Shown here piece after piece: positions 1 to 64,000 of a stretch of DNA of 64,000 bases. The notes beneath the pieces are model-generated. The model was given only the letters and a program-made list of their open reading frames with translations. It searched no databases and was not told where the DNA came from. The number at the start of each line of letters is the position of its first letter. Positions within the stretch are counted from its first letter, which is position 1. A program made the position numbers and the translations under genes. The stretch is from Methanoregula sp. (GTDB lineage Archaea > Halobacteriota > Methanomicrobia > Methanomicrobiales > Methanospirillaceae): contig CP112999.1 in NCBI GenBank assembly GCA_026625165.1, positions 1,178,001 through 1,242,000 of the forward strand, given 5' to 3'.

Positions 1-153
1 ACCGGAACAGTACTCAAAAATAGAGCTTCACTTGGAAACACGACTGGATCTTCTATTACCATTTCCGGAGCGACTTCGGGTCAGGATCATGTAGTTGTTA
101 CGGCTGACTTTTTAGATGGAAGTTCACAGGTCGTACTTGATACTTACGTATAA
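1..153 (+). CDS. C-terminal end of a type IV pilin-like protein (partial)
   Basis: Frame 1 is open from the window edge to a TAA at 151-153 and gives 50 residues. The end reads like the C-terminus of the small archaeal type IV pilin (DUF1628-type) proteins common in Methanomicrobiales: a Gly/Ser/Thr-rich beta segment followed by HVVVTADFLDG and a closing VVLDTYV. The N-terminal pilin signal that would settle the call lies outside the window, so the assignment rests only on this tail. A T-run follows the stop and carB converges from the other side. Confidence 0.5.
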   Translation, partial: TGTVLKNRASLGNTTGSSITISGATSGQDHVVVTADFLDGSSQVVLDTYV

Positions 154-161
154 ATTCTCCC

Positions 162-168
162 TTTTTTT
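162..168. terminator. T-run between convergent genes
   Basis: Seven T residues lie 8 bases after the pilin-like stop codon, the usual form of an archaeal intrinsic terminator. No hairpin is needed or seen. The rest of the gap to carB is AT-rich and holds no gene. Confidence 0.35.
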
Positions 169-257
169 GAAATTCAATTTTGATTTATTGATTCCGATAT
201 CAATTCGCATTTCTTTATTATTTATTGATGTGAAGCAATTGTATTGAGCTGCATATT

Positions 258-3200
258 TTATCCAATATAATGCCCGATTGGCTCGAGAGTCATCTTCTCC
301 CGCTGGATTGCATCAATAGCCAGCGCTGCCGCACGCGCTGCCTGAATCGTCGTGATATAAGGGATGCTGTAATCCACCGCAGCCCGCATGATCTGGTAGT
401 GGTCCAGCCGTGACTGTTTGTCGGTGGGGGTGTTGATGATGAGCCGGATCTCCCCGTGGCGCATCATATCGATGACATTCGGCGAGCCCTCCTGCACCTT
501 GCGCACGAGATGTGCTTCAATCCCTGCTCCGTGAAGGTACTCAACCGTGCCTTCCGTTCCATAGAGTATCAACCCAAGGTCGCGCAGTTTTTGTGCAATC
601 GGTATCACCTCGTCTTTCTGTTCCATGTTGACAGAGAGGAAGATGTTGCCCTTGAGCGGGAGTTCGTTGTCTGCCGAGATGGATGCCTTGTAAAATGCGA
701 GCCCGAAGTCATAATCGATACCCATCACCTCCCCGGTGCTCTTCATCTCCGGACCCAGCATCGTATCAACACCCAGCAGTTTGTTAAACGGGAGCAGCAC
801 TTCCTTGACGGCCACATGCCTGATCTCCCGTTCGTGGTACCCGAGATCGCACAGCTTCTTGCCGATCATCACCTTTGCGGCAATCTTTGCAATTGGGAGA
901 CCGGTCGCTTTGGATACAAACGGTACAGTCCGGCTCGCCCTCGGGTTTGCTTCGAGGACATAGACAATATCATCCTTAACAGCAAGCTGGAGGTTTACCA
1001 GCCCGATGACTCCAAGTCCAAGCGCAATCCTGCGGGTATGATCGCGAACCTGTTCAAGAACTGCGGGGGAGAGGGACTGGGTGGGGATCACACACGCCGA
1101 ATCACCCGAGTGGATGCCTGCCTGCTCGATGTGCTCCATGATGCCTCCAATCAGTATCTCTGTGCCGTCACAGACCGCGTCTACATCAAGCTCAATCGCG
1201 TTCTGGAGATAGGAATCGATCAGCACCGGATGGTTCCGGCTCACCCGTACCGCCTCCTTCATGTACCGCTCAAGTTCAGTCGCATCATAGACGATCTCCA
1301 TCGCCCTGCCTCCGAGAACGTACGAGGGGCGGACCAGAACCGGATACCCAATCTTCTCTGCTTTTTCCTTTGCATCGGATTCGGAATAGGCGGACGTATT
1401 TGGCGGACTTGGAATTTTGAGCTTGTCAAGCAGGACGCTGAAACGGTCCCGGTCCTCGGCAATATCCATCGCATCCGGGCTTGTGCCAAGGATCCTTGTG
1501 TTAAGCTTAAGGCGCCTTATCTCCTGTTCGATAGGAACGGCGAGGTTCACCGCATTCTGTCCGCCGAACTGGACCATGACCCCGGCATAATCATCTTTTT
1601 TTAAGATATTTACCACATCCTCAAGCTGCATTGGCTCAAAGAAGAGCCGGTCTGATGTATCAAAGTCAGTGGACACAGTTTCCGGATTATTATTGACGAT
1701 ATGTACTTCAACACCCTCTTCCCGCAGCGCTTTTACGGCATGCACAGTGCAATAGTCAAACTCAATCCCCTGTCCGATACGGATTGGCCCCGATCCGAGG
1801 ATCAGGATCTTCTGTTTTATATTAGGGACTATCTCACAAATCTGCTCGCGGGTTGAGTAAAAATACGGCGTGCTTGCAGGGAACTCCGCTGCACAGGTAT
1901 CCACCATCTTGTAGGTAGGAACACCTGCCATCTCTTCGATAATTTCTTGTGAAATCCCGGTGATCTTTATTAGCTCACCATTGGAAAACCCGTACCGTTT
2001 TGCTGCAATGACATCTGTAGCGTCATGGTTCTCAACAAGGTGCTTTTCCATCTCAACGATGTTTTTGATCTTTTCTAAAAAGAACGGGGTGATGGATGTG
2101 AGCTGGACAATCTCGTCTATTGAAAAATCCTGCCGGAATGCATCGAAAAGGCAGTGGAACCGCTCGTCAGTCGGTCGGGAAAGGATCATGCGGATCTCGC
2201 TGTGGCTCGTATGGGGGGTGTCATCCGTGTCAATCGAGCGCTTCGCCTTCATGAATGCCTCTTCAAGGGTTCTGCCGATTGCCATCACTTCACCCGTACT
2301 CTTCATGGATGTAGAGAGCGTACGGTCGGCTCCTTTGAACTTGTCAAAAGGCCAGCGGGGAACTTTGACGACAATATAATCTATTGTTGGTTCAAACGAT
2401 GCCGGGGTACAACCGGTGACTGTATTCATAATTTCATCGAGATGAAGGCCGATTGCGATCTTTGCGGCGACACGTGCAATGGGATAGCCGGTTGCTTTTG
2501 ATGCAAGTGCTGATGAACGGGAGACACGGGGGTTCACCTCGATGACCCTGTAGTCCCCGTCTTGGAATGCAAACTGGATGTTGCAGCCGCCCTGGACATC
2601 GAGTGCACGGATGATCTTGATTGCAGCGCTGCGTAGCTTCTGGAACTCGTCATCCCGCAGGGTGAGTATCGGGGCGACGACCACACTCTCGCCAGTATGG
2701 ATACCCATGGGGTCCACGTTTTCCATCCCACAGACAATGAGGCAGGTATCGGTTTCATCCCGCATCACCTCGAATTCGACTTCTTTCCACCCCATAACGC
2801 TCTGTTCGATAAGCACCTGGTGTATGCGCGAACGGGAGAGCCCCAGTTCAACAATTCTCACCAGTTCCTCGCGGCTGAGAGCGATTCCGCCACCGGCACC
2901 GCCCAATGTATATGCCGGACGAACAACTGCAGGAAGGCCCACTGCGGCAATCGCTTCGTCAATCTGGCTGAGACTATTAAGGATCGTACTTTTTGGGACA
3001 GGTTCGCCGATTGACTGCATAAGGTCCCGGAATTTTTCCCGGTCTTCTCCTTTATAGATCGCCTCAAGCGGGGTACCAAGGATTTCAACTCCCTTGAGCG
3101 CCCCCATCTCGGCAAGTTCGGCAGTAAGATTGAGTCCGGTCTGCCCGCCCATTCCGGAAAGGATCCCGTCGGGTTTCTCCTTTTCGATGATCTTTGCAAT

Positions 3201-3419
3201 GATGTTTGATTTGAGCGGTTCAATATAGATCTCGTCGGCCATTTCGGGATCGGTCTGGATTGTTGCCGGGTTGGAATTGACAAGGATAACCTTCAGGCCT
3301 TCCTCGCGCAGCGCGCGGCATGCCTGCGAGCCGGAGAAATCAAATTCAGCTGCCTGCCCGATCTGTATCGGCCCCGATCCGATGAGCAGCACCTTTTTTA
3401 TATATGCTTTTTTTGGCAT
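258..3419 (-). CDS. carB: Carbamoyl-phosphate synthase large subunit
   Basis: Makes carbamoyl phosphate from bicarbonate, ammonia (delivered by CarA) and two ATP, for pyrimidine and arginine synthesis. The 1053 residues show the two homologous halves of the family: an N-terminal half opening with KKVLLIGSGPIQIGQ and a second opening with KILILGSGPIRIGQG near residue 540. Each carries an ATP-grasp core with a VIEVNPR or VLEANPR metal-site segment. A C-terminal MGS-like allosteric domain (about 915-1053) follows. Length is normal. The ATG overlaps the carA stop by one base (TGATG), so the two are translationally coupled. The long open frames on the opposite strand are shadows of this gene. Confidence 0.97.
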   Translation of the reverse strand: MPKKAYIKKVLLIGSGPIQIGQAAEFDFSGSQACRALREEGLKVILVNSNPATIQTDPEMADEIYIEPLKSNIIAKIIEKEKPDGILSGMGGQTGLNLTAELAEMGALKGVEILGTPLEAIYKGEDREKFRDLMQSIGEPVPKSTILNSLSQIDEAIAAVGLPAVVRPAYTLGGAGGGIALSREELVRIVELGLSRSRIHQVLIEQSVMGWKEVEFEVMRDETDTCLIVCGMENVDPMGIHTGESVVVAPILTLRDDEFQKLRSAAIKIIRALDVQGGCNIQFAFQDGDYRVIEVNPRVSRSSALASKATGYPIARVAAKIAIGLHLDEIMNTVTGCTPASFEPTIDYIVVKVPRWPFDKFKGADRTLSTSMKSTGEVMAIGRTLEEAFMKAKRSIDTDDTPHTSHSEIRMILSRPTDERFHCLFDAFRQDFSIDEIVQLTSITPFFLEKIKNIVEMEKHLVENHDATDVIAAKRYGFSNGELIKITGISQEIIEEMAGVPTYKMVDTCAAEFPASTPYFYSTREQICEIVPNIKQKILILGSGPIRIGQGIEFDYCTVHAVKALREEGVEVHIVNNNPETVSTDFDTSDRLFFEPMQLEDVVNILKKDDYAGVMVQFGGQNAVNLAVPIEQEIRRLKLNTRILGTSPDAMDIAEDRDRFSVLLDKLKIPSPPNTSAYSESDAKEKAEKIGYPVLVRPSYVLGGRAMEIVYDATELERYMKEAVRVSRNHPVLIDSYLQNAIELDVDAVCDGTEILIGGIMEHIEQAGIHSGDSACVIPTQSLSPAVLEQVRDHTRRIALGLGVIGLVNLQLAVKDDIVYVLEANPRASRTVPFVSKATGLPIAKIAAKVMIGKKLCDLGYHEREIRHVAVKEVLLPFNKLLGVDTMLGPEMKSTGEVMGIDYDFGLAFYKASISADNELPLKGNIFLSVNMEQKDEVIPIAQKLRDLGLILYGTEGTVEYLHGAGIEAHLVRKVQEGSPNVIDMMRHGEIRLIINTPTDKQSRLDHYQIMRAAVDYSIPYITTIQAARAAALAIDAIQREKMTLEPIGHYIG

Positions 3420-4483
3420 CAGGAGATCCTCCTGAAGAGCGAGTCAAAGAAATGCTCTTCTGTGTCCCTCGGACCGCCAAATGCTTCGGGATGGAACTGA
3501 ACGGTGGTGAGCTTAAGATTTTCATTCTCAAACCCTTCTACCGTGCCGTCATTGACATTGGTGTACGAGATCCTGCACCCTTCAGGCAGAGATGCGGCAT
3601 CTACTGCAAACCCGTGATTCTGTGTCGTGATAAAGATACGCCCGTCCCTGTACCGCACGGGCTGGTTGGCTCCACGGTGGCCGAACTTGAGTTTGTAGGT
3701 GTCTCCCCCAAGAGCCAATGCAGCGATCTGGTTTCCCATGCAAATCCCAAAGACAGGCAACTGGCCGATCAGGGTTTTTGTGCATTTTATTGCCGCTTTT
3801 GCCTGCTTTGGATCGCCAGGGCCGTTGCTGATAAAAATGGCGTCCGGTTTACATGCAAGGATATCATCAGAGATGACATTGTGGGGAAAGACGTAAAGGT
3901 CGGCACCCCGTCGCACAAGGCTTGTAATCATGTTCTTTTTTATGCCAAGGTCTATGATCGCGATCCGCTTTCCATTCCCCTTGATATGATATGGCTTTTT
4001 ACAGGACACCTGCGGGATGGGGGTGATATCTGAAATATCCGGCGCCTTCTTTGCGAGCCGTACAGCATACTCACCGTCATCACTGCCGACAACAAGTGCT
4101 GCCCGCATCGTGCCATGTACACGGGTTTTTATGGTAAGGGCACGGGTATCCACACCCGTAAGGCCGTAAAGTCCCTGTTCTTCAAAAAATGTCCGGATTG
4201 AGGGTAAGGCGGCTGGTTTTTCACAAATCTCCTTTGTGACACACCCAAGGGCGCAGACTTTTGGGTTCTGGAAGTTCTGCAGGTCAACCCCATAGTTCCC
4301 GATGAGCGGGAATGTAAACATCAGGATCTGGCCGAAATAACTTGGATCGGTGAGCGATTCCATATAGCCGGTCATCTGGGTATTGAACACCAGTTCGCCG
4401 GCGACTTCACCTTCGACTCCAAATCCCTCCCCGACAACAGACTGACCATCCTCAAGACCCAGAACCGCCTTCATGATTTCCAT
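3419..4483 (-). CDS. carA: Carbamoyl-phosphate synthase small subunit (glutamine amidotransferase)
   Basis: Hydrolyses glutamine and passes ammonia to CarB. It has 354 residues, near the family length. The N-terminal domain carries LVFNTQMTGYMESLTDPSY. The C-terminal class I amidotransferase domain has the nucleophile Cys248 in FGICMGNQ and the His331/Glu333 pair in FHPEAFGGP, so it looks active. Two ATGs are possible (residues 1 and 4), and the second opens directly into MKAVLGLEDG. A TATA-like GTTAATAAC lies only about 20-27 bases upstream, so the mRNA may be leaderless. First gene of the carAB operon. Confidence 0.96.
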   Translation of the reverse strand: MEIMKAVLGLEDGQSVVGEGFGVEGEVAGELVFNTQMTGYMESLTDPSYFGQILMFTFPLIGNYGVDLQNFQNPKVCALGCVTKEICEKPAALPSIRTFFEEQGLYGLTGVDTRALTIKTRVHGTMRAALVVGSDDGEYAVRLAKKAPDISDITPIPQVSCKKPYHIKGNGKRIAIIDLGIKKNMITSLVRRGADLYVFPHNVISDDILACKPDAIFISNGPGDPKQAKAAIKCTKTLIGQLPVFGICMGNQIAALALGGDTYKLKFGHRGANQPVRYRDGRIFITTQNHGFAVDAASLPEGCRISYTNVNDGTVEGFENENLKLTTVQFHPEAFGGPRDTEEHFFDSLFRRIS

Positions 4484-4501
4484 ATGTAGTGTGCCCGAAT
4501 A

Positions 4502-4510
4502 GTTATTAAC
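4502..4510 (-). promoter_or_regulatory. Possible TATA box of carAB
   Basis: On the minus strand GTTAATAAC is centred about 23 bases before the carA ATG. That is the distance at which an archaeal TATA box gives a leaderless or near-leaderless transcript. No Shine-Dalgarno sequence precedes the ATG, which fits. Visual call only. Confidence 0.3.
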
Positions 4511-4738
4511 GATAGTGTCGGTGCATTAACCTTTTGACCGTCGTTGATCGAATCGATAATTTTTCTTATGTTGGACAATGGAATATTATTGCAGGAATAA
4601 AAATTCCTTAATTATCTCCCTGGTTTTGCCATTGGTTTTATTCAATCGGGTTCCCATGAACGAGGCATATGAATAAAAAGATGAAGGGTTGATATTCACA
4701 TGCCTTATCTTAAAAAAATTGATTAAAAGGTGAAGTTC

Positions 4739-5236
4739 ATGGGAACAATAGGACGCAAGATTGTTGATACCAATGTCGCGGAACTTGTCAAAATTCTCAA
4801 CAAGGCATTCAGTGACGAATGGCTCGCTTATTACCAGTACTGGATTGGTTCCAAAATCGTGAAAGGCCCGAACAAGGAGGCAGTAATTGCCGAGCTCACC
4901 CTGCATGCAACGGAAGAACTGGCGCATGCCACCCTGCTTACGACAAGGATCATCCAGCTTGGCGGAACACCGGTAACAAAACCTCAGGAATGGTACAAAC
5001 TTACCAATTGCGGGTATGATGCCCCCGATGACCCGTATGTGATCAAGGTGCTCGAACAGAACATCAAAGGGGAGCAGTGCGCCATCAGGACATATAACGC
5101 CCTGTTAAAAAAGACCAAAGACAAGGACCCGGTCACTTATAACATCGTCCTTACAATCCTGCAGCAGGAAGTCGAACACGAGGAAGACCTCCAGGCACTG
5201 CTTGAGGATATCGAAGTGATGATGCGGGAAAGGTGA
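4739..5236 (+). CDS. Ferritin-like (Dps/bacterioferritin-type) diiron protein
   Basis: A 165-residue four-helix-bundle protein likely to oxidise and store iron or remove peroxide. Metal-ligand candidates lie at the expected helix positions: Glu27 (SDEW), Glu60 with His63 (TEELAH), Glu112 and the E-x2-H/E group near 144-147 (QQEVEHEED). The paired E-x2-H motifs point to a diiron centre. The ATG at 4739 is preferred over the GTG at 4730 because AAGGTGA sits just upstream of it. Transcribed alone. The neighbouring thiol-redox operon suggests an oxidative-stress context, which is inference. Cys91 and Cys114 are present, but I cannot tell whether it belongs to the DPS-like (thioferritin) subgroup. 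Confidence 0.82.
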   Translation: MGTIGRKIVDTNVAELVKILNKAFSDEWLAYYQYWIGSKIVKGPNKEAVIAELTLHATEELAHATLLTTRIIQLGGTPVTKPQEWYKLTNCGYDAPDDPYVIKVLEQNIKGEQCAIRTYNALLKKTKDKDPVTYNIVLTILQQEVEHEEDLQALLEDIEVMMRER

Positions 5237-5424
5237 ACGCTTTTTTCCTGTCATAATCCAGAAGGACGGGAAACTTATTACCCGATTTAAAGTGCCCGAT
5301 GACCGGGGAACCTGAGGTTTGAAATTTCCTTTCTTATTTGTGTTCATGGATCCCTCATCCTGCAACTCCTGTTCCGATGAAATGTGACAGGTATCACCGG
5401 GTTGCCATAAACCCTCTATCCCCA

Positions 5425-5434
5425 TTTTTAAATA
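5425..5434 (+). promoter_or_regulatory. TATA-like element of the thiol-redox operon
   Basis: TTTTTAAATA lies about 47-56 bases before the glutaredoxin ATG, a spacing that would give a short leader. The rest of the 240-base gap after the ferritin-like gene holds no gene that I can see. Confidence 0.35.
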
Positions 5435-5480
5435 CTATTCATCTCAATCTTCTGCCATTGACAAGAATGTGAGATGTATC

Positions 5481-5762
5481 ATGAGCGTCGAACATGTGAG
5501 CGGCAGGAAGGCCGGTAACCTGATGCTCTATGCCTTAAGCACCTGCCAGTGGTGCAACAAGACAAAAGAGCTTCTCAGGGACCTTGGTGTTGAATTTGAT
5601 TTTGTCTATGTGGACCTGCTCGATGAAAAGGAACAGGACCGGGCACTTTCAGAAATGGAACGATGGAACCCGAAGGGATCATTTCCGACGCTTGTAATTG
5701 ATAACGCAAGATGTATTATCGGGTACCAGGAGAGTCAGATCAGGGAGGAATTTGGAAAATGA
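5481..5762 (+). CDS. Glutaredoxin-family thiol oxidoreductase
   Basis: A small (93-residue) thioredoxin-fold protein for dithiol/disulfide exchange. The active site is Cys22-Gln-Trp-Cys25 (STCQWC) after the first beta strand, and the cis-proline segment SFPTLVID follows in the right place. Glutathione is not expected in methanogens, so the partner is probably a thioredoxin-type reductase; the next gene encodes one. The ATG at 5481 was chosen over the in-frame GTG at 5469. The stop overlaps the next start (ATGA), so the genes are coupled. Confidence 0.85.
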   Translation: MSVEHVSGRKAGNLMLYALSTCQWCNKTKELLRDLGVEFDFVYVDLLDEKEQDRALSEMERWNPKGSFPTLVIDNARCIIGYQESQIREEFGK

Positions 5763-6274
5763 CGCTCCCTCTTAACCCTGATTCACTTGTCGATGCAACA
5801 TATACTGCTTTAAAAAAAGAGGCGGAAGACGGGGGGTACCGGTTGAACCCGGATATGGATTTTACAAAAAACCTTGTCGGGGGGCTGCTTAAAAATGAAC
5901 AGCGGTACGGTTACCGGGCCTGCCCCTGCCGCCTTGCCACCGGTAAAAAAGAGGAGGATCTTGATATCATCTGCCCCTGTGATTACCGGGACCCCGACCT
6001 CGGTGATTATGGCGCCTGCTATTGTGCATTATACGTGAGCGACGCAATAGAAAAAGGCACACAGAAACTCGCACCGGTTCCAGAGCGCCGCCCCTCGCGC
6101 ATAGATCGGAAAAAACCGAAGTCACCTAAAACTGCCGCGACAGCCCTGATACCGGCACTGCCGTTTCCTGTCTGGCGGTGTAAGGTATGCGGCTATCTCT
6201 GTGCCAGAGAACAACCCCCGGGGATCTGCCCGATATGCAAGGTACCAAAGGACAGGTTCGAACGTTTTATCTGA
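5759..6274 (+). CDS. Ferredoxin:thioredoxin reductase catalytic subunit fused to a rubredoxin domain
   Basis: Reduces a protein disulfide with electrons from ferredoxin through a [4Fe-4S] cluster. Residues 1-110 carry the FTR beta pattern of paired cysteines: C55-P-C57, C72-P-C74 and C87-Y-C89. C57/C74/C87/C89-type cysteines hold the cluster and a pair forms the active disulfide, as known for the family. After a Pro/Lys-rich linker, residues 139-171 form a rubredoxin-like iron site, C141-x2-C144 and C157-x2-C160. The start ATG overlaps the glutaredoxin stop and is preceded by GGAGGAA. No FTR alpha (variable) subunit is encoded nearby, as in other archaeal enzymes. The glutaredoxin upstream is the obvious candidate substrate. 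Confidence 0.88.
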   Translation: MTLPLNPDSLVDATYTALKKEAEDGGYRLNPDMDFTKNLVGGLLKNEQRYGYRACPCRLATGKKEEDLDIICPCDYRDPDLGDYGACYCALYVSDAIEKGTQKLAPVPERRPSRIDRKKPKSPKTAATALIPALPFPVWRCKVCGYLCAREQPPGICPICKVPKDRFERFI

Positions 6275-6354
6275 ATAACCCTATTATTTTCTTTACCCAA
6301 AAATTATTGCAGAATTCCCAACCCTCAAATACCGTCTGCGCCAACCTAGGAGGT

Positions 6355-6693
6355 ATGTCAGATACAGTCCATATAGAAATTGCCGGCTTTGAAAATGCCG
6401 ACTGCTCCCCGTTTCCCTGCAACGAAGAGCGCACCTGCAGGCTCGTTGAGTGCTATCCTACCGGGAAACTGACTGTAGCATTCGATGCTCTCAAAAAGGT
6501 GCTTATGGATGAGTACGGAAACAAAATATCCATACAACTCACCCTGCTTGACAAGGGTACACCCCCCCAACTGCAGTCAATCATCGAAACCCACCACCCG
6601 GCGCTCCCCATGGTTATCATCAACGGCAGGGTGACACCCATCGGCAGGATTGCGCTGGAACGAATAAAAAAAGAGATTGAAAAAGTCCTGTGA
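6355..6693 (+). CDS. Small thioredoxin-fold protein
   Basis: A 112-residue protein. The pattern suggests a thioredoxin/glutaredoxin fold: beta strand (HIEIAGF), a cysteine-rich loop with CSPFPC and CRLVEC, a helix, then a PALPMVIINGRV strand with a cis-proline position and a C-terminal helix. Start uncertain: a perfect AGGAGG ends only one base before the ATG at 6355, too close for normal use. Downstream of the FTR gene on the same strand after an 80-base gap, so probably the third member of the redox unit. Exact function not recognised. Confidence 0.65.
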   Translation: MSDTVHIEIAGFENADCSPFPCNEERTCRLVECYPTGKLTVAFDALKKVLMDEYGNKISIQLTLLDKGTPPQLQSIIETHHPALPMVIINGRVTPIGRIALERIKKEIEKVL

Positions 6694-6695
6694 TT

Positions 6696-7277
6696 TTATA
6701 CAATTTTTGATAGCGCACCGCTCTCAAGATCATAGTAGAGCCCGTGGACAGAGATCTCTTTTTTTATCAGAACCTCCCTGACCAGCGGGTACGTTTTCAG
6801 ATGCTCGATCTGGAGCCGGACATTCTCCTGCTCGATCATCCGTAATCGTTCTTTCTGCTCAGCCGCTGTTGAAGGTTTTTTAATCTTTGTGTCAACCCGT
6901 TTCTTTGCTTCAGCAGCGTTGTTCAGCCAGTTGGGGATGTAAACATCCTCCAGCTCCTTGTCAAGGGCCTTGATTGCGCCGCAGTCCGAGTGCCCGCAGA
7001 TGACGATGTGCTGCACTTTCAGGTGCCTGATCCCGTATTCAAGGACCGTTGCAAGGTTCCAGTCGTTTGCCGGTGCCATATTCCCGATATTCCGGTGCAT
7101 GAATAACGTACCGGGCATCGTATTGGTGATGTGCCCGGTCTGGATTCTTGAGTCCGAGCACCCAATCCAGAGAACCGGTGGTTGCTGTCCTTTCACAAGC
7201 TCCGAATAACGTTCATGGTTCTGTTTGAATGCAGTTTCCCTGAATTTTGCATTTCCAGATAACAAATGGTCGATCAT
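6696..7277 (-). CDS. Beta-class carbonic anhydrase
   Basis: Interconverts CO2 and bicarbonate in the cytoplasm, useful for a hydrogenotrophic methanogen and for bicarbonate-using CarB. The zinc and catalytic residues of the beta class are present: Cys-x-Asp-x-Arg in IGCSDSRIQ and His-x2-Cys in CGHSDCGAI. The length of 193 residues is normal. I chose the ATG at 7277 over the in-frame TTG ten codons upstream. The gene ends two bases from the convergent thioredoxin-fold gene. Bases 7278-7445 hold no other gene. Confidence 0.93.
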   Translation of the reverse strand: MIDHLLSGNAKFRETAFKQNHERYSELVKGQQPPVLWIGCSDSRIQTGHITNTMPGTLFMHRNIGNMAPANDWNLATVLEYGIRHLKVQHIVICGHSDCGAIKALDKELEDVYIPNWLNNAAEAKKRVDTKIKKPSTAAEQKERLRMIEQENVRLQIEHLKTYPLVREVLIKKEISVHGLYYDLESGALSKIV

Positions 7278-7445
7278 GGTATCTTCTGTCCTTTGAGTAT
7301 GTATCAATGCGATGACAGGACCATTGCCTGTCCTGTAATTCCGGGTGGGAATGCAGGATCAATGAACCTTTCGGAATAATCCCGCACCATATCAGGTTAA
7401 AGGATATGCCAACCCGGCCTTCTGGCCATTAGGTTCTCTTTTTTA

Positions 7446-7943
7446 TCAATCCCGCACGCCCATCTGCCGTGCAATCCTGTCAGCGAGGTGCTTCCCGTGA
7501 GAACCGTCCCAGTACAGTTTATTGCAGTGCGGGCAATAGAAAAAAGTAAAGATCTGGTTGTCTTTTGGAGCATAGTCAGCTCCTGCAATCTCGTCACAGG
7601 AAGCCTCCCGTAATTCCGTGTTGCAGAGGGAACACCGGGTCATCCGTACTTCCGGTTCGATGAAGGCACCATCCCGGAGCTGGGTCACCTGCCGGATCAC
7701 ATCATCGGAAGTTATAAGGACTCCTGCCGGCCCGGCACGGGTTGCCAGTTCGCGGTCCCGGGTAAGCAGAAGACGCCGCTGGTCATGTGCAATCCGCAAA
7801 AGGAGGGTGTCTTCCGATGAATTTCCCTCTGACAGGCTGTTTGCACTGATGGTATCATATCCCATGAGCCGGAGATACCGGCACAGGGTGCCGAGCATCC
7901 GGTCTGCGACAAATCGCGTCCTGCCTTCCTGTTTATGTGACAT
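7446..7943 (-). CDS. Mut7-C domain protein (PIN-like putative RNase with zinc ribbon)
   Basis: 165 residues. The N-terminal part, RFVADRMLGTLCRYLRLMGYDT, is the hallmark of the Mut7-C (PF01927) family, a PIN-like fold with Asp14 and the TRDREL acidic position. The C-terminal half has a four-cysteine zinc ribbon (CSLC and CPHC). The family is inferred to act as ribonuclease, with little direct proof. It overlaps the 3' end of the upstream amrS gene by 11 bases and is probably co-transcribed with it. Confidence 0.85.
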   Translation of the reverse strand: MSHKQEGRTRFVADRMLGTLCRYLRLMGYDTISANSLSEGNSSEDTLLLRIAHDQRRLLLTRDRELATRAGPAGVLITSDDVIRQVTQLRDGAFIEPEVRMTRCSLCNTELREASCDEIAGADYAPKDNQIFTFFYCPHCNKLYWDGSHGKHLADRIARQMGVRD

Positions 7944-8946
7944 GTGTTACGATCTCAATGGTTTCCCCGCAGTTCCTGCACTGGTGCCCGTCGAGTTCCC
8001 GGATACTGCCTGAAAATCCCTGCCGCTCGATAAGGGTAGCCCCGCAGGACGGGCAATATGTATTTTCGTACGGGCTGCTGAAGACATTGCCGAGATATGG
8101 GAAGCGCAAACCCAGCGCCTTTGCCTTGTTGTAGATTTTTTCAAGCGTCGCAACAGGTGTTGCCCCGCGATCGGTCATCTTGTAGTCCGGGTGGAATGCG
8201 GAGAAATGCATCGGTGTCGCCGGGCCGAGGTGATCGATCACCCAGGCGATGAGCGCAGACTGCTCCTCCATGCTATCGTTCAAACCCGGGATGACAAGCG
8301 TCACGGTCTCGACATGCATGCCAAGTTCCCTTGCAAGCGCAGCCGAATCAAGCACCGGCTGGAGCCGGGCGCCGCAGACTTTACGATAGAAATCATCGGA
8401 AAATGCCTTGATGTCCACCCGGAACGCGCAGAGCATAGGGGCGAGCTCCCGCATCGCCTCTTCGGTGATATACCCGTTTGTCACATAAACCGTTCCCAGC
8501 CCTTTTGCCCGGGCAAGCGTGCCCATGTCAAGGGTATACTCGTACCAGATTGTCGGCTCATTATAAGTCCATGATATGCTTGCGCTCCTGCTTCCGACAG
8601 CCCGCGCAACCCCTTCTTCCGGAGGAAGTGCCCGCAGCATTTCCGTATCGGGTTCCGCCCGCGATATGTGCCAGTTCTGACAATGCCGGCAATGGAAGTT
8701 GCAGCCGATGCTCCCCAGCGAATATGACCGGGTACCGGGAAGAAAATGGAAGAGCGGTTTTTTTTCAATCGGGTCGATTGCCTCGGCGCTGATCTTTGCA
8801 TATGTGGAGGCATAGAGCGTCCCCTTCCGGTTGATCCGGACCCCGCAGATGCCATGCCCGCCTTCTTTTATCGTACAGCGATGGCTGCAGAGCGAGCACG
8901 ATACCGTATCGTTTTCCTGTTTCTGGTACCGGAGCGCTTCATGCAT
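7933..8946 (-). CDS. amrS: AmmeMemoRadiSam-system radical SAM enzyme
   Basis: A 337-residue radical SAM protein. The cluster motif is C82-x3-C86-x2-C89 within GCNFHCRHCQNW. An N-terminal zinc-type motif (CSLCSHRC and CGV) and a C-terminal CPSC/CRNC pair flank it, which is the AmrS layout. The family usually occurs with AmrB (Memo) and AmrA (AMMECR1) partners; neither gene is in this window. The reaction is unsettled. It heads a two-gene unit with the Mut7-C protein. Confidence 0.88.
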   Translation of the reverse strand: MHEALRYQKQENDTVSCSLCSHRCTIKEGGHGICGVRINRKGTLYASTYAKISAEAIDPIEKKPLFHFLPGTRSYSLGSIGCNFHCRHCQNWHISRAEPDTEMLRALPPEEGVARAVGSRSASISWTYNEPTIWYEYTLDMGTLARAKGLGTVYVTNGYITEEAMRELAPMLCAFRVDIKAFSDDFYRKVCGARLQPVLDSAALARELGMHVETVTLVIPGLNDSMEEQSALIAWVIDHLGPATPMHFSAFHPDYKMTDRGATPVATLEKIYNKAKALGLRFPYLGNVFSSPYENTYCPSCGATLIERQGFSGSIRELDGHQCRNCGETIEIVTHVT

Positions 8947-8973
8947 TACGGGATATCCCCCATTAAAAACCTG

Positions 8974-9123
8974 TTATACTCTTTTTAGTTCATCGTCTTT
9001 ATCATCAGCCTCAAGGACAAACGAGCCGCGGTATTTGCATGCCTTGCAGAGGTATACCTGCCCGATATATCCCCCCGCAACCGGGAATATGTCAGGGCTT
9101 TTGCATACGGGGCAGTAGATCAT
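8974..9123 (-). CDS. Small zinc-ribbon protein
   Basis: A 49-residue protein with two CxxC knuckles, CPVC at 4-7 and CKAC at 26-29, followed by an acidic/basic tail (ADDKDDELKRV). The ATG is at 9121-9123. It lies between amrS and the divergent UMP kinase and may be the first gene of the amrS unit, 27 bases upstream. The zinc-ribbon pattern and the position just before a downstream gene support a real product. No specific role can be assigned. Confidence 0.7.
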   Translation of the reverse strand: MIYCPVCKSPDIFPVAGGYIGQVYLCKACKYRGSFVLEADDKDDELKRV

Positions 9124-9166
9124 GTTCAACAACTCTATATGACCATCCGGCACAAAAACTAGTGCA

Positions 9167-9871
9167 ATGAAGAAGGTTGTCATCTCGCTGGGTGGTTCTG
9201 TCCTGATGCCTGCGCTTGAAAAAAACCGTATCAGGAAGTACGTTCCCGTGCTGCGGGAGATCGCATCCCGCCACCAGATCTTCGTGGTAGTCGGAGGCGG
9301 CGGGGAGGCGCGACGGTATATCGAAGCAGCCCGGAGTCTCGGTATTGACGAAGGTACTGCAGATGAGATCGGGATCCTGATCACCCGGCTCAATGCCACC
9401 ATGCTTGTTGCCGCGCTGGGCGATGACGCCTATCCCCGGGTTGCGGAAAGCCATGCCGAGGCCAAAAAGTATGCCGAGCACAAAAAATGCGTGGTCATGG
9501 GCGGGATCACCCCGGGGCAGACCACTGACGCGGTTGCGGCCGTACTTGCCGAGCGTGTGCATGCCAGCGTGTTCATCAACGTGACATCGGTCGATGGCAT
9601 CTACTCCGCGGACCCGAAAAAAGACAAGAATGCTGTGCGGTACGATTACCTCACCCCGCGCCATCTCATCGAGATCGTGGGAAAAGCACAGCTGGTCGCC
9701 GGCATCAATACAGTCCTTGATATCATCGCTGCCCGTGTAGTTGAGAGAAGCGGTATCCCCCTTGTCGTGCTGGATGGTACAAATCCCGAAAACCTGCGCT
9801 CCGCGGTGCTCTCAGGTACCTATACCGGCACAATTGTGAGCGACAAGAAGGGCAAACCGCTGCCGGTATAA
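9167..9871 (+). CDS. pyrH: UMP kinase (archaeal type)
   Basis: Phosphorylates UMP to UDP in pyrimidine synthesis, downstream of the carAB product. An amino-acid kinase fold of 234 residues: KKVVISLGGSV at the N-terminus, VVVGGGGEARRYI for the phosphate loop, MGGITPGQTTDAVAA, and VTSVDGIYSADPKK near 145-160. The length matches archaeal UMP kinases. Single gene, divergent from the zinc-ribbon gene. Confidence 0.94.
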   Translation: MKKVVISLGGSVLMPALEKNRIRKYVPVLREIASRHQIFVVVGGGGEARRYIEAARSLGIDEGTADEIGILITRLNATMLVAALGDDAYPRVAESHAEAKKYAEHKKCVVMGGITPGQTTDAVAAVLAERVHASVFINVTSVDGIYSADPKKDKNAVRYDYLTPRHLIEIVGKAQLVAGINTVLDIIAARVVERSGIPLVVLDGTNPENLRSAVLSGTYTGTIVSDKKGKPLPV

Positions 9872-9924
9872 CACGAGCGAACGGCAGGTATTTGTAACGT
9901 ACTGCGCAATACTGTAGGAGCGCA

Positions 9925-9999
9925 GGGGTAGTAGGGTAGCCTGGTCCATCCTAGAGCGTTTGGGACGCTTTGACGGCGGTTCGAATCCGCCCTACCCCA
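9925..9999 (+). tRNA. tRNA-Pro (anticodon TGG)
   Basis: The cloverleaf can be drawn fully. Acceptor GGGGTAG pairs with CTACCCC and A is the discriminator. The anticodon stem GAGCG/CGCTT has loop TTTGGGA, so the anticodon is TGG. The T arm is GGCGG-TTCGAAT-CCGCC. No CCA is encoded. It sits between pyrH and nth. Confidence 0.95.
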
Positions 10000-10006
10000 T
10001 TGTTTC

Positions 10007-10654
10007 ATGCAAAAAACCACTGCCAAAAAAATATATTCGCTCCTTGTGCAGCGGTATCCCGATGCATCCGGTTCCCCTGCAATGCACAGCAGGGGTTCGC
10101 CTTTTGAGGTCCTGATCCTGACCATCCTCTCCGCACAGACAACCGACCGTGCAGTGCTCCTTGTGAAAAAACCGCTATTTATCAAATATCCAACCCCGGC
10201 TGCTCTCGCACAGGCAAAGATTGATGATGTTGAACGGATCATCCACAGCCTCGGGTTCTTTCATGTGAAGGCGCAGTACATCATCGCGGCATCACGGACT
10301 TTGCTTTCGGACTTTCACGGAATTGTTCCAAAGACGATGGACGAACTCCTGAAGATCCCGGGTGTCGGGCGCAAAACTGCAAACATCGTCCTGTATCACG
10401 CGCTGGGTAAAAACGACGGTATTGCAGTAGATACCCATGTCCGTAGGCTTGCCCAGCGGATCGGTTTTTCAGATAACAGTGAGCAGGACAAAATTGAGCA
10501 GGACCTGATGGAGGTATTTCCACGGGAACAGTGGGGTGACCTCACCGATCTCCTGATCGCTCACGGGAGAGCATGCTGTAATGCAAAAAAACCCCGGTGC
10601 AATGTATGTCCTGTCAAGCGTTACTGCCTTTATGCCAGGGCTCAAAAAACCTGA
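10007..10654 (+). CDS. nth: Endonuclease III (DNA glycosylase/AP lyase)
   Basis: Removes oxidised pyrimidines and nicks the abasic site in base-excision repair. 215 residues with the helix-hairpin-helix IPGVGRKTA, which carries the catalytic Lys, the catalytic Asp in VDTHVRRL, and a C-terminal [4Fe-4S] motif C-x6-C-x2-C-x5-C (CNAKKPRCNVCPVKRYC). The start lies 8 bases after the tRNA-Pro end, so it may be read through from the tRNA promoter or be leaderless. Confidence 0.95.
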   Translation: MQKTTAKKIYSLLVQRYPDASGSPAMHSRGSPFEVLILTILSAQTTDRAVLLVKKPLFIKYPTPAALAQAKIDDVERIIHSLGFFHVKAQYIIAASRTLLSDFHGIVPKTMDELLKIPGVGRKTANIVLYHALGKNDGIAVDTHVRRLAQRIGFSDNSEQDKIEQDLMEVFPREQWGDLTDLLIAHGRACCNAKKPRCNVCPVKRYCLYARAQKT

Positions 10655-10795
10655 TTCTTGAAGGCGGGCTCACTGAAAATCTCTGATAACAAATCCGTAA
10701 AATCTTCCCCGGGTTGCCCTTCACTCCTGAGAACGGCAGATATTTACCAGAAATATTATTAAAATTTACTTTTTCTGCTGACAAAAATGCGTTTT

Positions 10796-11827
10796 TCAAT
10801 ACCCGATAAAAATACGGATAACCGAGAATGATATAAAACCGATTAAGGCGCTGACGGGGATTGTGAGGATCCATGCCCACATGATAGTCCTTGCAACCCC
10901 CCACTTCACCGTGCTGATGCCCATGGTCGAACCAACTCCCATAATTGATGAGCATATAATATGGGTCGTACTCACCGGGATCCCTGCAATGGATGCCCCA
11001 ATAATAGTTGTCGCGCCGGCCGTCTCTGCCGCAAATCCATGCACCGGGCGCAGTTTCGTGATCTTGTATCCCATGGTCTTCACGATGCGCCAGCCGCCGG
11101 CTAAAGTCCCAAGAGCGATAGCCGCATGGGCGGCAAGGATCACCCATAACGGGACGGGCAGGTGGTTCGGGTCGACACCGGCACCGAAATACCCGATGGA
11201 AAAGAGCAATGGCACGATAATGCCCATGGTCTTCTGGGCATCGTTTGTCCCGTGGCTGAAACTGTATGCCGCGGCCGAAAAAATCTGGAGCTTCTTGAAA
11301 TAGTGCTCGGCGGACGCCTTGTTGGCTTTTTTTGTCAGGTTGAGTACCACCGCCATGAAAACGAACCCGCAGGCAAGACCGATGACCGGGGAGACGATCA
11401 TGAACGTGGCAACGAGCTCGACCGTTGACCACTTGATTGCCGTGATTCCTGCTGCTGAAATACCTGCTCCCGAGACGCCGCCAATAAGCGCGTGGGATGA
11501 GGAAGTCGGGAGGCCAAAATACCAGGTGATCAGGTTCCAAGAGATCGCACCAATGAGGGCTCCGAGCACGATAAAGGGGATTACTGCTGTTTCAACCAGT
11601 TCGAGCTGGATGATTTTGCTGATCGTGCTCGCGACAGCAACCCCGAATCCGAATGCTGCGATGAAGTTAAAGAATGCGGCAAACGCAACCGCTCTTCTTG
11701 GAGACATGACTTTTGTGGAAACAACCGTGGAGATCGAATTGGCAGAGTCATGAAATCCGTTGGTAAAATCGAAAATGAGAGCGATCCCGATGATGACGAC
11801 GATGAGTTCCCACGTTGCTTCGATCAT
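10796..11827 (-). CDS. pit: Inorganic phosphate transporter, Pit family (copy 1)
   Basis: A 343-residue integral membrane protein with about ten hydrophobic segments that imports phosphate using a cation gradient. Both halves of the inverted-repeat fold show the signature: DFTNGFHDSANSISTVVSTK near the N-terminus and SHGTNDAQKTMGI in the second half. It lies 31 bases downstream of its DUF47 partner and is the last gene of a four-gene phosphate run. Shorter than copy 2 (394 residues) and clearly diverged from it, so not a recent duplication. Confidence 0.93.
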   Translation of the reverse strand: MIEATWELIVVIIGIALIFDFTNGFHDSANSISTVVSTKVMSPRRAVAFAAFFNFIAAFGFGVAVASTISKIIQLELVETAVIPFIVLGALIGAISWNLITWYFGLPTSSSHALIGGVSGAGISAAGITAIKWSTVELVATFMIVSPVIGLACGFVFMAVVLNLTKKANKASAEHYFKKLQIFSAAAYSFSHGTNDAQKTMGIIVPLLFSIGYFGAGVDPNHLPVPLWVILAAHAAIALGTLAGGWRIVKTMGYKITKLRPVHGFAAETAGATTIIGASIAGIPVSTTHIICSSIMGVGSTMGISTVKWGVARTIMWAWILTIPVSALIGFISFSVIRIFIGY

Positions 11828-11858
11828 GTAATCCTCTCACAGGTTCCTGCTAATGAAC

Positions 11859-12488
11859 TCACGAGTGCCGGATCGCGATGTCGGAGAGTACGTTTGCCAC
11901 ATCTTCGCAGTTATCAGTCGCCGTCTCAAGATGCTCGTAGATATCCTTTAATTTTATGATCGTGATCGCGTGCTGGGTCCTGAAGAGGTCGGTTATCGCG
12001 TGGGCAAGCACATCGTCAGCAAGATTTTCCAGCCTGTTCACCTCGATGCAGCGTTCCTCAATATATTTTGGGTTCTTAATCGAGCGTATGCCCCTGATCG
12101 CACTCTCGAGTTCTGCAGTCTGCATATGGATCAGCTTGGCGAGTTCTATCATGTGGACATCGGTCGTCTCAATACCGTAATAGAACATCTTTTCAGTTGC
12201 CCCGTCGATATAGTCCAGCACCTCGTCGAGCGTTGAGGCTAGGCGCGAGATCTCCTCAGGTTCAAGCGGGGTGATGAAGGTCCGGTTCAGCTCCTCGTAG
12301 ATATTATGAGTGACCTGGTCCCCCCTGTGTTCGAGATGTTCAATTCCCTGCCGTTTCTCTTTTACACTTGTGAAATCCTCAGTCAGGTTCAAAAGTTTTC
12401 CCGCTGCCTCCTTCACGATCCCGGCCTGCTGCTCGAACAGGTCAAAAAAAACCTTGTCCTGTGGTATTAACAATTCCCGAATTCCCAT
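11859..12488 (-). CDS. DUF47 (PhoU-like) phosphate-transport regulator (copy 1)
   Basis: A 209-residue all-helical protein of the DUF47/PhoU-like family, which accompanies Pit transporters and is thought to control them. Typical elements are visible: RELLIPQDKVFFDLFEQQA, HRGDQVTHNIYEELN and LEPEEISRLASTLDEVLDYIDG. The start at 12488 (MGIRELL) was chosen because the paralogue at 14362 begins at the same point (MRIRDLI). An ATG six codons upstream is possible. Sits between the two pit genes. Confidence 0.9.
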   Translation of the reverse strand: MGIRELLIPQDKVFFDLFEQQAGIVKEAAGKLLNLTEDFTSVKEKRQGIEHLEHRGDQVTHNIYEELNRTFITPLEPEEISRLASTLDEVLDYIDGATEKMFYYGIETTDVHMIELAKLIHMQTAELESAIRGIRSIKNPKYIEERCIEVNRLENLADDVLAHAITDLFRTQHAITIIKLKDIYEHLETATDNCEDVANVLSDIAIRHS

Positions 12489-12542
12489 AATAACCCTACC
12501 GATCATCAGGCAGGGAAGGTAAAAAATGTGGCGATTTTACCA

Positions 12543-13727
12543 TCAGGCAAGACCTTGAATGAGTGCTGCGATGAGATAATACCCTCCAAATGATATAATG
12601 AGGGCGAGGGGGATGGTGATCACCCATGCGGTCATCATTTCCCGGACTACATCCCACTGCACCGCATTTTTCCCCCGGGTTGCACCGACACCGACAATCG
12701 CGCCGGAAATGACATGCGTCGAAGAGACCGGGATCCCGAATACCGTGACAAGCGTGAGGACTCCGCTTCCGGTTGTCGCGGCACAGAACCCCTGGTATGG
12801 CCGGATTTTCGTGATCTTTCTTGCCATCTTGTCCACCACCTGCCACCCGCCAAAACACGTGCCGAACCCCATCGCGATTGCCGACAGGAGCACTACCCAG
12901 ACGGGAACGTCAAATGCGGACAGCATCCCGGCAGAGAAAAGGAGGGCGGTGATCACACCGACTGCATGCTGGCCGTCGTTTGCACCATGGCCTGCTGCCT
13001 GGAAGAGGGAGGCGATAACATGGAGGGGCTGAAAGATCCTGCGCATCCTGTTCTGCCGGGAATGCCTGAAGAGATGCGAGACAAGGATATCGAACAGGAA
13101 CGCGGCGGTCAGGCCGAGTATCGGGGAGATGAAAATAAACAGGACGATCCCAAGGATACCGTTCAGTTTTAAGATGCCGAGTATCATCAGGACAGGAATT
13201 GCGACAGCTGCACCGCAGGTCGCACCGACACCGGCAACGGGTTTCCAGTCTCCCTTGAGCATGACCGTAATAATCACCAGCGTTAAAGCACCTGCACATG
13301 CACCGGCGATCCCCCCGATGATGACAATATCCAGGGATTTTAAGGACGGAAGTACCACTGCGGATAATCCTGAAGCACCAATACCGGCGCCAAGGATCGC
13401 TCCCACCATTGCATGGCTGCTTGAGATCGGGATACCAGACCGGGTGGCGACAAAGACCAGCACAATCGAGACCAGCATGGCAACCACAATGGAGAGCGGG
13501 GTCAGTGCATCCGGTGCGATGATCGCTGTACCGATCGTGTGCGCCACAGCGGTTGTAAAGATAAACGGGCCTAGCATGTTGCAGATGCCGGAAAGAAGCG
13601 TCGCCTTAAGCGGGGAAAGCGCCTTTGTGGCGACAACGGTTGCAATCGAGTGAGATGCATCGTTGAGCCCGTTGACGAAGTTGAGTGCAAGCGCAAGAAC
13701 GATCCCGAAAAGGATGAGCGGTTCCAT
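12543..13727 (-). CDS. pit: Inorganic phosphate transporter, Pit family (copy 2)
   Basis: 394 residues with the Pit signatures LNFVNGLNDASHSIATVVATK in the first half and GHGANDGQHAVGVIT in the second, plus ten or more hydrophobic helices. It has a longer central loop (SHLFRHSRQNRMRRIF) than copy 1. It starts 5 bases after its DUF47 partner. Two different Pit proteins in one operon could differ in affinity or in cation used; that is inference. Confidence 0.93.
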   Translation of the reverse strand: MEPLILFGIVLALALNFVNGLNDASHSIATVVATKALSPLKATLLSGICNMLGPFIFTTAVAHTIGTAIIAPDALTPLSIVVAMLVSIVLVFVATRSGIPISSSHAMVGAILGAGIGASGLSAVVLPSLKSLDIVIIGGIAGACAGALTLVIITVMLKGDWKPVAGVGATCGAAVAIPVLMILGILKLNGILGIVLFIFISPILGLTAAFLFDILVSHLFRHSRQNRMRRIFQPLHVIASLFQAAGHGANDGQHAVGVITALLFSAGMLSAFDVPVWVVLLSAIAMGFGTCFGGWQVVDKMARKITKIRPYQGFCAATTGSGVLTLVTVFGIPVSSTHVISGAIVGVGATRGKNAVQWDVVREMMTAWVITIPLALIISFGGYYLIAALIQGLA

Positions 13728-13732
13728 ATCGT

Positions 13733-14362
13733 TCAGCTGTGGCTCATCGAGATGTCATTGAGTGCATGCCCGACATCATTGCACTTTTCCATCACCCTGC
13801 CCATACCCTCAAAGATATCCTTTAACTTGATGATGAGCAGCAGGTCTTTTGTCTTGAACAGGTCGAGCACGGCACGTGACTGAAGCTCGATCGAAAGGTT
13901 GTAGAGCCGGTTGATCTCGCCGGCATGAGACCGGACTTCTTCGGGTTTGTCCAAGGTAGCAAGGCTTGTGATCGCATGCTGTATCTCGGTTGCCGACAAC
14001 AGGACAAGGTACGAGAACTCCTTTAATACATCACTGGATTCCGTCAGCCCGTACGTGCAGATCTGGTTGGTTACCCGGTCGATCCTGTCCAGAACATCGT
14101 CCATGACCGGTGCAAGACGGGCGATCTCTTCCGGTTCGAGCGGGGTAATCAATGACTCATCGAGTTTCTCGTATACCTGCCGGGTGATCTCGTCACCGTT
14201 ATGTTCGATCTGCCGGACCCGGTGCGCCTTTTCCGTCCCGCCCGGCAGTTCATGGGTGATCTCGTTAAGTACAGTCGCCGCTTCACTTATCGTTCCTGCC
14301 ATTTTGGCAAACAGTCTAAGAAATACGCGGTCTTCGGGAAGTATCAGGTCACGGATCCGCAT
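13733..14362 (-). CDS. DUF47 (PhoU-like) phosphate-transport regulator (copy 2)
   Basis: A 209-residue homologue of the product at 11859-12488 with the same layout: RDLILPEDRVFLRLFAKMA, HNGDEITRQVYEKLD, LEPEEIARLAPVMDDVLDRID. First gene of the four-gene unit DUF47-pit-DUF47-pit. The regulator-transporter spacing is 5 bases here and 31 bases in the second pair. Confidence 0.9.
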   Translation of the reverse strand: MRIRDLILPEDRVFLRLFAKMAGTISEAATVLNEITHELPGGTEKAHRVRQIEHNGDEITRQVYEKLDESLITPLEPEEIARLAPVMDDVLDRIDRVTNQICTYGLTESSDVLKEFSYLVLLSATEIQHAITSLATLDKPEEVRSHAGEINRLYNLSIELQSRAVLDLFKTKDLLLIIKLKDIFEGMGRVMEKCNDVGHALNDISMSHS

Positions 14363-14453
14363 GATCGTTCCTACATCTGTGCTGTCCCGCGAGCATAAAA
14401 ATAGTATGGCTGTTGTGCGAAGGATTTGCGAAATATCAGCGACGATAAAACCA

Positions 14454-14525
14454 TGGACCGAGCGGGAATTGAACCCGCGGCCTCTTCCATGCCAAGGAAG
14501 CGATCTACCCCTGATCTATCGGCCC
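14454..14525 (-). tRNA. tRNA-Ala (anticodon GGC)
   Basis: The minus-strand cloverleaf has acceptor GGGCCGA paired with TCGGTCC, discriminator A, and the G3:U70 pair that identifies alanine tRNA. The anticodon stem CTTCC/GGAAG has loop TTGGCAT, giving anticodon GGC. The T arm is GCGGG-TTCAATT-CCCGC. No CCA is encoded and no intron is seen. Confidence 0.95.
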
Positions 14526-14584
14526 GCTCTTATGTAGTTGTATGGCATTGGTTAAAAGAATTGTTTATGAGGTACCCCCCTGTT

Positions 14585-16873
14585 TTAAGGAGGGGCAACA
14601 AGATTCCGGGAAAAAACCCGAAGCATCATTTTCGGTTCGGATGGGGGTAGGACTTGGGAGAATGTCATCCATTCATCCTCGATTATCGATGATGCCTCCC
14701 GGGTACATTCATCCAGTGCGCCGGATTTCCTCACAAGGCCGATTCCCTCAGAAAGAGACTTTGGGTTCGATCTCAGATGACGGGAACAGAGGATCCTGCA
14801 AAGTCTGCTGCTTTCACGGGTTCCAAGAAGGTCGAGAGCCCTGACAATGACATACGTCAGTTTGCCGGATGCGAGATCGTCATACCGGCCGTCACCAGCA
14901 TCTTGAGAACCGGTGAAACAGTGGATATCATTCATTATCTGGAACGATACCCCCAGTGCACTGGCAAAGGATACGCATGCGTTCCGTGTACGTTTGTCAG
15001 CACCTGCAAGGATGCAGGCTGCCTTTGCAGCTGCAATCGCCGGAGATGCTGTCTTGAATGTATACATCTGCAGGATCTTTTCCGGCAGGTGATTACTGGA
15101 CCAGGCAGCAAGGTTTTTGCTTGAAAGATTTTTTGTCCAGAAGATATCCTGTGCCTGCCCGAAGTGGCCTTTAATGAACATATCAAGTGTGAGGTTATAA
15201 AACTCAAGCCTTTGCTGATCGGTCAAGCACGGGTGCCAGCCGTAAAGTACAGAGGGGAGGAAATACAGGGTGTTTGCGGCATTGACAGCGACATCGATGC
15301 CATACTTCTTATGTATGCAGGCGTCCCCTCTCCTCGTTGTCGCATTGTCCTCGATATCATCGATGATTAAGGTCCCGGTATGCGTCAGTTCGGGAACGAC
15401 TGACAACAACATCCTGTACTTTTCCGAACTGACACCGAGCGCCTCGAGCATGAGTGTACTAAATACCGGCCGCCAGTACTTTTTCTTCCGGGAGAGGAGG
15501 TCCCAGACCGGAGCTGTGATCACTGCGTTGCATGCGGTCGTTTCGTGCCGATACCTGGGAGTCCCGGCGAACTGCCTGTACCGGGCCGGAGTCATTCTCG
15601 GTGGGAAGAATGACCTGATGCAATCATCGATCCTAGTGGAATGGAACTGCAGGTACTGGTTGAAATCGAAGATATACCCGTATCCCTGTAACTCGAGCCT
15701 TGCGTTTGCCGTAAACCGCCTGCCACTAACGATTCCGGTTGCTGTGGCCACACCTTCCCAGAATGCCCGCATGTAGCCGAACAGGGGGATCTCCTGATCG
15801 TCTGTAAGTGCATCGACCGTGATTGTTGCAGAAATTTCCGGAATTTCAAAGCGCCAGCTGACGGGAAACCGGATATGTGTCCTTTTACTCTCCCAGAACC
15901 GGGTCGGGATAGCGGTGAAATTACGGTAAAACCGGGTTCGTTCTCCTTCCTTGAACACGGCGATGAACTGCCCTACAACCTTTTCGCTCTGCATATCGCG
16001 GGAGATGAAGATGATCCAGTCGGATCCGTCATCGCCATTCATCCCGACCCAGTCCCATCCATAGACATTCCCCCCGGATTGCTGGGAGAGGAACCAGCTG
16101 GTATTTCCCCACTGGTGATCCAGCCATGCCGTTCCACAGACCTCCTCGTTTCCGTACGTGCCGTTCAATTGAAGACGCGGGTACGTGGAATATGCCATAC
16201 GATGTTGAAACGAAGAGCCAGTACCGTCGATAAAACCACGGGGGCTCACCGGGGTGAGGGAAAAACAGCACGGCACCTGACTTACCGGCGCGTCAAATGC
16301 GACGTGAAACCGGGATTCTGACTGGGAAAACAAAAAATCTTTCCAGCAGATGGAAAAAGGTTCCAGCGAGACAGAAGCCCGCTTTTGTTCTAGTGAGAGC
16401 GGCGAGGGCGGGCCGTAGGAACGGAGTTCATCGAGGTACGTATCGATAAAACAGGGATCAAGGTTGGACTTCCTGTTCTTTTTTTTCTTTTGGGAAACAA
16501 TCCACTTCAATGCTTCCTGCTCGCCCCGGCTGACAACGTCGTGTTGGCCGGTGGCGGGGTTGAGCATTGACAGGATCAGGTAATACCCGTCGGAAGGGTT
16601 TTTTTTCTTTTGGGAAACAGTGTAGCGAAATATCGTTGCAAGAAAATATTGGCGGCCTGAACACGGAGCATCAAAAGATCCGTGGACAAACCACCATTCA
16701 ATGGTGCTGCCGAACTGAGGGGATTCGCTGGCAATTCCTAGATTTCTTTGGGAAACTGCGGTTTTTTTGCCTGGTTTTTTCCTGTTCTGTGGGTATGTGA
16801 TCGTGCTTTTTATTTTCCTTCCGGCAGCCATTGAAAAGAATGGGAAAGCATCGCCTATAAAGACCTTGATCAT
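14585..16873 (-). CDS. Fusion protein: CrtC/AttH-like lipocalin domain + polyprenyl synthase
   Basis: 762 residues. The region about 50-420 has the IEWWFVHG opening, the later TAWLDHQWGN, and a beta-rich body like the lipocalin-fold CrtC (carotenoid 1,2-hydratase)/AttH proteins. About 440-762 is an all-alpha trans-prenyltransferase: the first Asp-rich motif is intact (IIDDIEDNATTRRG, near 503), but the second is NDIHCF (near 646) where DDxxD is usual. It also has GKLTYVIVRAL. If active, the prenyl half would condense IPP with an allylic diphosphate; the altered second motif makes that uncertain. Basic VSQKKK segments break up the lipocalin part and derive from repeated oligo-T DNA. Single gene; no carotenoid genes are nearby. 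Confidence 0.75.
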   Translation of the reverse strand: MIKVFIGDAFPFFSMAAGRKIKSTITYPQNRKKPGKKTAVSQRNLGIASESPQFGSTIEWWFVHGSFDAPCSGRQYFLATIFRYTVSQKKKNPSDGYYLILSMLNPATGQHDVVSRGEQEALKWIVSQKKKKNRKSNLDPCFIDTYLDELRSYGPPSPLSLEQKRASVSLEPFSICWKDFLFSQSESRFHVAFDAPVSQVPCCFSLTPVSPRGFIDGTGSSFQHRMAYSTYPRLQLNGTYGNEEVCGTAWLDHQWGNTSWFLSQQSGGNVYGWDWVGMNGDDGSDWIIFISRDMQSEKVVGQFIAVFKEGERTRFYRNFTAIPTRFWESKRTHIRFPVSWRFEIPEISATITVDALTDDQEIPLFGYMRAFWEGVATATGIVSGRRFTANARLELQGYGYIFDFNQYLQFHSTRIDDCIRSFFPPRMTPARYRQFAGTPRYRHETTACNAVITAPVWDLLSRKKKYWRPVFSTLMLEALGVSSEKYRMLLSVVPELTHTGTLIIDDIEDNATTRRGDACIHKKYGIDVAVNAANTLYFLPSVLYGWHPCLTDQQRLEFYNLTLDMFIKGHFGQAQDIFWTKNLSSKNLAAWSSNHLPEKILQMYTFKTASPAIAAAKAACILAGADKRTRNACVSFASALGVSFQIMNDIHCFTGSQDAGDGRYDDLASGKLTYVIVRALDLLGTRESSRLCRILCSRHLRSNPKSLSEGIGLVRKSGALDECTREASSIIEDEWMTFSQVLPPSEPKMMLRVFSRNLVAPP
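16480..16619. repeat. Two oligo-T repeats 120 bp apart inside the fusion gene
   Basis: The 20-base string TTTTTTTTCTTTTGGGAAAC occurs at 16480-16499 and again at 16600-16619, both in frame and both read on the coding strand as VSQKKK(K). A shorter relative (ATTTCTTTGGGAAAC) lies at 16742-16756 and reads VSQRN. Runs of eight T are prone to slippage. Confidence 0.8.
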
Positions 16874-17076
16874 TCATCTGGAACCAACAAGTGAGCCTGA
16901 AGGATCCCTGATTCTCTATTTGGTAATTTCAAGAGTTCCTTGAAAAAACCGATGCTTCGGAAGATACTGATGGCAAGCTGCAACAGATTATTTTATCCTT
17001 CCTGCCTGCAGGAAAATATGTGAAGGTACCCCCTGAAAGAAAAACATTTATTGCCTATATCATATGATTCAGAAGC

Positions 17077-18180
17077 ATGCGATCTGGCATCCTGATCATC
17101 CTCCTCTTACTGACACTCTTTCTTATTCTCGTTCCGCCTGCTGCTGCGGTGCACCCCCTGGCGCCAAAACATGTAATGATCATGGACGACAAAGATTGGG
17201 CGCAAAGGGCGCAGGAAAGCGCATCACAAGGATATCCCGAAACCGCGTACCAGGAGTATGAACGGGCGATTTCCGAATTGCATGACGAATATTGGGATAA
17301 AACGGCAGGTATCTCTAAAGATCGTGATAGATCTTATTATGACCGTTATTCTCTATATGCGCTGGGAGCGGCAAATGCTGCCCATGAGGTAAACACAAGA
17401 GCAGGGGGGGATCCACAAATAGATAAAGAGGTTAATGACTTTTACAGTCAGGGGTCATTAGGGTACTTTAATGGTTTATCTGTTGCGGCACAATGGAGAG
17501 TGAGAGAGGATCGCAGGAGACAGGATTTCGAATGGTCCAACAATGAACTGGAGGAAATGATTAAAAACCAGCGCTCGGGCGTAACATTTCCCTGTTTCTT
17601 TGGATTGGTCATGAACAAATCCCCCTTCGCAAGTGAAGTTCAACGGATCCGGGATTTCCGTGACGGCCCGATCTCTGACAGTTACATCGGGTCCCGGTTC
17701 ATGAAGGCATTCAATGCATGGTACTACTCCTTCAGCCCGGCAGTTGCCGGGTTTATCTACGAAAATCCGTCAGTAACACCGGTGATGCAGGCTGACTTTG
17801 CCCCGCTCATCGGGATTGTCCTTATTTCTCAGTGGGTCTATTCCGTGCTCAGTTTCAACACTGAAATCGCAGCACTCATCGTTCTTGTCACGGGCGGAGC
17901 GCTCTATGGACTTATCTACCTCCTCCCTGCCCTCTTCCTCGGCATCTGGGCAGCGGGAAGAAAGGGGTGGAGTACCCCGGCACCTGCGGTGCTGAAACCT
18001 GTGGCAGCATTGTGGGCGGGAGTTCTCGTTCTGGTCATTGTCAGTGCCATTGCCAGAATCGATCCTGTTGCCATACTCAGCACCGGGCTGCTGGTTGCGG
18101 TCACGGTGATCCTGACCGCCAGTGCAGGTGCACTCCTCCTCTCATGCCATTGGGGAACAAAGAAGGAAAATCGTCTATAA
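17077..18180 (+). CDS. Secreted/membrane protein with CFI-box-type domain (copy A)
   Basis: 367 residues. Residues 1-24 form a signal peptide (hydrophobic run ending PPAAAV). A helical middle about 40-170 resembles tetratricopeptide-type repeats (SQGYPETAYQEYERAI). Residues near 170-235 match the CFI-box pattern: CFFGLVMNKSPFASEVQRI, then FRDGPI and FNAWYYSFSPAVAGFI. Three or four C-terminal hydrophobic helices follow. CFI-box domains are C-terminal elements of cell-surface proteins with no settled role. It faces the short membrane protein at 18215-18928, and the whole pair is repeated 2.2 kb downstream. Confidence 0.65.
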   Translation: MRSGILIILLLLTLFLILVPPAAAVHPLAPKHVMIMDDKDWAQRAQESASQGYPETAYQEYERAISELHDEYWDKTAGISKDRDRSYYDRYSLYALGAANAAHEVNTRAGGDPQIDKEVNDFYSQGSLGYFNGLSVAAQWRVREDRRRQDFEWSNNELEEMIKNQRSGVTFPCFFGLVMNKSPFASEVQRIRDFRDGPISDSYIGSRFMKAFNAWYYSFSPAVAGFIYENPSVTPVMQADFAPLIGIVLISQWVYSVLSFNTEIAALIVLVTGGALYGLIYLLPALFLGIWAAGRKGWSTPAPAVLKPVAALWAGVLVLVIVSAIARIDPVAILSTGLLVAVTVILTASAGALLLSCHWGTKKENRL

Positions 18181-18214
18181 GAACCTCAATTTTTAAAAAA
18201 AAATCATAATCTTA

Positions 18215-18928
18215 TCAGAATACAAAAAAGAGATAGATTGTTTTTAGTGTTAATGGAGGGTCATCGATATTTAACGGAAAAAGGAAAAGGTAGAAGTTAT
18301 CCACCAGAATCGATGCGAGCCCTATCAGGACACCTGCGATTGCGACAAACGCGATCTTCCCGGTTGTCTTTTTTATCATATACACCGAATACCCGCCAAC
18401 AATAATGGCAGCAAAACCAAGGAGATACGGGTAGAGTATCCATGACAGGATACCAAGGATAAGGCTCCCGATCCCTGCCCAGTTCCGGGCCAGTTTGACA
18501 GCAGGAGTAGCCGGCTGCACAGCGGGCCTGCCTTGCTGTGGGATGACCGGCTGCTGTACAGAACCTGCAGGTGGGATGTAGTACGAGGAGGCGACCGGAT
18601 GGGCTGCCGGTTGCTGAACGGGCGGGGCAGTGGCCGGTTGCGCTGCTGCCTGTTTCTGCTGCCCGCTACTGACCGGGGGAATATACCATGATGGTTTTTC
18701 TGAAGGCTGGACCGGCTGCTCCGGTGCCTGCGCAAACGCCGGCACCCATGCACTGCCGGTCCATTTCAGCCAGCTGCCGTCGGCCGGGCTGATCGCCCAC
18801 CATGTGCCGGTATTGTCCTGGTACTTGAGTTCCGCTATTCTCCGGTTGAATTCATCCAATCCGATCTGGCCGTAGTCAAGCTGGCTTTTTGCCATGCGGT
18901 ATGCCGCTTCTGCTTCCTGTGCGTTCAT
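18215..18928 (-). CDS. Membrane protein with short helical N-domain, WW-type segment and DUF4190-like tail (copy A)
   Basis: 237 residues. The N-terminus (1-60) has a SHOCT-like short helical stretch (LDYGQIGLDEFNRRIAEL) followed by a Trp-rich segment (WWAISPADGSWLKWTGSAWV). A Gln/Pro/Ala-rich linker repeats SWYIPP/SYYIPP. The C-terminus has two or three hydrophobic helices resembling DUF4190 (SLILGILSWILYPYLLGF). The start at 18928 is chosen because the paralogue begins at the same point; the frame stays open further upstream. Role unknown. No DNA-binding or catalytic motif is seen. Confidence 0.65.
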   Translation of the reverse strand: MNAQEAEAAYRMAKSQLDYGQIGLDEFNRRIAELKYQDNTGTWWAISPADGSWLKWTGSAWVPAFAQAPEQPVQPSEKPSWYIPPVSSGQQKQAAAQPATAPPVQQPAAHPVASSYYIPPAGSVQQPVIPQQGRPAVQPATPAVKLARNWAGIGSLILGILSWILYPYLLGFAAIIVGGYSVYMIKKTTGKIAFVAIAGVLIGLASILVDNFYLFLFPLNIDDPPLTLKTIYLFFVF

Positions 18929-19272
18929 CGTAGATCCCCGTTGCGGGTAAATGGGTTCTCTTCCGGTAACCTGATCCTGATAGGAGGATATCATTTTTCT
19001 GATTACATAAATATGGCGGGACGGCAGGCCTGAACCAGCTACCACAATTAGTTTTTCGGGGAAAAACGCAGGAAATCCAGAAAAACCGGACGCCCGGTTA
19101 TGGAAAAATGATGCCCTTACGGCTGTCAGGGAAGTAAAAGAGGGATCGGGGCAGTATCTGGTCTGTGCCCTTTTCATTATGGCAGGCCGGGCAATGGTAT
19201 GCCAATCCTCCTGACGTCCCGGCCTACCGTATGATGGTAAAGTATAAAGGATATGGTACGGAATTCACATAC
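18929..19272. other. Intergenic spacer between divergent genes
   Basis: This 344-base stretch separates the starts of the minus-strand gene at 18928 and the plus-strand gene at 19273 and must hold both promoters. An open frame crosses it, but its residues do not resemble the paralogue and I treat it as non-coding. No repeats or RNA genes seen. Confidence 0.4.
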
Positions 19273-20361
19273 ATGAGATATCCCGGTTTTTTTCTTATAC
19301 TTCTGGTTATTTTTATCTCCATGACCATCATAGTGCCGGTTCTTGCAGATGATTCTGCAGATAGTACAACGGGCACGCCCCATGTCCGAACATGGCAGAA
19401 CCCAATACGCAGGTCATGGGAGGCAAGACATCGCGTGTTCTTTTCTGCCGATGAATTTATAGCGGACGGCGATCGGGCCAAACAGGGTGGGGACTATTCT
19501 GATGCGCTGGGGAGCTATAACACGGCCATCGATACTATCCAAAAAAGCGGGATTTTGTCTGACACAGAAAAAAACCGAAAACTCGCAGAGATTTACCGGC
19601 ATAAAGCTGATTTATACCGGGTGCGGCAGGACGTGGGTGATGACGCTCTTGCTGCCCGTGCAGACGAGAAAGCGCAATCGTATGTTGCCCAAGGCACGGG
19701 TCACGACATCTGTCCTGTATACCTCACGTATTACCTGACACCTCTTGCCGGGACGGTCGAACAGGTTAAGGAATTCCGGGATGGCCGGATAAAGAAGAGT
19801 TATACCGGTTCCCGGTTCATGGAAGGATTCAATTCGTGGTACGACTCCATGAGTCCGTCAGCATCGGGATATATCCGCGAACACGCGGCGGTTAAAACCC
19901 TGAATGCATTCAACCTTGCACCGCTCATGGGCATCGTGATCTTTTCGCAGGAGATCTACACCCTCGCCGGCTTCAATGTCGAGTTTGCAACCATCTGCAC
20001 TCTTATTGCCGGCGGAGCGCTGTACGGTGTTCTCTACATCTTCCCCTATGCCTCACTGGGAATGATCGTTGCGGCTGGAAGGGGGTGGCGCATTCCCGGA
20101 ACGGGGCGCATGAAACCGGTAGCTGTTATCTGGATGTGCACCCTTGCAACGCTCTCTGTAGGAGTTGTCTTCTCGCTTGACATATTGACGGTGATCAGTT
20201 CAAATCTCCTTGTTGTCTGCTCAATGTATCTTTCAGCAGGTGCCTGCTCGCTTGTATACTGCAGGTTCATGCGTGGGAGCCCTGCCGGGGATACCCATTT
20301 ATCGCTCTATCGGATGGCAACCAGCGGCCCCTTATGCCTGAATAACCCTCCCCGTTTATAA
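19273..20361 (+). CDS. Secreted/membrane protein with degenerate CFI-box-type domain (copy B)
   Basis: 362 residues, homologous to copy A. A signal peptide (MRYPGFFLILLVIFISM, ending VLA) is followed by a helical region with FIADGDRAKQGGDYSDALGSYNTAI, which looks like a tetratricopeptide unit. The CFI-type region is CPVYLTYYLTPLAGTVEQV, FRDGRIKKSYTGSRFMEGF and WYDSMSPSASGYI; the CFI start has decayed to CPV. C-terminal hydrophobic helices follow as in copy A. The ATG at 19273 was chosen because it opens the signal peptide; codons upstream give no such feature. Confidence 0.65.
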   Translation: MRYPGFFLILLVIFISMTIIVPVLADDSADSTTGTPHVRTWQNPIRRSWEARHRVFFSADEFIADGDRAKQGGDYSDALGSYNTAIDTIQKSGILSDTEKNRKLAEIYRHKADLYRVRQDVGDDALAARADEKAQSYVAQGTGHDICPVYLTYYLTPLAGTVEQVKEFRDGRIKKSYTGSRFMEGFNSWYDSMSPSASGYIREHAAVKTLNAFNLAPLMGIVIFSQEIYTLAGFNVEFATICTLIAGGALYGVLYIFPYASLGMIVAAGRGWRIPGTGRMKPVAVIWMCTLATLSVGVVFSLDILTVISSNLLVVCSMYLSAGACSLVYCRFMRGSPAGDTHLSLYRMATSGPLCLNNPPRL

Positions 20362-20394
20362 GAAATAAAGAAAATCGAATGACAATCTTAGAGC

Positions 20395-21138
20395 TCATGG
20401 CACCAGCCAGAACGTAAGCAGCATTCCCTGAGATGGCGGGAACAGGATAAAATAGAAATTATCTGTGACGATCGATGCGAGCCCTATCAGGACACCTGCG
20501 ATTGCGACAAACGCGATCTTCCCGGTTGTCTTTTTTATCGTATACACCGAATACCCGCCAACAATTATGGCAGCAAAACCAAGGAGATACGGGTAGAGTA
20601 TCCATGACAGGATACCAAGGATAAGGCTCCCGATCCCAATCCAGTTTCGGGCGGGTTTAGTGGCTACCGCCGCTGCCGGCTGCTGCGCGGCGGGTTGCTG
20701 TGCTCCACTGGTTGGGGGAATGTAGTATGATGACGGTGCCGGCTGGGGTGATGGTTGTTGGACCGGGTGCTGCACCGTATGGGTTGCTGCAGGTTGCCCA
20801 GCCGCCGGTTTCTGCTGTCCGCTGCTGACCGGCGGGATGTACCACGAAGGTTTTGTTGCGGGTTGTTCCGCAACAGGTTGCGGTGCAGCCTGCCGGGGAG
20901 CCGATTGCACCGGTGCCTGAGGGGCTGCAGAAGCAGGTTGTGCGAATGCCGGTACCCATGCAGTTCCTGTCCACTTCAGCCAGCTGCCGTCAGCCGAGCT
21001 GATTGCCCACCACATGCCGGTGTTGTCCTGGTACCGGAGCTCGGCGATCTTTTTGTTATAATCGTCAAGCGTGATCTGCCCAGTATCAAATTGGGCTCTG
21101 ATTGATTTGTATGCAGCCTGTGCTTCATTTGCATCCAT
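20395..21138 (-). CDS. Membrane protein with short helical N-domain, WW-type segment and DUF4190-like tail (copy B)
   Basis: 247 residues, clear paralogue of 18215-18928: FDTGQITLDDYNKKIAEL, WWAISSADGSWLKWTGTAWV, SWYIPP/SYYIPP linkers, and a C-terminal hydrophobic region almost identical to copy A (SLILGILSWILYPYLLGF). The DNA over the C-terminal region is also nearly identical, while the linker differs in length and repeat number. Recent duplication or gene conversion at the 3' part is therefore likely. Convergent with copy B of the CFI-box gene. Confidence 0.65.
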   Translation of the reverse strand: MDANEAQAAYKSIRAQFDTGQITLDDYNKKIAELRYQDNTGMWWAISSADGSWLKWTGTAWVPAFAQPASAAPQAPVQSAPRQAAPQPVAEQPATKPSWYIPPVSSGQQKPAAGQPAATHTVQHPVQQPSPQPAPSSYYIPPTSGAQQPAAQQPAAAVATKPARNWIGIGSLILGILSWILYPYLLGFAAIIVGGYSVYTIKKTTGKIAFVAIAGVLIGLASIVTDNFYFILFPPSQGMLLTFWLVP

Positions 21139-21316
21139 GGGATATCAGTCTCCTTTTTTAGGATTGGGTTACCTGACCCTCGCGGTTTTTTAAGAGGTTT
21201 ATAAGAGGGTATCATCGCTTTAAACCCATAAACATACTGGTTAGGGGAGACTTTTTTAAAAGTGATGTCCGGGTGCAGGCAGCCTGCCAGAAAATAAAAA
21301 ATTTCCGGTCCTGAGT

Positions 21317-21910
21317 TCAATACCGCTGCCGGTAAATGACCGGTTCATCGATTACCTTGTAGGTCTTTCCTGATAAGAACCTGACAAATACTTCGACCCT
21401 GTCAGTGCTCTTTGTACCCATCAGGTTGACTTCCGGGAATTCCATCCGCGTGTCCATCTTTGCGGTAACAACATTGCCATCAGCTTTTGTCAGCCTGACC
21501 TCGATCTCCTTGACCATCGATTTTCCCGGCCCGCCTTCAAACCTCACAACCACACGTCCCGCACCGTCTTTTGGCTGGACCGAGAAATACACTTCGGAGT
21601 TTTTCGGGGGCTGTTCGGTTGAACCTGAAGGAAGGACTGTTTCCGTGGCAGCAGGACTTGTCATGGTCTGGGTTGGTGAAGGGGATGACGGAGGGGGCAA
21701 ACCTGTAGTGATCGAAGATTGCCAGACCGCAAGGAGCGGAATACTGACCAGCCATACCATTCCGATCACTGCAACGACAATAAAGAGCCCGAGGACAACT
21801 GCCCGCACAAGCACCCACCGCACCTCAGGAGCTCCTCCCCGGGGGGCGGGTATTTGCGGTTCAAAGGGAGGTTGTGGAAGGACAGGCGGTTCTGGTTGCA
21901 TAGTATCCAT
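21317..21910 (-). CDS. Membrane-anchored protein of unknown function
   Basis: 197 residues. A Pro-rich cytoplasmic N-terminus (to about 30), one transmembrane helix (LVRAVVLGLFIVVAVIGMVW), a Ser/Thr/Pro-rich linker, and a C-terminal beta-rich domain (about 105-197: EVYFSVQPKDGAGRVVVRFEG to VIYRQRY). The layout suggests an extracytoplasmic beta-sandwich on a stalk. Not assigned to a family. Confidence 0.6.
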   Translation of the reverse strand: MDTMQPEPPVLPQPPFEPQIPAPRGGAPEVRWVLVRAVVLGLFIVVAVIGMVWLVSIPLLAVWQSSITTGLPPPSSPSPTQTMTSPAATETVLPSGSTEQPPKNSEVYFSVQPKDGAGRVVVRFEGGPGKSMVKEIEVRLTKADGNVVTAKMDTRMEFPEVNLMGTKSTDRVEVFVRFLSGKTYKVIDEPVIYRQRY

Positions 21911-22065
21911 ATGAGTACCTCATGTTATAAAAAAAAGGTAATTAATGTTTCATTGCTGAAGATGCAGGTTTTGCGCTAATTATTAGAAACCAGACGTCAA
22001 ACAACTGACAGGGACGATATGGACTGCGATCCTGGCAAAGGCCGGAAGTGTAGTATGAGGCGCAC

Positions 22066-22740
22066 ATGACACTGGGTATCATCGGAGGGACCAGCCTCCT
22101 CTTCTCCCGGCTTCCCCATCTCAAAAAAAGCCGGGTTCATACACCGTTTGGAAATACGGAGGTCCTCTGCGGCGATGTGGTGATGCTGATGAGGCACCAG
22201 GAGGGCCTTCCGCCGCACAGGATCAATTACCGTTCAAACCTTGCAGCGCTCGCGATCTCGGGTGTGGACAGTGTTGTGGCATTCGGTTCCTCGGGCTCGC
22301 TCAAAAAAAGGATTGCACCCGGTTCTGTCGTCATCCCGACCGATTATATATCGATGACCGATATCCCGTCAATCCATGACCATGCGATCGACCATATCCG
22401 CCCCGAGCTCTCGCAGGAACTGGCATCCCGGCTCTCGCACATCATCCCCGGAGCGAGACTGGGGGGGGTATACATCCAGACACGGGGTCCGCGGATTGAA
22501 ACTGTTGCCGAAGTACGGGCGCTTGCAAAGGTTGCCGATATCGTCGGAATGACCGTCGCATCCGAGGCAACGCTTGCATGTGAACTGGGCATGGCGTTTG
22601 CCGCGGTCTGCACGGTTGACAACTATGCAAACGGGCTGGATAGTGAAGTGCTCACGTATGATCACATCCTTGAGACATCCCGTTCAAACCGGCACCGGAC
22701 CGAAAAGTTTGTATCCAGTATCATCAGGGAACTTGGTTGA
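22066..22740 (+). CDS. MTA/MTI phosphorylase (purine nucleoside phosphorylase family)
   Basis: 224 residues of the PNP/MTAP family: GIIGGTSLLF at the N-terminus with the phosphate-binding turn, MRHQEGLPPHRINYRSNLAAL, VVAFGSSGSL, and GMTVASEATLACELGM. It cleaves a thio- or deoxy-nucleoside with phosphate. The adjacent deaminase fits the archaeal route in which 5'-methylthioadenosine is first deaminated and then the inosine product is phosphorolysed, so methylthioinosine is a likely substrate (inference). Eighteen bases upstream of the deaminase gene. Confidence 0.85.
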   Translation: MTLGIIGGTSLLFSRLPHLKKSRVHTPFGNTEVLCGDVVMLMRHQEGLPPHRINYRSNLAALAISGVDSVVAFGSSGSLKKRIAPGSVVIPTDYISMTDIPSIHDHAIDHIRPELSQELASRLSHIIPGARLGGVYIQTRGPRIETVAEVRALAKVADIVGMTVASEATLACELGMAFAAVCTVDNYANGLDSEVLTYDHILETSRSNRHRTEKFVSSIIRELG

Positions 22741-22757
22741 TAAGGAGTTGGCAGGGC

Positions 22758-24071
22758 ATGGACGAAATTTTTTCCAGGAGTTATCCGCTGTTGATCAGCA
22801 ATGTCAGGGTGGACGGGCGTGCGACAGATATCTTTGTCAATGATACAGGTGCCATAGCCGCAATCGGCACGGACATAAAGAAACAGTACGCACGCGAATC
22901 CGAGTTCATTATTGATGGTGACGGCGCGATTGCGCTCCCGGGGCTTGTCAATACCCATACGCACGCAGCGATGTCGCTGCTGAGGGGATATGCAGATGAC
23001 ATGTTCCTGCAGGACTGGCTTTCTCAGAAGATCTGGCCCCTTGAGGCGCATCTCACCGGCGATGACGTTTACTGGGGAACAAAACTTGCCTGCCTCGAGA
23101 TGATCAAGACCGGCACGACGGCGTTTAAAGACATGTATTTTTTCATGATGGATGCCTGCCGCGCGGTTGAGGAGATGGGGATCCGCGCCGTTCTAGCCTA
23201 TGGTTTTATCGACCTTTTTGATGCAGAAAAACGTGAAAGGGAGATAAAAGCGACCGATGAGTTCTGTACTCATGTAAGGCACCTCGGCAACCCGAGGATC
23301 CGGGCGGCAGTCGGGCCCCATGCCGTCTATACGGTGTCGCCGGAATCTTTAAAATGGCTTGCCACGTACAGTTCGGAGAATAAAATCGGTATACACATAC
23401 ACCTTTCCGAGACAGAAAAGGAAGTATCCGAATGTGTCGGGCAGCACGGTATGCGCCCTCCCGCGCTCCTTGACTCCTGCGGGATTCTCACACCACGGAC
23501 GGTTGCCGCACACTGCTGCTGGGTTGACAGACCCGAGTGCCGCGTCCTCGCAGAGCGGGGGGTGCATGTGTCCCATAACCCGTCAAGCAACATGAAGCTT
23601 GCCACCAACCGCGCCATGCCGTACCACTGGCTGAAGGATGCCGGCGTTAACGTCTGCCTCGGGACAGATGGCTGCGCATCGAACAACAACCTTGACATGT
23701 TCGAGGAGATGAAAGCTGCCGCGCTCCTCCAGAAATTCTACTGGAACGACCCGACCCTGCTCCCGGCACCCGATGCGCTCCATATGGCAACTGCTGCGGG
23801 CGCCCGGGCACTGGGCTTTGGCAATGGCATACTCGCGGCAGGACAAAACGCAGATCTAATCCTCGTTTCTGCCCGCACATCATGCAACATCCCAATGCAC
23901 AACCCAACGTCAAACCTTGTGTATTCCTGCAGCGGGTCCGCAGTGGAGACCGTACTCTGTAATGGAAGGGTCGTGATGCTGGAGCGTGAAGTGCCGCATG
24001 AACAGGAGATCCTTGCAGGCGCACAAAAAGCATCGTCCAATCTTGTGAAGCGCGCTACAGATAAAGGATAA
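22758..24071 (+). CDS. dadD: 5'-deoxyadenosine / MTA / SAH deaminase
   Basis: Amidohydrolase-superfamily enzyme of 437 residues that deaminates S-adenosylhomocysteine, 5'-methylthioadenosine or 5'-deoxyadenosine, products of methyltransferases and radical SAM enzymes. Metal ligands: H67-x-H69 in NTHTHAAMSLLRG, the His of HIHLSETEKE, the His of VAAHCCWVD, and the Asp of GTDGCASNNN. The ATG at 22758 is used, with AAGGAG upstream. The family is known from Methanocaldococcus DadD. Methanogens rely on SAM chemistry, so this pair salvages its by-products. Confidence 0.88.
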   Translation: MDEIFSRSYPLLISNVRVDGRATDIFVNDTGAIAAIGTDIKKQYARESEFIIDGDGAIALPGLVNTHTHAAMSLLRGYADDMFLQDWLSQKIWPLEAHLTGDDVYWGTKLACLEMIKTGTTAFKDMYFFMMDACRAVEEMGIRAVLAYGFIDLFDAEKREREIKATDEFCTHVRHLGNPRIRAAVGPHAVYTVSPESLKWLATYSSENKIGIHIHLSETEKEVSECVGQHGMRPPALLDSCGILTPRTVAAHCCWVDRPECRVLAERGVHVSHNPSSNMKLATNRAMPYHWLKDAGVNVCLGTDGCASNNNLDMFEEMKAAALLQKFYWNDPTLLPAPDALHMATAAGARALGFGNGILAAGQNADLILVSARTSCNIPMHNPTSNLVYSCSGSAVETVLCNGRVVMLEREVPHEQEILAGAQKASSNLVKRATDKG

Positions 24072-24086
24072 TTCAGACAGGATATC

Positions 24087-25430
24087 ATGCAAAAAAACAA
24101 AGCGCCGGATTGTTTCCGTACTATGGCATTTTCCTGCTGCGCCATCCTGGTACTGTTCTGTGTGTTTTCTGCTGGCTGCGTTGATAATTTCACCATACCT
24201 GATGTCAACAGCTTCTCATTCCCGAAATTTTCTGAGAGCGGGGGATCCCTAAAGGCATATTTCCTTGATGTGGGGCAGGGGGACTCGACACTGATTGTTT
24301 TTGGGAACACAACAATCCTCATCGATGCCGGGGAAACGGACAAAGGAGATATCGTTGTCGGCAAGCTCAGGTCGCTTGGCATCTCCCGAATCAATCTGCT
24401 GGTAGTCACCCATCCGCACTCCGACCATATCGGCGGGATGGAGAAAGTGCTTGGCGCATTTGCCATCGGGCAGGTGCTTGATTCGGGGATGCCGCACCCG
24501 TCACCAATCTATGAACGGTTCCTTGATACAATAGAGGAAAAACATATCCGGTACCGCATCGCACAGCAGGGGCAGACCATCGACCTTGACCCTGCACTCA
24601 GGATCGTGGTGCTCTCCCCGCCCGGACAGAGAAACTCCGATGACCTCAACGACAATTCCATTATCCTTCGTATCTCGTACGGCACAGTCGATCTGCTGCT
24701 GACCGGAGATGCCGGGAAAGGGACCGAGGAGCAACTGGAAAAAACCGGCTATGCGCTGGACTCTGAAATCCTCAAGGTCGCGCATCACGGGAGTACGCAT
24801 TCGACCGGCACGGCATTTCTCGGGCGTGTCCACCCAGAGGTCGCGGTGATCCATGTCGGCGCAGGCAACCAGTACGGGCACCCCTCCGAAGAAACACTTG
24901 CAGCCCTGAAAAATGCCGGAGTGAGTGTCTATCGCACTGACAGGGACGGGGACATTCTGGTCACGAGCGACGGGATATCATACAAGATCCAGACCGCATA
25001 CGGCGCGGTTGGAGTGCCGTTTATTCCGGCCACACCAGTTACTGTGAGCCCGGTGAAATCAACAACAGTCAGCACCACCACGACCCCGTATGATGTAGTG
25101 ATCAGCGCAACGCAGTTCAACGCACCTGGCGATGACCGTGAAAACCTGAACGGGGAGTACATCCGGATCACCAACCGTGGAACAGGTGTGGTGAGCATGA
25201 ACGGGTGGACACTATCGGACCGTACAGGAGCACGCCCCTACATCTTTCCCGCGTTCCTTCTCCTGCCGGATTCCTCGGTGTTTGTCTACACCGGCACCGG
25301 TGCGATCAATGACACCGCGCTCTTCATGGGACAGACAGCTCCCGTGTGGGGCAACAACGGCGATGAGGCGGTACTTAAAGATGACCGCGGGAACGTGGTC
25401 GACCGTCGCTCTGAAAGCGGGGGGACCTGA
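24087..25430 (+). CDS. Secreted ComEC-like metallo-beta-lactamase with lamin-tail domain
   Basis: 447 residues. The lipoprotein signal ends at Cys31 (VFSAGC). The metallo-beta-lactamase domain about 50-310 has the ComEC/Rec2 form: FLDVGQGDSTLIVFG, LVVTHPHSDHIGGM with the His/Asp zinc ligands, and LKVAHHGSTHSTG. The Thr/Ser-rich linker leads to a lamin-tail-like beta domain (about 335-447: LNGEYIRITNRGTGVVSMNG, WTLSDRTGARPYIFP). It may be an extracellular nuclease or hydrolase acting on DNA; substrate unknown. The stop overlaps the DUF3006 start. Confidence 0.85.
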   Translation: MQKNKAPDCFRTMAFSCCAILVLFCVFSAGCVDNFTIPDVNSFSFPKFSESGGSLKAYFLDVGQGDSTLIVFGNTTILIDAGETDKGDIVVGKLRSLGISRINLLVVTHPHSDHIGGMEKVLGAFAIGQVLDSGMPHPSPIYERFLDTIEEKHIRYRIAQQGQTIDLDPALRIVVLSPPGQRNSDDLNDNSIILRISYGTVDLLLTGDAGKGTEEQLEKTGYALDSEILKVAHHGSTHSTGTAFLGRVHPEVAVIHVGAGNQYGHPSEETLAALKNAGVSVYRTDRDGDILVTSDGISYKIQTAYGAVGVPFIPATPVTVSPVKSTTVSTTTTPYDVVISATQFNAPGDDRENLNGEYIRITNRGTGVVSMNGWTLSDRTGARPYIFPAFLLLPDSSVFVYTGTGAINDTALFMGQTAPVWGNNGDEAVLKDDRGNVVDRRSESGGT

Positions 25431-25645
25431 TGGTGCAGGCAACTGTTGACCGGATCGAGGGAGATTTTGCAGTCCTCGTGCTGGACACCCGCACACAGCA
25501 TACCGTAACCCTCCCCGCATCCATCCTTCCCGCCGGGTGCAGGGAAGGAGACAGGGTAAGCCTCACGCTACAACCGGATCCTGATGCAACCCGCAGGGGG
25601 CGGGAACGGATTGCAGGAACTATAGACAGGCTCACCGGAAAATAA
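25430..25645 (+). CDS. DUF3006 small protein
   Basis: 71 residues: VDRIEGDFAVLVLD, VTLPASILPAGCREGDRVSL and GTIDRLTGK are the DUF3006 pattern, a small beta-barrel-like fold. These proteins are often encoded next to ComEC-like beta-lactamases, as here, where the ATG shares one base with the upstream TGA. Role unknown. Confidence 0.85.
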   Translation: MVQATVDRIEGDFAVLVLDTRTQHTVTLPASILPAGCREGDRVSLTLQPDPDATRRGRERIAGTIDRLTGK

Positions 25646-25755
25646 AAGGTCCGCATTGGAAGATACAATTTTTATCGGTGCTCACGACCGGGAACCCCGA
25701 TGGCATATTAAATAATCGGAAATCATTTGAAGAAAAGCAACTAACTACTGCATCA

Positions 25756-25944
25756 ATGACACACTGTAAAAAACACCCGGATCACAAGAGCGACACCCCA
25801 TGCAAGCTCTGCCTTGAGCCCTACTGTACGGACTGCACATCCCATCACTTTTTTATTTGTGAAGGGTGCTTTTACAAGGTCCTGATCGTGCTGTTGATTT
25901 TCATGATCATCATTTCGTATGTTGCATGGTTCGGAATTTTATAA
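25756..25944 (+). CDS. B-box-type zinc-finger membrane protein
   Basis: 62 residues. The N-terminal half has Cys/His pairs of a B-box-like zinc site (CKKHPDH, CKLCLEPYCTDCTSHHFFIC). One C-terminal transmembrane helix follows (LIVLLIFMIIISYVAWFGIL). Start ATG at 25756; a GTG in frame at 25678 is less likely. No partner known. Confidence 0.65.
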   Translation: MTHCKKHPDHKSDTPCKLCLEPYCTDCTSHHFFICEGCFYKVLIVLLIFMIIISYVAWFGIL

Positions 25945-25950
25945 GGCTAC

Positions 25951-25958
25951 TTTTTTTT
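25951..25958 (+). terminator. T8 run after the zinc-finger gene
   Basis: Eight T residues begin 7 bases after the stop codon, as expected for archaeal termination. The next 250 bases to the tRNA hold no convincing gene. Confidence 0.5.
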
Positions 25959-26206
25959 GACCCGGCATGTCAAGGCAACCGGATTCTGATTCTTCATGGT
26001 ATTGATCCTCGGAAATAGGAACATCGGTATGTCGCTTGCCGAACTGCTCCCGGATATTCATAATGAATGGGATGAAGGCAGGATTTCTGGATGCTGATTT
26101 TCTTGCGGGATAAAAAAGGGGATCTTCATTGAGCGTAAGAAAACACTTTTATTAGTTTACTGCGATTCTGTATAGTCAGATGGGATGAGTTCCATCCATG
26201 ATATGC

Positions 26207-26433
26207 GGGGTCGTGGCCAAGCCCGGAATGGCGACGGGCTCCAGCGGTCTTTGCATCGTTCTCACACAAAGCAGATGATGAACAATGGGTCTACTGAATT
26301 GACTTCGTTCACAATTGTGTGAAGGAAGTCATCGAGAAACTCATCAGAGTTTCGAATTGGATGATGACCCGTTGGAGCACTGATGCATGTCGGAGAGACC
26401 CGTCGATCGTGAGTTCAAATCTCACCGACCCCA
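26207..26433 (+). tRNA. tRNA-Trp (anticodon CCA) with a 153-base intron
   Basis: Exons 26207-26244 and 26398-26433 fold as tRNA-Trp: acceptor GGGGTCG/CGACCCC, discriminator A, D stem GCC/GGC, anticodon stem ACGGG/CCCGT with loop CTCCAG+A, so the anticodon is CCA at 26241-26243, and T stem GTGAG/CTCAC. The intron interrupts after position 37, the canonical archaeal site. An intron in this tRNA is usual in Euryarchaeota. Confidence 0.95.
26245..26397 (+). ncRNA. Box C/D 2'-O-methylation guide RNA in the tRNA-Trp intron
   Basis: Box C TGATGA at 26276-26281, D' CTGA at 26294-26297, C' TGATGA at 26362-26367, D CTGA at 26380-26383. The D guide TTGGAGCA pairs with the anticodon loop of the same tRNA so that the fifth base before box D pairs with C34. 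The D' guide ATGGGTCTA pairs with the 3' exon so that the fifth base points to C39. This matches the known halophile intron, which guides methylation at 34 and 39. Between D' and C' are two extra hairpins, 26301-26330 and 26336-26353. Confidence 0.9.
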
Positions 26434-26515
26434 CATTTTCTGACTTATTTTACCCTGTTTTGATATCTTTATCATATGCGACGGTTACATTATAAAATAG
26501 GAGAAGAGAAATTCC

Positions 26516-27703
26516 ATGTATCTTATAGGAGAAGCCCTCATAGGTGACGGTGCGGAACTGGCACATATCGACCTGCTCATCGGCGACAAGGAAGGCCCGG
26601 TCGGTGCCTCCTTTGCCAATGCAATTTCCCAGCTGTCGATGGGGCACACGCCCCTGCTCGCGGTTGTGCGCCCGAATCTGCTTACAAAACCAGTCACCCT
26701 TGTGATACCCAAGGTCACGTTAAAAAACATCTCGCAGGTCAACGAGATGTTCGGGCCGGTTCAGGCGGCAGTCGCAAAGGCTGTCGCTGACTGTGTCGAA
26801 GAGAAAGTCTTTGAAAACGCGAAAGTGGATGTGGAAAATATCGTCATCCTTGCATCTGCGTTCCTGCACCCGGACGCAAAAGACTACAATAAGATCTACC
26901 GGTACAACTACGGTGCGACGAAGCTTGCCATCAACCGGGCGTTTGAAAAGTTCCCTGACACAAAGACGCTTGTGTTTGAGAAAGACCGTGCCGCCCACGC
27001 GATCATGGGGTTCAAGGTGGAGCGCCTCTGGGACCCGCCTTACCTGCAGGTGGCAATTGATCTTGTGGACATGGGCAGGGTTGCTGCAGTGCTCACACAG
27101 GTCCCGACAAACGACCACGTGATCATTGAGGCGGGTACACCGCTTGTCAAGAAGTTCGGGCTTGGCGTCATCTCCGAGATCCGCAAGCTGCGGCCCAACG
27201 CGTTCATCATCGCGGACTTAAAGATCCTTGATACCGGCAACCTCGAAGCCCGCATGGCAGCCGATGCCTCAGCGGACGCAGTCGTCATCTCCGGACTCGC
27301 CCCGACTTCCACGATGGAGAAGGCGATCACCGAGGCCCGAAAGGTCGGCATCTACTCGATCATCGATATGCTGAACGTGCAGAACCCGGTCAAAGTGATC
27401 GAGAAGCTCAAGGCCAAGCCGGATATTGTCGAGCTCCACCGTGCGATCGACACCGACGACACCGCCCATGCATGGGGCGACATTGCGGCACTCAAGAAGG
27501 CAGCCGGCGGCAAGCTCCTCATAGCAACTGCGGGCGGCATCCGCGTCAACGTGGTCAAGGACGCTTTGAAAGCGGGCGCCGACATCCTCGTGGTCGGCCG
27601 TGCAATCACCGCGAGCAAGGACATCCGCCACTCGGCCGAGGCATTCATCGAGCAGCTCGATAAGGAAGAGATCGACCAGTTCCGGGTTATGACGGATTTC
27701 TGA
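26516..27703 (+). CDS. fae-hps: Bifunctional formaldehyde-activating enzyme / 3-hexulose-6-phosphate synthase
   Basis: 395 residues. About 1-165 is Fae (IGEALIGDGAELAHIDLLIG, LLAVVRPNLLTKPVT), which joins formaldehyde to tetrahydromethanopterin. About 170-395 is Hps (LQVAIDLVDMGRVAAVL, FIIADLKILDTGNLEARMAA), an orotidine-decarboxylase-fold aldolase that links ribulose-5-phosphate and hexulose-6-phosphate. In methanogens the fused enzyme supplies ribulose-5-phosphate for nucleotides and returns formaldehyde to the C1 carrier. The 3' end is duplicated downstream at 28299-28514. Confidence 0.96.
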   Translation: MYLIGEALIGDGAELAHIDLLIGDKEGPVGASFANAISQLSMGHTPLLAVVRPNLLTKPVTLVIPKVTLKNISQVNEMFGPVQAAVAKAVADCVEEKVFENAKVDVENIVILASAFLHPDAKDYNKIYRYNYGATKLAINRAFEKFPDTKTLVFEKDRAAHAIMGFKVERLWDPPYLQVAIDLVDMGRVAAVLTQVPTNDHVIIEAGTPLVKKFGLGVISEIRKLRPNAFIIADLKILDTGNLEARMAADASADAVVISGLAPTSTMEKAITEARKVGIYSIIDMLNVQNPVKVIEKLKAKPDIVELHRAIDTDDTAHAWGDIAALKKAAGGKLLIATAGGIRVNVVKDALKAGADILVVGRAITASKDIRHSAEAFIEQLDKEEIDQFRVMTDF

Positions 27704-27717
27704 ATTACCACTCAATC

Positions 27718-27727
27718 TTTTTTTTTT
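27718..27727 (+). terminator. T10 run after fae-hps
   Basis: Ten consecutive T residues 14 bases after the stop form a strong archaeal-type terminator between fae-hps and the HicB gene. Confidence 0.6.
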
Positions 27728-27831
27728 GGTTTGCCACGTTACAAACAACAGAACCTTCTGTTGCTCTAAAATCCTCAAGCGATCTCCTTATTATTCCGAA
27801 GTTCCAATGAAATGATAGGTTTGGGATTTCC

Positions 27832-28047
27832 ATGCAACCCTTCAAGATCATTGTCGAGAAACACCCGGACGGTTATCTTGCCTACCCTGTCGGCATGAAA
27901 GGTGTTGTCATCGGCGAAGGTGATACCTATGAGGAAGCGGTTGCCGATGTTACCTCTGCAATCAGGTTCCATATCGATACTTTCGGGAAAGACGCATTCT
28001 GTGAGGACGAGATCATCGACACGCGGCTTGCCGAGGTCGTCGTCTGA
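27832..28047 (+). CDS. hicB: HicB-family antitoxin
   Basis: 71 residues with the HicB/UPF0150 fold: KIIVEKHPDGYLAYPVGMKG and the helix GDTYEEAVADVTSAIRFHI. It is a partial RNase-H-like antitoxin that masks HicA; no C-terminal DNA-binding domain is present. The stop TGA is followed directly by the hicA ATG. The module lies between fae-hps and a decayed copy of the hps 3' end, so it may have come in with a duplication. Confidence 0.85.
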   Translation: MQPFKIIVEKHPDGYLAYPVGMKGVVIGEGDTYEEAVADVTSAIRFHIDTFGKDAFCEDEIIDTRLAEVVV

Positions 28048-28284
28048 ATGAAATTTCCGCATGACGCGCCCAAGCAGCGGGTCATTCATGCGTTTCAATT
28101 GCTGGGGTTCCGGGTCGTTAGGGTTGGGAATCATATCGCACTGGAACGGGCAAACCCGGACGGCTCAAAGACTCCCATGACGATGCCGAATCACGAAACA
28201 ATCAAAGGATCCACCCTGATAACCATATGCACGCAGGCCGGCATTCCGCGGGATATTTTTCTGGAAGCATACGGGAAGAGCTGA
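28048..28284 (+). CDS. hicA: HicA-family mRNA interferase toxin
   Basis: 78 residues, dsRBD-like HicA fold: LLGFRVVRVGNHIALERAN, in which the His is the expected catalytic residue, then MTMPNHETIKGSTLITICTQAGI. Cleaves mRNA when free of HicB (family knowledge). The gene abuts the hicB stop. Slightly longer in the middle (NPDGSKTP) than the copy at 37638. Confidence 0.85.
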   Translation: MKFPHDAPKQRVIHAFQLLGFRVVRVGNHIALERANPDGSKTPMTMPNHETIKGSTLITICTQAGIPRDIFLEAYGKS

Positions 28285-28298
28285 TCAACGGTTGGGTC

Positions 28299-28514
28299 GG
28301 CACTCAAGAAAGCAGCCGGTGGCAAGCTCCTCGTCGGACCGCAGGCGGCATCCGCGTGAACGTGGTCAAGGACGCACTCAAGGCCGGCGCAGACATCCTC
28401 GTGGTCGGCCGTGCAATCACCGCGAGCAAGGACATCCACCATGCGACTGAGGGTTTCCTCGAACAGCTCGACCGCGAAGAGATCGACCAGTTCCGGGTTA
28501 TGACGGACTTTTAA
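28299..28514 (+). pseudogene. Remnant of a second hps 3' end
   Basis: About 215 bases align with the last part of fae-hps (from GGCACTCAAGAA at 27487 to the stop). A one-base loss (CTCCTCGTCGGACCGCAGG against CTCCTCATAGCAACTGCGGG) breaks the frame near 28340. Downstream it reads GGIRVNVVKDALKAGADI, IHHATEGFLEQLDREE and FRVMTDF, closely like the intact gene but with its own substitutions (IHHATEG for IRHSAEA). No start or upstream part exists. A decayed paralogue, not functional. Confidence 0.85.
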
Positions 28515-28617
28515 GCCCGTCATTATGTATATTTCAATTTATTTTTAATCGTTAAGGTTCGGTCGGCGCACTCCACCGCGATGTTCAAGGCGCCAACATT
28601 TTTGTTATTAAAAGTTG

Positions 28618-29511
28618 TCAAATCTCTGATTTTCTTGATTCATAGTATTTTTTAAACTCTGATATTTGCTGCCGTGTTGCAAGAAACAACTTCATGTTAC
28701 CATACTTATAAAAATCAAAATCATCATAATCCAGAGCTCGGTTAAACGTTCTAATTGTTATTTCCTTATCAGAAAATTCAATTATTTGAATCATCTTTTC
28801 TAGGGTGGGTTCAATTTTTTTATCATAAGCCCTTGCACCGATTTGAATTACCATATTTAAAATAATTTCACCAAATTTCCAATCGTATATGATTGAATTG
28901 TCCCCAGCAGCACAAAAATGTAAGAAATTACTCACTTTTATCAGATTTTCATCTGATTTTTCTGAGATTCTTATGCAAATTTCATAAAAAACCAATATGC
29001 AGAATTTTGCACCTTGGAATAGTGGATCTTTAAAAATATCATCAACACTTTTCGCTGTTTCAAAAGGGAAACGGATTTTTTCAGTAACTTTATTAAATGT
29101 TGTCTGATACTTTTTTTCCCATTTTTCAATAAAATTTTGCTGTGCAGCGAAAATAGTTATTAGCCCTTCATTAATAACAAATGGATTTTGTGAAAAATTT
29201 TCTAAATTTTGACCTATCGTCCTTATAACGAATATTTTAGAAAATGCATCTATTCTTCCAGATTCTTTTAGTAACGAATATATTAAAAAAGATGTTCGGG
29301 GAATATCGTTGTTATCTAATGCATTTTTAATTAGGAGATTAATTTCTGTTATATCATTTAAAATGGAGTCCCCCCATTGTCCTTTTACATGTCGGTTAAA
29401 TACCCAAATTCGAAATGTGTCAGTAAAATTCGTCAAAGTAGAAAGAAAAGTCCTCTTTCCCACTTGGAAAGATATTGTCGCAAATGCTGCCGCAGTATTG
29501 ATATCTACCAT
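28618..29511 (-). CDS. Orphan protein of unknown function, AT-rich gene
   Basis: 297 residues, no family recognised. Mostly helical by composition, rich in Ile, Phe, Asn and Lys, with no signal peptide or clear transmembrane helix (the FATISFQVG start is only mildly hydrophobic). The gene is far more AT-rich than its neighbours, and with the insertion sequence just upstream this points to horizontal transfer. Its 5' end is 86 bases from the insertion-sequence end, so its native promoter may have been displaced. Confidence 0.6.
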
Positions 29512-30496
29512 ATGATTTTTTTAAATGATAATTAAAAATAAAAATTTTCTTATCAAGTTCTTTTAAAAAAATTAATTTTTTAAAGTTGGATTTTTCGGCT
29601 CTGTAGAATTCCTCAATACGAATAAGAACTGAAATTGTTAACATCATTCTTGAGAGGTTATAGAGGATCACTTTAATTTTGATCTCCTTGATCTGGAGTC
29701 TGTATTTTCGAGCCTTGAGGGCTTCTCCGAACTTTCTTTTCAGGACGGAGAATACCGTTTCGACCTTATTTCTCTGATGATACTTATCTTCATCGAATGA
29801 CTGAGCGATTCGTCTTCGGTAATACCCGGAGATTCGTTTCCGTTTTCTGTTTCTGACCGGGATAAGGGAACAGGAGTTGAGGGAGTCCCGGATCAATTCA
29901 TGGATCTCTTCAGAGTCGTATCCTTTGTCCATGACATAGAGGTCGGATTGTCTGGTTCTGTGAGTTTGTTTCAGGAGTTTTTCAGCGTGAGGGATATCAT
30001 GGACCGGGTGCTGGGAGATCTTCAGACCGGTGATAATCTGACGATCAGTATCAACGGAGATCGAGGTTTTCAGGAACCGTTTTCTGGTCTTACCGGTTCT
30101 CCACGAATAATAATGGCTGGCATAGGAGCTGGTGAACCCGGATGAATCGATAGCAGTACAAGGGATCCTCTCGCCCCAGTCGTAGAACATTTTCATGAGC
30201 CGGTTAAGTAACCGGGTGAAAGTGAATGATCGGATCCGTTGACAGAACTTCTGGATAGTCGTGAAATGAGGTACTTCATCGAGGTGAATCTTCTCTCTGA
30301 GAGAATCCATGATCTCAGTTAGTTCGATCGTGTCCCGGTAATCTTCAGACAGATATTCTTTCAGGAGAAGGAGAATGAGTAACTGGTGTTGGGTATAGGT
30401 TTTTCTTGAGAACTTGGAAGAGAAAAGAGGAATTCTTGAATCTTTGATCAATCCGGATGATATTTCAACAAACCTGATATACCGGTTTGCTGACAC
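29420..30496 (-). CDS. DDE transposase (IS5/IS4-like)
   Basis: 358 residues from the GTG at 30496, which has AAGGAG 8-13 bases upstream. DDE-type features: [20 protein letters not shown] (first Asp), [13 protein letters not shown] (second Asp), and [21 protein letters not shown] (the Y-x2-R-x3-E-x6-K motif with the Glu). The frame has no stop within the element: it passes through the terminal repeat (EFYRAE) and adds about 50 residues of flanking DNA, overlapping the orphan gene. The core is intact and probably active. Confidence 0.85.
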
Positions 30497-30605
30497 TATA
30501 TCGTCTCCTTACAGGTTGATTGCATAACAAGGTAAGGAGACACCGTACCTTAGCTCTTTCGGTCGTCGGTACAACTCTGTTTTAGATCAGGTTTTCTACA
30601 GAGCC
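29597..30605. mobile_element. Insertion sequence, 1009 bp, IS5-like, with GGCTCTGTAGAA ends
   Basis: Terminal inverted repeats GGCTCTGTAGAA (29597) and TTCTACAGAGCC (to 30605) bound a single transposase gene. No convincing target duplication is seen (flanks ATTTTTC and AAAAAAAC). The same ends bound the short elements at 53740-53832 and, imperfectly, 63416-63624, so they are likely non-autonomous relatives mobilised by this transposase. Confidence 0.85.
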
Positions 30606-30758
30606 AAAAAAACCTGAACTTCCTTGTTTGAAAAAAATACAGGACAGAAAAATATACCGATAATATACCGATATAGAGATTTATCGGGATTTCTTTATGA
30701 TAAAAATCAGTATGACAGGATATCTATAGGTATATCTCCCGGGAAAAATAAAAATAAT

Positions 30759-31571
30759 TCAGAGCCTCCTGAGCTTCCGGTCAACCTTTGCAAAGAAATT
30801 CTGCCCTGCATCCACCAACAAGGCAGGTTGAACTGATTTTTTTACCTCAATAATATTGTCGGTTCCAAGCTCAACAGTCCGCTGTCCGTCAATGACGAGG
30901 TCTGCGGGTTTGGCACTCTCCAGCCGGATCTCGATGTGCCTGTCGCTGCTGATCACGTGGGGGCGTGATGAGAGCATGTAGGGGGCAAGGGGAACCAACA
31001 CAATTCCTTCAATCCGCGGGTCGACAATCGGGCCGCCGGCGCTCATCGCATAAGCGGTTGAACCTGTAGGGGTGCTGATCAAAAGTCCATCGGCCCGGAA
31101 CTGTTCTGCAACCACGCCATCGACAAGGATGGAAAACCGGAGCATTTTTGCCGGCCGTGTAGTGATTATGAGCGCCTCGTTCAGCGCTTCACCAAGGAGC
31201 AAACCTTCCCTGCTGAGTGCAAGGCGCATCCGCGGTTCGGCATTAACCGTCCCGGAAATGCCGCTTAAGAACGACAGTGCCTTTTTTGGTTCGAGATCTG
31301 CAAGGAACCCGACCTCTCCCCAGTTGATCCCGACAAGCGGGATCTGCCGTTCCATCCGCTGGACCGATCGCAGGATTGTGCCGTCGCCACCGATAACTAC
31401 GACAAGGTCGGCAGGTGCAGATGCAAGCGCGGCACCGGATACGCCCATAGACCCTGCAGTCTCCTCCTCGAAGATGACCTCATGCCCCCGTGCAATAAGG
31501 TCGCTTCCGAGCTGCCTTGTGAAACTGAGCGCTTCGCCGCTGTCAATCCGTGAAACCAGGAGCATCTTCAT
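30759..31571 (-). CDS. nadK: NAD kinase
   Basis: Makes NADP from NAD. 270 residues with [13 protein letters not shown] (the GGDG ATP-site), ALNEALI, and [20 protein letters not shown], all hallmarks of the family. It lies 11 bases downstream of the FBPase/IMPase-family gene. In Methanocaldococcus jannaschii the two activities are fused in one protein; here they are adjacent genes. Confidence 0.95.
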
Positions 31572-31582
31572 GATTTTTTATG

Positions 31583-32359
31583 TCACCTCAGGTATTCGAT
31601 CACCTTGTGGTGCAGGACACCATTTGTGGCGGCAAGGCACCTGCCGATGGTCACTTCGTTGGGGAACCGGATGGTGCTGCCTTCAAGGTCCGTTACCCTG
31701 CCGCCGGCTTCAGTGCAGACGAGCATCCCGGCTGCCGCATCCGTCACCCTCAGTGTGCCCCGGAGGTCGATGAACCCGTCGATCCTGCCGCAGCCGACAT
31801 AACAGAGTTCGAGCGCCGATGCCCCGAGCAGGCGCCAGCGCCGTATCTTCATGCCCAGCTGCATGACCCGGCTCGGGTCGAACTTTCTGCCGTACACGCT
31901 CATCGCGCATTCATCAAGATGGGAGGTTGTACTAACTCGTATCGGCTTCTTGTTGCAATGTGAAAACTTTCCCTTGACCGCGGTGAATGTCTCCCCGCTG
32001 GCAAGGTTGCGTATAAATGCCTGCTGCACCTCACCTTCTTCTGCATACGCGATGGATAGCGCGTAAAACGGGATCCCTGCAACGGCGTTGAAGGTGCCGT
32101 CAATGGGGTCAAGGAAGATGGTCCCCTTCCCGCCGCCAAATTCTTTTTTTCCGAGTTCTTCGCTGACAAGAATGCTGCAGAGCGGGTGGCTGATGAGGTA
32201 TTCCACGATACAGTCCTCGGCTGCCTGGTCGATCCGTTTGGTCGGGGTAAGGTCGGCCCCGATCTTTATCGTATCCCCTGCTGCCGGTGTCCCCTCGAGA
32301 TCGCAGATCGCGTCTTTGACCGCCTGTGCCATCTCTTCACATGCTGAAAGGAACTCCAT
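31583..32359 (-). CDS. suhB: Fructose-1,6-bisphosphatase / inositol-monophosphatase family phosphatase
   Basis: 258 residues. The Mg-binding motifs are present: EELG (60s), DPIDGTFNAVAGIPFY, and RVTDAAAGMLVCTEAGG. Archaeal members hydrolyse fructose-1,6-bisphosphate, inositol-1-phosphate and sometimes NADP, so pairing with NAD kinase suggests a role in NADP balance as well as gluconeogenesis (inference). First gene of a two-gene unit with nadK. Confidence 0.92.
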   Translation of the reverse strand: MEFLSACEEMAQAVKDAICDLEGTPAAGDTIKIGADLTPTKRIDQAAEDCIVEYLISHPLCSILVSEELGKKEFGGGKGTIFLDPIDGTFNAVAGIPFYALSIAYAEEGEVQQAFIRNLASGETFTAVKGKFSHCNKKPIRVSTTSHLDECAMSVYGRKFDPSRVMQLGMKIRRWRLLGASALELCYVGCGRIDGFIDLRGTLRVTDAAAGMLVCTEAGGRVTDLEGSTIRFPNEVTIGRCLAATNGVLHHKVIEYLR

Positions 32360-32395
32360 ACCTGCCCGCCGGATTTTTTCTCCTTATCTATTATA

Positions 32396-32499
32396 GTCGC
32401 AGCTCAAAGGTATCCTGACGGATATCTTCTCATGCTCCCTTTCGGTCGCAGCTCAAAGGTATCCTGACGGATATCTTCTCATGCTCCCTTTCGGTCGCA
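32396..32499. repeat. Tandem 49-bp repeat, two full copies plus a 6-base third
   Basis: GTCGCAGCTC starts at 32396 and at 32445, and GTCGCA again at 32494. The two 49-base units are identical. Each contains the near-palindrome AAGGTATCC-TGAC-GGATATCTT. On the minus strand this is a GAGAAGATATCC hairpin with a GTCA loop, of the dispersed type seen at 26336, 36715, 60967, 61021 and 63492. No spacers, so not CRISPR. Confidence 0.9.
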
Positions 32500-32514
32500 T
32501 TTTACTGTCCGTTG

Positions 32515-32573
32515 TATTTATTAATGCAATAAAGATAAATTACTAACGCGTGCGAGTATATAGGAGCAAGGAG
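32515..32573 (+). promoter_or_regulatory. Promoter and ribosome-binding site of the aIF5A gene
   Basis: TATTTATTAAT at 32515-32525 is a TATA-like element, and AAGGAG at 32568-32573 is a strong Shine-Dalgarno sequence 8 bases before the ATG at 32582. The pair fixes the start and implies a leader of roughly 30 bases. Confidence 0.5.
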
Positions 32574-32581
32574 CCAGTTTC

Positions 32582-32959
32582 ATGAAAGAACAGACAGAGA
32601 TCGGGAAGATCAAAGAAGGCCGCTATATTGTTATCGACGATGAGCCGTGTAAGGTGCAGGGAATTGCAACATCAAAGCCCGGCAAGCATGGTGCGGCAAA
32701 GGCACGGATCGATGCAGTCGGGATTTTTGACGGTGTGAAGCGGTCGATCGTGCAGCCGGTCTCGGCAAAGACATACGTGCCGGTCGTCGAGCGCAAAAGC
32801 GGGCAGGTCATATCTATAGCAGGGAACATGGCACAGCTGATGGACATGAAGGATTTTTCTAACTTCGAGATCGTGATCCCTGAAGACAAAAAAGGGCATG
32901 TTGAGGTAGGAAAGGAGATCATGTATATCGAGTCCATGGGAAAGAAAAAGATCGACTGA
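32582..32959 (+). CDS. eif5A: Translation factor aIF5A (hypusine/deoxyhypusine-containing)
   Basis: Helps ribosomes through difficult peptide bonds such as Pro runs. 125 residues: an SH3-like N-domain with the modification loop TSKPGKHGAAKA, whose central Lys is the (deoxy)hypusine site, and an OB-fold C-domain. Translated from the ATG with AAGGAG. The next gene, agmatinase, supplies the polyamine precursor for the hypusine-type modification. Confidence 0.96.
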   Translation: MKEQTEIGKIKEGRYIVIDDEPCKVQGIATSKPGKHGAAKARIDAVGIFDGVKRSIVQPVSAKTYVPVVERKSGQVISIAGNMAQLMDMKDFSNFEIVIPEDKKGHVEVGKEIMYIESMGKKKID

Positions 32960-32978
32960 CAACCTACTGGTCAACCCT

Positions 32979-33830
32979 ATGCAGAATTTTAAAAACAGTC
33001 TTTTTGCCAATTGTGTTTCCGGTTACACCGACGCCAGTTATGTCCTCTTCGGCGTCCCGTACGACAGCACGACCACTTTTAAGCCCGGCACCCGTGACGG
33101 TCCCCGTGCAATCCGTGAGTACTCGTATAATTTTGAAAGGTACATGCCCGCATTCGATCTCAACTTTAACGATATCCCGGTGACAGACCTTGGGGATATC
33201 GATACCGGCGTGATGCCGGAGGATGTGGTGGCGGATGTCTTTGATGCAGTGCAGGAGATCATCCGGGACAAAAAAATTCCCGTCATGCTGGGGGGGGAAC
33301 ATTCCATTACGACCGGGGCGGTGCGTGCGGTACAACCCGACTGCTACGTGGTGTGTGACGCTCATCTCGACCTGCGGGACGAGTTCCGGGGGACGCGGTA
33401 CAACCATGCCTGCACCACCCGGCGCATTCTTGACGACGGGGTAAAGGATATCATCATTGTGGGGGGACGGAGCGGGACAAAAGACCAGTTCGATCTCGCC
33501 CGGTCACTCACCCTCTATACCGCAGACGAGATACACCGGCGCGGGATGGACGCGATCGTAACGGAGATCAAGGACGCTGTGAGACAGAAACGCGTGTACC
33601 TTTCCATCGATGCTGATGCGATCGACTGCTGCCTGACACCGGGGCTCGGGACCCCGGAGCCGTTCGGGCTCACGCCACAGGATGTCCGGGACATTATTTT
33701 AACCGTTGCGCCGCGGGCGGTTGCTTTTGATTATGTAGAAGTGAGCCCGTTTGATTGCGGGCAGACGGCAACGGTTGCGGCGCAGCTGGTAAGGGAATTT
33801 ATTGCAGCGCACTCGAAATTTTCGACCTGA
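32979..33830 (+). CDS. speB: Agmatinase
   Basis: Hydrolyses agmatine to putrescine and urea. 283 residues with the ureohydrolase Mn ligands: LGGEHSITTGAV, CDAHLDLRDEF and SIDADAIDCC. The gene starts 19 bases after eif5A and forms an operon with it. Conserved pairing of aIF5A and agmatinase in archaea fits polyamine supply for the factor's lysine modification. Confidence 0.93.
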   Translation: MQNFKNSLFANCVSGYTDASYVLFGVPYDSTTTFKPGTRDGPRAIREYSYNFERYMPAFDLNFNDIPVTDLGDIDTGVMPEDVVADVFDAVQEIIRDKKIPVMLGGEHSITTGAVRAVQPDCYVVCDAHLDLRDEFRGTRYNHACTTRRILDDGVKDIIIVGGRSGTKDQFDLARSLTLYTADEIHRRGMDAIVTEIKDAVRQKRVYLSIDADAIDCCLTPGLGTPEPFGLTPQDVRDIILTVAPRAVAFDYVEVSPFDCGQTATVAAQLVREFIAAHSKFST

Positions 33831-33846
33831 ATTTTTTTTAAAAAAT
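33831..33846. terminator. T8/A-run between convergent genes
   Basis: An A2T8A6-type palindromic stretch lies exactly between the speB stop and the stop of the minus-strand gene at 33847. It can serve as a bidirectional terminator. Confidence 0.45.
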
Positions 33847-34671
33847 TCAAATTTTCCCAAGGTAGTTGTTGGGAACCATGATATCAATCTTATAGGATGC
33901 GAGATACCTTGCTGTGATAATGAAATAATAACTTCTGCTGCCTTCAAAGATTTTTTCTTTCCATGGGCGCGGGTCATTGGTTTTCCAGAGCGCAGGATCG
34001 AGACTCCCTGAAGGTGTTATTGTCTTTACGAACCGGGATGGATTGTTTGCATCAACTACATCAATGGTAAAAGAGGGTTTGGTAGTTGAATATGAGCCCT
34101 GCGCACCGGACGCCGATACTGATACGTCGCTTTGTTCACTCAAATCAGAAGCTGTTGGATCCACCGAGTACCAGATTTCCCAGTAAGGGAAAGGGATATC
34201 GATAACCTGCGTCGTGCCGCTGTATTGACCGGTGATGGGGGTTTTCAGGATAGAGGTATAATTCGTTGAACGATATGGCGTCTGTTTGTCAAGGGTCTGA
34301 TTTATATCGCGAGGGATAAAGGTGCTCAGGTTCACGTTATACGTAGCCGGGTCCACGAATCCCACGGTCTGCCCTGTACCGTTCCAGACCAGCAACGTTT
34401 GTGCCGGTACCGGTGTTGATACGGTGGGCACCGGTGTTGGCTCCGCTGTCGTCGGCATGCCAGTGACCGGTGATGTCACCGGAGTTATGACCGATGTTGT
34501 CAAGATCGGTGACGGTGCCGAGGGGAGGGGGGGCATCTTTGGCAGTGCCGGCAATTCCGGTATACTGAAATTAGGAGGTTCGTGGGTTGCCACAGGTTTG
34601 ATGATAAGCGCAATGACCACCAGTAAACCCAGCGCGAAGATCACCCACTGGTAGTCCTCCTTCTGCATCAA
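33847..34671 (-). CDS. Membrane-anchored surface protein of unknown function
   Basis: 274 residues: one N-terminal transmembrane helix (WVIFALGLLVVIALIIKPVA), a long Pro/Thr/Ser stalk (about 35-90), and a beta-rich exterior domain (FPYWEIWYSVDPTASDLSEQ to YKIDIMVPNNYLGKI). Similar domain plans occur in many Methanomicrobia proteins of unknown role. No catalytic motif seen. Confidence 0.6.
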   Translation of the reverse strand: MMQKEDYQWVIFALGLLVVIALIIKPVATHEPPNFSIPELPALPKMPPLPSAPSPILTTSVITPVTSPVTGMPTTAEPTPVPTVSTPVPAQTLLVWNGTGQTVGFVDPATYNVNLSTFIPRDINQTLDKQTPYRSTNYTSILKTPITGQYSGTTQVIDIPFPYWEIWYSVDPTASDLSEQSDVSVSASGAQGSYSTTKPSFTIDVVDANNPSRFVKTITPSGSLDPALWKTNDPRPWKEKIFEGSRSYYFIITARYLASYKIDIMVPNNYLGKI

Positions 34672-34811
34672 ACATGACTTGGTTGCCGGGATATATCAAT
34701 ATGTCAGCGGGTGATCTCCCGCCCTCCAATCCTCTTGTAACCCTCCTGCTCATGATCCAAAATGGCCAGAATGATCATATTTTTCATGTTGGCAATGCTT
34801 ACACTATGATC

Positions 34812-35006
34812 ATGTCCGCAGTAAAGCGAATCCCGGTGGCGGAACCCGTCTGGAAGGATCTTGCAGAGATGCGTCTTGCCGGCCAGACCTATACCGATCT
34901 CCTCTCCGAGATGATAGAGGAGCGGAAAAAAGCACGTCTTGCGCGGGATATGCAGCGTATTGAGGAAGAAGGTACGTTTGTCCCCTTCTCGGAGATCCGC
35001 AATTGA
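34812..35006 (+). CDS. Antitoxin of a RelE-type toxin-antitoxin pair
   Basis: 64 residues: VKRIPVAEPVWKDLAEMRLAGQTYTDLLSEMIEERKKARL resembles the small archaeal antitoxins (DUF7557/VapB-like) with an N-terminal strand and helix. The acidic tail EEEGTFVPFSEIRN is shared in pattern with the antitoxin at 38636. Start ATG at 34812. Its stop overlaps the toxin start. Confidence 0.75.
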   Translation: MSAVKRIPVAEPVWKDLAEMRLAGQTYTDLLSEMIEERKKARLARDMQRIEEEGTFVPFSEIRN

Positions 35007-35308
35007 CCTTTGCACTGTTCATCGAACAGGAGCAGGCCGCAAAGATCAATAGTTTTGATGAGAAAAGCCGGAGAATTATCCGGGCAAAATTGGCAGCACT
35101 TGGCGAAAATCCTTATCCCGGGAAACGGGGGGATAAAGAGAAGTTCTGCCTAAAGGACGGGTATATTCTGTACAGGTTGCATATAGGGAGGACCTGGACT
35201 GCATTTTACCGGGTGTACGAATCGGAAAAACTCGTGAAGATTTTAGATGTTCTCCCTATCGAGCAGGCTCATAAAAAATACGGGCATTTCAGCTCATATG
35301 CCGGTTGA
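35003..35308 (+). CDS. RelE/ParE-type toxin
   Basis: 101 residues with the RelE fold pattern: KINSFDEKSRRIIRAKLAAL, GDKEKFCLKDGYILYRLHIG, TAFYRVYESEKLVKILDVLP and IEQAHKKYG. The TTG start at 35003 overlaps the antitoxin stop by three bases, so expression is coupled. Likely a ribosome-dependent mRNA interferase or gyrase poison; which cannot be told from sequence alone. Confidence 0.8.
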   Translation: MTFALFIEQEQAAKINSFDEKSRRIIRAKLAALGENPYPGKRGDKEKFCLKDGYILYRLHIGRTWTAFYRVYESEKLVKILDVLPIEQAHKKYGHFSSYAG

Positions 35309-35591
35309 TTGTATCTGAACCGGACACATATCCCGGTTTCGTGGCGGTAGTGAACAGGGGAGGGTCTCGTATGACCGGCGATTTGCACCGGCATGGACAT
35401 CTTCTTTTAGTCAAAAGTTCCCTGCGGCCCGGTATATTCCCGGTACCTGCAATCCTGTCAGCCGGAACCTATCGCTGTGCATTCTCCAATCCGTTTTTAT
35501 ATCAGGAAATTTCAGGTTTTTTACAAATTCCCCAGATTTTGCGACAAATCAAAATCTGCGCAATTTAAACGTGAAAAGGTCACACAAAATA
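35309..35591. other. Spacer between toxin gene and archaellin promoter
   Basis: About 280 bases with only short open frames, none with a family signature. It becomes AT-rich toward the archaellin promoter. No hairpin repeat or RNA gene seen. Confidence 0.4.
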
Positions 35592-35600
35592 TTTATATAA
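35592..35600 (+). promoter_or_regulatory. TATA box of the archaellin gene
   Basis: TTTATATAA is a strong archaeal TATA box 81-89 bases before the ATG at 35681. The leader would be about 55-60 bases long and contains GAGGA just before the start. This gives archaellin its own promoter, separate from the arl operon. Confidence 0.65.
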
Positions 35601-35680
35601 ACAAATATTACCTATCACATCAGTGGCACTGGAGGCGATGCATAGCTTTCAGTATATTCCACAAAACTCGAGGAAAAAAT

Positions 35681-36229
35681 ATGTTACGTAACTTAGATGA
35701 TGACGGGTTCACCGGTCTTGAGGCGGCGATTGTGCTGATCGCATTTGTCGTCGTCGCGGCGGTGTTCTCCTATGTCGTACTCGGCGCCGGGTTCTTCACA
35801 ACCCAGAAGGCGCAGGAGACGGTGTATAAGGGTGTTGAACAGTCGACCACGAATATCCTGTTGAAAGGCAGTGTCTATGGAATAGCATCTGCCCCGAGTA
35901 CGGGTATTGATACAATTAATATGACTCTTGGATTGGCACCAGGAGCTCCTTCAATTGATCTGACAAAAATGAAAATTGTTTATTCTAATGCAACCATTGC
36001 CCCGACTATATTAAGTTATAGTGGAACCGGGACTGTGGTCAACAGTACATTCTATTCATCACAATCAACTATGACTTCCGATGATCAAGTCTACATCATG
36101 TTCACAATTGTACCTGCCCCAAAGAATACTGATATGAATATCGAGATTCGGCCACCCGGGGGAGGGGCAGCGATCCCATTCACAAAAACGGTTCCGGCAA
36201 CAATCACTGCGGTGAATGTACTTCGGTAA
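35681..36229 (+). CDS. arlB: Archaellin (major archaellum filament subunit)
   Basis: 182 residues. The class III signal LRNLDDDG is cut before FTGLEAAIVLIAFVVVAAVF, the conserved archaellin N-terminal helix that builds the filament core. The rest is a beta-rich outer domain with several N-x-S/T sequons (NMT, NAT, NST) for glycosylation. Start chosen at 35681 with GAGGA upstream; the upstream in-frame extension has no signal. Only one archaellin gene is in the window, and it stands about 3 kb from the motor operon. Confidence 0.93.
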   Translation: MLRNLDDDGFTGLEAAIVLIAFVVVAAVFSYVVLGAGFFTTQKAQETVYKGVEQSTTNILLKGSVYGIASAPSTGIDTINMTLGLAPGAPSIDLTKMKIVYSNATIAPTILSYSGTGTVVNSTFYSSQSTMTSDDQVYIMFTIVPAPKNTDMNIEIRPPGGGAAIPFTKTVPATITAVNVLR

Positions 36230-36237
36230 ATTTCTCC

Positions 36238-36244
36238 TTTTTTT
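36238..36244 (+). terminator. T-run after the archaellin gene
   Basis: Seven T residues 9 bases after the stop codon. A highly expressed structural gene would need efficient termination here, which also isolates it from the G-rich region that follows. Confidence 0.45.
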
Positions 36245-37425
36245 CAGCACCATTGAAATTTTCTGAAATTTATTTGTTCCACTCTCCGGATTTTATTTGA
36301 TTTTTTCGGAAAATTTTTAATAACACACAATCACTTCACTAATCGACCTCACGGATGCGACAATCACATCCTATCTGAGGACAGGCAGAGACACACCATA
36401 TCGCACATGTGGGGGGGGCCACCCCCACAACCTGTGTACCCATGCGACCCCCCCCAACCCCAAAAGACTTTTCCAACCCCAAAACCGGCAAAGTCTGCCG
36501 TCGTAAAAAGCACGATCACAACAGCAGGCCCGGCAAAAATGATTGGGGGGGTCGCAGGGGGTCGCACCACATTTTGGAGGGAGGGGGGTATCCCCATGAC
36601 CCATGCGACCCCCTGTGATCTCATGCATGGTTCACGCCAAAAAAATCGTCTCTGGCAGGGTTCCCTGCCGACGGTTGGGGGTGTCTGCCGTTCCGAAAGG
36701 AAGGGCAGACTTGAGAAGATTGTGAAACAATCTTCGAGTTCTCACCACTTTTTAAGGGAGGGGGGTGACCCCATGATCCCCCCCCGACTCCTCTTGAGGT
36801 CACGTGAGTTTCACTTCGGAAAATCGTCTCTGGCAGGGTTCTCTGCCCATGATCGGGGGGTCGCCCGTGACCGGGTCGTGACCCCTTGTGACCCCTCCAA
36901 CAAAAAAAGTTTTCAAAAAACGCTGACAGCCATACTCTCCATAGCGACAAAATATACAATAGCGATAAAAGTCACAGTTTTTGTCAGACATAACATCCGT
37001 CCGATTCGGGGGATGCGTCCTCTCAAAAAGATCCCTCAAACAGTTGGTCATACCTGAAAAATTATGAGAACATGTATAAAAAAATCCCGCTATGCCGTGA
37101 CACAGTCACCGCACAGTGTTCCTGTAACAGCTCATACCCCATATCAAATCGTTGCATCGACCATGGCGGGCTATCAGGGGGCAGGGTTTGGGAGGGGGAA
37201 ATTCTTTAGGACAAAATCCGCAACAATTGATAAGACAACCATTCTTTCCTGAATTCACTTATTATTCCGGATCTCTGCAATGCACGAATCGTACCCGGGA
37301 TATTTTCGTAAAGGAACTATTTCAAACTAAGCTCCTCACGGATCCATAGGAAAAATTATCCCTGACTGATAAAGTTAATCAGCATACACAAGAGATTATA
37401 CACATTAAAGGAACCTGCGATTGAG
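36245..37425. repeat. Non-coding region with G-runs, repeats and hairpins
   Basis: No gene. Runs of G or C of 5-9 are frequent, and open frames crossing it are Pro/Arg-rich artefacts. Repeats: AAAATCGTCTCTGGCAGGGTT at about 36642 and 36820, and a GGGAGGGGGGT...CCCCATGA segment near 36578 and 36754, so a unit of about 178 bases occurs twice. Between them are hairpins 36683-36710 (GTCTGCC/GGCAGAC) and 36715-36735 (GAAGATTGT/ACAATCTTC). The same two-hairpin pattern recurs in the MITE at 63416. 36960-37425 is AT-richer and shows nothing further. Confidence 0.75.
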
Positions 37426-37641
37426 ATGTATCAGAATACCGAAATCATCTTTATTGTTGAAGAGTCCCCGGAAGGTGGATATGAAGCGCGATCCCTGAAT
37501 CATTCTATTTTCACACAAGCAGATACGTTTGAAAAACTCAAAGAAATGATTCAGGACGCGGTATCCTGCCATTTTGATGCCGGGGAGCGCCCCCGCGTTA
37601 TCAGGCTTCACATGGTAAAAGAAGAACTGATTGCGCTATGA
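37426..37641 (+). CDS. hicB: HicB-family antitoxin (second module)
   Basis: 71 residues: IIFIVEESPEGGYEARSLNH, a strand pair and the helix DTFEKLKEMIQDAVSCHF, typical for the short HicB fold. Its stop region overlaps the hicA ATG by four bases. Only distantly like the module at 27832, so the two entered independently. Confidence 0.85.
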   Translation: MYQNTEIIFIVEESPEGGYEARSLNHSIFTQADTFEKLKEMIQDAVSCHFDAGERPRVIRLHMVKEELIAL

Positions 37642-37883
37642 AACTCCCTAGGAATATTGATGGGGACGAACTGGCAAACCGTCTCTCCCGGTATGGATAT
37701 ACTATCGTACATCAGACCGGGAGCCATCAGCGGCTTTCAACGGCGATACGCGGGAAAAAACATGATATCACCATTCCCCTGCATAAACCACTCCGGGTCG
37801 GAACACTCCACCATATTCTCAAAGATGTTGCTCACTATCTTCAGATGAGTCGGGATCAGCTCATTGACGAATTATTCGGATAA
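37638..37883 (+). CDS. hicA: HicA-family mRNA interferase toxin (second module)
   Basis: 81 residues: LPRNIDGDELANRLSRYGY, HQTGSHQRL with the catalytic His, ITIPLHKPLRVGTLHHILKDV. This is the classic HicA/YcfA pattern. Intact catalytic His and full length, so likely active. Confidence 0.9.
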   Translation: MKLPRNIDGDELANRLSRYGYTIVHQTGSHQRLSTAIRGKKHDITIPLHKPLRVGTLHHILKDVAHYLQMSRDQLIDELFG

Positions 37884-37959
37884 TTCTGTTGATGGAAGGA
37901 TAGCTCTCTTTTCTAAAAAAAAGGTGATTACACAAAACAACGATGAGCAGGGAGATGTT

Positions 37960-38160
37960 TCAAACAGCGACCTCGATGACACGGGCTCCTTTACCGGGGA
38001 TTATCTCTTCCCCGGGTTCGAGATAGAGGGAGATCGCTTCTTTGATATTTTCCTTCGCCTCTTTGATCGTTTTACCCTGCGTGATACAGCCGGGAAGAGA
38101 GGGAACAGTGACGACATACCAGCCATCCTCTCCCTTCGAGATCACAACTTTCAGGTGCAT
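37960..38160 (-). CDS. Orphan HicB-family protein
   Basis: 66 residues: HLKVVISKGEDGWYVVTVPSLPGCITQGKTIKEAKENIKEAI matches the HicB/UPF0150 consensus better than the two paired copies. ATG at 38160 with GGGAG upstream. No HicA gene follows on its strand; the nearest hicA (37638) is convergent with its own antitoxin. Possibly a solitary regulator or a remnant that has lost its toxin. About 250 gene-free bases lie upstream. Confidence 0.8.
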   Translation of the reverse strand: MHLKVVISKGEDGWYVVTVPSLPGCITQGKTIKEAKENIKEAISLYLEPGEEIIPGKGARVIEVAV

Positions 38161-38409
38161 TGTCTGACTCCCGTTCAACTAAGTACATTTGCGAGCCGGC
38201 AGAGGATAATCTTTGTTGTGAAGGTACGTTAGCGGAGGGCAGGTGTCAGATCCGGGATGTGGATCTCGTGGGCGCCTGACAGATCCAGCGGGAGACTCTT
38301 AAAAATCAGACCGAATAGTAGTACGATCTTGTGTTCAGATCGTTCCTCCATGTGGAAGACCGGGATTATTCAGGGCAACGGACGGGGGATCATCCCCTGC
38401 CCGGTACTG

Positions 38410-38676
38410 TTACCTCCCGAACCGCTTGTACCGCTTATGCGCTTCCTCGATCGTCATCACTTCGAGAATATTGACAATGCCCCCGGGCAGAACATCGAAG
38501 AACGCAGTATAGGAATGAGCGATATGCATCCGGCAGTGACCGTTCTGCAACAGCTCCACATCCGGGGCAGTATACGGATCCTCAAGTTTCAGCAAATGCT
38601 GCTTGACAATCCTGCGATCCTTATCCTGCAGGCTGTCAACGTACAGCAGCGCCCGCTTGTCGATGTTTACTCTCAC
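38410..38676 (-). CDS. RelE/ParE-type toxin (second pair)
   Basis: 88 residues: MRVNIDKRALLYVDSLQDKD, VKQHLLKLEDPYTAPDVELL, HCRMHIAHSYTAFFDV and ILEVMTIEEAHKRYKRFG. The last segment closely parallels IEQAHKKYG of the toxin at 35003. Overlaps the antitoxin gene by 41 bases. Confidence 0.78.
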   Translation of the reverse strand: MRVNIDKRALLYVDSLQDKDRRIVKQHLLKLEDPYTAPDVELLQNGHCRMHIAHSYTAFFDVLPGGIVNILEVMTIEEAHKRYKRFGR

Positions 38677-38917
38677 GACGCATCTCTTTTTTCAGGCTTG
38701 CGTATTCGGGATCGCTGTCGAGCGGGACGAATTCTCCTTCCTTTGCGATCTTATCCAGGTGTGCGATGAAGTCATGACGCTTCCGGTCCTGCAACACCCG
38801 GCCGATCACATCCCCGTACCGTTCCCCGGGCTCCTTGATGGACATCAGGGCTTGTTTGGTATCCATCGAAACGAGCACTTTCTCAGTAAGAGGATTGGAG
38901 TTCTTTGCCATGGCCAT
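38636..38917 (-). CDS. Antitoxin of the second RelE-type pair
   Basis: 93 residues, with a conserved middle (YGDVIGRVLQDRKRHDFIAHLDKIAKEGEFVPL) that parallels the antitoxin at 34812 (TYTDLLSEMIEERKKARL, EEGTFVPFSE). GGAG precedes the ATG at 38917 by about 5 bases. The C-terminal 13 residues overlap the toxin gene. Confidence 0.75.
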   Translation of the reverse strand: MAMAKNSNPLTEKVLVSMDTKQALMSIKEPGERYGDVIGRVLQDRKRHDFIAHLDKIAKEGEFVPLDSDPEYASLKKEMRRESKHRQAGAAVR

Positions 38918-39249
38918 ATTCTCCTTTTTAACCTGAATGTACCATTTGTCCTTTTACAAATTAAACCTGTGAGTCACGCCATTATTCGTTAACTCCAAGC
39001 TCCCGCACAAACCTTGATGGCAACGGATGTGATACACAATGGATTGTACCACATTTGATTGGCATGCGGATGTTGAAACATAAGATGGGTTATGACCAAC
39101 TTACGGGGATCTTCAACTCTTGCACACAGTCAATTCTGACCACAGATCCCCATAAAAATTCACACCAAGAATGGTAGATTATTTAAAAAAAAATCACCCG
39201 TTTTTTATGTCCGTGATCGCCGGAACCATGGCTCCTGTTACGAGAAGGA
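38918..39249. other. Spacer between the toxin-antitoxin cluster and the archaellum operon
   Basis: About 330 bases that hold the divergent promoters of the antitoxin and the arl operon. No other gene, repeat or RNA seen. Confidence 0.4.
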
Positions 39250-39257
39250 TTATAAAT
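39250..39257 (+). promoter_or_regulatory. TATA box of the archaellum operon
   Basis: TTATAAAT ends 25 bases before the ATG at 39283. A transcript would begin at or near the ATG, so the operon mRNA is probably leaderless; no Shine-Dalgarno sequence precedes the ATG. A second TATA-like TTATATAAG is at 39266. Confidence 0.5.
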
Positions 39258-39282
39258 GACAATAGTTATATAAGAATATGTT

Positions 39283-40311
39283 ATGGCGGATAATCCGGAT
39301 GCCGGAGACAAGGTATTACCTAAGAGTATTACTGAGGGTTCCAAGAGCGCCGGAGAAGATCAGGACGCCAGGATCCAGAACCTCGAACGGGAAGTGGACC
39401 TGCTCAAGACCTCCATCAAACGGCTGCTTATTGATATCCGCGAGCGGATGAACGAGATGGAGAACCCGTTCACAATCGCCGGCATGCCCGGTGCCAGGGG
39501 AAATGCCACGGATAGTAAAAATCTCCAGAAAGAGGCTGACGCGGCAAGGAATGCCGAGCTCGAGCGAAAAGAAGCTGACCTTAAAGCCCGGGAAGAGCAG
39601 TTAAAAGCCGAACAGCAGAAGATGACGGCCCCTGCCCAGGCCCAGTCACCGTTACTGCCACAATATCCCCAGCAGGTCCCCCCGCAATACGCTCCCTCCC
39701 CAGTCCCCGCTCAATACCCGCCTCAGTTCCCGTCGCCCTACCCGGCCCAGGCCCCTCCGATGCATGCAGGTGTCGACCGGCACATCATTGACGAACAGCT
39801 TGTGGCGCAGTTCAAGGCGCAGGCGACCGGGTTCAAGGGCTCCGCCCCGGCTCCGCAGCCCAACATTGCAGAGAAGTCCCGGCTCCAGAAAGTGTACAAG
39901 CTCTTCAAGTGGACCGAACAAGCGGTAAACAAATACGGCAACGACCGTCTCGAGATCATCCTCCAGTCGTTCCGGACGATGGGGTACATCACCAAGGACT
40001 CATATGACGAGATCAAGGAGATCGCAAAACTGATGCCGGCGAGCCTCGGGGACGAGCACGAGGTCGGCCCCGACGAATACGTCTCGGAGCTCTACACGTT
40101 AAACCGGATCGTTTCGCCCGAGGACACGTCCCTTGACCGCGACATGATCGAGGTGATGATGGAGCAGCGCTCGCAGGCATTGCCCTCAATGGTGCCTGCC
40201 CGTCCCCAGATCCCCCGGGTCGAGTTCCCCACGCTCCCAAAACAGGAGAAGAAGCCCACAAAAAATGTGGAATATGACGAGGACTGGATGAACCTCCCCG
40301 ACAGGATATGA
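39283..40311 (+). CDS. arlCDE: Archaellum cytoplasmic protein, ArlC/D/E-type fusion
   Basis: 342 residues. The coiled-coil N-terminus (RIQNLEREVDLLKTSIKRLL), charged helix (about 75-110), and a Pro/Gln-rich linker with PPQYA-like repeats are followed by a C-terminal FlaD/FlaE domain (about 200-300: LQKVYKLFKWTEQAVNKYGN, DEYVSELYTLNRIVSPED). In Euryarchaeota these proteins link the motor to the chemotaxis machinery. First gene of the operon, with the leaderless-type promoter. Confidence 0.85.
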   Translation: MADNPDAGDKVLPKSITEGSKSAGEDQDARIQNLEREVDLLKTSIKRLLIDIRERMNEMENPFTIAGMPGARGNATDSKNLQKEADAARNAELERKEADLKAREEQLKAEQQKMTAPAQAQSPLLPQYPQQVPPQYAPSPVPAQYPPQFPSPYPAQAPPMHAGVDRHIIDEQLVAQFKAQATGFKGSAPAPQPNIAEKSRLQKVYKLFKWTEQAVNKYGNDRLEIILQSFRTMGYITKDSYDEIKEIAKLMPASLGDEHEVGPDEYVSELYTLNRIVSPEDTSLDRDMIEVMMEQRSQALPSMVPARPQIPRVEFPTLPKQEKKPTKNVEYDEDWMNLPDRI

Positions 40312-40343
40312 TAAACAGGACACACTAGAGAGGATTTGTTACT

Positions 40344-40871
40344 TTGGCTTCCGAGACGTTTGTATCCGCCATGATGCTGATCACGGCCGTGGTCGCATCT
40401 GCAATCCTGATCACCGCCGTCTTCCCGATTGTCTGGAACATGGTGAGCACATTCTCGTCCGCATCGCATGAGACCGATACCCGGATGCGGACGGATTTTA
40501 AGATCGTGACAACGTATGCATGTGGGACTGGGGGTGCGACTTGTACACCGCAATACATTTCAAAGGTCTGGATGAAAAATATTGGCACAAACCGCATCGG
40601 ATGGGGTGAGGTGAACCAGTCCGATGTTTTTATTGGTCTAGTTGGAAATTTTGACCGTGCAACCCTCGACCTGACAACCTGGCCACCTAATAGTAATAAA
40701 GAATGGGCCTACCGTATTGCGGATACTAACTCAAACGGATTCTGGGATCCGGGGGAAACTCTGGAAGTTGATGCCTATAGTTCCTCCTTCACCACATCAG
40801 GACAACCAGTATATTTCCAATATGTCCTACCCAATGGTGTCTCGCGTTCCCAAGAATTTACCACAAAATAA
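40344..40871 (+). CDS. arlG: ArlG-type stator pilin-like protein
   Basis: 175 residues from a TTG at 40344 (ASETFVSAMMLITAVVASAI). The N-terminal hydrophobic helix, then RMRTDFKIVTTYA, which corresponds to the LKTDFEI region of ArlG, and a beta-domain with ISKVWMKNIGTNRI. ArlG with ArlF anchors the motor to the S-layer in the periplasm-like space. Followed by two ArlF-like genes. Confidence 0.78.
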   Translation: MASETFVSAMMLITAVVASAILITAVFPIVWNMVSTFSSASHETDTRMRTDFKIVTTYACGTGGATCTPQYISKVWMKNIGTNRIGWGEVNQSDVFIGLVGNFDRATLDLTTWPPNSNKEWAYRIADTNSNGFWDPGETLEVDAYSSSFTTSGQPVYFQYVLPNGVSRSQEFTTK

Positions 40872-40886
40872 ACGGACTGAAAAACC

Positions 40887-41369
40887 ATGGCGGGCGCTGA
40901 GATTATCGGGGCTGCGATAGGGGTATTATTGCTAATCCTTGTCGGCTACCTGATGATCGGGAGCGCCCTGACAACAGCAGAGGTTGTCTCATCAGCGCAG
41001 AAAGATATTACCCTCCAGAATGAGGCAAGACTCCAGACTGTTTTTACTATCTCGGGTGTTTATTCCAATCCTGTCCTCACAATAAACATCATCAACTCCG
41101 GAAGCGAGACGATCGGGGATTTCAACCATATGGATGTATATGTTACCCCATCGGATGGAAGTCCCGTATATCATTCGTTCACTGATACCGGAAGCGGTGT
41201 AGCATGGAGCTCATGGAGCAACTCAGGCATATCCCCGGACAACATTCATCCGGGCATGCTCGATCCTGATGAAACGATGGTAGTTACGATCTCAGGATTT
41301 ACTTCACCACCCGCAGCGGTTTCCGTGAGCACAGCAACTGGAGTGACAAGGTTCGCATATGTATCGTAA
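40887..41369 (+). CDS. arlF: ArlF-type stator protein (copy 1)
   Basis: 160 residues: MAGAEIIGAAIGVLLLILVGY, the N-terminal helix, then a beta-sandwich with INIINSGSETIGDFNHMDVYVT that matches the ArlF core (NTGS..I.DF..MDV). In other archaea this domain binds the S-layer protein. The second copy follows after 31 bases. Confidence 0.82.
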   Translation: MAGAEIIGAAIGVLLLILVGYLMIGSALTTAEVVSSAQKDITLQNEARLQTVFTISGVYSNPVLTINIINSGSETIGDFNHMDVYVTPSDGSPVYHSFTDTGSGVAWSSWSNSGISPDNIHPGMLDPDETMVVTISGFTSPPAAVSVSTATGVTRFAYVS

Positions 41370-41400
41370 TCGGAACCATGTAATACTGAGGTAACCGGAT

Positions 41401-42000
41401 ATGGCCGGCGCTGAGATAATCGCATCAGGAATTGGGATATTATGCCTGATTATCTTCGGCTACGTGCTTGTCGGGGGAATTCTTTCTGTAGGAGAGAATG
41501 CTGCATCAGCCCAAACCGATTATGTCATAATGAAAGAATCGCAACGGGAAACTGCTATTGATATCCCGGATTCATCGCCAGCACCGCAGTTCAGTTGTGT
41601 GGATAGAACCTGGTTTTTTTTCTGGGGTGGGAAGGAATGTACATTAACATTCAATATCACAAACACCGGAACCGAAATGCTTGGGAGTTTTGGTCAAATG
41701 AACGTGTATGTGACTACTTCGGAGAATATCATTAATGGTCCCGTTTGGTTCCCTTTGACACCCGTCACTCCACCGGCACCTTACACTTTCGATCCAACGA
41801 AAATTGGCATTGGAGGAAACGTACCAAGTGGTACTTGGTCATACATCCAGATCTCCCCCGATATTATCCATCCGGGCTTGCTGGACGCGGGTGAAAAAAT
41901 TAAAGTTCAAATCAACAATTTTTATTTCCCAAACCCGCCAGCAAGCTTTACAATCACCGTTGTGACCCCCAACGGCGTCACAGATACATATTCCCAGTGA
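41401..42000 (+). CDS. arlF: ArlF-type stator protein (copy 2)
   Basis: 199 residues, same start as copy 1 (MAGAEIIASGIGILCLIIFGY) and the same core (LTFNITNTGTEMLGSFGQMNVYVT, DIIHPGLLDAGEKIKV). About 40 residues longer through loops, including FSCVDRTWFFFWGGKEC. Two different ArlF proteins in one operon may form a mixed stator. Confidence 0.8.
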   Translation: MAGAEIIASGIGILCLIIFGYVLVGGILSVGENAASAQTDYVIMKESQRETAIDIPDSSPAPQFSCVDRTWFFFWGGKECTLTFNITNTGTEMLGSFGQMNVYVTTSENIINGPVWFPLTPVTPPAPYTFDPTKIGIGGNVPSGTWSYIQISPDIIHPGLLDAGEKIKVQINNFYFPNPPASFTITVVTPNGVTDTYSQ

Positions 42001-42020
42001 CAATATAGGATTGGACACTC

Positions 42021-42755
42021 ATGCCCCCGGATATTCCCGACATACAAGAAGAGGAGGTAAAAGAGGTCATCTCCACGGGCAACTATGAGCTGGACCGGAA
42101 GATCGCCGACGGCCTGCCGCTCCATTCCCTCACGCTGATCGAAGGGGAGAACGATACGGGCAAGAGCGTGATCACCCAGCAGATCATGTGGGGCGCGATG
42201 AAGCAGGAGCTCTCGGTCGACCTCTTCACCACCGAGAACACAACAAAGAGTTTTCTCAAGCAGATGGAGTCCATGAGCCTTGACATCTCGGAATACTTCG
42301 CGTGGGGATACCTGAGAGTCTTTCCCCTGCACGTTGTCGGTTTCGAATGGTCAAAGGACGAGATGGAGAACATCCTCGAAGGGCTGGTCGCAAAGATTAA
42401 GCACAGCACCGCGCAGGTCGCAATCGTAGATTCGCTCACGCTCTTTACGGAATATGCCAATATCGATGCCATCGTGTCGTTTTTTACCAGCTGCAAATCG
42501 CTCGCGGACCGTGGCAAGACGATCCTTGTCACCCTCCACACCTATGCCTTTGAGGAAGACACCCTTGTGCGCATCAGGTCGATCTGCGACGCACATTTCA
42601 ACATGAAAAAAGCCCTTGTCGGTGACAAGTACGTCATGGTGCTGGAAGTGAGCAAAGTGAAAGGAGCAAAGAAAGCGACGGGAAACCTTGTAAGCTTTGA
42701 AGTCCATCCCGGATATGGTATGAAGGTTATCCCGATGAGCATTGCAAAGGTGTGA
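42021..42755 (+). CDS. arlH: Archaellum motor regulator ArlH (KaiC-like ATPase)
   Basis: 244 residues, RecA/KaiC fold. Walker A GENDTGKS near 42-49, a Walker-B-like VAIVDSLTLF near 135-145. ArlH binds ATP and controls ArlI. Its stop overlaps the upstream part of the next start. Confidence 0.93.
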   Translation: MPPDIPDIQEEEVKEVISTGNYELDRKIADGLPLHSLTLIEGENDTGKSVITQQIMWGAMKQELSVDLFTTENTTKSFLKQMESMSLDISEYFAWGYLRVFPLHVVGFEWSKDEMENILEGLVAKIKHSTAQVAIVDSLTLFTEYANIDAIVSFFTSCKSLADRGKTILVTLHTYAFEEDTLVRIRSICDAHFNMKKALVGDKYVMVLEVSKVKGAKKATGNLVSFEVHPGYGMKVIPMSIAKV

Positions 42756-42757
42756 AC

Positions 42758-44626
42758 ATGGGAACGCTCTCTGTCGCAGTCAACCTCCCGTTCAAACCGG
42801 AGCAGATTGCAGAAACCACCGACATCTATGGCGATCTCGAGTCAAGCGCACTCTACAAGATGCTCCCGGCAAATGCCAAGGAATACGTCAGGACGAACCC
42901 CCACCTCCTTGAATACCTCTCCATCTTTCCCGTCAACACCTATGGCATCCCGCTCTTTTTATCCGAGCTCAAGCCCGATCTCCGCACCATGAAGAGCCCG
43001 AACCTCATCTACCCTGTCAACGAGGACACGTTCGTCCACATCCTGCCGGATCCTGAAGACGTGCGCAGCTTCTATATCCCCATCGAACCGTCTTTCCTCC
43101 ATTCCGTATATGATCTCATGCCGGCAATCGAGTCCCGGCTGATCGAGCTCATCGACGGCCTTGACAATAACCCTTTGACCGACGGGCAGCGGGCGGAAGC
43201 GCTCAGGGGGATACTTAAAAATATCGCCATCGTCAAGCCGAAAAATACCGATATCGCAACACTCGTAGGCGACGATAAGGAAAAGAAAGGCATCGCGTCA
43301 AAGATCACGACATTCTTAAAGACCGATTTCACCGCACAGAAGACGCACAAGAAGAAAGCGTCAACCCGGAGCATCCCGGTGACCCCGGAGGGCAAATTCA
43401 TCCTCACGTCCGAGGAGTACCGGGCTATCGAGTACCTGCTTATCCGCGACAAGATCGACATGGGGGCGTTAAAACCGTTCCTCTCCGACCCCTATATCGA
43501 GGACGTCTCCTGCGACGGTGTCGGCCCGATCTTCATCGAGCACAAGATCTTCAAGGGGCTCAAATCCGTCATCGAATTCAAGGTTTCGAGCGAGCTCGAC
43601 GAGTTTGTCATCAAGATCGCCGAACGGATCAAGCGTCCCATCACGTACAGGAATCCTGTCGTCGATTCAACACTCCCGGACGGCTCCCGTATCAATATCG
43701 TGTACGGTACGGATATCAGCAAGCACGGGAGCAACTTCACCATCAGGAAAGTCAACGAGGTCCCCCTTTCCATCCTCAATATCATCGAGAACGGCGGCAT
43801 CGATTACATGGCAGCTGCCTATCTCTGGATCTGCATTGAATACGGGATGTCGGTCTTTGTCTCCGGCGAAACCGCGAGCGGCAAGACCACGTTTTTGAAC
43901 GCGATCACGACGTTCATCCCGCCCGAGAATAAGATTGTCAGCATCGAGGACACGCCCGAGCTGAACCTCCCCCACCGGAACTGGGTGAGGGAAGTCGCGC
44001 TTGCAAAGGGCAGGGGGGAGAGCACGGGGACGAGCGGCGAGGTCACGATGTACGACCTGCTCAAGGCTGCCTTGCGCCAGCGCCCCAACCAGATCATCGT
44101 GGGTGAGATCCGGGGTGTCGAGGGGTCAGTTGCATTCAGCGCAATGCAGACCGGCCACCCCGTCATGAGCACGTTCCACTCGGCATCTGTAGAAAAATTA
44201 GTCCAGCGTCTCTGCGGGGAACCCATCAACATCCCCAAGACCTACGTGGACAACTTAAATCTCATCGTCCTGACAAGCGCGGTAAAACGGCCAGACGGTC
44301 AGACGGTCCGCCGGATGACCAGCTGCAACGAACTTGTCGGGTATAACCCCGAAACCGAAGGGTTCACGTTCGTCCAGATGTTTGCATGGGAACCGCTGAC
44401 CGACACCTTCACGTGGAGCGGCAAGGGAAATTCCTACCTGCTTGAGAGCAAGATCGCGACCATGCTCGGAATACCCGAGAACAAAAAAGCCGAGATCTAT
44501 CTGGAGGTAGACCGGCGGGCAAAGATCCTCGAACGGCTGCACAAGGCCGGCTATGCACGGTTCTGGGATCTCTTCCATATGATCACCAAGATCAAGAAGC
44601 AGGGGCTGCTTGCCATCGGGTCCTGA
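42758..44626 (+). CDS. arlI: Archaellum motor ATPase ArlI
   Basis: 622 residues. Drives assembly and rotation. Type II/IV secretion-type ATPase: Walker A SGETASGKTTFLNAI near 370, Asp box VSIEDTPELNLPHRNWVREV, Walker B RQRPNQIIVGEIRGVEG, and the His box QTGHPVMSTFHS. The ATG at 42758 was chosen because AAAGGTG precedes it; a GTG two codons upstream overlaps the arlH stop. Confidence 0.96.
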   Translation: MGTLSVAVNLPFKPEQIAETTDIYGDLESSALYKMLPANAKEYVRTNPHLLEYLSIFPVNTYGIPLFLSELKPDLRTMKSPNLIYPVNEDTFVHILPDPEDVRSFYIPIEPSFLHSVYDLMPAIESRLIELIDGLDNNPLTDGQRAEALRGILKNIAIVKPKNTDIATLVGDDKEKKGIASKITTFLKTDFTAQKTHKKKASTRSIPVTPEGKFILTSEEYRAIEYLLIRDKIDMGALKPFLSDPYIEDVSCDGVGPIFIEHKIFKGLKSVIEFKVSSELDEFVIKIAERIKRPITYRNPVVDSTLPDGSRINIVYGTDISKHGSNFTIRKVNEVPLSILNIIENGGIDYMAAAYLWICIEYGMSVFVSGETASGKTTFLNAITTFIPPENKIVSIEDTPELNLPHRNWVREVALAKGRGESTGTSGEVTMYDLLKAALRQRPNQIIVGEIRGVEGSVAFSAMQTGHPVMSTFHSASVEKLVQRLCGEPINIPKTYVDNLNLIVLTSAVKRPDGQTVRRMTSCNELVGYNPETEGFTFVQMFAWEPLTDTFTWSGKGNSYLLESKIATMLGIPENKKAEIYLEVDRRAKILERLHKAGYARFWDLFHMITKIKKQGLLAIGS

Positions 44627-44631
44627 TCCTC

Positions 44632-46254
44632 ATGTTCGAGAATTTCAAGGGACGGCTCAGGGCAATGCAGGGGGGCAGTTCCCTTCCGTTTGAATCCCAG
44701 GTTGCCGCGTTTAAAGAGCGCATCGCGCAGGCAGCCGAGAACCGGAAGATGGGCGCCAACCTCCTGTTCATGACCACCTACATGGCATCGCTCGCCCTTG
44801 CCAATGCGTCCCGCCCCGAGATCTTTGCAAACACCTCAGAACGCAGTGAATATATCACCTCCCCGTATATCGCGCGGGTCGACAATTACGTCAAAAAGTG
44901 GAACTACAGCTATGCGGAGTCCTTAAGCTTTGTTGCCGAGCGCACAAAAAACGAGATGCTGCAGATGATGCTGCTCAGGTACTCTAACGCGATCAACTCG
45001 AATGTCCCGGACGAGGAGTTCCTCAACAACGAGATCGTCACCGTCCGGAGCGCGTACCGCGGTCAGTACGAACAGGGGTTCGAGCTCCTTACAAAGTGGG
45101 GGGATGCATATGTCGCCATGCTCCTTGCGGGTACCGTGATTGCCGTCACGATAATGATCTCGGTTGCGATCTATTCCCCGGCGGGCATGGAGGGGACCCT
45201 GAATATGTCCTACGGGATCATCTTCCTGATCTGCATGGGCGGGATCGTCCTGATGTACCAGTCCGTGCCCGAAGACCCAAAGACCCATCGCCTCCCTGAA
45301 CGCTCGTCAAAAGAACAGAACACCATCCACGCGCTCGAAAAGATCATCGTGCCTGTTACCATCATTCTTGCCCTGCTTCTCTGGTTCCTGGGAGTCCCAG
45401 CCGGGTTCCTGTTCATCTTTGTCGGCGTGCTTGTGGCGCCGCTGGGCATCATCGGGTTTTTCGACGACCACAACATCACCATGCGTGACAATGATTTTAC
45501 CACCTTTATCAGGACGCTGGGGGCAGTCACCGGAGGCAAGGCGACGACAGCCGTGTACGCGCTGCGGGCGATCGACCCCAAGTCGTTTTTGGCACTCGAA
45601 CCGCTAATCAAATCGGTGTATTCCAAGATGAACCTCGGGCTTGACGAACGGCAGATATGGGACCGGTTCGTCGGCGAATCCGGCAGCGACCTGATCCATA
45701 AATACCTCAACATCTACCTTGACACGATCCGGCTTGGCGGCCCTGCCGAACCAATCGGCAAGATCGTCGGTTCATCGATGCACGACCAGGTGCTGCTCAG
45801 GGAGAAAAAGGACATGCTCTCCCGGAGTTTTTTCCTTATGCTGCTGCCGATGCATATCGTAATGGCGGGAATATTTATTGCCCTCTTCCGGATCATGGTG
45901 GTGCTGACGAGCTCTGTCGGGTCCATGATGACCCATTTCCAGGCAGCAGGCGCCACCGGCGGGGCGGCTGCCTCAGGCGCGTCCATGAACTCTGCCATCT
46001 CCGGTTCGCTCAACATGTTCACCAACTTCCCGGAACCAGTCATGTATGCCTATGTCGCAATCATCCTCACCATCACAACGGCGGCAAATATTATCGTGGC
46101 AAAGATCGTGGGGGGCGGCGACCGGTATATGTATTATTTCTACACAACGATATTCTGCATAATGACCGGGCTGATGTTTTTGATCGTGCCGATGGTCGTA
46201 GGGATCTTCTTCAACCCGGAAGCACTGACAAATATGGCAGGACCGGGCATATGA
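44632..46254 (+). CDS. arlJ: Archaellum membrane platform protein ArlJ
   Basis: 540 residues with clusters of hydrophobic helices: about 165-205, 235-290 and 395-540. It carries T2SF-type segments such as FTTFIRTLGAVTGGKATTAV and IWDRFVGESGSDLI. Anchors the ArlI ATPase in the cytoplasmic membrane. Five bases after arlI. Confidence 0.94.
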   Translation: MFENFKGRLRAMQGGSSLPFESQVAAFKERIAQAAENRKMGANLLFMTTYMASLALANASRPEIFANTSERSEYITSPYIARVDNYVKKWNYSYAESLSFVAERTKNEMLQMMLLRYSNAINSNVPDEEFLNNEIVTVRSAYRGQYEQGFELLTKWGDAYVAMLLAGTVIAVTIMISVAIYSPAGMEGTLNMSYGIIFLICMGGIVLMYQSVPEDPKTHRLPERSSKEQNTIHALEKIIVPVTIILALLLWFLGVPAGFLFIFVGVLVAPLGIIGFFDDHNITMRDNDFTTFIRTLGAVTGGKATTAVYALRAIDPKSFLALEPLIKSVYSKMNLGLDERQIWDRFVGESGSDLIHKYLNIYLDTIRLGGPAEPIGKIVGSSMHDQVLLREKKDMLSRSFFLMLLPMHIVMAGIFIALFRIMVVLTSSVGSMMTHFQAAGATGGAAASGASMNSAISGSLNMFTNFPEPVMYAYVAIILTITTAANIIVAKIVGGGDRYMYYFYTTIFCIMTGLMFLIVPMVVGIFFNPEALTNMAGPGI

Positions 46255-46276
46255 ACAAAGAGGGGAGGGGGACACG

Positions 46277-47545
46277 ATGAATGATACACTCCGCCACATG
46301 CTCATCTTCGTTGTCATTACGGGCACGGGGACGGCATTGATCTTTCTTAACCTCCCCCTGCTCTTTATCCTTGCACTTGAAGCAATTGTCGGATTTTTAC
46401 TCCTCGTACTGCTCAGCCCGGGTTTTGGGGCGGAACTGAGGTCGTCAGTCCCGGACATGCTGAAGATCTCATTTATCCGCAGGGACAGAGGAAAAAGACC
46501 CCTGTTTAAGATTACCGATCAAAAAAGGACCGGGCAGAAAAAACCCGAGCCTCCCTTTGTCATTGAACGGGAAGAAAAAACACCCTTTTCGGTACGCCCG
46601 CTGGTTTCTTCCTTCAGGGATCTCTTCTCCCGGATGACAACAAGGAAAAAATCCGTATCAAAAACTCCGGATGAGACCGGCCGTATTCCTGATGCAAAAG
46701 CCGGAGAGAATGCGGACATATCAGCTCTTGCGCTTGCAGGTGAACTGTCTGAAGGACCGGGATCGCTGCCGGGCAGGGGGGGCGGCGCGACTGCGCGTGG
46801 CAGGGATGCCGCACCTGTCGAAGACCCGTTCCTCTCGCTCTCAAGCGATGAACTTGAGACCGGACTCCTTGACACCTTTGAAGAGCCGGAGCAAAAAGAG
46901 GAGCCGGCAACCATACCGGAGAGCCCGGTCCCCCTGCCGGAATCCCATCCAATCATGGATGCGATGTCCGGCCTTTCCATCGGGGAGTCGGATATCCCCC
47001 TGCCCCCGCAGGAGGTGCCCATGGAGCATGGGGAGAACACAAACGCAAAGGAGCCCGAAGCTGATGATTATTACGGGTTTGAGGGCACGGAAACCATCGA
47101 CCAGAATTTTGGCGACTTTGATGATGCCGGGACGGGCCATATGGAGCCCGATGAAGATATTGCCCGCGAGGGTACAGGACCCGGAACGCAGGTGCAGCCC
47201 GCACCGCTGGAACCCATCGAGCAGGTACCGGAAACGCCCGGACCGGTTCCGGCACCCGGACCCGGCAGCCCTGCCATCCAATCCGCTGCGGCAACTCCTT
47301 CGTCAGACAAGACTTCTGCCCAGCAGACTGATATGGCAATATTCACCGCACCCGTATCTGCCGATGACGAGATGGTCCGTTCACTGGCATCCGATGTCAA
47401 GACTGCCAAAAAGACCAGGGACGCAGGCCTCTTGAGGGAACTCAAAGGTTTCAATGCGCCGGCAGAGGATATCGAGGGCGAACTCAACGAGATATTTTCA
47501 GAACTGAATGCAGCCGCCGATAAAAAGACAAAAATTAAACCGTGA
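46277..47545 (+). CDS. Two-helix membrane protein with a long acidic tail, end of archaellum operon
   Basis: 422 residues. Two N-terminal transmembrane helices (LIFVVITGTGTALIFLNLPL, LFILALEAIVGFLLLVLLS), then a basic stretch and a very long acidic, Pro-rich, low-complexity cytoplasmic region (about 130-370). The C-terminus is more ordered (DDEMVRSLASDVKTAKKTRD, NAPAEDIEGELNEIFSEL). Position 22 bases after arlJ on the same strand argues for an archaellum role, perhaps a tether at the motor base. No family recognised. Confidence 0.7.
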   Translation: MNDTLRHMLIFVVITGTGTALIFLNLPLLFILALEAIVGFLLLVLLSPGFGAELRSSVPDMLKISFIRRDRGKRPLFKITDQKRTGQKKPEPPFVIEREEKTPFSVRPLVSSFRDLFSRMTTRKKSVSKTPDETGRIPDAKAGENADISALALAGELSEGPGSLPGRGGGATARGRDAAPVEDPFLSLSSDELETGLLDTFEEPEQKEEPATIPESPVPLPESHPIMDAMSGLSIGESDIPLPPQEVPMEHGENTNAKEPEADDYYGFEGTETIDQNFGDFDDAGTGHMEPDEDIAREGTGPGTQVQPAPLEPIEQVPETPGPVPAPGPGSPAIQSAAATPSSDKTSAQQTDMAIFTAPVSADDEMVRSLASDVKTAKKTRDAGLLRELKGFNAPAEDIEGELNEIFSELNAAADKKTKIKP

Positions 47546-47629
47546 TAACCGGCAACGGTTGACCGAATAATAAAAAGTACTGAAAATAACGGGTTTTCTA
47601 AAAATTTTCCCTGTTTTCCCGGTAACGGT

Positions 47630-48832
47630 TCAGCGCAACGGTTCCTTGTTTTTCAGAACCTCGATGCAGTATTTCTCCAGCGAGTCGAGGATCGCCTTCT
47701 TTGCCATCTTATGGCGTACCTCATCCTCAAGGAAAAAGTCTTTTGCGAGATACCGGAGCGTCGTCACGTAGTACTCAAGGTATGGAAAATTCTTTTCAAT
47801 AGCCGCCAGTCGCCCGAATGCCTCTTTGTTGTCCTTGTTCAACAAATCAAATGCAAAATCAAAGAGCTCGATCGTGTGTGCCGGCATTCCCTTCGTGATT
47901 GCAAGCTTGCGGAAGCTGTGGTAGGTGATCTTCTTTGTCGTCAGAAGTGAGAGCTTGAGCCCGAGGAAGATGGGTTCAAGGTTATCCGGGTACTGCTTGA
48001 TCAGCTGGTTGACAACTCCTGCCGCACCACCGGCGTCCTTACCCTCGAGCTTGAAATAGTACATCTCGCGCAGGAAGTTGATGTCATTGTAGAACTGCTC
48101 GGAGCCGATCTCAAGTAGCCTTTTCTTCATCTCGGAATTGCTCGAGATCTTTGCCTTTTCGAGCCCGACGGTGACAAACCATGCTTCGCTCGGGAACCAT
48201 TCAAGCGACAAAAAGATCATCTGCCAGAATATTTTATCAAGAAATGCAGTGTCTTCAAGTTCCAGCTGCGGGAGTTTCTGCAACGGAGGTTTTTTCCGTG
48301 ACAATTCGAGCATCTTTTCCCGTGCAAGGAGCTCCATTTCCCCGGGCCGGGATTTTTTCTCCCGTTCCTCCGGGGTAAATTCGCGCAGCGAAAGCGTGTA
48401 AAAGCAGTGGGCGACAGCGGCACCCAGCATTACATCGAGGTTCCAGTAATTGCGCAGGTATTCAAGGGCATGGGCTTCATCGCCGATCTTTAACAGTTTG
48501 AGGCCGACGACGATATTGATACCCATATCAGCGTCCTTGCGCTTTTTGAGGCGCAAAGCGTTGAGAATTACTTTCTTGACATATTCAAAGTCATTGGTAT
48601 TGCTGCTCACATCGAGCACTTTGAACGTGATCCCATCGATAAAATCATCGTACAAATCATCGGAGATGTTCGGGAACGAATTTTCAAGTGCAGAGACAAC
48701 ATATCCAAAAAAAACGGGGAGGTTGGCATCTACTTTTATGGTGTTCTTCTCGATATACCCGTAAAAATCCTTTTTCAGGAGAGCCAGTTTGTTGTAGATG
48801 AGCGCGTCTGAAAGTACCTCTCCTTTCACCAT
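47630..48832 (-). CDS. Helical-repeat protein of unknown function
   Basis: 400 residues, all-helical, with repeats that look like degenerate tetratricopeptide/HEAT units (for example IGDEAHALEYLRNYW, AAGVVNQLIKQYPDNLEPI). No signal or transmembrane segment. Ends convergently with the archaellum operon; it may or may not be related to it. Confidence 0.6.
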   Translation of the reverse strand: MVKGEVLSDALIYNKLALLKKDFYGYIEKNTIKVDANLPVFFGYVVSALENSFPNISDDLYDDFIDGITFKVLDVSSNTNDFEYVKKVILNALRLKKRKDADMGINIVVGLKLLKIGDEAHALEYLRNYWNLDVMLGAAVAHCFYTLSLREFTPEEREKKSRPGEMELLAREKMLELSRKKPPLQKLPQLELEDTAFLDKIFWQMIFLSLEWFPSEAWFVTVGLEKAKISSNSEMKKRLLEIGSEQFYNDINFLREMYYFKLEGKDAGGAAGVVNQLIKQYPDNLEPIFLGLKLSLLTTKKITYHSFRKLAITKGMPAHTIELFDFAFDLLNKDNKEAFGRLAAIEKNFPYLEYYVTTLRYLAKDFFLEDEVRHKMAKKAILDSLEKYCIEVLKNKEPLR

Positions 48833-48883
48833 ATATCCAAGAATACGTGCGTATATGTAATTAAAATAACCACTTGAGTATTT

Positions 48884-50656
48884 TTAGCTCTCTTCAGCGG
48901 TATAGTAATAATACTCCCCGCTTGCCTTCTGTTCCCGGTCAAGGAACGAATCGGGTTTGTTGATACGGGGCCTGCCGCTCTGGTCCCGCCGGAAGGTCAC
49001 TTCAAGTTCCTGCAGGAACCGGTTCATGCCCACACGCATGTCAAAAGGCCCGTACGCGGCACCCGTCCTCCCGGGTTCGCCGTCAAAGACAAGGATGCGT
49101 TCGCTGATCATGTCGATCAGGTAGATGTCGTGGTCGATGACAAGGATCCCTGCGTCCCTTCCTTCGGCAAGGTGTTTGATCATCCGGGTCACCTTCACCC
49201 GCTGCTCCACGTCGAGGTGGGCGCTCGGTTCATCGAGGATATAGAGGTCGGCCTCCCGCGAGAGGCAGGTGGCGATCGCGACCCGCTGGAGCTCCCCGCC
49301 TGATAGCGTGTCGACGGGGGAAGCAAGGATCGGCTGGAGGGAGAGGGGTTCGATTATCTCGTGCTGGTAGAACGAGGAGTCAAATTTTGTCGTGGTCCTG
49401 CGCAGGTGCATCTCGACCGTGTCAGTCGTGTCCGCCTTGATATACTGGGGTTTGTACGAGATCCTGAGGCTTTGTGGCAGGGTGCCGGTATCGGGTTTCT
49501 CCAACCCGGCGAGCAGCTTTGCAAACGTGCTCTTCCCGGTCCCGTTCGCACCCACAAGGCCGAGAACCTCGCCGTTCCGGATCGTGCCGCCGGAGACCGT
49601 TAGATGGAAGGATTCATACTGTTTTGTCATCGCCGGGATCTCGGCAAGGTCCTGCCGGTCGGAACCTTTCTCGTGTGCCCTCTTCTCAAAGACCACCTGC
49701 GTGTCCCGGAACCTTACGTTCTCCTCGGCAAGGTATCCTTCAAGGTACTGGTTGATCCCGACCCGTACACCCTTGGGCCGGGTGATGATCCCAAAGACTG
49801 CCGGCTTACCGTACCCGACATGGACGGTATCCGCGAGCATGTCGAGGATCGCAAGGTCATGCTCAACGATCACGACCGGCCGTGTCGCAGCAAGGTCGCG
49901 GATCAGTTTTGCCGCCGCGATCCGCTGGTAGATATCCAGAAACGGCGTGATCTCATCAAAAAAATAGAAGTCCGCGTCCCTTGCAAGGCAGGCGGCAATG
50001 GCAACACGCTGGAGCTCTCCACCGGAGAGCGTGCCGATCTGGTGGGAGAGGATTGCATCAAGTTTGAGCGCAGAGACAAGGTCGGCAAGTTTATTGCGCT
50101 CATCGGTTTTTTTAAGGAGGTCGCCGACAGTCCCGGAAAAAACTTTCGGGATGTAATCGATATACTGCGGTTTTGTCGCGATCCTGATGTTCTTTTTTAA
50201 AACGGTCTGGAGGTAGTCAAAGAGCTCGGTGCCCGCGTACTGTTTCAGGATCTCCTCCCATGCAACCTCAGTGTCGAAGTTGCCGAGGTTCGGGCGCATC
50301 TGCCCGGCAATAATCTTGATCGCTGTGCTCTTCCCGATCCCGTTTGCACCTAAAATACCTGTCACCTTTCCCTGGATAGGGATAGGGAGCCCGTAGAGGG
50401 CAAAACCGTTCTTCCCGTACCTGTGTGTCGGGTGCTCGAGCTCCTCGGGGAGGCTCACGATGTCAATTGCTTCAAACGGGCACTTCTTGATGCAGATCCC
50501 GCACCCGACGCAGAGCTCCTCGGAGACGAGTGCCTTGCCATCCTCTCCGATGATCACGGTCTCGTCGCCGGTCCTGACCCGGGGGCAGTAGACGATGCAC
50601 TCGGTGCCGCACTTCTTTGCATGGCACCGGTCTTTATGGACGATTGCAATTCGCAT
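48884..50656 (-). CDS. abce1: ABCE1 ribosome-recycling ATPase
   Basis: Splits the 70S-type archaeal ribosome after termination or rescue, together with pelota or aRF1. 590 residues: two N-terminal [4Fe-4S] sites (CHAKKCGTECIVYCPR, CVGCGICIKKCPF), two ABC domains with Walker A GANGIGKST and GANGTGKST, two LSGGELQR signatures and Walker B FFDE/ILDE. Length and layout are canonical. The partner pelota gene is about 7 kb away in this window. Confidence 0.97.
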   Translation of the reverse strand: MRIAIVHKDRCHAKKCGTECIVYCPRVRTGDETVIIGEDGKALVSEELCVGCGICIKKCPFEAIDIVSLPEELEHPTHRYGKNGFALYGLPIPIQGKVTGILGANGIGKSTAIKIIAGQMRPNLGNFDTEVAWEEILKQYAGTELFDYLQTVLKKNIRIATKPQYIDYIPKVFSGTVGDLLKKTDERNKLADLVSALKLDAILSHQIGTLSGGELQRVAIAACLARDADFYFFDEITPFLDIYQRIAAAKLIRDLAATRPVVIVEHDLAILDMLADTVHVGYGKPAVFGIITRPKGVRVGINQYLEGYLAEENVRFRDTQVVFEKRAHEKGSDRQDLAEIPAMTKQYESFHLTVSGGTIRNGEVLGLVGANGTGKSTFAKLLAGLEKPDTGTLPQSLRISYKPQYIKADTTDTVEMHLRRTTTKFDSSFYQHEIIEPLSLQPILASPVDTLSGGELQRVAIATCLSREADLYILDEPSAHLDVEQRVKVTRMIKHLAEGRDAGILVIDHDIYLIDMISERILVFDGEPGRTGAAYGPFDMRVGMNRFLQELEVTFRRDQSGRPRINKPDSFLDREQKASGEYYYYTAEES

Positions 50657-50680
50657 GGAGGATCAAACGGTCACAGGAGG

Positions 50681-51043
50681 TCAAAGCACCCTTGAAGACA
50701 AAAGGATAGTCCATGTCATGAACCAGAGCGCAAAGGTCATGAACCCCTGGTAAAACCAGTCCTTTGCCCCGAGTTTTGAGGTGTCCATTCCCATGAGCAT
50801 GAAAATATGCTTCTGCATGACGATGCCTGCAAGCATCAGCATTAACGCGAGCAGCCCGTTGTTCTGGAGCCCCTGCGCATCGGGAGTCCCGCCCGAAGCA
50901 TAAGACAGGACCCCCGTCAACATACCCAGCAGGCATGCAGTCAGCGTCCGCTTGATCCGCTCGATATGCTCCGCCTGTTTCTCCACCCGCGTCTTTTCCT
51001 TTTTGGTTAACGCGGGCTGTTCTTTTCCAGACTCCTCGCTCAT
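50681..51043 (-). CDS. EMC6-like archaeal membrane protein
   Basis: 120 residues. A charged N-terminus (EKTRVEKQAEHIERIKRT) leads to three hydrophobic helices (LTACLLGMLTGVLSYASGG, GLLALMLMLAGIVMQKHIF, GFMTFALWFMTWTILLS), the pattern of the archaeal EMC6 homologues thought to help insert membrane proteins. The start ATG at 51043 is preferred. Just upstream of ABCE1, 24 bases apart. Confidence 0.72.
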   Translation of the reverse strand: MSEESGKEQPALTKKEKTRVEKQAEHIERIKRTLTACLLGMLTGVLSYASGGTPDAQGLQNNGLLALMLMLAGIVMQKHIFMLMGMDTSKLGAKDWFYQGFMTFALWFMTWTILLSSRVL

Positions 51044-51315
51044 TATAAAAAATTCCCCGGTTGTCTTATTTTTTGGTTCGCAAGCCATATGTAATTTAGT
51101 TTAGGCTTGGGTTGACACGTTATGGTAATTCTTTTGAACGTTTCAAATTTTGATTTTTTTGGTAACTCAAAATTTTCCGTGTAATTAATAGAGTTCTGAT
51201 CTTTAAAAAATCAATGTGGTTGCAGCGCTGGCAAACGGTTCCCTGGCAGTACTGCCTGGAATGCGAGTTGATGCTGCCGGATTGAACTCATCCATCATGA
51301 TATTACTGTTATTGA
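51044..51315. other. Spacer at the start of the AT-rich island
   Basis: About 270 bases. The first half is AT-rich. 51210-51335 is GC-richer and reads as an open frame on the plus strand (VVAALANGSLAVLPGMRVDA), which could be the end of a lost gene, but I cannot support it further. Confidence 0.3.
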
Positions 51316-52764
51316 CTAGCAAAAATCCTCTGTAATGTACACTTTATCATCAGCGGATATTGCAACACCAATACCTTCCCGATCGTATGTTGATGTTAAA
51401 ATATTCCTTCTGTGCCCAGGACTCGTCATCCAACCATTGACCGTAGATTGTGCAATCTCCTCTAGTGAGCTCCAAGCATGAACGGGAATTCCATTATAAT
51501 ACGTCGTAGAAGTGTACAGATTATTCTGGAAGATATTTTCTGCAATTCCAGTGGTATAATATGAACCATAATTTTTATAACATGAGTATCCTACTTGGTT
51601 GCCTCTCTCTGTTGGACCCAGACCACGAAGATTGTCATGGGAAAAATAATTATTTTTCGCCATATCTTCACTATGTTTTCGTGCAATCCCCGCCAGAGTC
51701 TGGTCAAAACTTAATAAGGAAAGACCCTGCCCCTTCCTTTGCTGATTAATCAGTTCATGAACTCGTCGTTCTAACGTTTGCTGATCTATTGTGGGGGGAG
51801 ATGGCATAACAGAATTTGCAGAATTTTCAATATTTTTTACAATTTCTGGCTGAAGTGTGGGGATAATTTGAGGGTTTTGGACTGTTGTTGTAGGAAGAGG
51901 TACGTTTGCATTCGGAGTTGTGTGTGATGGTGTGTTGATATGTTGAAGTGAATGTGTGATTGTGGCGGTATTATCTGAAAAAAGTGATATGCTGCCATAA
52001 TTCACCAATAAAAATGAGATCAATACAATCCCAAGAAGTGAATATGTGGTATTAGGGAGGAAATACCAATGCGTGTGACTTTTACTTTTAGAGATATACC
52101 TATCAAATCCCACTTTGATCTTATTACAGACGAACAAAAAAATAACAGAGATAATTGCATAATAACAAAATTGAATTAAGATATACACTGCGATATTTGT
52201 CGATACTGGAATTTTTGTTGTTGAAAAGAAATATGCGAGTAGTGGTATTGTTATCATCAATACTGCTGAAATTTGGCTATTGGCTCCCCAGCATTTCAAA
52301 GCATAAATGAAGTATGCTATAATCAGACCGAGGACTCCAACAACAATTACGTCCTTAAAAATTTCAGCGTATTGAGTGGTTAGATACTGCTGTGAAAATA
52401 ACCCAATGGAGATCAAAATAATTGAAAGGATTGTTAAGTTCTTCAAATTTAGCAGATTTTGAATTCTTATATGGACTTTTTTTCGCGTGTTTCTTTTTTC
52501 ATGGGTTTCCTCTCTTTCTTCATGTTGGGTTTCGCTTTCCTTATGATTTGTTTCAGGATAATGCCTTCTTTTTGTTCTGTGATGTCTTTCAGAATTGTCC
52601 CATCGCCTTGTGGGATATGGTGGTCGCGGTTTTCCTTCCCATCTATCCAGATTGATGCATCTGTGATTTGGAGGCAGCCTGCATTTTCCGCAATAGTTCC
52701 CGCCACAATAGCTGCAAGAAAACGGGAGGTATGTATATGCTCCACAATTATCGCAATGTGGCAT
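51316..52764 (-). CDS. AN1-type zinc-finger / multi-pass membrane / CAP-domain protein
   Basis: 482 residues. Residues 4-36 are an AN1-type zinc finger (CDNCGAYTYLPFSCSYCG, CGKCRLPPNHRC). A charged linker is followed by six or so transmembrane helices (about 105-285), a Thr/Pro linker, and a C-terminal CAP/SCP (cysteine-rich secretory, allergen V5) domain (about 345-482: RRVHELINQQRKGQGLSLLS, RKHSEDMAKNNYFSHDN, WMTSPGHRRNILTSTYDREG). The CAP domain should face outside and the zinc finger inside. CAP function in archaea is not settled. AT-rich codon use. Confidence 0.82.
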   Translation of the reverse strand: MPHCDNCGAYTYLPFSCSYCGGNYCGKCRLPPNHRCINLDRWEGKPRPPYPTRRWDNSERHHRTKRRHYPETNHKESETQHEEREETHEKRNTRKKVHIRIQNLLNLKNLTILSIILISIGLFSQQYLTTQYAEIFKDVIVVGVLGLIIAYFIYALKCWGANSQISAVLMITIPLLAYFFSTTKIPVSTNIAVYILIQFCYYAIISVIFLFVCNKIKVGFDRYISKSKSHTHWYFLPNTTYSLLGIVLISFLLVNYGSISLFSDNTATITHSLQHINTPSHTTPNANVPLPTTTVQNPQIIPTLQPEIVKNIENSANSVMPSPPTIDQQTLERRVHELINQQRKGQGLSLLSFDQTLAGIARKHSEDMAKNNYFSHDNLRGLGPTERGNQVGYSCYKNYGSYYTTGIAENIFQNNLYTSTTYYNGIPVHAWSSLEEIAQSTVNGWMTSPGHRRNILTSTYDREGIGVAISADDKVYITEDFC

Positions 52765-52859
52765 TGGGTTTAACTATCAATTATTATTACAAATAGATTT
52801 CTCAAATTGATTTTTATTTATAGCAACCTTTATCGAATCTCTCTGTATTATTATGACAT

Positions 52860-53705
52860 ATGAAGGGATGGGCTGTTATTGTTGGGATATTAATTTTAGG
52901 AGTAATATTTTCGAGTGGATGCACACAACCTACGAGTTCGCCATCGACACCCTCCATAACATCAATTCAACCGACACCACTGGTTACAGAACAAACATCG
53001 CAACCGACTCCACAACCAACAGTTGAAGTCACAAAAGCACAAGAAAAACCATTACCACTCACTGAAACGTATTCCTATCATAAAGGAAGATTTAATTTTA
53101 AATATCCTTCTGGATATGCAGTTTATTCTACAGTGAGTCCGGGTGACTCAGCCAATAGGTGGAGATACTTGTTTATTGCAAATAAGGAACTTGAAGATTC
53201 TTTCGCTATCCGCCCAGCAACAAGCCCCGCTACAAACCCAGACTCCACTCGTTATTATCTGACCACATTAGATGGCAAACTAATATACATTGATTACAGA
53301 AAGATAGTCCAAAATAGTGTTGTGAAAGTAGAAATCGAAGATATGGCTAGTAATGATGCTTGGATATGGGTTTCAAACAACTTACGACATCAAAAGAATG
53401 GAAGTAACTATTGGTCTATGACTTATGACACCGAATCTTTAGAAAATGTAAAATTTAATGATGTCTCTTGGGTCAAGATAATTAATGGAAACACGCGGAC
53501 GCTCCAGAATTACTGGCAGGATTGGAGTGTCACATCTGACGAACATATTACCTATTTCCTGCGGTACCTTACCCCTTCCGGTGCTTTTGTTTTGTTTGAA
53601 TATGATGTAAATGCCAAATGGAATGGAGAACCAGTGCTAAAAGGCAATTTCAATCAAGCAACATTTGAAGAAATTGTGAAATCATTTAAAATTGAGGAAA
53701 TTTAA
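52860..53705 (+). CDS. Lipoprotein of unknown function (copy 1 of the MKGW type)
   Basis: 281 residues. Signal MKGWAVIVGILILGVIFSSGC with the lipobox Cys at 21, then a Ser/Thr/Pro linker, then a folded region from about 70 (YHKGRFNFKYPSGYAVY, FVLFEYDVNAKWNGEPVL) that looks like a PsbP-type extracellular domain. The signal and promoter DNA closely resemble those of the gene at 53935. Confidence 0.6.
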   Translation: MKGWAVIVGILILGVIFSSGCTQPTSSPSTPSITSIQPTPLVTEQTSQPTPQPTVEVTKAQEKPLPLTETYSYHKGRFNFKYPSGYAVYSTVSPGDSANRWRYLFIANKELEDSFAIRPATSPATNPDSTRYYLTTLDGKLIYIDYRKIVQNSVVKVEIEDMASNDAWIWVSNNLRHQKNGSNYWSMTYDTESLENVKFNDVSWVKIINGNTRTLQNYWQDWSVTSDEHITYFLRYLTPSGAFVLFEYDVNAKWNGEPVLKGNFNQATFEEIVKSFKIEEI

Positions 53706-53739
53706 ATTTTTTTAGATATCTATCTGAAATACATTTTCT

Positions 53740-53832
53740 GGCTCTGTAGAAAACCTGATTTTTCTCGATAACCTCTCAAGGGGGATGCAATTATTATCTG
53801 TTCGGATTGTTATTGAGGAATTCTACAGAGCC
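53740..53832. mobile_element. 93-bp MITE derived from the insertion sequence
   Basis: Starts GGCTCTGTAGAAAACCTGAT and ends ATTGAGGAATTCTACAGAGC(C). These equal the two ends of the 1009-bp element at 29597-30605 (inverse orientation), with almost all of the interior lost; the CTCTCAAG near 53775 is also from its subterminal part. Non-coding. Inserted between two lipoprotein genes. AAATACA occurs on both sides, offset by 6 bases on the left, so a target duplication is uncertain. Confidence 0.88.
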
Positions 53833-53934
53833 AAATACACTAAAATAAAATTATATCGCTTGTTGTTAGCCTATTTAGCCGATATAATTTTTTTATAGTA
53901 ACCTTTATTTTTACAGTCTGTATTATTCTCCAAC

Positions 53935-54654
53935 ATGAAAGGATGGGTAGTTATTGTCGGGATTTTAATTTTGGGAATTATAGTTTCGAGTGGATGCACT
54001 AGTAAAACAATAACAGAACAAAGACCTGTGCAAACTATTCCAGCAACAACATTGGCATCGGTTGTAGTTGAAACCCCTGTTGTTGAAACTACAATACCAA
54101 CAGTTCCCACAACAACACCAACACAGTCATTGATGAGTACTGTAATAATTACGCTCCCGCAAATTGGATCGGAAAGATGGGCTGAGGCGCGCCATGCAAC
54201 CGTTTCGGTAGATGGTTTGGATGTCGGAACAGTGTCGTCAAGTGCTCCATTCTCTATTAAATTGAGGGAGGGAGTTCACATTATTTCAGTACAAGGTTTT
54301 GTTGACAGAGAGGTTAGGGTTCAGTTTGCAAAAACAACAACGATAGATATCCGCGATAATGACAATCCAATAATCGCACCGCTAATACTGCGCGAATTTG
54401 GATTTTATGAAGTTCATAACGGCATGAAATCATATGCGTCTTCCTACGCAAATGGGAAGATAAAGTCAAATGTGAATCGCCCCATAAAGGTTAATATTAC
54501 CGTTGATTTCTATGATAGGAACGGGATTAAGCTTGGAGAAGGTTACGATTCTGTTTCGGTTGATCCGTTCGGAACATCCAACTTTGAAGCAATTTTATTT
54601 GGTGTACAATCTCCTACAGAAACCTATTGCCGTTACAGTGGTATTATAATTTAA
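53935..54654 (+). CDS. Lipoprotein of unknown function (copy 2 of the MKGW type)
   Basis: 239 residues. Signal MKGWVVIVGILILGIIVSSGC, lipobox Cys at 21, Thr/Val/Pro linker, then a PEGA-like beta domain (about 65-130: HATVSVDGLDVGTVSSSAPF, LREGVHIISVQG) and a C-terminal beta domain (KVNITVDFYDRNGIKLGEGY). Only the first 21 residues and the promoter resemble copy 1. Confidence 0.62.
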   Translation: MKGWVVIVGILILGIIVSSGCTSKTITEQRPVQTIPATTLASVVVETPVVETTIPTVPTTTPTQSLMSTVIITLPQIGSERWAEARHATVSVDGLDVGTVSSSAPFSIKLREGVHIISVQGFVDREVRVQFAKTTTIDIRDNDNPIIAPLILREFGFYEVHNGMKSYASSYANGKIKSNVNRPIKVNITVDFYDRNGIKLGEGYDSVSVDPFGTSNFEAILFGVQSPTETYCRYSGIII

Positions 54655-54851
54655 TTTTTATGCTGATTTGAAAGCAGCTTCGTTCCTGTTCGAACCAGGA
54701 ACTTTGGGAAAGATAATAGGTATCCTATTCATGGAAAAACAAGGTGGAAATAAATTTTTTATTTGTTTTTCCCATTTGTTAACGCATTCGTTAATTAAAC
54801 AATCATACGAAAGGATTAATAATTTAAAAAATAATTTACGGATCGGTTAAA
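54655..54851. other. AT-rich spacer between lipoprotein genes
   Basis: The 60-residue frame at 54668-54850 has no recognisable feature and no ribosome-binding site, so I treat the stretch as non-coding. It must hold the promoter of the next gene. Confidence 0.35.
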
Positions 54852-55595
54852 ATGAATTTCAAATGGTTTTGGGTTTTCTCATGCTTTGCCCTTTGTATAT
54901 TTTGCATGATGTCAGGATGTACATCATCAAAGAACTTGGATGGTTCTTATCAGATTACCCCAGTCGTTACTCCATCAGAATCCCAAGTAACGACAGTACC
55001 TGTTACTATTACAGCCATAGTAACGACTACTTCAGAAATTCCGAGTGCGACTGAAACAACAACCTCAAAAGTAACAACCCCTCAAGTTAACTCTAAATCC
55101 AAAGTGGAACCGTATGTTGATAGCTTTAAAATCGAAAAAAATTATCTCGCGTATCCATTAAGCAATTGTGTTATGAAAGAAATCTTTCCGGCAATTGGAA
55201 ACGATCCTAATTATGGATTGAAGGCAAGTCCCCCGAAACTGACTGGCATTGCCTGGACTGAGTGGAATGTATTTATTAAAGATTATACTGAAGGAAAAAA
55301 TGAAAAAAGTAAAACAATTGGTATTTCAAGGTGTGTTAATCCGCTCCCTGTTTCACCCAATAATCCTAATTGGAATTTTATTAAAATATCCGCTGAATTA
55401 ACACCTCGAAATGCTCAACCTACCAATTATGACATTGTTTTTCATATAAGCAGTAATGCAAAGGGGGATATTTGTCAAATCAAATTGAGTGAAATATTGT
55501 ATCAAGACCAAAAAATAACAGTTGAAACTTTTATCCCTATGAGAGACGATGAATTGGATATGTTTAACACTGCTGTTGTAAAATTCAACGAATAA
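54852..55595 (+). CDS. Lipoprotein of unknown function
   Basis: 247 residues. Signal FKWFWVFSCFALCIFCMMSGC with the lipobox Cys near 22, Thr/Val-rich linker, folded domain from about 85 (KVEPYVDSFKIEKNYLAYPL). Signal sequence and promoter differ from the MKGW pair. Same strand and same AT-rich island. No family recognised. Confidence 0.58.
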   Translation: MNFKWFWVFSCFALCIFCMMSGCTSSKNLDGSYQITPVVTPSESQVTTVPVTITAIVTTTSEIPSATETTTSKVTTPQVNSKSKVEPYVDSFKIEKNYLAYPLSNCVMKEIFPAIGNDPNYGLKASPPKLTGIAWTEWNVFIKDYTEGKNEKSKTIGISRCVNPLPVSPNNPNWNFIKISAELTPRNAQPTNYDIVFHISSNAKGDICQIKLSEILYQDQKITVETFIPMRDDELDMFNTAVVKFNE

Positions 55596-55619
55596 CAAAC
55601 GATATTTTTAAAATTTTTT

Positions 55620-55758
55620 TTATCTCGCCTCCTTCACATCCATCAACACATACACCTTACACTTCGGGCATTGCACCTTCACAGGTCGCCGTGATTATGA
55701 CAGGTTGGCAGGCCGTGATCTCCTATATACTCATCACAATGACACGTTTGGGGTAACT
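55620..55758 (-). pseudogene. Frameshifted small zinc-binding protein remnant
   Basis: On the minus strand two frames join into one plausible zinc protein: CHCDEYIGDHGLPTCHNHGDL, then a stop, and in the next frame VQCPKCKVYVLMDVKEAR ending at 55620. A two-base shift at about 55685 separates them. No start is visible. Read as a decayed gene. Confidence 0.4.
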
Positions 55759-55812
55759 ATACAAAACCTGCACATCAATAATTAACCGATCATAAAAGAA
55801 CGGTTACGAAAT

Positions 55813-57699
55813 ATGGCAACACAGGCCGGCATGAGCGGGATTGACGTAAAGGCAGTCGTCATGGAACTTGGCGGGAAGCTCCCGCTCTGGATCGACAAGG
55901 TCTACCAGTTCGACCAGCGGACACTCGGGATCCGGCTCAACGGGGAGAAACATGCAAAATACCTGTTCATCATCGAAGCGGGACGCCGGGCGCACCTTGC
56001 CAGTGAGCTCCCGGATCCGCCGAAGAACCCGCCGCAGTTCGCGATGCTGCTGCGCAAGCATATCAGCGGCGGTAAGGTGCTTGCGATCCGGCAGCACGGG
56101 CTGGAACGGGTCATAATCATCGATATCGGGAAAGGAAATGCCGTGTACCGTCTTATCACCGAGCTCTATGATGACGGGAACGTAGTGCTGGCCGATGAGG
56201 CATACAGGATTGTAAAACCGCTCGTACACCACCGGTTCAAAGACCGCGACGTGATATCCGGAGTCCCGTATGCCCTGAGCGCGGCCGATCCGACTGCGTC
56301 AGAGGAATCCCTTGCCACGTTCCTCAGGAACGATGACCGCGACCTTGTGCGGGCGCTTGCAATGGGCTGCATGCTCGGGGGGGCTTATGCCGAATATATC
56401 TGCCGGCAGGCTGGCATGGACAAGGCGATGCCGGCGAAGGATGCCGATCCCAAAAGGATCTACGCCGCGATACAAGCCCTCTTTGACCGGGTGGAGCACG
56501 ACAGAAAACCAGTCATCACCGCAAAGGGGTGTGAACCGGTCGACCTGACCGGAACGACGGGGGAACGCCAGTATATGGATTTCAACGCTGCCCTTGACCG
56601 GTTCTACCCGGCAACAAAATCAGAGATTATTAAAAAAACAAAGAAAAAAATTCCCAAAGATGAGATGATCCTGCGCCACCAGCAGTCGGCAGTAAAAAAG
56701 TTCGATGCAAAGATTGCACAGGCAGAGCGGGCGGTTGCCGCCATCTATGAAAATTATCCGGTCGTTGCCGATGTGATCGCCACGCTTTCAAAGGAGAGCA
56801 AAAAAAGATCATGGCAGGAGATTGCAGCCTTAATTAAGAAAAATCCGACAGGCATGGCTGGGAAGATCGTTTCAGTCCACCCGGAGAAAGGAGCAGTCGG
56901 GATCGACCTTGGTGAACAGGTGATGATCTTTGTTAACGAAACGGTGGAGCAGAATGCCGGCAGGTGTTACGATGAGATCAAGAAATTCCGGCGGAAAAAA
57001 GAGGGTGCACTCGCCGCAATGGCAAAGCCGGTGATACAAAAGAAGGCAGTAAAGAGGGATATCGTTGCCCTCAAGAAACAATGGTACCACCGGTTCCGCT
57101 GGTTTGTGACCAGCGACAACGTGGTCGTTATCGGCGGCAGGGATGCAGGGCAGAACGAGGAGCTGGTAAAAAAATACATGGCGGGCGGCGACACGTTCGT
57201 CCATGCAGACGTCCATGGCGCGAGCGTCGTGATCGTTAAAGGAAAGACAGAAAGAATGGACGAGGCGGTACAGTTTGCCGCATCCTACTCCGGCGCATGG
57301 AAGAGCGGGCATTTCTCCGCTGACGTGTATAGTGCCCTCCCTTCGCAGGTGAGCAAGACACCGGAGCACGGGGAGTTTGTCTCCCGGGGTTCGTTTGTAG
57401 TGCGGGGGGAACGCACCTGGTACCGCAACGTAACACTCGGAGTGGCTATCGGGCTGCAGCTCGAACCTCAGGCGGCGGTGATCGGCGGACCCCCGGACGT
57501 TATCCGGAAGCATGCAAAATCATCGGTGGAACTTAAGCCCGGGCAGTATGAACCAAACGACGTGGCAAAGAAAGTCCTGCGGGCACTTAAAAATGCAATC
57601 CCGGACGAGGTGTCAAGGGGCCTCATGGGGATACTCAACACGGAAACGGTGGCGGCATTCGTCCCGCCCGGCGGGTCGGATATCGCGGGTGAATCATGA
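55813..57699 (+). CDS. rqcH: RqcH-family ribosome quality-control factor (NFACT/NEMF/Rqc2 homologue)
   Basis: 628 residues. NFACT-N domain about 1-270 (MSGIDVKAVVMELGGKL, HLASELPDPPKNPPQFAMLL), a coiled-coil middle (about 275-370), and NFACT-R about 440-540 (RWFVTSDNVVVIGGRDAGQN, DTFVHADVHGASVVIV). It acts on stalled large subunits carrying peptidyl-tRNA. Overlaps the pelota start by four bases (ATGA), so two rescue factors are co-translated. Confidence 0.93.
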   Translation: MATQAGMSGIDVKAVVMELGGKLPLWIDKVYQFDQRTLGIRLNGEKHAKYLFIIEAGRRAHLASELPDPPKNPPQFAMLLRKHISGGKVLAIRQHGLERVIIIDIGKGNAVYRLITELYDDGNVVLADEAYRIVKPLVHHRFKDRDVISGVPYALSAADPTASEESLATFLRNDDRDLVRALAMGCMLGGAYAEYICRQAGMDKAMPAKDADPKRIYAAIQALFDRVEHDRKPVITAKGCEPVDLTGTTGERQYMDFNAALDRFYPATKSEIIKKTKKKIPKDEMILRHQQSAVKKFDAKIAQAERAVAAIYENYPVVADVIATLSKESKKRSWQEIAALIKKNPTGMAGKIVSVHPEKGAVGIDLGEQVMIFVNETVEQNAGRCYDEIKKFRRKKEGALAAMAKPVIQKKAVKRDIVALKKQWYHRFRWFVTSDNVVVIGGRDAGQNEELVKKYMAGGDTFVHADVHGASVVIVKGKTERMDEAVQFAASYSGAWKSGHFSADVYSALPSQVSKTPEHGEFVSRGSFVVRGERTWYRNVTLGVAIGLQLEPQAAVIGGPPDVIRKHAKSSVELKPGQYEPNDVAKKVLRALKNAIPDEVSRGLMGILNTETVAAFVPPGGSDIAGES

Positions 57700-58724
57700 A
57701 AGCGGAATTTTGTGACCTTAAAGGCAATTACGGGGAGATCCGGTTCCTGCCGGAGAGCATCGATGACCTCTGGCACCTGCAACACCTGATTGCTCCCGGC
57801 GACCTTGTCTTTGCCACAACACTGCGCAGCGTCACCGCAGCCACCGACAAGATCCGTCCGGAAAAAGCCGAGAAGCGCCCGGTCAGGCTCGGTATCCGGG
57901 TCGGGCAGGTGGAGTTCTCGGTGCACGCAGTCAGGCTCCGTGTCAGCGGGCTGATCGAACACGGGGTGGATGCGGGGGCACACCACACATTCAATGTCGA
58001 TACCGGGTACGAGATATCTGTAATCCGGGCATGGAAGCAGGTCGACTTCGACCGGATCGACCGTGCGGTCAAGGCCTCGGTCTACGGAGTGATCCACATC
58101 CTGACGATTGAAGAGGGCGAGGCAGAACTCTTCCGGCTGCGGCAGTTCGGCCCCGAGAGTGTCATTACTGTTACCATGGGCAGCGGCAAAGGCGCGGAGA
58201 CCAGCAACCGGCAGGCGTTCTTTGAGCAGGTGCTTGGTGCCATTGCAGAGGTCACCGGGCCGGTCATCATCGCCGGGCCGGGTTTTGTAAAAGACGATTT
58301 TGTAAAATTTGCCAAAAACAGGGAGAGTCCAGCTGCAGGCCGGGCCATCGTGGTTGAGACCCGGCGGATCGGGCGCGGGGCAGTCCAGGAAGTCATCGGC
58401 CTTGGCGCCCTTGAGAAGCTGATCGGTGACCTCCAGCTCGCACGTGAGGTGAAGATAGTTGAAGAAATCCTCCTCCGGATTTCCCAGAACGGCGCGGTTG
58501 CATACGGGATGCAGGAAGTCGCCGATGCGATCGGGTATGGCGCAGCAGAACAGCTCGTGATCACCGACACGCTGCTGCGGGACAGCGAGGTTATAAAGCT
58601 TGTCGATAAAGCCGAAGCCATGCGGGCAAAGATTTTTGTGCTCTCGGCCAGCTTCGAACCCGGCGAACGGCTGGACGCCCTCGGCGGGATTGCGGCGCTG
58701 CTGAGATATAAGATGGGGAAATAG
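57696..58724 (+). CDS. pelA: mRNA surveillance protein pelota
   Basis: 342 residues. Binds the empty A site of stalled ribosomes and, with ABCE1, splits them. N-terminal Sm-like domain (MKAEFCDLKGNYGEIRFLPE, DDLWHLQHLIAPGDLVFATT), central eRF1-type domain without the GGQ motif, and C-terminal domain (QEVADAIGYGAAEQLVITDT). Length is normal for archaea. Confidence 0.95.
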   Translation: MKAEFCDLKGNYGEIRFLPESIDDLWHLQHLIAPGDLVFATTLRSVTAATDKIRPEKAEKRPVRLGIRVGQVEFSVHAVRLRVSGLIEHGVDAGAHHTFNVDTGYEISVIRAWKQVDFDRIDRAVKASVYGVIHILTIEEGEAELFRLRQFGPESVITVTMGSGKGAETSNRQAFFEQVLGAIAEVTGPVIIAGPGFVKDDFVKFAKNRESPAAGRAIVVETRRIGRGAVQEVIGLGALEKLIGDLQLAREVKIVEEILLRISQNGAVAYGMQEVADAIGYGAAEQLVITDTLLRDSEVIKLVDKAEAMRAKIFVLSASFEPGERLDALGGIAALLRYKMGK

Positions 58725-59150
58725 GGCGGTAATGCTGCTGTGTGCCCGTATATCCCGACTTATGAAAGGATGCTCTGACTATGGATAGCGAAGCCTCAGC
58801 TGAACTGGCCCGGCCGCAGCGGCCCGAGTAAGCGGATGCGAGTGAGTCACTGAACGTACTATATCTGTCGCATCAACAGCGGCGAGCACGATGCAAAGCA
58901 TGGTGCGAGCAGAGGGCCAGGGCAGCCGCCGGCGCAGGAACGAAAGTGACAAAACGGGGGTGTCATCGTGTCAGATCAACCGGGGAAAAGAGCAGCAACG
59001 TGATGTGAAGCGAGAATGAGCGGGCGCGGATTTATCGATCGTTGCGCCCGCGAGGACGAGCGAACATGACCGGACGTCATTACGGTATCGTTAAAAGAAG
59101 AAAAAATCAGGGGAATCGTGGTCGCAATCCTGAAAAAATGGTGTTCCTCA
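58725..59150. other. GC-rich gene-free region with strong hairpins
   Basis: No gene. Structured elements include an 8-bp perfect stem GCGGGCGC/GCGCCCGC around 59021-59052 and GCACGATGC-AAA-GCATGGTGC near 58887-58910. The purine-rich GC composition differs from the usual AT-rich spacers here, so an untranslated RNA is possible. It does not match tRNA, SRP or RNase P RNA by eye. Confidence 0.4.
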
Positions 59151-59915
59151 TCACTTCTTCAGGCTATTAATAACAAGGTTTGCCGCTTGCTCCCCGGAGA
59201 GGAGCATCCCGCCAAACACCGGCCCCATCCGGCTCTCTCCCGCGACGGCATTTGCTGCCATGCCGGCAACAATGAGGCCGGGGAACACCTCTCTGGTGTG
59301 CTGGAGGATACGGGATTCGGCCCGGTCAGCCCACATGAAACCCTCGCCTTTAACATGGAGATTCCCGCCCTTCTTCTCAACGAGCCGGGCTACGACCGCA
59401 TCATGACCCGTTGCATCGACAGTATACCGGCAGCTCATGATCAGGGGATCGACATGGAGTTTTCCCATTTCGACGGCAGTCCAGTTAATAACAAGCCCGC
59501 TGATCCGCCCGTCTGCCTTGATCATGACATCCTCTACTGATGTGAGATTGAAAAATTCGGCTCCTGCATCACACGCGGCAGCGGTAAGTTTAGAGACGGC
59601 TTCAACAGACTTTGCGACATAATAACCCTCTTTGTATAAAGTGGATTTGACAGAGAAACGGTCAAGCAGGCGGCGTGCCTCTTCCTGCACGACAATTCTT
59701 GGGAACATCATCCCGCCGCCCCACATCCCTCCGCCAACAGAGAGCTTCTTCTCAATGATCCCGACCTTGATGCCTTCTTTTGCGATCAGTGCTGCACATG
59801 TAAGTCCGGCAGGCCCTGCTCCCACAATCGCCACGTCGAGTTCCATATGGTCGATCAGGGTATTCATCTGTACTGAAAGGATCGCCCTGCTGATGGTAAT
59901 TTCATCGAGTTCCAT
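59151..59915 (-). CDS. thi4: Thi4-type thiazole synthase (sulfide-dependent)
   Basis: 254 residues. Makes the thiamin thiazole from NAD, glycine and sulfur. Rossmann motif AIVGAGPAGLTCAALIAKEG, GGGMWGGGMMFPRIVVQ, and VDATGHDAVVARLVEKK. The yeast enzyme donates sulfur from a Cys placed shortly after the GHD; here that stretch has no Cys, as in methanogen enzymes that use sulfide. The ATG at 59915 has AGGAA upstream. Downstream of thiN. Confidence 0.92.
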   Translation of the reverse strand: MELDEITISRAILSVQMNTLIDHMELDVAIVGAGPAGLTCAALIAKEGIKVGIIEKKLSVGGGMWGGGMMFPRIVVQEEARRLLDRFSVKSTLYKEGYYVAKSVEAVSKLTAAACDAGAEFFNLTSVEDVMIKADGRISGLVINWTAVEMGKLHVDPLIMSCRYTVDATGHDAVVARLVEKKGGNLHVKGEGFMWADRAESRILQHTREVFPGLIVAGMAANAVAGESRMGPVFGGMLLSGEQAANLVINSLKK

Positions 59916-59984
59916 GGTAATTGCTTCCTGATTATTATTCAAAATACTATTAACAATGTTATGAAACGAGGATGATAAAACGAC

Positions 59985-60584
59985 TTATTCCAGCGATTGC
60001 GCATAGGCCCGTGCAATTCCGCACATATCCCGCGCAACCCCGATGGGTTCACTCCCCACAAGGGTACAGACCGGCTCTTTTCCCGGTCCCCCGGCATCGC
60101 AGATAATTTTCGGCACTCTGCCCCCAGTAGCCCGGACCGCTTCTATTGCTTTCCACTGCATCGATGACCCCTCTGCAATCCTGAGTTCGGCGGGCTCGGA
60201 CCTACGGTCAATCATGGCAGACACCCAGCCTTGCTTTGTGCAATAGCCTGAAAGCCAGTCAGAAAACCCGGGGAGATTTGCGAAATCGATCCCGGCCCGG
60301 ACAGACGGATCGGTCTTTTTAAGTTCGATGATGAGCCGTGCCATATGGCTCGATGCTCCGAACCGGACTCTCCCGGCAGCCCGTGGCATACCGTTGATAA
60401 TGGTAATCCGGCCATCTATGGCCATGACTTCATCGGGATTTTTTGCATGCGGTTGTGCAAATACCATGTTTGTCCTGACCTCCGGAATGAGGGCGACAAA
60501 TTCCATGCATGCCTCAATCTCCTCAAGGGCAATCATCATCCGTCCTATCATATCGATTTCAGTTGCAAGGTCAGGTTGTTTCAT
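59985..60584 (-). CDS. thiN: ThiN-type thiamine-phosphate synthase
   Basis: 199 residues that match the stand-alone ThiN domain (PF10120): ACMEFVALIPEVRTNMVFAQ, GRVRFGASSHMARLIIEL, AGIDFANLPGFSDWLSGY, VPKIICDAGGPGKEPVC. ThiN joins the thiazole and pyrimidine parts in place of ThiE. Elsewhere in archaea it is fused to ThiD or to a DNA-binding domain (ThiR); neither is present. Operon with thi4, 69 bases apart. Confidence 0.87.
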   Translation of the reverse strand: MKQPDLATEIDMIGRMMIALEEIEACMEFVALIPEVRTNMVFAQPHAKNPDEVMAIDGRITIINGMPRAAGRVRFGASSHMARLIIELKKTDPSVRAGIDFANLPGFSDWLSGYCTKQGWVSAMIDRRSEPAELRIAEGSSMQWKAIEAVRATGGRVPKIICDAGGPGKEPVCTLVGSEPIGVARDMCGIARAYAQSLE

Positions 60585-61376
60585 TGTTCTGCTCTATACT
60601 TGTGAACAATGTGACGGGAAGGATTATTGTAGCTATGGTTGCGTGGCCCGGGCCAATCCGGCTTCCGGTAACTGCAAGGCAATTTCGTAGGGCTTGAGTG
60701 GTGCGGGGCGGACGGGAAATACCGGGGATGCGGAGTATCGTTCATCCTTGCTTTGCCACTGGTATAGGGGAGTGCCATTGAACCGGAGTGCAGCGGAGAC
60801 GAACAGTCCCGGCCGTACTGCATATCGCCCAAGGCCGGACCAGGTTACGGGACGCGGAACGTGGCCTGTCGCGGGCCAGGCTGGCCGCAACACCGAGATC
60901 ACTTACCTGCCCGCATCAACCGACGGGGGAGCCAACGCGGCGAGGACTGCCGAATGCAGTGGAGAAGATTTTCATCAGAAAATCGTGGATCTCCGAGAGG
61001 TCAACAAACCTTGAGGATGAGAAGGATTCGTCAGAATCCTTCGATGGCATAAGCCCCGTTGAGTGTAGCACCTCCAATGAATTACACGGATGAGCCGGTT
61101 TTCCACGCGCTCTATAAGCACAATTAATTGAATTGGTTACAACTCCAGGCAATTTTTGTAATCAGGTATTATAGGAAAAAATGGAAATACATGCGCAATT
61201 TTAAATTTTAACTAAAATTTGGGGTTTGAGTATAGCGCTTGCTGTCCAGAATCCAATCCCTCGCATCTTCACTTCCGGTTAATGCGCAGACACCAGAGCT
61301 GGCGCAGGAACATTTATTGTTGACCTCGTAAAGAAACGAAAAAAAGGTTCTTGAAAAATGCATTTTTATCGTTTAT
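60585..61376. other. 790-base gene-free region with hairpins
   Basis: No convincing gene. 60690-60930 is GC-rich, and frames of about 85-105 codons are open on both strands at once, an effect of composition. Hairpins of the dispersed type: 60967-60984 (GATTTTC-ATCA-GAAAATC) and 61021-61042 (GAAGGATTC-GTCA-GAATCCTTC). A TGGCC/GGCCA hairpin lies near 60862-60880. 61120-61376 is AT-rich and likely carries promoter or terminator sequence. Confidence 0.45.
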
Positions 61377-62762
61377 TCATTCCTTTTTCTGCACAACGAT
61401 CGTAAACGCCGTCCCTGCCGTCCGGTCAAGCTCGATCGTACCGCTCAACTGTTCCACCAGGCTCACCACCAACCGGTGCCCAAGCGATTGTTTATTTCTC
61501 ATCCAGTCAAGGTCTTTTGGTATCCCGATCCCCGTGTCCCTGATGGAGAGCACAATGGTGTCAGCTTCCCGGCGTCCTGCAATGGTGATCTCCCCCGGAG
61601 TCCCTTTGGGAAACGCGTACTTGATTGAGTTTGAGAGGAGTTCGTTGATGATAAGGCTGATAGGAATTGCTGTGTTTATTGAAATCTGTATATCTTTCAA
61701 TTCAACATTCAATCGGATGACTTCAGGGTTTACCTTATAGAACTTGAAAAGGCTCGTTCCTAAAAATGTGACAATTTCAGACAGGTCGATCCTGGAGATG
61801 TCTTCGGCACGGCACATCCTCTCGTGGACATGTGCCATCGCCATAATGCGGTTCTGGAACTCTCCCAGTATATCCAGTAATTTCCGATCTTTGATATTCC
61901 GGGACTGGAGGCTGATGAGACTTAAAATAACCTGGAGGTTGTTCTTCACCCGGTGGTGGATCTCTTTAAGCAGCGTCCCTCTCTCTTTGAGGGAGACATT
62001 GAGCTGCGCAGTGCGGTCAGCTACTTTCTGCTCCAGTCCCTCAGCGAACTGCCGCATCTGCTCCTCTGCCTGTTTGCGCTCGGTGATGTCCTTGTAATCC
62101 TCAACAATGCCAATAACATCACCGCCAGATCCCCTGAAGGGAGTTGCAGTTACGATGCAGGGAATTTTTTTACCGTCTGCACGTACTTTTTCCACCTCAT
62201 TCTCAACACACTCCTCACCGCAGAGGATTCTGGTCAGAGGACAACCGGGAGTATGACACCGGTGGCCTGGAAACACTTCATAACACTTCCTGCCTGCTGC
62301 CTTGTCCCTGCTTATGCCTGCCATTTTCAGGAACGTCTCGTTCATCCGGAGCACGCTGAAATCCTTATCAACCACCCGCATGCCATCAGCGGCAGTCTGG
62401 AATATCTGGTCCAGTTCTGCATGACTATCTTCAACTTTTCTCTCTTCTCTGGCAACCCGCTCACTTAAAAGGGCAACAACAGAGGACACGAATATAAATG
62501 AAAATCCCCGTAAATAATCCTCATCAATACCCACGTCCCCGCCGAAGAGCATGTGTCCTGTGATGAGAAACCCGGCTAAAAAGACTGCCACCACTATACC
62601 CTTTCTCTTCCACCAGAATGCCGCTAAAATAACCGGAATATAAAAGAAATGGGTAAATACATGAGAAATTTCAAGAACCAGATGGAAATAGACGGTCAGA
62701 AAACAACTGAAAGCGATAAGGACTGCCAAGACAATGATTTTTTGGTTTTCTTTAATTGTCAT
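61377..62762 (-). CDS. Membrane sensor histidine kinase (HisKA_2 type) with PAS domain
   Basis: 461 residues from the ATG at 62762, which has GGTGG just upstream. N-terminal 3-4 transmembrane helices (about 8-110), a PAS domain (about 120-235: TAADGMRVVDKDFSVLRMNE with a Cys-rich insert CHTPGCPLTRILCGEEC), then the phospho-acceptor EIHHRVKNNLQVILSLI and an HATPase domain (NELLSNSIKYAFPKG, IRDTGIGIPKD). The PAS Cys cluster suggests metal or redox sensing (inference). No response regulator gene is adjacent. Confidence 0.92.
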   Translation of the reverse strand: MTIKENQKIIVLAVLIAFSCFLTVYFHLVLEISHVFTHFFYIPVILAAFWWKRKGIVVAVFLAGFLITGHMLFGGDVGIDEDYLRGFSFIFVSSVVALLSERVAREERKVEDSHAELDQIFQTAADGMRVVDKDFSVLRMNETFLKMAGISRDKAAGRKCYEVFPGHRCHTPGCPLTRILCGEECVENEVEKVRADGKKIPCIVTATPFRGSGGDVIGIVEDYKDITERKQAEEQMRQFAEGLEQKVADRTAQLNVSLKERGTLLKEIHHRVKNNLQVILSLISLQSRNIKDRKLLDILGEFQNRIMAMAHVHERMCRAEDISRIDLSEIVTFLGTSLFKFYKVNPEVIRLNVELKDIQISINTAIPISLIINELLSNSIKYAFPKGTPGEITIAGRREADTIVLSIRDTGIGIPKDLDWMRNKQSLGHRLVVSLVEQLSGTIELDRTAGTAFTIVVQKKE

Positions 62763-62864
62763 GTTCCACCAATCCTTCTTAAGAGGTGTGACAATAAAAA
62801 TGATTCTCTGGAATCTCTCTAGAATTGCAAACAGAAATAACATCTCCATTGCATTCTTATTTAA

Positions 62865-63119
62865 ATGCCTTCCATCAGAGGTAAACCAAAAAAGCAGATT
62901 TCGTACAAATGTCCCCATGATCTATTACTAAAAATCAATGCCGCGATTGAGAATGGAGAATATGCTTCAAGAAATGACATAATTACAGCGGCTTTACGTA
63001 TATTTTTCGAGAATCACGATAAAACCTCGAAGGACGAGATAAAGGAATGGTTGATTTCCGATGAGGGAGAGGAATATTTAAAGAACCTGATCAGGGATGT
63101 CCGGGAAAAGGTGCAATAA
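62865..63119 (+). CDS. Ribbon-helix-helix DNA-binding protein
   Basis: 84 residues: ISYKCPHDLLLKINAAIENG, a beta strand, then EYASRNDIITAALRIFFEN, the CopG/Arc two-helix pattern. Acidic tail (ISDEGEEYLKNLIRDV). Often an antitoxin, but no toxin gene follows. Divergent from the kinase gene. Confidence 0.75.
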   Translation: MPSIRGKPKKQISYKCPHDLLLKINAAIENGEYASRNDIITAALRIFFENHDKTSKDEIKEWLISDEGEEYLKNLIRDVREKVQ

Positions 63120-63205
63120 GGATTAATGTACCTGTCTGATCCTGTACAGTCCCGAATTAATTTCTCATGGATCTTTGTTCAGGATAACTTGAACGTTTCA
63201 TCATC

Positions 63206-64000
63206 TCACCAACCAAAACCCTGAAACCTGATCCCAGGATTGCCTCTTGGGGCAGCCTTCTCCAGAATGCCAGTTCCGGAAGACTCCATGCCTTCAAAGT
63301 CGAGACTGCCATGAGGACGGTTGTCATACCAGTGAACGAATTCATCGAGTGACAAGAACTCATGTCTGAACCGTTTGCAGGTATGGAACTATTTCTCAAC
63401 TTTTCCATTGGTTTGGGCTCTGTAGAAATCATCGTTTTTCATAACGTTTTTGGGGGCGTTTGCCATTCCTTACAGGGACGGGCAAACTGAAGAAGATGTC
63501 CTGATAGACATCTTCGAGTTACATTGCCCCCGCCACTGCGGCAGCCCCCCTTGCGATATCCATTGAAAACCGGTTCATCATGGATCTCTTGTAATGATGT
63601 GAGATCAGGGATTTCTACATAGTCTTGGTTTGTTTGACGATGTTTCACCCATGCAACGATCGGTCAGATATCTCGTGTTTCAAGGTATTGCCTGAATTCA
63701 CTATCCCAATACCCATTCTCGTCCCTTCGATGAGCACCAGATTCACTGCCATGATCCATAATAAGTTCACGAAGAAAGCAGATCTGCCCGTATCCCTGGA
63801 CTGCACGTTCTACAACGATAATTGTGTTTTCCGTATTGATAGTGGCAGATTCACCGGTAGCGAGGATTTTACGTGATGAGTCATCCAGAATCGTGCAGAG
63901 TTTTAATCCGCTGAAGCCGTCTTCATACCAATCGATATGTCCGGCCGATATGCTATGTGGTCCCGTTCAAAGCGCACCCATTTTCTCTGCTTCTTCTTAG
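63206..64000 (-). pseudogene. Decayed rve/IS481-like transposase, split by a MITE
   Basis: Reading the minus strand across lesions gives an integrase core: ISAGHIDWYEDGFSGLKLCT, ILDDSSRKILATGE, IMDHGSE, IVAWVKHRQTN, then, after the inserted element, QTNGKVEK, FHTCKRFRHEFLSLDEFVHW, YDNRPHGSLDFEG. Lesions: a frameshift near 63945, TGA at 63664-63666 (from CGA), TAG at 63389-63391 (from TGG), and the 209-bp insertion at 63416-63624. The N-terminal part lies beyond the window. Confidence 0.8.
63416..63624. mobile_element. 209-bp MITE with 8-bp target duplication
   Basis: Ends GGCTCTGTAGAAAT and (complemented) GACTATGTAGAAAT, 12 of 14 alike and like the 1009-bp element at 29597. TTGGTTTG lies on both sides (63408-63415 and 63625-63632), a direct target duplication. 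The interior has the two hairpins of the family at 63458-63487 (GTTTGCC/GGCAAAC) and 63492-63515 (GAAGATGTC/GACATCTTC). It splits the transposase remnant at QTN. Confidence 0.88.

Follow-up and report, generated by a model that had tools for sequence, protein, structure and literature searches.

A dispersed family of short hairpins with constant GAG and CGA flanks and arms that change in pairs occurs in Methanoregula and its relatives. This family is rather probably a lineage-specific, transposase-less group of archaeal mobile palindromes, REP-like or SMR-like in character and known here from sequence, with its movement deduced from the pattern of copies. The hairpins are dispersed, stand in tandem and inverted arrangements, covary in their stems, occupy sites that are filled in some genomes and empty in others, and are in part carried by MITEs; a Y1/HUH transposase is absent. 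The analysis started from a 64,000-nucleotide stretch of a Methanoregula genome, hereafter the window, and its features are listed in the table below.

The core hairpin has the form GA-GAA-stem-NTCA-stem-TTC-GA and is frequently preceded by a second, different hairpin, often of the form CC-GA-stem-ATCA-stem-GA-GG. This upstream partner lies within a few bases of the core in 27 of 38, 28 of 37 and 21 of 32 copies from three genomes, where shuffled sequence gives 11.2, 7.0 and 6.8. A unit consists of one hairpin or of two adjacent hairpins, and copies are found as singletons, as tandem arrays, and as inverted dimers that have a TCGA in common. A sequence-only reading had proposed a two-hairpin arrangement at 36683-36735 and 63458-63515, and both loci were confirmed, the units folding far better than their shuffles (z of -5.1 and -6.5, respectively). 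The same reading had listed single hairpins at 26336, 32407 (in tandem), 60967 and 61021; covariance model R2 recognizes these at 26334, 32404, 32453 and 61019, with the exception of 60967, which lacks the TTCGA side and reaches an E-value of only 0.78. The 61019 hairpin, itself a member of the R2 training set, scores 1.7e-8. In the 32404 array, one A-C mismatch is present, which counts against the mobile-palindrome reading, and the linker TGCGACCGAAAGGGAGCA is similar to that of MITE-borne tandem units. Around the 36675 copy (window positions 36400-36900), G-rich and C-rich imperfect tandem repeats with a period of about 178 bp are also seen, in which GGCAGGGTTCYCTGCC is present twice.

Table. 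Hairpin units and associated mobile elements in the window
Feature	Position	Strand	Remarks
Two-hairpin unit, GGGGG-(hp1)-TT-(GAG..CGA)-GTT	36675..36740	+	Intergenic, outside any MITE; R1 87.8 bits
Upstream hairpin of the 36675 unit, GTCTGCC...GGCAGAC	36683..36710	+	
Core hairpin of the 36675 unit, GAGAAGATTGT-GAA-ACAATCTTCGA	36713..36737	+	R2 E 0.00014
Two-hairpin unit within MITE	63450..63520	+	Hairpins 63458-63487 and 63490-63517; R1 72.9 bits, R2 E 0.0059
Core hairpin, two tandem copies	32404..32480	-	32404-32431 and 32453-32480; 49-bp period
Two-hairpin unit	60992..61044	+	Upstream TCC-GA-GAGGT..ACCTT-GA-GGA 60992-61017, then GAGAAGGATTC-GTCA-GAATCCTTCGA 61019-61044
Two-hairpin insert in sR3 of the tRNA-Trp intron	26298..26359	+	Between D' box 26294-26297 and C' box 26360-26367; core hairpin 26334-26355
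MITE 63416-63624 with flanking duplications	63408..63632	+	Terminal repeats GGCTCTGTAGAAATC..; flanked on each side by the 8-bp target duplication TTGGTTTG
1009-bp IS with DDE_Tnp_1 transposase	29597..30605	-	Shares termini with the MITE; candidate for mobilizing it

The genome-wide statistics were obtained with search tools, the sequence itself being read in stretches around the matches. When the 36675 copy was used as a BLASTN query, related copies were found elsewhere. In the 2,174,862-bp genome, a search for GAGAA-N2-9-TCA-N2-9-TTCGA returns 36 matches, compared with two for the reversed control; eight of the 36 sit in IS copies and do not belong to the hairpin family. Covariance model R1, built from six copies, returns 66 matches in this genome, including 13 strong two-hairpin copies above 58 bits. 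Model R2 was trained on perfect 26-mers (26-base hairpins) only and recovers five hairpins from outside its training set (36713, 26334, 32404, 32453 and 63490), all with E-values of 0.006 or lower. Models and pattern search together put the copies in this genome in the dozens. As the proposal of a dispersed family had anticipated, the contexts and genera in which copies occur are unrelated, and when R2 was run against relatives, matches were obtained in 44 of the 232 genomes of the class.

The paired stem changes first noticed between two loci also hold across larger sets. Among pattern matches from three genomes, picked without a pairing requirement and with the GAGAA/TTCGA ends belonging to the search pattern, 171 of 222 inner positions form Watson-Crick pairs, as against 100±5.7 when the 3' arms are re-dealt. 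Thirty-two equal-length single hairpins, likewise picked without a pairing requirement, give a covariation score of 0.433 (0.132±0.020 when shuffled) and 46 doubly changed cells, versus 12 in the control. The 13 two-hairpin copies score 0.278 against 0.134±0.015, with nine pairs changed on both sides; they do not amount to 13 independent events, since one of them (63450) lies within a MITE and several others are MITE siblings. Although these shuffles ignore relatedness, the scores stand far above shuffled and slid-register controls alike, and the latter, together with the occurrence of copies in unrelated settings, render it unlikely that phylogeny alone produced the paired changes.

Mismatches in the counted set comprise eight G-T and no A-C (two-sided binomial p 0.008), and the folded strand is therefore probably the one carrying GAG..CGA. 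This asymmetry also bears on a mutational origin, in which one arm is overwritten with a copy of the other by template-switch repair, and palindromic stems drift in the absence of structural selection. Such repair is known for quasi-palindromes generally, accounts for perfect stems of free sequence and is compatible with the covariation. Correction alone, however, should leave G-T and A-C mismatches equally, and in the 32 single hairpins the loop letters are largely fixed while the inner stem letters vary, even if the GAGAA/TTCGA ends are part of the search pattern; this origin is accordingly considered improbable. The suggestion that the paired changes reflect a constraint on structure is supported by the covariation, the dispersed contexts and the G-T-not-A-C mismatches, although template-switch repair of palindromes may yield paired changes as well. 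In a mobile palindrome family, the folded strand, whether single-stranded DNA or RNA, may be the form that is recognized or tolerated, so that a copy would last only as long as its stem remains paired; foldability would then be kept by selection on, or recognition of, the single-stranded form.

Several copies lie inside stable RNA transcripts. The intron of pre-tRNA-Trp (26205-26433) holds a C/D box sRNA, sR3 (RF01133), which is the host of one copy; the hairpins are an insertion missing from most relatives. The spacer between its D' and C' boxes is about 62 nt here, compared with a few nucleotides in most relatives. Long inserts at this position are found in few genomes (G000, G140, G105, G109 and G008), not all with the GAGAA/TTCGA core. 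The spacer between tRNA-Cys and 5S rRNA (G000:C1:1863937-1864346) similarly measures 101 nt and contains two core hairpins; it is 98 nt long in G166 and close to zero in the congeneric G164 as well as in many other genomes. Other families possess different hairpins in this spacer, and two of these share the GAGAA/TTCGA ends. Filled and empty sites in a tRNA-intron C/D RNA and an rRNA operon suggest a tolerance of essential RNA genes for insertions of this kind. The core is in the sense orientation at all four transcribed-RNA host sites (tRNA-Trp intron and tRNA-Cys/5S spacer), which could indicate an RNA role.

An RNA role constitutes the main rival reading, although it is held to be unlikely. 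The hairpins would here be a functional structured RNA motif, transcribed and paired, whose conserved NUCA or GNRA loops, together with the tandem GA pairs, would be bound by a protein, perhaps in the processing or insulation of transcripts, with dispersal being secondary. The sense orientation in the four hosts, the strong folding of both window units, the tolerance of G-T but not A-C, the tandem GA flanks and the GNRA-type GTAA loops of other families all agree with it. Against it stand the patchy presence among close species, the many copies in arrays and within MITEs, the absence of an Rfam match and an orientation that is random with respect to neighboring ordinary genes (22 same, 25 opposite). 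Known riboswitches and ncRNAs were rejected, no Rfam family exceeding its gathering score for the hairpins: in the window Rfam identifies only tRNAs and sR3, and a tRNA is the only convincing match at the array loci. For a mobile palindrome, the same sites may mean that sense-oriented hairpins survive there without disturbing the flanking RNAs.

The random orientation also argues against 3'-UTR elements and terminators. In favor of ordinary intrinsic terminators or hairpins at mRNA 3' ends, some copies form overlapping inverted dimers, an arrangement that convergent genes might be expected to have between them; orientation relative to the upstream gene nevertheless shows no preference, a consistent T-run after the hairpins was not found, and one copy lies within a tRNA intron and another within an rRNA operon, making this origin very improbable. 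CRISPR-like repeats were likewise dismissed, because the arms differ from unit to unit and the spacing is a repeated linker. The GA flanks do not suit a kink-turn either, as they are symmetric GA/GA and have no three-base bulge. Enrichment of GA/GA flanks was not detected among the window hairpins taken as a whole and stands out only in the neighborhood of the family in G059 (nine, with about two expected).

MITE carriage is documented for the 63450 copy. Its host element shares GGCTCTGTAGAA termini with the 1009-bp DDE IS and lies in a putative decayed integrase-type transposase gene, as read from the translation. By the published definition of MITEs (PMC3119063), only this copy among those in the table shows terminal inverted repeats matching a resident transposon together with an 8-bp duplication; among MITE copies, target duplications are exact in three of eight cases and have one mismatch in two. 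MITE termini were sought and found absent at the 36675 and 61019 copies, the arrays and the tRNA-Trp intron copy, so the family as a whole is not a MITE. Spread may have proceeded partly with the hairpins as MITE passengers, partly via recombination between tandem units, and partly via a putative trans-acting activity. The IS occurs in several copies with terminal repeats GGCTCTGTAGAATTC, and the transposase reading frame of the 29597-30605 copy extends beyond the left end of the element, to 29420. In some MITE copies (at L021 and L034), a second two-hairpin unit follows the first in the opposite orientation after about 25 bp.

REP-type palindromes are bacterial and tied to Y1 transposases. 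The methanogen hairpins share with them the short, tagged form, the many dispersed copies and the covarying stems, and inverted dimers and tandem clusters add to the likeness that a true REP/RAYT system or an IS200/IS605-derived (PATE) system, mobilized by a Y1 transposase, would produce. Such a system is hardly credible here. Y1_Tnp (PF01797) has no match in the complete genome G000 (0 candidates) or in G140, and the other hairpin-rich genomes G059, G195, G199 and G064 fall outside the 29 genomes with a match. The genome has a single TnpB gene, and R2 yields nothing credible at TnpB loci. GTAG or CGTC tags beside the stem are absent, the flanks being GAG and CGA. Both REP/RAYT and PATE membership thus fail, because a Y1 transposase was not found and TnpB is unrelated to the hairpins.

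Comparison with described elements places the family near two groups. Bacterial REPs of the GTAG and CGTC superfamilies combine fixed tags with variable paired stems and tolerate G-T pairs, and CGTC repeats have no dedicated transposase (PMC3733652, PMC8266576, PMC3116915). Like them, the methanogen hairpins are short, with fixed tags and variable paired stems, and form singletons, inverted dimers and tandem clusters; unlike them, they are archaeal, have a GAG/CGA tag on both sides, lack a RAYT, and usually have a different upstream hairpin as partner. The SMR-A/B elements of Haloquadratum are transposase-free, about 80-110 bp long, lack target duplications, occur in up to tens of copies, tend to reside in other mobile elements, and have a mobilization described as 'enigmatic' (PMC3119063). 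The methanogen hairpins are likewise archaeal, dispersed and transposase-free. Copies of one SMR type, however, are commonly >95% identical and delimited by terminal inverted repeats (PMC3119063), whereas the methanogen stems diverge yet stay paired, copies keep only structure and a few letters, and the ends and duplications of non-MITE copies are undefined. PATEs, the IS605-related palindrome elements (PMC3119063), are likewise archaeal, palindromic and transposase-less, but the hairpins here have no Y1 transposase and none lies at the TnpB gene. The family therefore resembles bacterial REPs (PMC3733652, PMC8266576) and haloarchaeal SMRs (PMC3119063) but, on the tests carried out, belongs to neither. 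A covarying methanogen family in Y1-free genomes makes the spread of transposase-less palindromes, such as CGTC REPs and haloarchaeal SMRs, directly testable.

Within the class, high R2 copy numbers are confined to three genera of one taxonomic family and are patchy within those genera, ranging in a single genus from 0 to at least about 35 (per-genome counts near 33 being lower bounds). A scan of 393 genomes of the phylum gave matches at E<=0.001 only in that same family. A degenerate exact pattern with a perfect 9-bp stem retrieved 57 stretches from a set of about 85,000 species genomes, and every one comes from a Methanoregula or Methanomicrobiales record. This patchy occurrence among close relatives suggests proliferation in Methanoregula and its relatives. 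A viral origin was rejected, the pattern having no match in viral contigs, and no description of the hairpin family was found in the open-licence literature.

In G068, which belongs to another family, shorter-stem relatives of the form GAGAAGCCATCAGGCTTCGA are abundant. A bolder and rather doubtful version of the mobile-palindrome reading holds that this is a selfish archaeal element that would spread via a folded RNA or single-stranded form without a known transposase, its modular tandem-GA hairpins chaining and inserting into stable RNA genes, with a related hairpin grammar in other families of the order. One locus of G068 (L233, G068:C1:731498-731997) contains thirteen tandem 40-bp GAGAAGCCATCAGGCTTCGA units within longer hairpin chains. 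At two further loci from different genera (L048, G000:C1:1990726; L204, G059:C1:1709511), a hairpin lies directly 3' of a gene end, and the encoded tail, YGLT..EI, makes the gene a putative relative of restriction-modification methyltransferases.
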